From the IMG/VR virus record IMGVR_UViG_3300047552_000690, positions 1 to 23,577 of that record: a stretch of DNA of 23,577 bases. The stretch is one strand, 5' to 3'. The notes beneath the pieces were generated by a model, which searched no databases, was not told where the DNA came from, and saw nothing but the letters and a program-made list of their open reading frames with translations. Source of the DNA: a virus. Both the position numbers and the translations under genes were made by a program. Shown in pieces: positions 1 through 23,577 of this stretch. Numbering within the stretch: the first letter of the stretch is position 1; every line of letters begins with the position of its first letter.

Positions 1-1
1 C

Positions 2-607
2 CACCAAACCCTCCAAAACACCAACCCCACCCACGCCGCCCTAGCCGCCAACCACGGCACCCGCGTCACCGGCACCACCGAAGGCCACGCCCCCACCAAC
101 GTCGACATACTCGACCTCACCGCAACCGCACGCGTACCAAACCCCGTAGCCGGCTGGGACAACGACCAGATCGGAAACCTCCCCATCGCCAGCACCCTCG
201 ACAGCTGGGTGCGTGACTGGGCCAACCAGCGCGGCAAGCGCGAGAAACTCCCCATCCCCACCGTGGCCGAACTCTGTGCTTGGCTCACCCCACGCATCGA
301 AGACGCCTGCGACAACCACACCGCCATCGCCGAGTTCGCCGAAGACCTACGCGCCCTACGGGCAACCCTCATGCGAATCAACGGCCTCGTCGACATCCCC
401 GACTACAAAAAAGGAATCACCTGTCCCAGCTGCGAATACCTGGCCCTCATTCGCCGCAACGGATCCGACTGGATCGAATGCGACAACTGCAACCGGCTAC
501 TCACCGCCGACGAATACACCGAATGGGTCGAGACCCTCGCCGACCAGCAGCGCACCAGCCGCGCTAGCGAACCGGGCGACACCGCCGAACCCCCGCTTGC
601 GGCCTGA
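2..607 (+). CDS. C4 zinc-ribbon protein, 5'-truncated
   Basis: The reading frame is open from the window edge to a TGA at 605-607, giving 201 residues with the true start upstream. The C-terminal part carries a zinc-ribbon signature: CPSC (Cys codons at 422 and 431), about 15 residues, then CDNC (Cys codons at 479 and 488). Before it lies a mixed helical region containing WVRDWANQRGKREKLPIPTV and a predicted helical stretch rich in Ala and Glu. The tail after the ribbon is Ser/Ala/Pro-rich and probably disordered. Pairs of a zinc-ribbon protein followed by a small helix-turn-helix protein are a familiar actinophage arrangement, and one follows here at 676. A DNA- or RNA-binding role is inferred from the ribbon only; no enzyme motif is visible. 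An internal GTG at 209 would give a 132-residue protein, but coding-like sequence continues upstream of it. Confidence 0.7.
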   Translation, partial: HQTLQNTNPTHAALAANHGTRVTGTTEGHAPTNVDILDLTATARVPNPVAGWDNDQIGNLPIASTLDSWVRDWANQRGKREKLPIPTVAELCAWLTPRIEDACDNHTAIAEFAEDLRALRATLMRINGLVDIPDYKKGITCPSCEYLALIRRNGSDWIECDNCNRLLTADEYTEWVETLADQQRTSRASEPGDTAEPPLAA

Positions 608-675
608 TCAACCCCGGTTTAACATCAGCGCAGGGACAGGTCTACCCAAAAACCATCGAAGGTGGTGGGCAGACC

Positions 676-879
676 ATGGCGCTCGTCACCGCGACCGAAG
701 CAGCCACCCTCATCCCAAGCGTCAGCCGCCACCTCATCTGCGTGTGGCGCGCCCAGGGAAGAATCCGTATCCAAGGCAAACGCGGACGCTCCCCCCTCTA
801 CGACTGGGCCGAACTCTGCCACGTAGAAGCCAAAACCCGCACCAGCGGCCACTCCTGGCGGAAAACCCAAGCCGCATAA
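676..879 (+). CDS. Small helix-turn-helix DNA-binding protein
   Basis: This 67-residue basic protein starts at ATG 676 behind a G-rich stretch (GGTGGTGGG, 661-669). Residues 5-45 fit the short MerR/excisionase-type helix-turn-helix seen in many phage proteins: a TATEAATLI helix, a turn with VSRHLICVW, then GRIRIQGKRGRSPLYDWAEL, which resembles the wing and following strand. The tail is Lys/Arg-rich. It probably binds DNA as a small regulator, possibly an accessory factor for the nearby late genes. It sits 68 nt after the zinc-ribbon gene and is followed by a perfect 12-bp hairpin (911-951). It is too small to be a classical repressor, and no operator can be assigned. Confidence 0.65.
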   Translation: MALVTATEAATLIPSVSRHLICVWRAQGRIRIQGKRGRSPLYDWAELCHVEAKTRTSGHSWRKTQAA

Positions 880-910
880 CCCAAAAACCACCTCTGGCGG
901 GTGTGGGAAC

Positions 911-951
911 GCGTGGGGCGCCCAACCGATCCCTGCCACGGCGCCCCACGC
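911..951 (+). terminator. Perfect 12-bp inverted repeat (possible terminator or operator)
   Basis: GCGTGGGGCGCC at 911-922 is the exact reverse complement of 940-951, with a 17-nt loop. It lies in the 107-nt gap between the helix-turn-helix gene and the next gene. No U-tract follows (the downstream sequence is ACACCAAAACC), so it is not a canonical intrinsic terminator. It could be a terminator without a U-tract, an RNA-processing or stabilising element, or a DNA-binding site. Confidence 0.45.
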
Positions 952-986
952 ACACCAAAACCACATCCCAGAAAGGGGGGCCAACC

Positions 987-1283
987 GTGCCCTATGTGGT
1001 CTACCTCGGCAACAGCGACGCCGTCGAGCAACGCACCCAGCAAGACGGCACCCGCACCCGCACCCCCCTCGACGGAAAAAGGTGCACCAAAGTCGTCACC
1101 CCAGAGGGAATGAAATTCGTCGAAGCGCTCACCACGATCACCCACCAATCCCTATGGGAAGCGCACTCCAACGCGGCAGGTCCCGCATGGGTCGCGGCCA
1201 ACGACCCCACCCTAGGCCGGGCGCTCGCCGACCACTGGGGCTGCGAACTCCGCGACGTCGAGACGGAGACCACCGAATGCTGA
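987..1283 (+). CDS. Conserved actinophage-type protein of unknown function
   Basis: The start is GTG 987, set by a strong ribosome site (GAAAGGGGGG, 971-980). The 98-residue product begins with PYVVYLGNSDAV. A central part (VVTPEGMKFVEALTTITH) is followed by SLWEAHSNAAGPAWVAANDP and ends with an acidic tail. The arrangement of a predicted beta hairpin, then a helix, then PAWVA-NDP looks like small conserved proteins in other actinophage structural regions, but I cannot name a function. Its last codons overlap the next start (ATGCTGA, 1277-1283), which couples it to the tail-fibre cluster. The same frame stays open far upstream of 987, but that part is a shadow of the two preceding genes. Confidence 0.65.
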   Translation: MPYVVYLGNSDAVEQRTQQDGTRTRTPLDGKRCTKVVTPEGMKFVEALTTITHQSLWEAHSNAAGPAWVAANDPTLGRALADHWGCELRDVETETTEC

Positions 1284-1669
1284 CCAACGCCGGCAAAGAC
1301 ATGATCGCCGCCGCCATCGGAAGCACCTCAGCGCAGCCAGCCGCCGCGAACTACCTCGCATTGACCGCCAACAGCGCTGACCCGGTCGCCACCGACACCA
1401 CCCTCACCGGGGAAATCACCACCGCCGGGGGTGGGCTCGTCCGCGCACAAGCCACCTACGCGCACACCAACGGCACGTCAACGTACACGCTGACAAAAAC
1501 GTTCACCGCGAACGGCTCGGACAGCCTGCCGGTCACGATCGCGAAAATCGGCGTGCTCAACGCCACCTCAGCCGGAACCCTGGCATTCGAAACCAAACCA
1601 GCATCCCCAGCGACCCTGAACGCAAGCGGCGACGCAACCACCATCACCGAAACGGTGACCCTGTCGTGA
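1277..1669 (+). CDS. Minor tail / virion surface protein
   Basis: This 130-residue protein starts at ATG 1277, overlapping the previous gene by 7 nt. Its N-terminus (MLTNAGKDMIAAAIG) is a typical opening of actinophage minor tail proteins, in which a short amphipathic segment precedes a beta-rich domain. The rest is almost all Thr/Ser/Ala/Gly-rich alternating beta sequence (TLTGEITTAGGGLVRAQATY, TYTLTKTFTANG, TLAFETKP) ending in a TITETVTLS strand. No enzymatic motif is visible. It probably forms part of the tail tip or fibre base. It is coupled to the next gene through a GTGA overlap. Confidence 0.6.
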   Translation: MLTNAGKDMIAAAIGSTSAQPAAANYLALTANSADPVATDTTLTGEITTAGGGLVRAQATYAHTNGTSTYTLTKTFTANGSDSLPVTIAKIGVLNATSAGTLAFETKPASPATLNASGDATTITETVTLS

Positions 1670-2016
1670 CGCTCAAAAACCTGGCAATATCCACCGTCGC
1701 AACCGCACCAGACCCAGCAGCATCCGGCACCACCCTGATAGTCGCCACCGGGCACGGCACCCGGTTCCCCGACCCGGCAACCGACGGATCATTCCCCGTC
1801 ACCATCTGGCCCACCGCATCACAGCCCGATCCGAGCAACGCCGAAATCGCGTCGTGCACCGCACGCACCGGCGACACCCTGACAATCACCCGCGCGCAGG
1901 AAGGAACATCGGCGCGGACCGTCATCGTCGGAGATCAGATCATGCTAGCGATAACAGCCGGAATGTGGGACACCGCCATCAATATCGCACTGTTTAATTC
2001 TGGGGTGGGGCGCTAA
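1666..2016 (+). CDS. Tail fibre/baseplate-type structural protein
   Basis: This 116-residue protein starts at GTG 1666, overlapping the previous stop (GTGA). It is beta-rich and contains TLTITRAQEGTSARTVIVGD followed by QIMLAITAGMWDTAIN. The R-AQEGT-AR--VVGD signature recurs in many phage tail and receptor-binding proteins, where it closes a small beta domain that often precedes a fibre. It likely connects the tail tip to the fibre proteins encoded next. The next gene starts within the stop codon (TAATG, 2014-2018). Confidence 0.6.
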   Translation: MTLKNLAISTVATAPDPAASGTTLIVATGHGTRFPDPATDGSFPVTIWPTASQPDPSNAEIASCTARTGDTLTITRAQEGTSARTVIVGDQIMLAITAGMWDTAINIALFNSGVGR

Positions 2017-2429
2017 TGGGTGCGGCACCCGTCTACATGACAACGGCCTGTGTGGCCCGGGCCAGCGTATCAACCGCCAACACGAATAGGGACGGCACCG
2101 GAACTCTTGCCACCCCAACATGGGGTGGATCCGGTGGTGCTGGTGCACCCATCACAGACTGGCAACTCAAACGAATCATCCTGTCTCAAACCGGTGACCT
2201 GGCTGACAGTGTTCTCACCATATTCACAACGGATGGTTCTACAATCAATTTCCTCACAGATGTCGACCTGGCAAATCCGGCGGCAGCCAGCACGACAGCA
2301 TCTGGATTCATGTACGAAATTCCATTCGTTGAGCACCTGTTCCCTGCCAACTGGGACATCCGTTTCGGAATCACCGTGGCACCAACGAGCGGAGCATGCA
2401 TCGTGCATGCTTTCTGCGAACGGGCATAG
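2016..2429 (+). CDS. Virion/tail protein, beta-rich
   Basis: This 137-residue protein starts at ATG 2016, sharing one base with the upstream stop. It shows ANTNRDGTGTLATPTWGG followed by alternating hydrophobic strands (TDWQLKRIILSQTGD, SVLTIFTTDGSTINFL) and a final strand pair (NWDIRFGITV, ACIVHAFCERA). Short one-domain proteins with an NTNRDGTG-like opening occur in many phage adsorption modules. Exact function is unknown, and a role as a fibre-attachment or receptor-contact domain is inferred from context. From about here base composition shifts toward lower GC. Confidence 0.5.
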   Translation: MGAAPVYMTTACVARASVSTANTNRDGTGTLATPTWGGSGGAGAPITDWQLKRIILSQTGDLADSVLTIFTTDGSTINFLTDVDLANPAAASTTASGFMYEIPFVEHLFPANWDIRFGITVAPTSGACIVHAFCERA

Positions 2430-2430
2430 C

Positions 2431-3240
2431 ATGCCAATAGAGCAGATCAAAACATCCAGGTCTGGCATAGGGCCTGGTAGTGGGGTAAACACAAAAGCAT
2501 CTGGCAGATACTCCACCGCACTAGGGTATGGGACAAATGCGCGTGGAGCCTACTCCACAGTAAGTGGAAACTCCGGAGTGGCCAGCGGAGAAAATGCTAC
2601 CGCCTCCGGGAACGCATGCACGGCAAGTGGCGGCAACTCCTTCGCAGTCGGATCATATTCAACTGCCAGCGGCGCATATTCCGCGGCTATCGGATACCTC
2701 ACCGCATCGTCCGGACTGGCCTCTTTTTCCACCGGAAACGGAAGCGCCGCATCCGGATCGTACTCTGTCGCAACCGGATATCAATCAAACGCGACCAGAT
2801 ATGCCCAGGCAAGTCACTCTGGCTCGTATTTCTCGACAAAAGGCGACGCACAAAACAGCAGATTTGTACTATCCGCACAAACAACAGACGCCACACCAAC
2901 AGAACTATCAATCTCCAGCAACATCTACTACATCGACATTGGCGCAACAAGAACAATGTCCTGCGAAATAAAAATCGCAGCACACCGCACAGACGTGTCA
3001 GGCACAGCAGCAGCATGGCCAAGCATCACCTGCGGAATAACCAGAGACGCTACAGGAAACTGCAGACTCCTCGGCACACCAACGGGAGCCGGCACAACAA
3101 CATTCTGCGACGCAGGCGCAACCACCTGGAGTGTTGCAATAACAGCACCAACAAGCAACCGCCTAGCAATAACAGTGACAGGAGAAGCAGACAAAACCAT
3201 CCGCTGGGTTGCATCAGTAGACATGGCAGAAGTCGGATAG
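2431..3240 (+). CDS. YadA-like tail fibre with heptad Gly/Ser repeats
   Basis: This 269-residue protein begins at ATG 2431, one base after the previous stop. Residues 19-123 are fourteen consecutive 7-residue units of the type x-Y-S-T-A-S-G (for example RYSTALG, SYSTASG, AYSAAIG). This is the pattern of the left-handed beta-roll in YadA/Hia-type trimeric adhesin heads. A linker (RYAQASHSGSYFSTKGDAQN) leads to a beta-rich C-terminal domain of about 125 residues ending IRWVASVDMAEVG, an ending seen in phage fibre tips. It is probably a trimeric tail fibre or spike used for adsorption. The gene has clearly lower GC and many A-ending codons (aca, gca, aga, ata) unlike its neighbours, which suggests acquisition from elsewhere. 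Confidence 0.7.
   Translation: MPIEQIKTSRSGIGPGSGVNTKASGRYSTALGYGTNARGAYSTVSGNSGVASGENATASGNACTASGGNSFAVGSYSTASGAYSAAIGYLTASSGLASFSTGNGSAASGSYSVATGYQSNATRYAQASHSGSYFSTKGDAQNSRFVLSAQTTDATPTELSISSNIYYIDIGATRTMSCEIKIAAHRTDVSGTAAAWPSITCGITRDATGNCRLLGTPTGAGTTTFCDAGATTWSVAITAPTSNRLAITVTGEADKTIRWVASVDMAEVG
2485..2799 (+). repeat. Fourteen tandem 7-residue (21-nt) YadA-type repeats
   Basis: Each 21-nt unit encodes a heptad ending in Gly (the last unit ends in Arg) with small residues at positions 3-6. The units are diverged at the DNA level but the Gly register is kept without gaps for 105 residues. Units include NSGVASG, ENATASG, NACTASG and NGSAASG. This is the repeat of the YadA head beta-roll. 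Confidence 0.7.
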
Positions 3241-3247
3241 GACACCA

Positions 3248-3499
3248 ATGGCAACCTTCGAAGAACTCGCCGCAACAGTACGCGCCGGACTCGCAGAAGC
3301 TTTCGCGGGAAAAACCGTAGACGCTGACAGAGCAGAATACGTCATGTGTGGACTCGCAAAAATGGAAGCCGCCAACTACGGCTACGACATCAACAACTAC
3401 ACAATCCCAGAAGACTTCCAAGGACTCGCCGGAGACTACATCCTCCGCATCACCGAACAAGCCTGGACCACATGGGACCAACACCTCAGCCAACAGTGA
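3248..3499 (+). CDS. Small acidic protein after the fibre gene, unknown
   Basis: This 83-residue protein starts at ATG 3248, with GATAGGA (3236-3242) as a likely ribosome site overlapping the fibre stop. It is mostly helical in appearance (FEELAATVRAGLAEAFAG, DRAEYVMCGLAKMEAANYGY, LRITEQAWTTWDQHLSQQ) and acidic, with no signal peptide or membrane segment. I do not recognise the family. Its position directly behind the fibre gene would fit a dedicated fibre chaperone or a small virion protein, but that is inference from order only. It keeps some of the A-ending codon preference of the fibre gene. Confidence 0.55.
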   Translation: MATFEELAATVRAGLAEAFAGKTVDADRAEYVMCGLAKMEAANYGYDINNYTIPEDFQGLAGDYILRITEQAWTTWDQHLSQQ

Positions 3500-3528
3500 T
3501 CTAGCGCTAACCCGAGGGCGGTGGTCAG

Positions 3529-4335
3529 ATGCTATGTGGGGCGACGCTAGCAGGAGCACCCCTCGCCGGACTCATCCCAGCCGCAACCAGCAGTGGACCA
3601 GCCAGCCAGGCCGTAGCTGACACCATCACCATAAGTGATGCCGCCACCAAAACCACCACCACCACCAGTGCCACAGCGGACAGCATCACAGCAGTCGACA
3701 CCGCCGCCCAGGCCACCCAAAACCCCCGCACCACCAGTGACACCCTCACCATCGCCGACACGTGCACCATCACCGTCACCCACACCCGCGCCACCACAGA
3801 CACCCTGACCGTGGGCGACGCAACCAGCAGAAGCATCACCACAGGCCGCACCACGGCGGACAGTGTCACCATCACAGACAGCGCCCTCGCCCAATCCGGG
3901 GCCATCCTCACCACCACCGACACACTCACCCCCAGCGACACGGCCACCCGAACCCTCGCAACCACCCGTGGCATCAGCGACCAGCTAGCCACCAGCGACC
4001 AAACCAGCCGAACAACCGCCGCATGGCGGGCCATCACCGACAGCCTCACCCTCGCCGACACAGCAGGCTCCGCGACCAGCACACCCCTCGCGGCAGCCGA
4101 TACCCTCACCGTTGCGGACGCGGCCAGCACCTCCGGAACCGGGCACACGCTCACCACAGCCGACACCCTCGCACTCGCCGCCCTAGCCAGCGCCCACACC
4201 GCGCTCACACGACTCACCAGCGACACCGTGCACCTCGTAGACGTCGCAACCACCCTCGGACCCGGGGCACGCACCACCCTCCACATACGCGTCGGCACCC
4301 CAACCACGGCATGGCACATAGGATGCGCCCGGTGA
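3529..4335 (+). CDS. Thr/Asp-rich repeat protein, eleven 20-residue units (putative fibre)
   Basis: This 268-residue protein starts at ATG 3529 behind GAGGGCGGTGG. Residues 1-30 are an Ala/Gly-rich leader. Residues 31-250 are eleven nearly gapless units of 20 residues (one of 21, one of 19). The consensus is D-T/S-L-T-hydrophobic-x-D-x-A-T, a variable Thr-rich stretch, then R-x-T-T. Residues 251-268 form a short tail (LHIRVGTPTTAWHIGCAR). Regular spacing with strand-like DTLTIAD cores suggests a repetitive beta structure, perhaps a fibre shaft, and the many Thr/Ser residues could be glycosylation sites. The leader is weakly hydrophobic but has no basic n-region, so I do not call a signal peptide. 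No characterised homologue is recognised. The stop overlaps the next start (GTGA). Confidence 0.7.
   Translation: MLCGATLAGAPLAGLIPAATSSGPASQAVADTITISDAATKTTTTTSATADSITAVDTAAQATQNPRTTSDTLTIADTCTITVTHTRATTDTLTVGDATSRSITTGRTTADSVTITDSALAQSGAILTTTDTLTPSDTATRTLATTRGISDQLATSDQTSRTTAAWRAITDSLTLADTAGSATSTPLAAADTLTVADAASTSGTGHTLTTADTLALAALASAHTALTRLTSDTVHLVDVATTLGPGARTTLHIRVGTPTTAWHIGCAR
3619..4278 (+). repeat. Eleven tandem 60-nt (20-residue) repeats
   Basis: Units begin at each D-[TS]-x-T motif: DTITISD, DSITAVD, DTLTIAD, DTLTVGD, DSVTITD, DTLTPSD, DQLATSD, DSLTLAD, DTLTVAD, DTLALAA, DTVHLVD. The protein register is almost perfect while the DNA is diverged and extremely C/A-rich on the coding strand. 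This depletes stop codons in other frames and on the opposite strand. Confidence 0.75.
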
Positions 4336-4649
4336 CCACCATCCCATCCGTCTCCACCGAACCCGTACGGATCCCCGTACGCGTCACCGAAAACGGGCTA
4401 CCAGGAGACCCCACCACCGCAACCGTCAGCGCCGCATTCCTCGCCGACGTAGACGACGAACCCACAGCGGGCGACTGGGTTATGGCCACCTGGGAAACCA
4501 GCGGCAGCAACGGCACCCACTACGCCAACTGCCTCATAGGCCCCGGAGGAACAAAGACCCTCACCGACGGAACATGGCACGTATGGATCCGCATCCAACA
4601 CGACACCCAAGACATACAACGCCCATGCGGAACAATACGGATAAGTTAA
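4332..4649 (+). CDS. Conserved actinophage structural-region protein, unknown
   Basis: The start is GTG 4332, overlapping the previous stop (GTGA), for 105 residues. The protein is beta-rich. Features are RIPVRVTENGLPGDPTTATV, then AAFLADVDDEPTAGDW, then a Trp/Gly region (CLIGPGGTKTLTDGTWHVWI) and a terminal strand GTIRIS. The pattern DPT--V--AF, P--GDW, GPGG, L--G-W-VW is shared by small proteins in many actinophage structural operons. It resembles a single beta-sandwich domain, probably a virion component. It is the last gene before the terminase genes. Confidence 0.6.
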   Translation: MTTIPSVSTEPVRIPVRVTENGLPGDPTTATVSAAFLADVDDEPTAGDWVMATWETSGSNGTHYANCLIGPGGTKTLTDGTWHVWIRIQHDTQDIQRPCGTIRIS

Positions 4650-4660
4650 CGTAGTCGGTC

Positions 4661-5296
4661 ATGGCAACTGACAAAACGCCCAGAGATCGTAGCCTCAGCC
4701 GTGGCGTCAAATGCGGCGCGAAACGACGCCAAGGAGAACCCGGCGAAACCTGCAAACGCCCAGCAGGATGGGGAACAAGCCACCCCGGCGAAGGCAAATG
4801 CAAGTTCCACGGCGGATCGACCACGTCGCACAACAAGGCTGGTCAGCAGGCATTAGCTCGCAGGGCTATGGCAACCTACGGCGAACCCGTCGAGATCAAT
4901 CCCGTAGACGCCCTGCTCGGGGAAGTGCACCGCACCGCCGGACACGTCGCATGGCTCGGCGAACGAATCCGCGAACTCGGCGGCGACGACCTGATCTGGA
5001 GCAGAACCAGGACGGTCGACAAAACCGCCACGGAAAGGCCCGGCGTCGATGTCACCGAAGCGGCCGTACCCCACGCGTGGCTAGTCCTCTACCGGGCCGA
5101 ACGCAAACACTTGGTTGACGTCACCCGCACCGCGATCGCGGCCGGTATTGAAGAACGCCGCGTCCAGTTGGCCGAATCACAAGGGGCAATGCTCGCAACC
5201 GTGATCCGCGCCATTTTGGACGACCTACAGCTGACCGCCGAGCAACGCGCGATGGTGCCCGATGTGGTGCCGAAACACCTGAGGGCCATCGCCTAG
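4661..5296 (+). CDS. terS: Terminase small subunit-like protein with N-terminal zinc finger
   Basis: This 211-residue protein starts at ATG 4661; an in-frame TAG at 4652 excludes an earlier start. Residues 18-52 hold a probable zinc site: C18, C31, C47, H50 in CKFHGG. This Cys/HGG motif is common at the N-terminus of actinophage small-terminase-like proteins. Residues 85-211 are helical, with a Leu-rich C-terminal segment (VIRAILDDLQLTAEQRAMVP) suited to oligomerisation. It directly precedes the large terminase by 10 nt, which supports a DNA-recognition role in packaging. The family call rests on motif plus position, not on a strongly conserved fold. Confidence 0.75.
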   Translation: MATDKTPRDRSLSRGVKCGAKRRQGEPGETCKRPAGWGTSHPGEGKCKFHGGSTTSHNKAGQQALARRAMATYGEPVEINPVDALLGEVHRTAGHVAWLGERIRELGGDDLIWSRTRTVDKTATERPGVDVTEAAVPHAWLVLYRAERKHLVDVTRTAIAAGIEERRVQLAESQGAMLATVIRAILDDLQLTAEQRAMVPDVVPKHLRAIA

Positions 5297-5306
5297 AGGG
5301 GGTCGC

Positions 5307-6830
5307 GTGTCGATCCTCACCGCACCAACCGTGTCGCCGTGGGAGGCTGCCGCCAGGCTGTTCGAGCCGGAACCTCCCCGGCCACGGCGATGGGCATCAC
5401 CCCTGGACTTGGCATGCGCACTCGACCCGACGATGGTGCGCACCCCGGCGCTGGAGCACATCAACCGGTGTTTGGTGGAGCTGGCTGACACCGGCGAAAC
5501 ACGGCTCCTGGTGGCGGTCAGCCCCCAAGAGGGTAAGTCAACGCTCTGCTCGAAGTGGTACCCGTTGTGGCGGCTGATCGACGATCCGGATCGGCGTATC
5601 GCCATTGTCAGCTACAGCGACGAAATGGCCCGCCGGTGGGGTTCGGACATCAAACAGCTGGTGGAATCGTTCGATGGCACGGACGGGACGATTGATCTCG
5701 GAATAAGGTTGCGTGGTGATTCTCGGGCTGCTGGCCGTTGGCAGGTCGATAAGCATGCTGGTGGCGTCTATTGTGTGGGAATCTCCGGCGCCCTTACAGG
5801 GAAACCCGTCGATGACCTTTGTATTGATGACCCCATCAAAGACCTCGCCGCAGCCCAATCCGAAGCGTACCGAAAACGATGCGTCGACTTCTGGCAAGGC
5901 GTCGCCGTACCCCGACTCGGCCCGGGTGCGAAATGCCTACTGATCCAAACCCGCTGGCACGAATCGGATATGGCCGGCTGGTTACTAACCGCTGACGGTG
6001 AAGGCGACCAAACCAAAGGTGGGCGCTGGAAAGTCGTCTCCATCCCAGCCCAAGCCGACTCCGCCGATGATCCCCTAGGCCGCCCCATTGGCGAGTTCAT
6101 GGTCTCCGCGCGGGGTGACCGAGACTGGGCGGCAATCAAGAAGTCGGTCGGCCCCTACGTGTGGGCGGCGCTCTACCAACAGCGCCCAGCACCGGCCGAA
6201 GGCGGCCTATTCAAAAGGTTGTGGTGGCGGTACTGGCACCCAGCCCCCAAACACTACGGCGAGCGCATCGACTGCGGCGGCAGAATCTGGCCTCTGAAGG
6301 AGTGCTGGCGATTCGCAACCGCAGACCTCGCCGCATCCACCCGCACCACAGCCGACTGGACAGTGTTCATCGCATGGGCCATCACCCTCGACGGCGACAT
6401 CGTCGCCCTAGATATGGTCCGCCAGCAGGTTGGTGAAGGCGGACACTACGACCTCGTACGGCCCCTGGTGGAACGTTGGCAGTTGGACACCGTGTTCGTT
6501 GAGCGCTCCCAGTACGGCACCACCCTCGCCGCTGACGCAACCCGGGGCGGAGTACCTCTCTCGCCGCTGACGGCGGACGTCGACAAGCTCACCCGAGCAC
6601 TGCCAGCCTCGGCGAAAGCCGCAGCCGGCAGGATCTGGTTGCCAGCCGACGCTTTCTGGCTACAGATCTTCCTGGACGAGACAGCGTCGTTCCCGAACGG
6701 ACGCCACGACGACATCTGTGACAACGTCGGGTACGCCGCGCGGGTCGCGGTCGCCGAGTGGACCCCACCACCACCGAAGCCAGCACCCAAACTAACCGGC
6801 GAAATCGACTTCATGACCGTGCCGATGTAG
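5307..6830 (+). CDS. terL: Terminase large subunit
   Basis: This 507-residue protein is the ATPase and nuclease that packages DNA through the portal. It starts at GTG 5307, with AGGGGG (5297-5302) directly after the upstream stop. The ATPase domain shows a deviant Walker A, VSPQEGKST (residues 71-79), and Walker B, LCIDD (171-175). QTRWHESDMAGWL (about 214-226) follows as motif III/linker. The RNase H-like nuclease domain has D340 (ATADLAAS), D350 (TADWTVF), VFVERSQYG (396-404) and the final acid pair in GRHDDI (465-470). Length and motif order are complete, so it should be active. Codon third-base preference changes inside the gene near 5690-5830. Confidence 0.95.
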   Translation: MSILTAPTVSPWEAAARLFEPEPPRPRRWASPLDLACALDPTMVRTPALEHINRCLVELADTGETRLLVAVSPQEGKSTLCSKWYPLWRLIDDPDRRIAIVSYSDEMARRWGSDIKQLVESFDGTDGTIDLGIRLRGDSRAAGRWQVDKHAGGVYCVGISGALTGKPVDDLCIDDPIKDLAAAQSEAYRKRCVDFWQGVAVPRLGPGAKCLLIQTRWHESDMAGWLLTADGEGDQTKGGRWKVVSIPAQADSADDPLGRPIGEFMVSARGDRDWAAIKKSVGPYVWAALYQQRPAPAEGGLFKRLWWRYWHPAPKHYGERIDCGGRIWPLKECWRFATADLAASTRTTADWTVFIAWAITLDGDIVALDMVRQQVGEGGHYDLVRPLVERWQLDTVFVERSQYGTTLAADATRGGVPLSPLTADVDKLTRALPASAKAAAGRIWLPADAFWLQIFLDETASFPNGRHDDICDNVGYAARVAVAEWTPPPPKPAPKLTGEIDFMTVPM

Positions 6831-6842
6831 AGGGGGTGCCAG

Positions 6843-8927
6843 TTGACCGCCCCCACCGCCCCGATCGGCTACACCTCAGACCTGTGGACCTACAGCCTCG
6901 GAGACGTCCTCGAAACCGTCCCCGATGTTCTATGGCCCACGTCGATTCAGACGTTCGCGCAGATGCGCCGCGACCCCAGGTTGACGGCGATCCTCGCCGC
7001 ATACAAGCTGCCAATCGAACGCGCCACCTGGACCCTGAGCCCGGCCGGCTGCCGGCCCGAGGTTGTGCAACTGGTCGCCGACGACCTTGGCCTACCAGTT
7101 GCTGGCGTGGATCGGCCGGGTGCGGCCCGAGTGCGTGGGGTGTCCTGGGCGGAACACCTCCGGCTGGCGCTCAACACACTGGACTTCGGCCACGCCGGGT
7201 TCGAACTCAACGCCGACACCTCGTCCGGCCAAGCCCGGCTGGTCGGCCTATTGGAACGCCCCCAGGCCACGATCAGCACCATCCACGTGGATCGGCAGGG
7301 CGCTCTCACCGGGGTGTCACAGGACTCCCGAGGTGAGGACAAGCCCCCGGAGATCAGCGCGGATAGGTTGTGCTGGTACTCCCGCGAACGCGAGGGCACC
7401 AACTGGGCCGGGGTGTCGCTGCTTCGGCCAGCGTTCGCGCCGTGGCTACTGAAACGCGAAGCCCAAAGGGTTCTCGCCACCTCCGTGCGGCGCTTCAGCA
7501 TGGGTGTGCCCACCGTGGAGTGGGCTGCTGGAACCAGCCCAACCCCGGCGCAGCAAGCCGCAGCGTTGCAGGTCGCGCAGCAGGCCCGGGTTGGTGACCA
7601 GGCAGGGGCCGCGCTCCCCCCCGGGGCTGCGCTGGTGCTACGGGGCCTGTCTGGATCCACCCCAGACGCGCTCGGCTTCATTCGCTGGTTGGACCAGCAA
7701 ATGTCTCAGATGGTCCTAGCCGGATTCATGGACCTCGGCGACACCGCCAACGGGTCCCGGGCGCTGGGTGAATCATTCGTCGACCTGTTCCTACTGGCGC
7801 TCCAATCCACCGCCGACCAGGTTGCGGACACCGTCACCCGCCAAGTCGCGGCCCGGGTTGTGGCCTGGAACTGGGGCGACGACGAACCCGTCCCGGCCGT
7901 CACCGTCGCCGACGTCGGCTCCCGGCAGGAAGTCACCGCCGAAGCCCTGAACAGCCTGCTCGCGTCCGGGGCATTGTCTGCGGAGCCCACCCTTGAGGCG
8001 TGGGTGCGTAAGACGTGGCGGCTACCGGAACGGAAGACTCTACCGGAACCGCCAGCACAGGAAGAACCTTCGGTACCTCCGGAACCGTCCGTGACAGCAA
8101 AGCGTCGACAGCGACGCAAGGCCCCGGCGCAGATGGCCCTACCGATCGCCGCGGCGGCACCGAACCGGGAACTCACCCCGGATGAGCTGGCATCCGGAGT
8201 TGACTTCGCCGCGATCGCCGACGAGCACGACCAGGCACGGCAGGATCTGGTTGCGCAGTGGCCGCCGATCGCGGAAACCATCACCGCTGGAATCGTCACG
8301 GCGATCGTGTTCGGGCTGGCCGTTGATGGGGTTGCTGGCCTGGTGGACGTTGCGGTACCGGATGAGGCTGTTGAGGCGTTGGGCAGCATGCTGGGCGAGG
8401 TGTTCGCGGCGGCGGCTGAGACGGTCACCGACCGGGTGTCGCTTGAGCTGGATGGTCTCGGGTTGTCGACGGATCTACCCGGCCTTGATGCCGAGGTGAT
8501 AGACGGAAATGCGCGAGTAGCCGCGAAGCTGATCACGTCTGGGATGGTCAACGGGGCTACCCGGGCTGCGCTGAGTGCTGGTACGGATCAGGCCGCGGCT
8601 GAGGCTGCGGCCCGTGTTGAGTTGGATCGACTGGCGACCGCAGAGCCGAACTGGGTTGTGACGTCGATGGCGTCGGCGCTTGCTTCGGTTGAGGGTACGG
8701 CTCGGATGGCGGCTTATGACGCGATGGTCGCCGCGCGTGGTGAGGATGGGGTCGTCTTTATCGCCAGTGAGGTGAACGACCAAAGTCGATGTGATCCATG
8801 CGGGAAGGTGGATGGGGTCCGCTACGGATCCTACGCAGAAGCGAAAGCGGATCGCCCCAACGGGCAGTGCACGGCATGCCTTGGCCGAGAGCGTTGTCGC
8901 GGAATCCTGTTCGCCGTCAAAGCATGA
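6843..8927 (+). CDS. Portal protein fused to C-terminal MuF-like domain
   Basis: This 694-residue protein starts at TTG 6843 after AGAGGGGG (6830-6837). Residues 1-385 fit a DUF935/Mu gp29-type portal: TFAQMRRDPRLTAILAAYKL near the N-terminus, MSQMVLAGFMDLGDTANGSR, then LFLLALQSTADQVADTVTRQ and VAWNWGDDEPVPAV. A Pro/Glu linker at about 395-430 joins a helical region. The last 60 residues resemble the zinc-type end of the MuF head-morphogenesis family (CDPC at 650-653, KVDGVRYGSYAEA, PNGQC, RCRGILF). Most phages encode these as two adjacent genes, while some actinophages fuse them. The protein forms the portal ring, and the MuF part is likely internal to the capsid. Confidence 0.88.
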   Translation: MTAPTAPIGYTSDLWTYSLGDVLETVPDVLWPTSIQTFAQMRRDPRLTAILAAYKLPIERATWTLSPAGCRPEVVQLVADDLGLPVAGVDRPGAARVRGVSWAEHLRLALNTLDFGHAGFELNADTSSGQARLVGLLERPQATISTIHVDRQGALTGVSQDSRGEDKPPEISADRLCWYSREREGTNWAGVSLLRPAFAPWLLKREAQRVLATSVRRFSMGVPTVEWAAGTSPTPAQQAAALQVAQQARVGDQAGAALPPGAALVLRGLSGSTPDALGFIRWLDQQMSQMVLAGFMDLGDTANGSRALGESFVDLFLLALQSTADQVADTVTRQVAARVVAWNWGDDEPVPAVTVADVGSRQEVTAEALNSLLASGALSAEPTLEAWVRKTWRLPERKTLPEPPAQEEPSVPPEPSVTAKRRQRRKAPAQMALPIAAAAPNRELTPDELASGVDFAAIADEHDQARQDLVAQWPPIAETITAGIVTAIVFGLAVDGVAGLVDVAVPDEAVEALGSMLGEVFAAAAETVTDRVSLELDGLGLSTDLPGLDAEVIDGNARVAAKLITSGMVNGATRAALSAGTDQAAAEAAARVELDRLATAEPNWVVTSMASALASVEGTARMAAYDAMVAARGEDGVVFIASEVNDQSRCDPCGKVDGVRYGSYAEAKADRPNGQCTACLGRERCRGILFAVKA

Positions 8928-9038
8928 CCCGGCACCCAATTCGACGTATCCAATCACACCAACCACACCCAGATCTTGGCTAAGCGTGGACTACACGCCG
9001 TTTACCCTGCTCAACCCACACAAAAAACGGGGGTGACC

Positions 9039-10547
9039 ATGCCTGACGTAACCACACCAACCCCACCACCCCTCGTCGACCTCCACAATGTCGAACTCAT
9101 CCACGTCGGATCCTGGCCAGCCTCCACCGGCCAATGGGACGTCACCCTCGACGACCTGAACCAAGCCGTCGCCGCACTCGACTGCCCATCGATCCGAAAA
9201 CCAATCATCAAAATCGGACACACCGACCCGAGATTCGACGGCGAACCCGCCATCGGCTGGATCGACAACCTCCACGTCGAGGGAGACCAAATCCTCGTCG
9301 GGGACTATCGGGGCCTACCCGGATGGCTCGCCGCGAAAGACTCCGCCGGGAACAGTGTCCTCGCTTCGGCGTGGCCAGATCGATCCATCGAAGGCGAGTA
9401 CGGCCACCGATGCCAACTCGGCCATACCCACCCCTTCGTGCTGACAGCGGTCGCTCTGCTAGGGGTAGCAGCCCCAGCTGTCGGGCCTCTCGAATCTCTC
9501 CAAGACGTCGCCAGCCTGTTCGGGGTGGATGCCGCCGCCGGGGAAGGCCAGCTGGTGCGCGCCACGATCCGAGCCAAAAAAGACGACGACGGCGATGACG
9601 CCCAAGAGCACACCGGGGCGATGATCGCTCTCATCCCCACCACCGCAGACGCCCAGCGACTCGCCACCGTGGCGGGAAGGAGCAGCATGCCCAAGCCAAC
9701 GACGGTGGCCGCCGCCGTATCAACCGAGGATGTTCGCAGGGGCTACTACGAGCAGGCCGACTGGTCAAAGTGGATCACCGAGATTCACCTTGACCCCCTA
9801 CAACTGATCGTCGTCGACGACGACACCGGCAAGCACTACCGGATACCCGTCACCGTCAGCGGCGAGGACACCTTCACATTCGGCGAACCGGTCGAGGTCG
9901 TGGTCCGCTACGTCGACACCGCCACCGAACCAGTAACGGCGACCAGGGCCACCGTATACGCCACTCGCGCCGAATCCAGACCAGACAAACCCACCGCCAC
10001 CGCGGCAACCGAACAGCCGGCCGCCGAGCCGGGCCAACCAACACTGGAGGACGACATGCCCCTGAGCGAATTCCGCTCGCGGCTCGGCCTGCCCGACGAC
10101 GCCGACGAGGCCGCCGTGCTCGCCGCGATCGACGACCTGCGCCAAACCGCCACTACCACGACCGAGCCCGTCGCGGCCGCCGAAGACGTTGACGAGCGCG
10201 TCAAAGCCGCCACCACCCAGTGGCGGGAGGAAGCGCGGCGGCTGTCTGAGCAGCTCGCTGAGGTTCGCGCCGCGCAGGCCAAGGATGTGGAGCGCCGCGC
10301 CGCCGACAACAAGCGCTTGTTCTTCGACGGGGTTGTCGCCACCGGTCGCCTCAAGCCAGCCGAACGCGAGGAGTGGGAGGGCCGCTACGACCGGGCACCT
10401 GAGGTGACCCAGGAAATCCTGTCCGCCCGCGCCGCCGGATCCGAGGTGCCCGTCACCCCAGTCGGACAGTCCGGCAACACCGAGCTCGCTGGTGACGCTG
10501 ACGCCGAGTTCGACCGCCTCTTCGCCCCGACGGGAGCCAGCAAGTGA
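9039..10547 (+). CDS. Capsid maturation protease fused to scaffold domain
   Basis: This 502-residue protein is placed at ATG 9039, 5 nt behind GGGGG (9029-9033); the frame is open back to a TTG at 8976 that lacks a ribosome site. Residues 12-150 look like an actinophage prohead protease of herpesvirus-protease type: KIGHTDPRFDGEPAIGWIDN with candidate catalytic H61, DRSIEGEYG with candidate S116, and GHTHPF with a possible third residue H131. VALLGVAAPAV closes the domain. A middle domain (about 225-290, YYEQADWSKWI, LIVVDDDTGKHYRIPV) recurs in related actinophage proteins. Residues 340-502 are charged and coiled-coil-like (RVKAATTQWREEARRLSEQL) and would act as the scaffold. Catalytic assignments are inferred. 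Confidence 0.82.
   Translation: MPDVTTPTPPPLVDLHNVELIHVGSWPASTGQWDVTLDDLNQAVAALDCPSIRKPIIKIGHTDPRFDGEPAIGWIDNLHVEGDQILVGDYRGLPGWLAAKDSAGNSVLASAWPDRSIEGEYGHRCQLGHTHPFVLTAVALLGVAAPAVGPLESLQDVASLFGVDAAAGEGQLVRATIRAKKDDDGDDAQEHTGAMIALIPTTADAQRLATVAGRSSMPKPTTVAAAVSTEDVRRGYYEQADWSKWITEIHLDPLQLIVVDDDTGKHYRIPVTVSGEDTFTFGEPVEVVVRYVDTATEPVTATRATVYATRAESRPDKPTATAATEQPAAEPGQPTLEDDMPLSEFRSRLGLPDDADEAAVLAAIDDLRQTATTTTEPVAAAEDVDERVKAATTQWREEARRLSEQLAEVRAAQAKDVERRAADNKRLFFDGVVATGRLKPAEREEWEGRYDRAPEVTQEILSARAAGSEVPVTPVGQSGNTELAGDADAEFDRLFAPTGASK
10056..10547 (+). CDS. Possible nested scaffold protein (internal start)
   Basis: Inside the protease gene and in the same frame, ATG 10056 has a textbook ribosome site, GGAGG at 10046-10050 with a 5-nt spacer. 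It would make a 163-residue protein starting MPLSEFRSRLGLPDD, consisting exactly of the acidic N-terminal helices, the coiled-coil segment and the C-terminal capsid-binding-like tail. This mirrors lambda Nu3, which is made from an internal start in protease gene C. A second in-frame ATG at 9687 also has AAGGAG (9677-9682) with a 4-nt spacer. Whether either is used cannot be decided from sequence. Confidence 0.45.
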   Translation: MPLSEFRSRLGLPDDADEAAVLAAIDDLRQTATTTTEPVAAAEDVDERVKAATTQWREEARRLSEQLAEVRAAQAKDVERRAADNKRLFFDGVVATGRLKPAEREEWEGRYDRAPEVTQEILSARAAGSEVPVTPVGQSGNTELAGDADAEFDRLFAPTGASK

Positions 10548-10936
10548 GCGAATACAGCCCGAAATATCTGCCCGGTGACACCATCACCGCCACCACCTCC
10601 GGTGTCGTGACCGGAGGACAGCAGCTGGTGGTGTCCGGTGACGGCACCGTCGCAGCGTCGTCCGCCGCGTCCGCCGCGTGGGTTGGTACCGCATTGTGTG
10701 ACGCCGCATCTGGGGCGCTGGTCACCATGACCGGCCGTGGCCCGGTGCACATCTCCACCGCTTCCGGGTCAATCACCGCCGGGGATCAGCTGGTCACCGC
10801 CACCGCTGGGAAGGTTGCCGCGCTCGCCGCTGCTACCGGCGACGCCGCAGCTGACATCAACAGTGCCCGCTCCGTTGTTGGGGTCGCCCTGACCACTGCG
10901 GCAAGCGCGGCTGCCGTGGAGTGGATGCAGGTTTAG
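10544..10936 (+). CDS. Capsid decoration protein
   Basis: This 130-residue protein starts at GTG 10544, overlapping the protease stop (GTGA). It is small, acidic and Ala/Thr/Gly-rich, with YLPGDTITATTSGVVTGGQQ, then VGTALCDAASGALVTMTGRG, then SGSITAGDQLVTATAGKVAA and a final VVGVALTTAASAAAVEWMQV. This is the arrangement of the DUF2190-like capsid decoration or stabilisation proteins that sit between protease and capsid genes in actinophages. It likely binds the outside of the mature capsid. A structured leader follows before the capsid gene. Confidence 0.78.
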   Translation: MSEYSPKYLPGDTITATTSGVVTGGQQLVVSGDGTVAASSAASAAWVGTALCDAASGALVTMTGRGPVHISTASGSITAGDQLVTATAGKVAALAAATGDAAADINSARSVVGVALTTAASAAAVEWMQV

Positions 10937-11059
10937 CCAGCCTCGTCCCGCACGCGTTGTGGGACGAGGTATCCCCTCGAACAGCTTCAGGCCCAGCACG
11001 GGGTGCGTGGGTCATACCGTCGTGCCCGGAAACCGGGCAGAAGTGAAGGACGTGAACAA
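10937..11059 (+). promoter_or_regulatory. Structured 123-nt leader of the capsid gene (three hairpins)
   Basis: The gap holds three successive stem-loops. The first pairs CCTCGTCCC (10941-10949) with GGGACGAGG (10961-10969), extendable by three pairs to a 5-nt loop. The second pairs 10991-10999 with 11003-11012 around a GGG loop, with one bulged G. The third pairs TGCCCGG (11023-11029) with CCGGGCA (11033-11039) around AAA. GAAGGA (11045-11050) then precedes the capsid ATG. The first hairpin starts 4 nt after the decoration stop and could be a terminator or processing site. No clear -35/-10 promoter is recognisable. Confidence 0.55.
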
Positions 11060-11995
11060 ATGCCCGGAACGTATCCCCCGGCGCCCGGAACCCTCTCCGG
11101 TGACCTTCTCACCATCCACCGGCTTTTGCAGTCGCCGACGCAGATCCGCCGCCGGCTGCGGACCCTCGCTGATCTGCGATTCGTAGCCGACCAGCTCCTG
11201 ACTCAGCGATTCCGCTCCTCGGGTGGGGCGGTGCTGTACGAGGTTTCCGAGCCGGTGTACAACGAGCGTGAGATCAGCGCCGTTACCCCTGGTGCCGAAT
11301 ACCCCAGGGACACGACCGCGAACGGCACTGCCGCGACCGCCGCTGTGTCCAAGTGGGGTCAGGCGGTTCGGGTCACCGACGAGAAGATCAAGCGCTCGGT
11401 GTACATGGGTGAGGAAGTCGACCGCAGTCTGCGGAAGCTCCTCAATACCGTCATCCGGAAAGTCGACCGGCTGACCATCGCGGCGATCGCAGCCGCCGTC
11501 ACCCAGACGCAGACTGCTACGGCGGTGTGGAGTGACCTGACCAGCGCGACGATCCTTCGGGACATTGAACGCGCTGTTGGTGTTGTTGAGGATCTGGATC
11601 AGGGCTACAAGCCGGACACGATCCTGATGTCTACCGGCCGGTACGCGGAGTTCGCGTCCGACGACAAAATCAACAACCTGCGGCGTCGGGAAACCACCGA
11701 AAACCCGGTGTACACCGGCGAGATCGAAGTGATTGCCGGGTTGACCATCCTCAAGACCAGTTCGGGGAATCTCCCCACCGACGACGTGTGGATCCTCGAC
11801 AGCAAGCAGCTCGGCGGGATGGCCGACGAGACCGAGGTCGACCCCGGATACACCGTCGCTGAGATGGGTGTGCAGGTTCAGACCGAACGGATCGCGAAGG
11901 CGGACGCGTGGGACATGTGGGCTAGGCGTCTCACCGTCCCGGTCGTGCAGGAGCCGGGTGCGGCGATCCGGATCACCAGCACGGCGGGTAGCTGA
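11060..11995 (+). CDS. Major capsid protein (HK97 fold)
   Basis: The start is ATG 11060 with GAAGGA upstream, giving 311 residues; the frame is open to 11003, but that segment is leader. The sequence fits an HK97-type actinophage capsid protein: N-arm (GTLSGDLLTIHRLLQSPTQI), an E-loop-like region (FRSSGGAVLYEVSEPVYNER, VTPGAEYPRD), a long spine helix (YMGEEVDRSLRKLLNTVIRK), P-domain and A-domain strands (GYKPDTILMSTGRYAEF, GLTILKTSSGNLPTDDVWIL) and the C-terminal strand AAIRIT. No separate long delta domain precedes it, matching a phage whose scaffold is encoded with the protease. The stop overlaps the next ATG. Confidence 0.9.
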   Translation: MPGTYPPAPGTLSGDLLTIHRLLQSPTQIRRRLRTLADLRFVADQLLTQRFRSSGGAVLYEVSEPVYNEREISAVTPGAEYPRDTTANGTAATAAVSKWGQAVRVTDEKIKRSVYMGEEVDRSLRKLLNTVIRKVDRLTIAAIAAAVTQTQTATAVWSDLTSATILRDIERAVGVVEDLDQGYKPDTILMSTGRYAEFASDDKINNLRRRETTENPVYTGEIEVIAGLTILKTSSGNLPTDDVWILDSKQLGGMADETEVDPGYTVAEMGVQVQTERIAKADAWDMWARRLTVPVVQEPGAAIRITSTAGS

Positions 11996-12444
11996 TGAGA
12001 CCCAAATACCGGGTTGTCGGCCACTACGCCACGGTGAAGACCGCGACCATGAACGGGCCGACGGTGGTCGGGCTCCTCAAAGGGGCACTACTGCCGCCGG
12101 ATGTTGAGCAGGCCACGATCGATCATCTGCTCGATGTTGGGCTGATCCTGCCCCTGCCCGGTGCTGTGGAACAGATCGGGCCGGGCTGGGACGCGCCGGA
12201 CCCTGGCAGCAACAGTAAGGAGCCAGTCACTCCTGATACCACAGGCTCCGGGGCCAACACGTCAGATGACGACCTGGAGAAACGCCGCGCGGAGGCTCGG
12301 GCGAAACTCCCCACGGACGGCTCGGCGCCGAAGCGAACCCACGGCCAACCGGTATGGGTCGAATACGCCGTCCGTGAGGGCTACGACCGTGCACAGGTCG
12401 AAGCGGCCACCAGGGACGAGCTGATCGAGCTCATGACCCGATGA
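11995..12444 (+). CDS. Head-tail connector-like protein with C-terminal SAP/Rho-N-like motif
   Basis: This 149-residue protein starts at ATG 11995, sharing one base with the capsid stop. The N-terminal half is compact (KYRVVGHYATVKTATMNGPT, LLPPDVEQATIDHLLDVGLI). A Ser/Pro/Asp linker at about 67-85 follows, then a basic helix (LEKRRAEARAKLP). The last 30 residues (VWVEYAVREGYDRAQVEAAT, then RDELIELMTR) resemble the short helix-extended-helix domains seen at the ends of phage head-tail proteins. Position directly after the capsid gene supports a neck or connector role. It is separated from the next gene by a strong GC hairpin. Confidence 0.55.
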   Translation: MRPKYRVVGHYATVKTATMNGPTVVGLLKGALLPPDVEQATIDHLLDVGLILPLPGAVEQIGPGWDAPDPGSNSKEPVTPDTTGSGANTSDDDLEKRRAEARAKLPTDGSAPKRTHGQPVWVEYAVREGYDRAQVEAATRDELIELMTR

Positions 12445-12450
12445 ATACCT

Positions 12451-12478
12451 GGGGCGGCGGTCGAGGCCCCGCCGCCCC
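12451..12478 (+). terminator. 10-bp GC hairpin after the head module
   Basis: GGGGCGGCGG (12451-12460) pairs perfectly with CCGCCGCCCC (12469-12478) around an 8-nt loop, 6 nt after the connector stop. No U-run follows (AACAATCTGGGG), so efficient intrinsic termination is uncertain. It may attenuate transcription into the glycosyltransferase cassette or protect the 3' end of a capsid-connector mRNA. Confidence 0.5.
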
Positions 12479-12496
12479 AACAATCTGGGGAGACCG

Positions 12497-13897
12497 ATGC
12501 TTGACCTGGTAATCCTGGTTCCCATGCTGGGTCGCCCCCACACGGTCGCCCCACTCGTAGAATCGATACGGGAGGCTACCCCGGGTGCGCGGGCGCTGTT
12601 TCTGGTATCCCCGGGTGACGATCATGTGCATGCGGCTGTCGATGAGGTGGATTGCGAGCGGCTGACGGTGCCGTTCGAGCCTGTCGGCGACTACGCCCGG
12701 AAAATCAACACCGGCTACCGGGCGACGACCGAACCACTCATCTTCACCGGTGCGTGCGACATTCTCTTTCACCGCGGGTGGTTCGAAGCTGCCATGGCCA
12801 AGCTTCGCTTCGGGGTCGGGGTGGTCGGAACCAACGACCTTGGTAATCCCCGCGTCATGGCCGGCCAGCACGCCACACACTTCCTCGTCACCAGGGCGTA
12901 CGCCAACCAGCACGGCACCATCGACCAGCCGGGGGCAATCTTCCACGAGGGATACCCCCACGAGTACTGCAATCCTCCAGAAGCGCCAGTGTGGATGGGC
13001 GACTTGACATTCCGTTCGCTGGGTGATGTGCGAGTCGGAGATCAGGTAATGGGATGGGAGCGGTTCACCCCAGACGGCAGCTCGTTCAGTCTCAACCGAC
13101 TCTGTACCGCCGAGGTGCTAGCAATATCGACGCGCCAGTCAGAGATAGTCAGGGTGTCCATGGAGTCCGGGCGCACATTCCGGTGCACCCCAGACCACAG
13201 GTGGTACAACGCTGTCTGGACGCCATCAGCCAACAAGCGTTGGGTCGACTATCCGCAATGGGTTACACCAAAGGTCGGGCGCACCTTGATGCACGTGGCT
13301 GATATGCCACCCCAGGTCCCGCCGGATCTTGAACGTATGGCCGGATGGCTCGGAGGAATCTACGACGGAGAGGGCTCATGGATCGAGATCGCACAGTGCC
13401 CTGTCGCCAACCCTGAGGTGCATGCGGCAATCTGTGCCGCGTTCGGCAAGCTCGACATAACGTACACAATCGGAAATAGAAAGAACTCCCACCATTTCAC
13501 CCTGACGGGCGGAAGGCAGGGGTATCTCAACTTTCTTCTTCGCTGTCAGCCGGTCAAACGACATTCGATTGCCAACAAGATAATTGGTGGCCGTAGGTTC
13601 GGCTTACGCGACAAAATTGTTTCAGTAGAGCCTGACGGTGCTGGCGACGTTGTATCAATGACGACGACAACCGGAAACTATGTTGCATGGGGCTACGCCT
13701 CAAAGAACTGCGACAATGAGCTCATCGGAACCGCGAAACACCGCGGCGCGTGGGCGATGGCGCTCGACTCCCACGTCGAACACCTCCACCCACACTGGGG
13801 GAAAGCCCCCACGGATGCGATCTACGACCAGCAGTCGCAGCGCATGACCACCGGCCGTGTGATCTTCAACCAGAGGAGACGGCTGTGGCGGGGGTGA
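12497..13897 (+). CDS. Intein-containing glycosyltransferase-like protein
   Basis: This 466-residue precursor starts at ATG 12497, 4 nt after GGGGAG (12487-12492). Extein parts are residues 1-157 and 405-466, which would splice to a 219-residue enzyme. The N-extein is GT-A-like: LDLVILVPMLGRPHTVAPLV, then GDYARKINTGYR, then IFTGACDILFHRGWFEAA, with D88 as the candidate metal/nucleotide acid. The C-extein continues CDNELIGTAKHRGAWA, then VEHLHPHWGKAP and a tail with DAIYDQQ, typical of phage glycosyltransferase-like proteins. The intein interrupts the conserved HEY-[C]DNE motif, so the enzyme should be inactive until spliced. It overlaps the next gene by 13 nt. Sugar donor and target are unknown. 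Confidence 0.85.
   Translation: MLDLVILVPMLGRPHTVAPLVESIREATPGARALFLVSPGDDHVHAAVDEVDCERLTVPFEPVGDYARKINTGYRATTEPLIFTGACDILFHRGWFEAAMAKLRFGVGVVGTNDLGNPRVMAGQHATHFLVTRAYANQHGTIDQPGAIFHEGYPHEYCNPPEAPVWMGDLTFRSLGDVRVGDQVMGWERFTPDGSSFSLNRLCTAEVLAISTRQSEIVRVSMESGRTFRCTPDHRWYNAVWTPSANKRWVDYPQWVTPKVGRTLMHVADMPPQVPPDLERMAGWLGGIYDGEGSWIEIAQCPVANPEVHAAICAAFGKLDITYTIGNRKNSHHFTLTGGRQGYLNFLLRCQPVKRHSIANKIIGGRRFGLRDKIVSVEPDGAGDVVSMTTTTGNYVAWGYASKNCDNELIGTAKHRGAWAMALDSHVEHLHPHWGKAPTDAIYDQQSQRMTTGRVIFNQRRRLWRG
12968..13708 (+). mobile_element. Intein, 247 aa, with single LAGLIDADG-type motif
   Basis: The insertion is in frame and carries Hint-domain blocks. Block A is Cys1 plus VWMGDLTFRSLGDVRVGDQV. Block B is GRTFRCTPDH with T74 and H77. 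Block F is DVVSMTTTTGNYVAWG. Block G is YASKN, ending at Asn247 with Cys as the +1 residue. One homing-endonuclease-like motif, LGGIYDGEGS (128-137), sits in an approximately 100-residue insert; no second motif is visible. The penultimate residue is Lys rather than the usual His. GC is visibly lower than in the flanking exteins, consistent with recent mobility. Confidence 0.88.
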
Positions 13898-14529
13898 CCA
13901 TTGCTGTCGCGACGTTTGGCGCCGACCACTGGCGGCAGGTGGCCGAACAGCACGCTCTCCCCTCGGCGTACGCCACGGGCGCCCCGGTCGTGTACGCACA
14001 CGGCGCCAGCATTCATGGCGCCCGGAACGCGTGCCTTGATCAGGTTAAAACCGAGCATGTGATCTACCTCGACGCGGACGACGAGCTCGAATCCGGCTAC
14101 CTAGACGCCATGGCAACAGTCGACGCCGACATTCGGGTGCCAGTCGTCCGCTACGTCACCAACCCCAACAGACTGCCCGCACCATCCATGCCGAAGGTCG
14201 TCGGCCACCACCACAGCTGTTCGGCAGAGTGCCTGCCCTGCGGGAACTGGATAGTCATCGGCGCCATGGCACGCACCAAACTCCTCCGCGACGTAGGCGG
14301 ATGGCGGGACTTCGGGTGGGAAGACTGGGACCTGTGGCTACGCTGCCACCTTGCCGGGGCCACCATCAAACCAGCCTCCGGCGCTGTCTACCGCGCCAAC
14401 GTCCACCCCAACTCCCGTGGCCGGTATACCGCTGAGGAGTCGCGACGCCATCACCTCGCCGTCGCTGAAGCTAACGGATTCAACATCGACGGTATCCCGC
14501 TCGCGGCCGGAAGGAAGATTCGTGTCTGA
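13885..14529 (+). CDS. GT2-family glycosyltransferase
   Basis: This 214-residue protein starts at GTG 13885, placed by GAGGAG (13873-13878), within the last codons of the upstream gene. It is a short GT-A glycosyltransferase: VTIAVATFGADHW at the N-terminus, GARNACLDQVKTEHVIYL, then the metal-binding DAD at residues 63-65 followed by DELESGYLD, and the base/acceptor motif GWEDWDLWLR (145-154). It lacks membrane helices, so it is likely cytosolic and acts on a protein or a soluble acceptor. The last 8 nt overlap the dehydratase gene. Confidence 0.85.
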   Translation: MAGVTIAVATFGADHWRQVAEQHALPSAYATGAPVVYAHGASIHGARNACLDQVKTEHVIYLDADDELESGYLDAMATVDADIRVPVVRYVTNPNRLPAPSMPKVVGHHHSCSAECLPCGNWIVIGAMARTKLLRDVGGWRDFGWEDWDLWLRCHLAGATIKPASGAVYRANVHPNSRGRYTAEESRRHHLAVAEANGFNIDGIPLAAGRKIRV

Positions 14530-15517
14530 CCTGGGGCGACTGTTGGGACGTGAGCCAATCAGCGTTGCTGTTGACGGCTCATACCTCGCTGGGCGGCGGG
14601 TGCTAGTCACCGGTGCTGGTGGTTCGATTGGCTCCGAGTTGTGTCGGCAGGTGTACCGGCATGGCCCAGAATTCCTTGTGATGCTTGGGCATGGCGAATC
14701 CACCCTGCTAGCCACCAATGCCACCGTCAACAACATGGGTACGCTGGCGCTCGCCGACCTACGCGACCGGCGGCGACTCTTCGACGTGTTCGCCGAGCAT
14801 AAACCGGATATCGTGTTTCACGCCGCAGCCCTCAAACATCAGCCCATCTTGGAACGTGAGCCGGCTGAGGCCGTCAAAACGAACGTGTGGGGCACCGCGA
14901 ACGTGCTGGCGGCTGCGGAGCAGGTCGGGGTGAAAACCCTCGTCAACGTCTCAACCGACAAGGCTTGCGATCCGACGTGCGTGCTCGGAGCGTCGAAGCG
15001 CATCGCTGAGCGCATGACTGCTTGGTACACGCCGCTGCGGTATGTGAGCGTCAGGTTCGGGAACGTCATCGGATCCCGCGGTTCGGTGCTGGGGGTGTTC
15101 GCGCGGCAGCTGGCCGATGGGGGCACGCTCACCATCACCAGCCCTGACGTCGACCGATACTTCATGACCCCTGATGAGGCTGCGCAGCTGGTTATTCACG
15201 CTGGCGCGGTTGGTGACGCTGGTGAGGCCCTGGTGTTGGATATGGGATCCCCGGTGCGGATCGTTGACCTCGCCAAGCGCATGGCCCGGTTCATGGGCGT
15301 TGATGCGCCGGTTGTGTTCACCGGGCTGCGTCCGGGGGAGAAGCTTCACGAGCAGCTTATCGGGGTAGATGAGTGCCCGACGCGCCCACATCACCCACTG
15401 GTCGATCATGTTGTGGTTCCGCCGCTAGATCCGACCGCCGCCGCGAACATCAACATTAGTGATCCGGGGCGGCTCCGGGAAGCGCTTGGCATCCTCGCAA
15501 CCGGAGGTGCGGCGTGA
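14522..15517 (+). CDS. Soluble NAD-dependent nucleotide-sugar dehydratase/epimerase (CapD/PseB family)
   Basis: This 331-residue protein starts at GTG 14522 behind GGAAGGAAG (14509-14517). It is an extended short-chain dehydrogenase of the polysaccharide-biosynthesis (CapD/FlaA1/PseB) type: NAD-binding GAGGSIG (31-37), FHAAALKHQPILE (99-111), catalytic STDKA (144-148), GASKR (156-160), RFGNVIGSRGSVLGVF and GLRPGEKLHEQL. The usual Tyr of the active site is Leu155; in the WbpM/CapD branch this position is Met, so activity is still plausible. It has no N-terminal membrane helices, unlike host CapD/WbpM proteins. Expected chemistry is 4,6-dehydration or 4-epimerisation of a UDP-HexNAc; the exact product is not predictable. 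The stop overlaps the next start. Confidence 0.85.
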   Translation: MSDLGRLLGREPISVAVDGSYLAGRRVLVTGAGGSIGSELCRQVYRHGPEFLVMLGHGESTLLATNATVNNMGTLALADLRDRRRLFDVFAEHKPDIVFHAAALKHQPILEREPAEAVKTNVWGTANVLAAAEQVGVKTLVNVSTDKACDPTCVLGASKRIAERMTAWYTPLRYVSVRFGNVIGSRGSVLGVFARQLADGGTLTITSPDVDRYFMTPDEAAQLVIHAGAVGDAGEALVLDMGSPVRIVDLAKRMARFMGVDAPVVFTGLRPGEKLHEQLIGVDECPTRPHHPLVDHVVVPPLDPTAAANINISDPGRLREALGILATGGAA

Positions 15518-16221
15518 GCGTGGCACTGCTGATAATCACCGACGGCCGTGATGACTATCTGCAACAGTGCGTGGCCTCCGCAGACTCCCAGCTTGCTGGT
15601 GACATCGTCGAGCGGTGGATGTTCGACGACACCGGAGACCCTACCTATCGGGGCGGTCTCGCCCGCCGGTATCCGCAGTTCCGGCACATTGATGGTGGGT
15701 TTAGGCAGGGCTGTGCGGGTGCGATCCAGGCGGCGTGGCGGATCCTGCGGGAACGCAGCAATGCCCGGTTTGTGTTTCATCTGGAGCAGGACTTCGTGTT
15801 CACCCACCCCACCAACGTTGATCAGCTGATGGGCTTCCTTGACGACCATCCCGAATACGCGCAGGTAGCGCTACGCCGCCAGCCCTGCAACCCCCTGGAG
15901 GAGGCGGCCGGCGGGGTGGTCGAGCAGCATCCAGACTGGTACACCGACCATTGCGACACCAAGGGCCGGGCCTGGTTGGAACACTCCGCCTACTGGACCT
16001 GCAACCCGTGCCTGTACCGCACCGATCTGCTAACCATGGGCTGGCCTGGACACATTGACGGACGCTACAGCGAAGACACGTTCACCGAGACGCTCCGCCG
16101 CGACGGCACCCCGCAAATCAGCGGCGAGCGGGTGCGGTTCGCCTACTGGGGTGCGCGTGACTCCGGCGTGTGGGTGCGGCACATCGGACACCGCCGCCAC
16201 CAGCAAAGCAAGGACTACTGA
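15514..16221 (+). CDS. Glycosyltransferase-like protein
   Basis: This 235-residue protein starts at GTG 15514 (GTGA overlap) behind GGAGG (15503-15507). It has a GT-A-like layout: MSVALLIITDGRDDYLQQCV, a donor-side FHLEQDFVF with an E-x-D motif at residues 91-93, then NPCLYRTDLLTMGWP, and the acidic SEDTFTETLRRDGT that would be the catalytic/acceptor motif. GFRQGCAGAIQAAWRIL matches the helix that usually leads to the DxD motif. No membrane segment is present. Donor and acceptor are unknown. The next start overlaps the stop by one base. Confidence 0.75.
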   Translation: MSVALLIITDGRDDYLQQCVASADSQLAGDIVERWMFDDTGDPTYRGGLARRYPQFRHIDGGFRQGCAGAIQAAWRILRERSNARFVFHLEQDFVFTHPTNVDQLMGFLDDHPEYAQVALRRQPCNPLEEAAGGVVEQHPDWYTDHCDTKGRAWLEHSAYWTCNPCLYRTDLLTMGWPGHIDGRYSEDTFTETLRRDGTPQISGERVRFAYWGARDSGVWVRHIGHRRHQQSKDY

Positions 16222-17006
16222 TGACCACCTTTGGGATCTCGATGGTCCGCGACGAAGCCGACGTGGTCGAAGGAACAATCCGTCACATGGCCGCCGAGGT
16301 GGACCACCTGATCGTCGCCGACAATCGGTCAACTGACGGCACCCGCAGCATCCTTGACCAGCTGGCACACGAGCTACCACTGACCGTCGTGGACGATCCC
16401 GACCCCGCCCACTACCAGGGCAGGAAAATGTCGGCCCTGGCGGAACGCGCTGGGGAGGCCGGTGCTGACTGGGTTGTGCCGTTCGACGCCGACGAACTGT
16501 GGTACTCGCCCCTTGGGCGGATCGCCGATGTGCTGGCGCTCGCCGTCGGAAACATCGCACCCGCAGACCTGTTCAACCACTGGTCGACCGCCGTAGACCC
16601 GCCCGGGGCGGACCCGTTCCGAACAATGGCGTGGCGTGACCAAAACCCGTCCCGGCTGCCGAAGGTCGCATTCCGGTGGCGGCGGGGAGCCACCCTCCAC
16701 GAGGGAAACCACGGCGTAGACCTCCCAGGGCATCCTCACCCCGCTGTGGTCCTGCTAGAGATCCGCCACTTCCCGTACCGGACGCCTGAGCAGTTCGCTC
16801 GCAAGGCGCAGCAGGGGGCGGCGGCGCTCGCCGCTACGACTCTCCCAGCTGGGGTGGGCGCACATTGGCGGCTGTACGCAGAGGCCGCCGACCGGCATGG
16901 GGTTGAAGCACTGCACGATCATTTCCGTCGCCACTTTTGGCACTTCGCCCCACTCGATTCGGGGCTGATCCACGATCCGGCACCCTACCTCCGGTGGAAC
17001 GGTTGA
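16221..17006 (+). CDS. GT2-family glycosyltransferase
   Basis: This 261-residue protein starts at ATG 16221, sharing one base with the preceding stop. Clear GT2 features are present: FGISMVRDEADVVEGTIRHM, the nucleotide-binding ADNRSTDGTRSILD (33-46), and the metal-binding DAD (89-91) in PFDADELWYSP. The C-terminal part contains GATLHEGNHGVD and IRHFPYRTPEQFARKAQQGA, as in LgtF/Glyco_tranf_2_4-type enzymes that act on peptides or sugars. It is complete for this family and probably active. It is coupled to the next gene through a TTGA overlap. Confidence 0.88.
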   Translation: MTTFGISMVRDEADVVEGTIRHMAAEVDHLIVADNRSTDGTRSILDQLAHELPLTVVDDPDPAHYQGRKMSALAERAGEAGADWVVPFDADELWYSPLGRIADVLALAVGNIAPADLFNHWSTAVDPPGADPFRTMAWRDQNPSRLPKVAFRWRRGATLHEGNHGVDLPGHPHPAVVLLEIRHFPYRTPEQFARKAQQGAAALAATTLPAGVGAHWRLYAEAADRHGVEALHDHFRRHFWHFAPLDSGLIHDPAPYLRWNG

Positions 17007-17677
17007 GCGTCGCGGTCATCATCCCGTGGCGGGGCGGATGCTCCCATCGGGAGCGGGCTCTGGAATGGGTGTGGGGCAGATGGGCCACCAACCATCCCGA
17101 ATGGCCAGTGTTGCTCGGCGCGGAACCAGATGGGCCGTGGTGCAAAGCTGATGCGGTAGTTGACGCACTGGCCCGCACGGATGCCGACACGATTGTGATC
17201 GCTGATGGGGATGTGTGGTGCGACTGGGTGGCTGACGCTGTTGCCGCCGTTGAGGCCGGCGCTAGGTGGGCGGTTCCGCACGGCAACGTGTGTCGGCTGG
17301 CTGAGGATGCCACTGCGGCGGTGTTGGGCGGTGATGCGCCGGGGGTTGTGTTGCCGGTAGAGCAGGCACCCTACCTTGGGGTTCCCGGCGGCGGGATTGT
17401 CGTCATACCAGCCGAAACATTCTGGTCTATCCCCCTGGATCCCCGCTTTCTGGGCTGGGGTGGTGAGGACGAGGCGTGGGGGCTGGCCCTGGAAAAGCTC
17501 GTCGGCTCACCATGGCGGGGCGCCATGCCGCTGTACCACCTGTGGCATCCGCCGCAGCCGCGCCGAAACCGCCATGTTGGATCACCGCAGAATCAGGCCC
17601 TGCTGGTCAGGTATCAAACCGTGCGCACCCCAGACGGGATGCGGTCCCTGGTTGACGAGGCGAGGAGAATGCTTTGA
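17003..17677 (+). CDS. Galactosyltransferase-like GT-A protein
   Basis: This 224-residue protein is placed at TTG 17003, overlapping the stop before it; an in-frame GTG at 16994 is an alternative. It begins SVAVIIPWRGGCSHRERALE, has a DGD metal-binding motif (68-70) in VIADGDVWCDWV, and carries GWGGEDEAWGLAL (151-163). The latter matches the GWGxEDxE signature of the Glyco_transf_7C galactosyl/GalNAc-transferase domain. PLYHLWHPPQPRRN (176-189) supplies the His-containing C-terminal motif of the same group. It is the last gene of the glycosyltransferase cassette, and its stop overlaps the adaptor start (TTGA). Confidence 0.82.
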   Translation: MSVAVIIPWRGGCSHRERALEWVWGRWATNHPEWPVLLGAEPDGPWCKADAVVDALARTDADTIVIADGDVWCDWVADAVAAVEAGARWAVPHGNVCRLAEDATAAVLGGDAPGVVLPVEQAPYLGVPGGGIVVIPAETFWSIPLDPRFLGWGGEDEAWGLALEKLVGSPWRGAMPLYHLWHPPQPRRNRHVGSPQNQALLVRYQTVRTPDGMRSLVDEARRML

Positions 17678-18114
17678 CCGCACCAACCTGGGCGCCGGAT
17701 CTCGCCAGGGTGGCCACCTACGTGCCAGCCCGTACCTTGTCGACCGTGGACGGCACTCACCAGCGAACCTTCACGGCCGAGACGAATCCCAACGCTGACC
17801 ATGTCACCTCGCTGGTAGACGACGCATGCGCGTGGGTGCTCGTCGCTACCGGGCCGATCAGCGCCAGTCTGGAAACGATGGCCGCCGCGACCGCAGCCGT
17901 GTACGCCGCAGCGGGGGTCGAACGCGGTTTCCCCGACCGGGACGCCGATGTTGACACCGCCCAGCGGTTGTACGAGCAGGCGTTGGCGATGCGCTCCGAT
18001 TTGGATGTGGCGAACCGGGCGCTCAGTGGCGAGGACACCACTGATTCGGCTGGGGCTGTGCAGGTGCTGTACGGGTTCCCGACCCCACCGACTTGGGGCG
18101 ACGATCTTCTCTGA
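17674..18114 (+). CDS. Head-tail adaptor protein
   Basis: This 146-residue protein starts at TTG 17674, overlapping the previous stop. It opens TAPTWAPDLARVATYVPART, has a helical core (VDDACAWVLVATGPISASLE, AAATAAVYAAAGVERGFPD) and ends VLYGFPTPPTWGDDLL. Actinophage head-to-tail adaptor proteins share this opening and a helical bundle with this layout. It would sit between portal and tail in the neck. It is followed after 11 nt by the tail terminator gene. Normally such a gene follows the capsid/connector genes directly; here the sugar cassette lies between them. Confidence 0.75.
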   Translation: MTAPTWAPDLARVATYVPARTLSTVDGTHQRTFTAETNPNADHVTSLVDDACAWVLVATGPISASLETMAAATAAVYAAAGVERGFPDRDADVDTAQRLYEQALAMRSDLDVANRALSGEDTTDSAGAVQVLYGFPTPPTWGDDLL

Positions 18115-18125
18115 GGGGGTGCCCT

Positions 18126-18515
18126 GTGGCGTTCGTTGATGTTGACGCGCTGCTGGTGGCGTGGCTGCCCACCGTTGGGGTTGTCGCCACCACATACACT
18201 ACGGATGACCGGTTGCCGTCGAATCTGGCCTATGCGATGCCGCTGGTTCAGATCGTCACCTACGGCGGTTCGGACCATGATCTGTGCCTCGACGACGTCA
18301 GCTTGGACCTCGACGTGTACACGCCCACCCTTGACGCGTCGAAGACCCTGGCGGAACAGATCCGGGGCCTGATCGTCCACCAACTGCCCGGCTACACCAC
18401 CTCCGACGCGACGATCACCCGGACCCGTACCACGCAACGCCCGGCACAACGGCCGTACGACAACAGTGCGATCCGCCGCGTACAGGCCGCCTACGTGATC
18501 ACGGTTCATGGTTGA
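18126..18515 (+). CDS. Tail terminator protein
   Basis: This 129-residue protein starts at GTG 18126, with GAGGGGG (18113-18119) overlapping the upstream stop. It reads AFVDVDALLVAWLPTVGVVA, then LPSNLAYAMPLVQIVTYGGS, then LDDVSLDLDVYTPTLDASKT and a C-terminal strand RVQAAYVITVHG. The alternating strands around a V-x-V-x-T-x-GG core and the D-DVYT strand match the ring-forming tail terminator (lambda gpU-like) proteins of actinophages. It would cap the tail tube and bind the head connector. Its stop overlaps the next ATG. Confidence 0.72.
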   Translation: MAFVDVDALLVAWLPTVGVVATTYTTDDRLPSNLAYAMPLVQIVTYGGSDHDLCLDDVSLDLDVYTPTLDASKTLAEQIRGLIVHQLPGYTTSDATITRTRTTQRPAQRPYDNSAIRRVQAAYVITVHG

Positions 18516-18811
18516 TGGGTGCTAGGTATGTGCCCAACCGGGCGGGGCTCAAGCGCATGCTCGCCACCCCGAAAATGGTGCAAGCGGTGCACCGCAAGGG
18601 CGAACGGACCATCAACTACGCCAGATGGTCCGGCCCCTACCGGACCGGCAACTACTACCGGAAATGGCGAATCTGGTCCGGCATACGCGACGGCAAAGCC
18701 TGGTGCCGAGTCGCGAACGTCGCCACCTACGCCTACTTCCTGGAACACGGCACCAAGCACATGAAGCGGCAACGGATCCTCGGCCGCGCGGTAATCGCAG
18801 CCCGCCGATAA
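18515..18811 (+). CDS. HK97 gp10-like neck/tail-completion protein
   Basis: This 98-residue basic protein starts at ATG 18515 (TGATG overlap); a TTG one codon earlier is less likely. The diagnostic part is NVATYAYFLEHGTKHMKRQR followed by ILGRAVIA (residues 68-95), the Y-x-x-x-L/F-E-x-GT-x-x-M motif of HK97 gp10. Such proteins act at the head-tail joint or in tail completion. An unlinked 87-nt leader then precedes the tail tube gene. Confidence 0.78.
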   Translation: MGARYVPNRAGLKRMLATPKMVQAVHRKGERTINYARWSGPYRTGNYYRKWRIWSGIRDGKAWCRVANVATYAYFLEHGTKHMKRQRILGRAVIAARR

Positions 18812-18898
18812 CCGCCATTCTTCTGGCAACCGGCCAGCAGCCCGCCCATGCGGGCATTCTTCATGTCCACCTTTACCCCGCGAAAGGGGAAGTCCGTC
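18812..18898 (+). promoter_or_regulatory. 87-nt leader of the tail tube gene with two hairpins
   Basis: CTGGC (18823-18827) pairs with GCCAG (18833-18837) around 5 nt. GCCCGC (18840-18845) pairs with GCGGGC (18850-18855) around CCAT and is followed by ATTCTTCAT. A ribosome site GAAAGGGGAAG lies at 18882-18892, in front of ATG 18899. Like the capsid leader, this breaks the otherwise overlapping gene order before an abundant virion protein. Confidence 0.4.
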
Positions 18899-19480
18899 AT
18901 GGGCGACAAAGACAACATTCTCGCTGGTGTAAGCGCCGGAGGAACCGACGGCTGCGCACTGGCGTGGTTCGGCCCGGCCGGAACCACCCTGCCAACTTCA
19001 GCGACCGCCGTACTCGACGTCGATCTTCTCGATGCCGGACTGGTCACCGAGGACGGTCTGACATTCAAGCCGGACATGTCCAGCAAAGACATCAAGGCAT
19101 ACGGGTCCGGCCAGGTGCAGCGCACCCTGATCACGGACGAGAAGAACACCTTCGAAATCACGTTCTTGGAAACCAACGCAGTCACGGTCGCCCTGTACTC
19201 GAAGAAAACCCTCGCGTCGGTCACCGTGGGTGCAACAGGGACGATCAACACGACCTACGGGTCGTCGTCCATCGTCCGCTACACGGCGGTGTTCGACGTC
19301 GTCGACGGTTCGAACCACACCCGGTACTGCTGCCCGGATGTGGAGGTGTCCGGGCGCAAGGAAGTCAAGGCCGCCTCTGGTGAGGTCATCTCGCGTGGGG
19401 TGACTCTTACCGCCTACCCGGACTCGACCGGCGAGGCCGTGTATGAGTACAACATCGTCGCGGCGCTGGCGGCGAGCTGA
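18899..19480 (+). CDS. Major tail tube protein
   Basis: This 193-residue protein starts at ATG 18899, chosen for GAAAGGGGAAG just upstream; an ATG at 18848 in the same frame falls within a hairpin and has no ribosome site. It opens MGDKDNILAGVSAGGTDGCA. A beta-rich body follows (GLTFKPDMSSKDIKAYGSGQ, LITDEKNTFEITFLETNAVT, YGSSSIVRYTAVFDVVDG) and the end is LTAYPDSTGEAVYEYNIVAA. This matches tail tube proteins of actinobacterial siphoviruses. The Gly/Ser-containing loops and the Ala-rich C-terminus are usual. The tail chaperone gene starts 2 nt later. Confidence 0.88.
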   Translation: MGDKDNILAGVSAGGTDGCALAWFGPAGTTLPTSATAVLDVDLLDAGLVTEDGLTFKPDMSSKDIKAYGSGQVQRTLITDEKNTFEITFLETNAVTVALYSKKTLASVTVGATGTINTTYGSSSIVRYTAVFDVVDGSNHTRYCCPDVEVSGRKEVKAASGEVISRGVTLTAYPDSTGEAVYEYNIVAALAAS

Positions 19481-19482
19481 TC

Positions 19483-19845
19483 ATGACGATGGTTAGCGAA
19501 CTCCGCGACGGCGACGAGTCAGCGTTGCATGCGATGAAGGAAGAAGCCCAGGTCGAAGCCGGGCCGTTGATGTTCCGAGCGCCGCTCGGCCCCGGCGAGA
19601 CGATCATCACGGTGCCGTCGTCGGAGGAGTGGCCATCCAGTGCGATGACCGCGCTCAATGCGGGCTCGTTCGACTTGTGGGCTGAGAAGATTCTCGACGA
19701 AGAGAATCTTGGAGTTTGGCTCGATGTCGACCCGACGATGGGCCAGATCATGGCCTTCGTTGAGGAGCTCACCCGCATTGGGTGCTTCGATTTTTTGACC
19801 AACAGGGCGTCGCGGCGTTCGCGGAGAAATACGCGCCGCAGCTAG
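19483..19845 (+). CDS. Tail assembly chaperone G (unshifted product)
   Basis: This 120-residue protein starts at ATG 19483 (a second ATG at 19489 is possible). It is acidic and helical: LRDGDESALHAMKEEAQVEA, VPSSEEWPSSAMTALNAGSF, ILDEENLGVWLDVDPTMGQI. The strong acidity, the WPSSAM segment and the place between tail tube and tape measure identify the G-type chaperone. The last residues after the slip site are Arg/Asn-rich (NRASRRSRRNTRRS) and are probably a by-product of the short read-through before the stop. Confidence 0.85.
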   Translation: MTMVSELRDGDESALHAMKEEAQVEAGPLMFRAPLGPGETIITVPSSEEWPSSAMTALNAGSFDLWAEKILDEENLGVWLDVDPTMGQIMAFVEELTRIGCFDFLTNRASRRSRRNTRRS

Positions 19846-20288
19846 AGGGTGACCTCGCCTTCCACTACCGCCTGGACATGCGGGATCTGTGGCGTCCGGG
19901 TGGTGGTAGTTCCCGGCTGACGTGGCGGCGCCTCAAGGTGCTGATCGACCGGTTGCCGCCGGAGTCGGCTACGAAAACCGCCGCCCGTGATGCGCTCACC
20001 CCACAGGAGCTGGACCAGCTCACCAAGCAGGCCCCTGACGGGGATGGTCAGTGGTCCCACCAGGAGTTGCTCACCGCCGCACTGGTGGATGCGGTGCGGC
20101 AGCTGATCCACGTCACGGTCGTCGCGAACGGCGGGAAGTCTCAGCCTCCGAAGCCTCTGCCGAGGCCGGGGGTTGGCAAGCGTCGCCGTCGGCTCACCGC
20201 AGAGGGTGCCGCATATCTCCAGCAGCTGCGTGACCAGCACGCCAAAGACCGCGGGGAGGCTGCTGGTGGCGCCGATGGACGGAGTTGA
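19483..20288 (+). CDS. Tail assembly chaperone GT fusion by -1 frameshift
   Basis: Reading slips back one base at TTTTTTG (19791-19797), joining codons 1-105 of the G frame to 163 codons of the T frame (from 19797). The product has 268 residues. The T part runs DQQGVAAFAEKYAPQLEGDL, then DMRDLWRPGGGSSRLTWRRL, and ends with a basic stretch PGVGKRRRRLTAEGAAYLQQ. As in lambda G/GT and most siphoviruses, GT should bind the tape measure and recruit tube protein. The T frame has no ribosome site before its first candidate start (GTG 19782), which supports frameshifting over independent initiation. Confidence 0.88.
19791..19797 (+). other. Programmed -1 ribosomal frameshift site
   Basis: The heptamer T TTT TTG lies in the zero frame as GAT TTT TTG and fits the X XXY YYZ rule. 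GCGGCG (19812-19817) and CGCCGC (19834-19839) could form a 6-bp hairpin about 15 nt downstream as a stimulator. Confidence 0.85.
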
Positions 20289-23200
20289 CGGCGGCAAGGT
20301 TTATGTAGACATCGAACCAGATGGATCAAAGTTTGAGTCGAAGCTCGCCAAGCAGGTCGAGCCGAAAGCGGCGAAGGTCGGCGAGGCGATCGGTAGGCGG
20401 ATCTCTCAGCAGATCGCGGCGAGTATCAGTGAGGGCCTCGGGAAGGGCTTCAGTGGCGGGGGTGGTAGTCGCCCAGCTAGCGAGGGTGGCAAACGTGCTG
20501 GTGAAGCCTACGCGGGCGAGTTCGACCGTATCGTCCGCAGCAAGATTCAGGCCGCGATCAGGGCACTACCCCCGCTGAAGATCGGCGTTGCTGCCACTGA
20601 GGCCGAACAGAAACTCAAGGACCTTCAGAGTCAGTTGCGGGACCTGTCCAGCAAGGAAATCGGCGTCAACATCGACTCCACCGTGGCGTTGGCTGAGGTG
20701 GACCGGATCCAGCGTGAGCTCACCCAGCTCGCCACGGATTCCCCCGATGTGCAGGTCCGGGCGGACACCGCCGCAGCGTCGGCGAAGCTCTCTGCGGTCA
20801 GCACTGAGGTCGCCAAGCTGGACGGCAAGGATGTTGACGTCGAAGTGGATGTTGACACCGGGGCCGCCGTGGCTCAGATGGCCGCCCTGGGTGGGGCGTC
20901 CGCCGTCGCCCAGGGCGGCATTGGTGCCCTGATCGGCGTGGGTGCGTCAATGGGCACGATGATCGTCCCGGCGGCTGCTGTCGCGGTAGCGGCGATTGGT
21001 GCGATCGGCCCTGCGGCGATGGCTGCCGCTGGCGGGCTCGGGGTCCTCGCGTTGGGCTTCTCTGGTGTGATCGGCGCGGTTCAGGCCATGGCGCAGGCGG
21101 AGGGCAAGGCTGGGCCGTCCGCCGCCACTCTGGCCAGTCAGCAGTCGAGGTTGGCGTCTACGGCTGACCAGGTACGTAACGCCGAAGACGCGCTCAGGTC
21201 AGCGCAGGAGCGTGCGCGACACGCCCAGGAGGGGTTGACTGCGGCTCGGAGGGCTGCCCGCCAGGCTGATGAAGATCTTGCCAGCCAGCTGGCGAACAAC
21301 CTGCTGGCTCAACGCGATGCCGCCATCGAGCTGGAAGAGGCCCGGCTGGCGTTGGGCAAGGCTGGCACCTCTACGCCAGACACTGGGGTGTGGTCGGCAG
21401 GGTCCGCACCTAAGGCTGATACGGAGGCTGCTGATCGAGAGCGGGTGAAGGCACAGCTGGCCTTGGACAAAGCCAAGCAGCAAGTTGCAGATCTCGCTTT
21501 GCAGCATGGAAGGCTCGCCGCCGAGCAGCAGCGTTCTCAGCGCGCCGGTATTGAAGGATCTGATCAGGTCGTTGAGGCCCGCCGTACTATTGCGCAAGCA
21601 AATCTGCAGGTTGAGCAGGCGCTCCGCCAGGTCGCCGCCGCTCAGCGTGCCGGTGAGGTGGCTGCTGTTTCCGCCGCTGGTGGTGCCGCCGGTGGGGTGG
21701 ACAAGGTTGCGTTGGCCATGGCCGGTTTGTCACCGGTCGGGCAGCGGTTCGCACTGTTCCTGTACTCCCTGAAGCCAATTTTTGAGCAGTTGCGGGGGGT
21801 AGCCGAAACCGCGCTGTTTCCCGGGATCGAGGCCGGGATTCGGGCCATGTTGCCGATACTTCCGTCGGTGTCGGCGAACATTGGCATTCTCGCCGGGGTG
21901 ATGGGTGAGTTGTTCGCGCAGGCAGGGAAGGCGTTGGCGGACCCGTTCTGGGTGGACTTCTTCAACCAGATGACGGCGGTCGCGGTACCGGTCCTGCGGC
22001 TCATGGCACCGACACTTCTGAATGTCGCCAAGGGCTTTGCTGGGATCATGTTGGCGTTCGCACCCCTGGCACCAATGATTGGGCAGTACCTGCTGCAACT
22101 GTCTCAGCGATTCATGGAATTCGGCACTAGCCTCACGTCGAACGCTGGGTTCCAGAAATTCATCGACTACGTCACGACGAATGCTCCGATGCTGGTCAGT
22201 CTGCTCGGAAACCTTGCCATCGTCGCGTTGAAGCTACTGATAGCGTTTGCGCCACTGGGTCAGATGATGCTTGAGCTGACCACGTCGTTCGTGGGGTGGC
22301 TCGCTTCGTTGGATCCTGGCACGCTCGGTTTCGTCGTTGGCGCGGTCCTGGCTGTTGCTGGCGCGGTTGCCGTGGCGGTGAATGTTATTGCGATTGCCGC
22401 TAACACGACGGTTTTGGTGGTTGGTCTCATTGCTGCCGCTGTCGCTGCCTTGGTTGGGGTGGTGGTGTATGCGTGGCAGAACTGGGATGGTTTCCGGAAT
22501 GCTGTGATCGCAGCGTGGGAGGCTATCAAGACCGCGTCGGCTTGGGCGTGGAGCAACGTCATTAAGCCGGTATTTGATGCGATTTCGTTTGTTGTGACAC
22601 AGGTTCTGGTTCCGGCTTTTCTGAATTTGTGGCAGTATGGTATTCAGCCGGTTTGGTCTGCGATCGTTGCGGTTATCAGTTTCGCGTGGTCGGTTATTCA
22701 GCCGATTTTGAATGCGATTTGGTTTGTCATATCAGAGTTCCTGATTCCGATCTTCATGGTGCTGTGGCAGAACATCATCGTTCCGGCGTGGCAGGGAATA
22801 CAGATAGCGATCAGTATCGCGTGGGCTGCAATTCAGGTTGTTTTCGGATTGATCCAAATTGGCATCAAGGCGTTGGCCATGATATTCACGTGGCTGTGGC
22901 GTACGGTCCTTGAGCCGCTGTGGAATGGGATCACATCCATTATCAGCTTGGCGTGGGAACGCATCAAGCCGATCTTTGTGATGCTCGGGAACTTCATCAA
23001 AGATCACGTTGCGCCAGCGTTCCGTGCTGGGGTATCGGCAATATCGCAGGCATGGAGCGGTATCCGTGATGCAGCGAAAGCACCAGTGCGATTTGTTGTA
23101 GAAACCGTCCTCAACAACGGCCTGCTCGCTGGGTACAACAAGCTGGCCAAACTCTTCAACGTCAAACCAGACAACGTACACATCGGCCTGCCGAGTGGGT

Positions 23201-23577
23201 TCGCCACTGGTGGCCTGATCCGAGGCCAAGGAACCGGCACCTCTGACAGCATCCTCGCCCAGGTTATCGGTGGCCCAAAAATCAGGGTGAGCAACGGCGA
23301 ATACATCATTCCCGAGGACACCGTGAAGGAGTACGGTGTTGGGTTCTTCGACCGGCTGATCGGGAAAAGTGCCGCGAGGTTCCCCGGCGATGGTTCTGGT
23401 GGGTTGGCATTCGCAAATGGTGGGCTACTTGACTTCGCTGGTGATCTGTGGAATGCGGTGTCTGATCCGGCTCGGCTGATCGCCAGACCAATCAACGGCC
23501 TGATCGACCGGATTCCCGGCGGCGGGTGGGTTCGGGACGTCGTTGGTGGTACCGCCAAGAGTCTGCTGGGTGGGCTG
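20275..23577 (+). CDS. Tape measure protein, 3'-truncated by the window
   Basis: The frame from ATG 20275 is open to the last base, so at least 1,101 residues and the true end is outside. It overlaps the chaperone gene by 14 nt, with GGTGG at 20265-20269. The N-terminus is KVYVDIEPDGSKFESKLAKQ, a typical tape measure opening. Residues about 203-280 are a Gly/Ala hydrophobic stretch. About 285-460 are long charged helices (AEDALRSAQERARHAQEG, ELEEARLALGKAG). About 683-730 are a second hydrophobic stretch. Residues about 760-895 are Trp-rich repeats. Near the end, FATGGLIRGQGTGTSDSILA followed by NGEYIIPEDTV is the GG--GPGTG-SDSI signature of tape measure C-termini. The protein sets tail length and likely assists DNA ejection through the membrane. 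Confidence 0.92.
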   Translation, partial: MDGVDGGKVYVDIEPDGSKFESKLAKQVEPKAAKVGEAIGRRISQQIAASISEGLGKGFSGGGGSRPASEGGKRAGEAYAGEFDRIVRSKIQAAIRALPPLKIGVAATEAEQKLKDLQSQLRDLSSKEIGVNIDSTVALAEVDRIQRELTQLATDSPDVQVRADTAAASAKLSAVSTEVAKLDGKDVDVEVDVDTGAAVAQMAALGGASAVAQGGIGALIGVGASMGTMIVPAAAVAVAAIGAIGPAAMAAAGGLGVLALGFSGVIGAVQAMAQAEGKAGPSAATLASQQSRLASTADQVRNAEDALRSAQERARHAQEGLTAARRAARQADEDLASQLANNLLAQRDAAIELEEARLALGKAGTSTPDTGVWSAGSAPKADTEAADRERVKAQLALDKAKQQVADLALQHGRLAAEQQRSQRAGIEGSDQVVEARRTIAQANLQVEQALRQVAAAQRAGEVAAVSAAGGAAGGVDKVALAMAGLSPVGQRFALFLYSLKPIFEQLRGVAETALFPGIEAGIRAMLPILPSVSANIGILAGVMGELFAQAGKALADPFWVDFFNQMTAVAVPVLRLMAPTLLNVAKGFAGIMLAFAPLAPMIGQYLLQLSQRFMEFGTSLTSNAGFQKFIDYVTTNAPMLVSLLGNLAIVALKLLIAFAPLGQMMLELTTSFVGWLASLDPGTLGFVVGAVLAVAGAVAVAVNVIAIAANTTVLVVGLIAAAVAALVGVVVYAWQNWDGFRNAVIAAWEAIKTASAWAWSNVIKPVFDAISFVVTQVLVPAFLNLWQYGIQPVWSAIVAVISFAWSVIQPILNAIWFVISEFLIPIFMVLWQNIIVPAWQGIQIAISIAWAAIQVVFGLIQIGIKALAMIFTWLWRTVLEPLWNGITSIISLAWERIKPIFVMLGNFIKDHVAPAFRAGVSAISQAWSGIRDAAKAPVRFVVETVLNNGLLAGYNKLAKLFNVKPDNVHIGLPSGFATGGLIRGQGTGTSDSILAQVIGGPKIRVSNGEYIIPEDTVKEYGVGFFDRLIGKSAARFPGDGSGGLAFANGGLLDFAGDLWNAVSDPARLIARPINGLIDRIPGGGWVRDVVGGTAKSLLGGL
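22552..22956 (+). repeat. Three ~45-residue Trp/Ile-rich repeats in the tape measure
   Basis: Consecutive units of 46, 45 and 44 residues (22552-22689, 22690-22824, 22825-22956) each end in I-S-x-A-W and contain P--W-x-I about ten residues earlier, as in IQPVWSAIVAVISFAW, VPAWQGIQIAISIAW and EPLWNGITSIISLAW. They are diverged at the DNA level. The three full units are followed by a partial fourth. Confidence 0.65.

Follow-up and report, generated by a model that had tools for sequence, protein, structure and literature searches.

A class 1-type intein with a single predicted LAGLIDADG unit in a glycosyltransferase-like gene of a metagenomic phage contig

Why would a glycosyltransferase-like gene close to the capsid gene of a phage be interrupted, in frame, by 247 residues with the marks of a protein-splicing element? 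The gene occupies positions 12497-13897 of the window, by which we mean the whole stretch of DNA analysed: a complete IMG/VR virus record, 23,577 bases long, from a metagenomic viral contig that is probably a genome fragment. The gene and its parts lie on the + strand, and an open reading frame check found its 466 codons open throughout, with no interruption. The original prediction had placed a 247-residue in-frame intein at 12968-13708, and these coordinates proved exact to the base: the insert spans codons 158-404, from Cys1 (TGC, 12968-12970) to Asn247 (AAC, 13706-13708), and is followed by the Cys+1 codon (13709-13711). The predicted blocks A, B, and F/G and the LAGLIDADG-like motif are also present. 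Upstream lies a 157-residue N-extein (12497-12967) that contains the invariant D88 and is 71% identical to intein-free L042/L004; downstream lies a 62-residue C-extein (13709-13894) that begins with Cys+1 and continues with D-N-E (13712-13720), including the family-invariant D158 and E160. The precursor has relatives of both parts, and the reading we favor, at a probability of roughly 0.93, is that a class 1-type intein with an endonuclease of its own sits within a GT2-like glycosyltransferase of a phage, its anatomy pointing to both splicing and homing.

The splicing motifs of the insert are those of class 1 inteins. Alignment of relatives places block A (CNPPEAPVWMGDL) at 12968-13006 and block B (GRTFRCTPDHRW) at 13169-13204, the latter reading G68...CTPDHRW79 with T74xxH77 included, while alignments and the structural model place the C-terminal splicing strands at 13604-13708, with block F/G (GNYVAWGYASKN) and the ending NYVAWGYASKN. 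The class 1 residue set (C1, T74xxH77, N247, and C+1) is complete, and in 45 aligned intein relatives C1, G24, G68, H77, D133, G134, G136, Q143, G242, and N247 are invariant, with E135 kept in at least 90%. The penultimate residue is Lys246, where histidine is common in class 1 inteins, although not universal and not strictly required; because K, S, R, or A stands at this position in most aligned relatives too, we do not count Lys246 as excluding class 1. Searched alone with tblastn, as the original prediction had proposed, the insert matched full-length inteins in 153 phage records at 27-39% identity over 247 residues (best match E 2e-41, 38.8% identity), and these end-to-end matches exclude chance as the origin of the motifs. 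The annotated hosts among these records are portal proteins, terminases, hypothetical proteins, and a radical-SAM-like protein, and one matched gene is already annotated as an 'intein-containing portal protein'. The NCBIfam intein_Nterm model matches the insert weakly (E 0.006). The best named-family match is NF038136 (Rv2578c-type radical SAM; ORF residues 156-405, E 5e-11), an intein family with a different host protein; since the insert lacks the host part of that model, this match falls far under the NF038136 cut-off. By sequence similarity, the insert is a member of an actinophage intein family otherwise seated in terminase, portal, helicase, and similar genes. Two portal-protein inteins of the same family (L036 2660-3184 and L039 3001-3513; 171-175 aa) apparently lack the endonuclease part.

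An AlphaFold2 model of the insert alone (pLDDT 95.3) has a Hint splicing domain enclosing one LAGLIDADG unit. VIA-align gives Z scores of 18.3, 18.2, and 18.1 to BIL2, DnaB, and gp41-1 (rmsd 1.5-1.7 Å over 119-128 residues), and the RecA intein is also structurally similar to the model (Z about 18). About 95 residues separate blocks B and F and hold one motif, WLGGIYDGEGS (residues 127-137; 13346-13378), which contains the acidic E135 and is conserved in the 45 relatives. The endonuclease unit, at about residues 112-207 (13301-13588), was delimited from predicted element order and profile matches: the model has helix 119-135, then strand 140-143, helix 149-161, strands 166-171 and 174-179, and helix 182-193, and model and alignment together give both a helix 119-135 ending in an acidic residue and the alpha-beta-beta-alpha-beta-beta-alpha order of LAGLIDADG units. 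A profile search of the PDB matched I-CvuI (E 0.16, residues 112-209) and I-MsoI (E 0.001), as well as 1dq3, 2dch, and two-motif intein endonucleases, all weakly; as a single sequence, the insert gave only chance matches to the PDB. I-CreI, I-MsoI, and I-CvuI have one motif and the same element order as the window's unit, but they are stand-alone or intron-encoded, whereas the window's unit sits inside a Hint domain. Neither the insert nor any aligned relative has a second LAGLIDADG motif. Single-motif LAGLIDADG units work as homodimers, and we assume a single-motif, homodimeric endonuclease here rather than a two-motif monomer.

The endonuclease might, however, no longer cut DNA, leaving an intein that still splices but spreads as a passenger by ordinary recombination only. 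The lone motif is in keeping with such a passenger, as is the lack of a clear palindromic target: at 36 insertion sites, no dyad symmetry or palindrome stood out of the kind that a homodimeric cutter would favor. Selection and conservation point the other way, since E135 and the motif are conserved in the intein family and the endonuclease is about as constrained (dN/dS 0.235/1.99) as the Hint domain (0.194/1.95), with a ratio of about 0.11 for the whole intein. Judged from these substitution rates, both parts look constrained.

The flanks, joined in silico, form a 219-residue extein, and a separate search with it found relatives at 45-71% identity in five viral contigs. The same extein had no match in isolated phage and plasmid collections, nor did the two extein halves of L009 joined in swapped order. 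A wider host search, from which the best 80 of 173 relatives were kept, was supplemented with three genome contigs, including one of Parafrankia soli. All 85 host relatives checked read through without an intein, with 0 bp between the two host halves where the insert would fall (for example, L042 4001-4465 and 4466-4645), and many of them share the window's order of capsid, connector, and glycosyltransferase genes. These uninterrupted homologues bear on the idea that the 247 residues are simply an extra domain of the glycosyltransferase. Such a domain would likewise be in frame and constrained, but absence from 85 homologues at a gapless junction refutes the notion of an ordinary domain present in all members, and the insert moreover has a Hint fold and relatives in unrelated host genes, so we give this explanation practically no credence.

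The host was predicted to be glycosyltransferase-like, and structural modeling bears this out. L005, a relative that lacks the intein, was modeled (pLDDT 95.5) and has a GT-A fold with Z scores of 17-18 to PcManGT, SpsA, RmlT, and WrtF (mannosyl-, rhamnosyl-, fucosyl-, and SpsA-type transferases), and on this modeled fold the host is a family-2-like glycosyltransferase; the Pfam Glycos_transf_2 match to the host (16.7 bits, under the cut-off of 23.3; E 0.0072) is no more than suggestive. The intein enters the host in the opening turn of helix 154-167, one residue ahead of D158. All 61 host sequences compared share D158 and E160, and the acidic D87/D88 region is invariant as well; the place of D158/E160 in the GT2 fold suggests a catalytic role for this pair. 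Seated directly before D158-x-E160, the intein would be expected to keep the enzyme inactive ahead of splicing, and on this position activity likely depends on splicing, as originally proposed. The description of the site as a split HEY-[C]DNE motif was right in assigning the cysteine to a host residue position, but that residue is usually valine: the 85 intein-free relatives have V in 73, C in 9, I in 2, and T in 1. An intein beside acidic residues that do not vary, using Cys1 and Cys+1 as its nucleophiles, could also serve as a conditional switch that silences the glycosyltransferase before late infection or until a redox or temperature cue arrives. This suggestion draws on position alone, and the sporadic presence of the intein and the empty alleles in syntenic phages argue against a regulatory role that the phage needs; conditional splicing seems improbable.

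How did the favored class 1-type intein reach this gene? A junction-pattern search found three further viral contigs, those of L009, L011, and L125, with an intein at the identical residue; L171, also matched by the pattern, proved to be an unrelated chance match. The inteins of L009 and L011 are each 74% identical to the window's (L011 over the first 142 residues, where the contig ends) and that of L125 is 55% identical, while extein identity to the window's is 40-46% for L009, L125, and L011 (N-extein only), with 44-46% given for L009 and L125, and 71% for the intein-free L042. The hosts of L009 and L011 are 66% identical to each other and each 40-42% identical to the window host, with the three inteins mutually 74-75% identical. 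In the intein tree the four same-site inteins form one clade (support 100/98), whereas the host tree requires four state changes and rejects the carriers as one clade (p-AU 2.2e-10). Same-site homing, or some other horizontal route, would produce such discordance, and these trees indicate that a single glycosyltransferase site is subject to repeated horizontal invasion. More carriers may exist among the host relatives, since only the best 80 of 173 were kept. We rejected the argument that intein identity exceeding extein identity proves recent transfer because synonymous sites are near saturation: dS is near its limit, and pS is 0.70 in the intein, not lower than the 0.58 in the extein. Part of the high intein identity therefore comes from constraint, and the transfers could be old. 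The intein also differs in composition from its flanking exteins (GC 0.565 versus 0.637 and 0.656; GC3 0.64 versus 0.77 and 0.85). The 92-kb virus contig that contains the L125 glycosyltransferase intein (IMGVR_UViG_3300044814_000107) has a second intein of the family, L015 2290-4056, in a host protein without a PHROG match, and the two are not mutual closest relatives.

The three independent contigs with the same site occupied, together with the perfect frame and exact junctions, leave almost no room for an assembly chimera of an intein fragment and a glycosyltransferase gene, an artifact that would be conceivable given the metagenomic source of the contig. They also bear on the non-cutting passenger, for which the ratio of 4 carriers to 85 empty alleles among the relatives checked may speak; same-site invasion of distant hosts is, however, a mark of homing, and we regard a passenger spread by recombination only as possible but unlikely.

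Under the favored reading of a splicing and homing intein, the precursor would be made whole and Cys1 would attack the preceding peptide bond. Cys+1 would then take over the N-extein and Asn247 would cyclize, releasing the intein and leaving a 219-residue enzyme with an intact ...HEY-CDNE... helix. Two copies of the released intein, needed for cutting because single-motif units act as homodimers, would cut an intein-free allele in a co-infecting phage, and repair of the cut allele would copy the intein in.

The host gene follows the genes for a major capsid protein (11003-11995, + strand; PHROGs 1650, E 3e-78) and a head-tail connector (11995-12444, + strand; PHROGs 2322, E 2e-12), and it heads a run of glycosyltransferase-like genes, with four more of these and a Polysacc_synt_2 (sugar dehydratase/epimerase) gene at 13885-17677 (+ strand). 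L042 and L047 keep the order of pre-capsid gene, capsid, connector, GT1, and GT2, with the GT1 halves gapless. The cassette of capsid, connector, and five glycosyltransferases (window 11003-17677; L042-L121) recurs in dozens of intein-free contigs from uncultured phages and in one from Parafrankia. By capsid protein, the nearest isolated relatives are Gordonia phages, at 47%. Because the glycosyltransferase cassette adjoins the capsid gene, it is a reasonable guess that the enzyme helps glycosylate the virion. One broader scenario is a long shot: an intein lineage with a single-motif, homodimeric endonuclease would have become specialized for one site in phage glycosyltransferases that decorate the virion and would pass between unrelated phages, with splicing timing the sugar decoration. 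Elsewhere in the window, positions 2050-3240, upstream of the terminase gene, encode a protein in which Pfam recognizes YadA head repeats (E 5e-10), possibly a fibre-like adhesin. The ORF at 3529-4335 (268 aa) is repetitive and rich in Thr, Ala, and Asp, with repeats such as TTDTLT, and has no Pfam match.

Chitin synthase (CHS) is a family 2 glycosyltransferase. Fungal CHS is a known intein host (PMC5784728), a glycosyltransferase host as here but in a eukaryotic nuclear gene; the likeness drawn here is one of host class. The original view of a glycosyltransferase as an unusual intein host is qualified by the fungal case and holds for phages within the literature searched, mostly outside subscription journals, which yielded no glycosyltransferase of a phage with an intein. 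A survey of mycobacteriophage inteins lists 13 host groups with no glycosyltransferase among them, and in that work five terminase inteins spliced and two cut DNA (Kelley et al., 2016; PMC5050341). The actinophage inteins described there (portal, terminase-like, and C1 hypothetical) resemble the window's in aligning with it end to end, at 27-39% identity, in having a phage host, and in interrupting a conserved functional motif, but their hosts are nucleic-acid-handling or packaging proteins, and the BAKA and Bethlehem terminase inteins have a two-motif endonuclease where the window's has a single motif. The host gene and the insertion site appear unreported, and the single-motif endonuclease appears to be a further new point, in an otherwise ordinary mechanism.

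Annotators who missed the intein would tend to list the gene as hypothetical or as a glycosyltransferase split in two. With one LAGLIDADG unit in a compact intein, pairing would be required for DNA cutting. The four carriers, the 85 empty alleles, and the syntenic relatives make a clean natural set for the study of intein site choice, and the hosts of phage inteins now include an enzyme that does not handle nucleic acids and probably decorates the virion.

Follow-up and report, generated by a model that had tools for sequence, protein, structure and literature searches.

Set among the head genes of an uncultivated virus is a cassette of sugar-transfer genes that is probably a virion-glycosylation module building an O-linked glycan on the C-terminal serine of the capsid and tail proteins. 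The window analyzed is a 23,577-base fragment (IMGVR_UViG_3300047552_000690:1-23577) whose + strand specifies, from 4.6 kb, small terminase, large terminase, portal, protease, decoration (cement) protein, major capsid protein and connector in that order, and then, after the connector, the cassette, adaptor, neck proteins, tail terminator, major tail protein and tape measure. An initial annotation had described five glycosyltransferases (GTs) and one nucleotide-sugar dehydratase as a coupled array between the capsid/connector genes and the head-tail adaptor. Both content and placement hold, with family matches for the members, the expected neighbors on either side (phrog_1650 and phrog_2322 to the left, the adaptor from 17674 to the right), and 12497-17677 filled by six overlapping same-strand cistrons, each sharing 1 to 8 bases with the next. 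Since these cistrons overlap each other and the adaptor start, the cassette is taken to be translated together with the head genes. The relevant features, all on the + strand, are:

11003..11995, +, major capsid protein (phrog_1650, 3.3e-78), C-terminus ...ITSTAGS, predicted glycan acceptor
11995..12444, +, head-tail connector protein (phrog_2322), left neighbor of the insertion
12450..12479, +, GC-rich 11-bp hairpin between connector and GT1 (z = -2.4)
12497..13897, +, GT1, GT-A glycosyltransferase precursor (exteins 12497-12967 and 13709-13894)
12968..13708, +, intein of 247 aa (NF038136, 4.8e-11)
13894..14529, +, GT2 glycosyltransferase, related to the N-terminal domain of Che8 gp108; GTGA overlap with GT1
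14522..15517, +, nucleotide-sugar 4,6-dehydratase (PglF/CapD/PseB superfamily; PF02719)
15514..16221, +, GT3 glycosyltransferase (phrog_3047), distantly related to Che8 gp110
16221..17006, +, GT4 glycosyltransferase (PF13704)
17003..17677, +, GT5 glycosyltransferase (phrog_1721), same family as Che8 gp109
17674..18114, +, head-tail adaptor, right neighbor, TTGA overlap with GT5; 33% identity to the adaptor of contig L006
18848..19480, +, major tail (tube) protein (phrog_117), C-terminus ...AALAAS, second predicted acceptor

The hairpin is a possible dampener of cassette expression.

The check that the initial annotation had proposed, whether the cassette is a discrete insertion, has a clear outcome, as two relatives join connector almost directly to adaptor. 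Contig L006, whose capsid protein is 64% identical, has the adaptor about 100 bp after its connector homologue, and in Gordonia phage Powerball (capsid 47% identical) the head-to-tail adaptor is the very next gene after the gp07 connector. In L005/L007, a relative with 74% identity, the insertion is again present up to the end of the contig, with GT1 free of intein. The insertion is not a peculiarity of this lineage. A profile search of viral contigs with GT1 found 65 contigs, the order GT1-GT2-(dehydratase)-GT3-GT4-GT5 being present in about 40 uncultivated phages, and the cassette loci adjoin capsid genes of five unrelated PHROG families (1650, 283, 10, 1328 and 777); one of them is a prophage of Parafrankia soli. 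Spliced GT1 has no match among 50,697 phage records. The sole deposited record with relatives of GT2 and GT4 covering most of the query is that of an uncultured mangrove phage, and direct DNA comparison with isolates gave only one match, of 64 bp.

Family matches place the dehydratase (PF02719, E=4.5e-90), GT4 (PF13704, 1.2e-14), which is among the best conserved members of the cassette, GT5 (phrog_1721, 1.7e-13) and GT3 (phrog_3047, 2e-12). The PF00535 matches of GT1 (0.007) and GT2 (6e-4) are weak on their own; each of these two proteins is conserved in dozens of phages, and the structure model of the GT1 family is a confident GT-A fold (pLDDT 96) with GT2-type enzymes, such as SpsA and PcManGT, as its nearest folds. 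No transmembrane segment is predicted in the cassette enzymes (maximum 19-residue hydropathy 1.3), and neither a flippase nor a GtrA/GtrB partner was found with the cassette. The dehydratase, which starts at about 14522 and not at the 14351 first assigned to it, is an optional member present in only four loci. Its best solved-structure match is the Campylobacter jejuni UDP-GlcNAc 4,6-dehydratase PglF/WlaL (1.2e-63), with which it has the STDK segment in common; unlike that enzyme it is soluble, phage-borne and without a partner aminotransferase, and it falls below the NCBIfam equivalog cut-offs for both PseB (169.5 of 407.75 bits) and FnlA (123.7 of 730).

What, then, are the nearest relations whose substrate has been considered? 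Three of the transferases have homologues in gp108-gp110 of the cluster F1 mycobacteriophage Che8: GT5 matches gp109 (1.7e-35), GT2 gp108 (1.7e-11) and GT3 gp110 (1e-6). Papers citing Freeman et al. 2023 report a covalent glycan on the Che8 capsid (PMC11256854), modification of capsid and tail tube by the cluster O GTs (PMC11600133), and capsid and tail-tube C-termini as the sites where the glycans are carried (PMC12619734). There are differences. The three Che8 GTs are at the right end of the genome, whereas the window has five plus the dehydratase in its head operon; the Che8 array is without intein, and neither GT1 nor GT4 has a homologue among gp108-gp110, so that the core enzyme of the window is not one that has been tested in Che8. 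Closer in position are the arrays of cluster J (Baka), between capsid and head-tail connector, and cluster O (Catdawg), between portal and protease, both inside the head operon as in the window and both sharing a phrog_1721 member with its cassette, though their accessory enzymes are a methyltransferase and a kinase rather than a dehydratase and they have no GT1 homologue. Judged by its sequence the cassette belongs with the known virion-glycosylation arrays of actinophages, of which it is a larger variant: it has two transferase families more and, in the present phage alone, an intein.

The reported placing of glycans at C-termini (PMC12619734) led to examination of the corresponding ends of the proteins encoded at cassette loci. 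There the capsid and tail-tube proteins, though from unrelated families, end in Ser in 53/59 cases, versus 6/184 among the remaining head genes of these loci, which include large terminase (0/42), portal (0/44) and scaffold (1/26). In the 29 residues before the terminal one, the share of Ser is 5%. For the major capsid protein, of five unrelated families, the count is 35 of 38 and for the tail tube 18 of 21; in three more tail tubes the last residue is Thr. The comparison with relatives lacking the cassette, also proposed at the outset, points the same way: within two capsid families, that of the window and a second, 38/39 GT-bearing members end in Ser versus 4/38 of those in which no GT was detected (p=3e-16), the latter group being confined to contigs that show 6 kb or more to either side. 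Because capsid sequences are related to one another, a second count took only phylogenetically independent pairs, of which 5 agree, none disagrees and 1 is a tie (p=0.03). For a further family, c12, the capsid alignment is too divergent to scan and so there is no cassette-free comparison. Scans of cassette-free contigs with PF00535 and phrog_1721 were too insensitive, and local profile searches of 11 contigs (10 whole, L119 over the first 60 of its 71 kb) were used instead. These located a Che8 gp110-like GT on the same contig as three Ser-ending capsid proteins that have no cassette (L107, L093 and L185), and the same search gave no such GT in five non-Ser contigs.

Named phages that bear GTs conform in the main, the ends of capsid and tail being TGS and DGS in Che8, VGS and GDS in Catdawg, QGS and GGS in MosMoris, TAS and AGS in Island3, TGS and TGS in GMA2, and DPS and EGS in Rabbitrun; those of the window are STAGS and LAAS. 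In D29, TM4, Bxb1 and Powerball, which have no array within the stretch examined, terminal Ser is on neither protein. Baka has it on the tail only (GLS), its capsid protein ending in Phe (PSF), and Tweety keeps TGS/DGS with just a remnant of a gp109 homologue. Besides the Baka capsid protein, the exceptions without terminal Ser are the capsid proteins of L027, L045 and L044, and L195, while L154, L188, L213 and L223 end in Ser with no GT detected. Myrna, whose capsid protein ends RKA, was left out of the count. A correlation of C-terminal Ser with transferases across sequences is no proof that Ser is the residue of attachment. It does make the C-terminal serines of the major capsid (STAGS) and tail-tube (LAAS) proteins the likely acceptors. 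The acceptors named initially are probably wrong: nothing was found to link the Thr/Ser-rich fibers (1277-4335) to the cassette, nor the decoration protein, the C-terminus of which is MQV. The underlying idea of virion glycosylation is well supported, with the homology to Che8 GTs, the discrete insertion beside head genes in many phages and the strong C-terminal Ser link all arguing for it.

GT1 merits separate consideration. Its listing as a transferase gene was correct; that it is interrupted by an intein had been missed. Within its 466 codons is a foreign in-frame block of 247 residues (158-404; 12968-13708), flanked in the precursor by Y157 and C405 (HEY/CDNE), and matching the NCBIfam Rv2578c-type intein (NF038136, 4.8e-11) and, weakly, the intein N-terminal region. 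The precursor would splice to a ligated product, and functional GT1 would therefore be 219 aa rather than 466. The GC content of the inserted block is 0.565 versus 0.641 for the exteins. None of the 65 GT1 relatives from viral contigs has a counterpart, all 65 running straight through the site, where the D and E of the motif HE[YFW]-[CV]-D-[DN]-E are invariant in 66/66 GT1 genes. The best relatives of the intein, 38-39% identical over the whole block, are those of Bixzunavirus ErnieJ gp255 and the Myrnavirus ScoobyDoobyDoo portal, which have the same ends (CN..APVWM ... AS[KS]N/C) and also the DGEG motif, but not a glycosyltransferase as host protein. One clear LAGLIDADG-type endonuclease motif, GGIYDGEG, is present, a second not being identified. 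The AlphaFold model of the precursor (pLDDT 44) is unreliable for the intein part. Has the intein inactivated GT1, so that the cassette is decaying in this phage and its virion may be under-glycosylated? Its single occurrence among 66 GT1 genes and its penultimate residue, Lys (ASKN) where His is the criterion, could be so read. The latter is not decisive since penultimate His is known to vary in phage inteins, and class 1 phage inteins without it splice well (PMC5050341); a [KS]-N end is, moreover, common to the three related inteins. The reading frame and the class 1 signatures are intact (C158 as Cys1, the block B TxxH as TPDH, terminal N404 and +1 C405), and the cistrons downstream of GT1 are all open. 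Decay is accordingly unlikely.

Two further readings accept the transferases as functional and differ on their target; both are disfavored. Modification of host cell-wall or surface polysaccharide, for superinfection exclusion or lysogenic conversion, has in its favor that surface polysaccharide loci typically hold GT2 enzymes and CapD/PglF-like dehydratases, and that some cassette relatives are prophages, as in P. soli. It is nevertheless quite improbable for a cassette that is embedded in a late head operon, overlaps the adaptor start and comes with none of the transmembrane segments, flippase or GtrA/GtrB partner looked for, and it leaves the C-terminal Ser signal unexplained. Glycosylation of hypermodified phage DNA bases, in resistance to host restriction, has the precedent that DNA-glycosylating phage GTs exist, and fold searches do match, at the level of fold only, the TET-associated glycosyltransferase of phage phiRSL1. 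However, no gene for DNA-base hypermodification was recognized within the 23.6 kb of the window, the genes that vary with the cassette are those for capsid and tail C-termini and not DNA enzymes, and the nearest characterized relatives of its GTs act on virion proteins (PMC11256854); DNA as target is thus very improbable.

For the preferred reading, glycosylation of the virion, the following scheme can be envisaged. The cassette, inserted between connector and adaptor genes, would be made with the late head genes, and GT1-GT5 would act as soluble GT-A-fold transferases that add sugars in turn, their target being the C-terminal Ser exposed on capsid and tail subunits, whether these are already assembled or still assembling. 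A short O-linked glycan would be built at a portable acceptor tail of the form [G/A/T]-S-COOH, with one step drawing on an unusual 4-keto-6-deoxy sugar nucleotide made by the dehydratase, and GT1, the signature member, presumably becoming active only after self-excision of its intein. Attachment of the glycan, its length and composition, the order of the transferases and the splicing are all what we infer. A broader proposition, to which we would give somewhat better than even chances, is that [G/A/T]-S-COOH is a portable glycosylation tag gained convergently by unrelated capsid and tail proteins whenever a phage carries a GT array, such that the last capsid residue predicts virion glycosylation across actinobacterial phages, the signature enzyme being intein-gated in the present case.

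Glycosylation of phage virions is a recent finding, and one from few cultivated mycobacteriophages. The syntenic five-transferase module of dozens of uncultivated actinobacterial phages recurs beside capsids of at least five unrelated types, which would make the trait wider than the cultivated record suggests. A 2016 survey of mycobacteriophages found inteins only in nucleic-acid-binding proteins (PMC5050341), and an intein in a sugar transferase broadens the known range of phage intein hosts. The most valuable product of the analysis is, though, the C-terminal Ser rule: with it virion glycosylation may be predicted from sequence and the prediction tested by a single substitution, and a C-terminal acceptor tag functional on several folds would serve as a minimal glycosylation tag.

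The tail terminator ends in serine at 12 of the 16 loci that carry the glycosyltransferase cassette (GT1 to GT5) and at none of the six loci without a glycosyltransferase, the genes named for this observation being those of L038, L021, L034, L047 and L015. It is possible that this protein is a third substrate of the cassette. As to what starts the glycan, three cassette-free phages (L107, L093 and L185) have a single glycosyltransferase resembling gp110 of mycobacteriophage Che8 together with a capsid ending in serine, a pairing which hints that the gp110 family may be responsible for initiation.

Capsids with a terminal serine also accompany a different glycosyltransferase array in L156, L157, L161, L162, L164, L165 and L226, where the sole recognised member is a divergent GT1-like transferase. 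In Baka (L236, cluster J) the stretch 7877-16203, flanked by the capsid gene and the head-tail connector, holds five glycosyltransferases, a kinase and a methyltransferase; serine is the last residue of its tail protein and phenylalanine that of the annotated capsid. Besides the window's cassette, three others include a dehydratase, those of L010, L036 and L040; they have two genes that the window lacks, one for an additional GT1-like transferase, the other for an SDR epimerase (cluster c52).

Three further features of the window are these:

2434-3237, reading frame upstream of the terminase in which YadA-head repeats occur (PF05658, 7.5e-11); in an actinophage, it is a fibre segment resembling a trimeric adhesin
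12450-12479, strong GC hairpin of 11 bp separating the connector gene from GT1, with no T-run
12968-13708, intein lying in frame within GT1 and bearing a single LAGLIDADG-like motif, overlooked in the initial annotation

The hairpin may lower cassette transcription or translation relative to that of the capsid.

A prophage in Parafrankia soli NRRL B-16219 (L242) has the complete GT1 to GT5 cassette and a serine-ending capsid, and is a possible cultivable test system.
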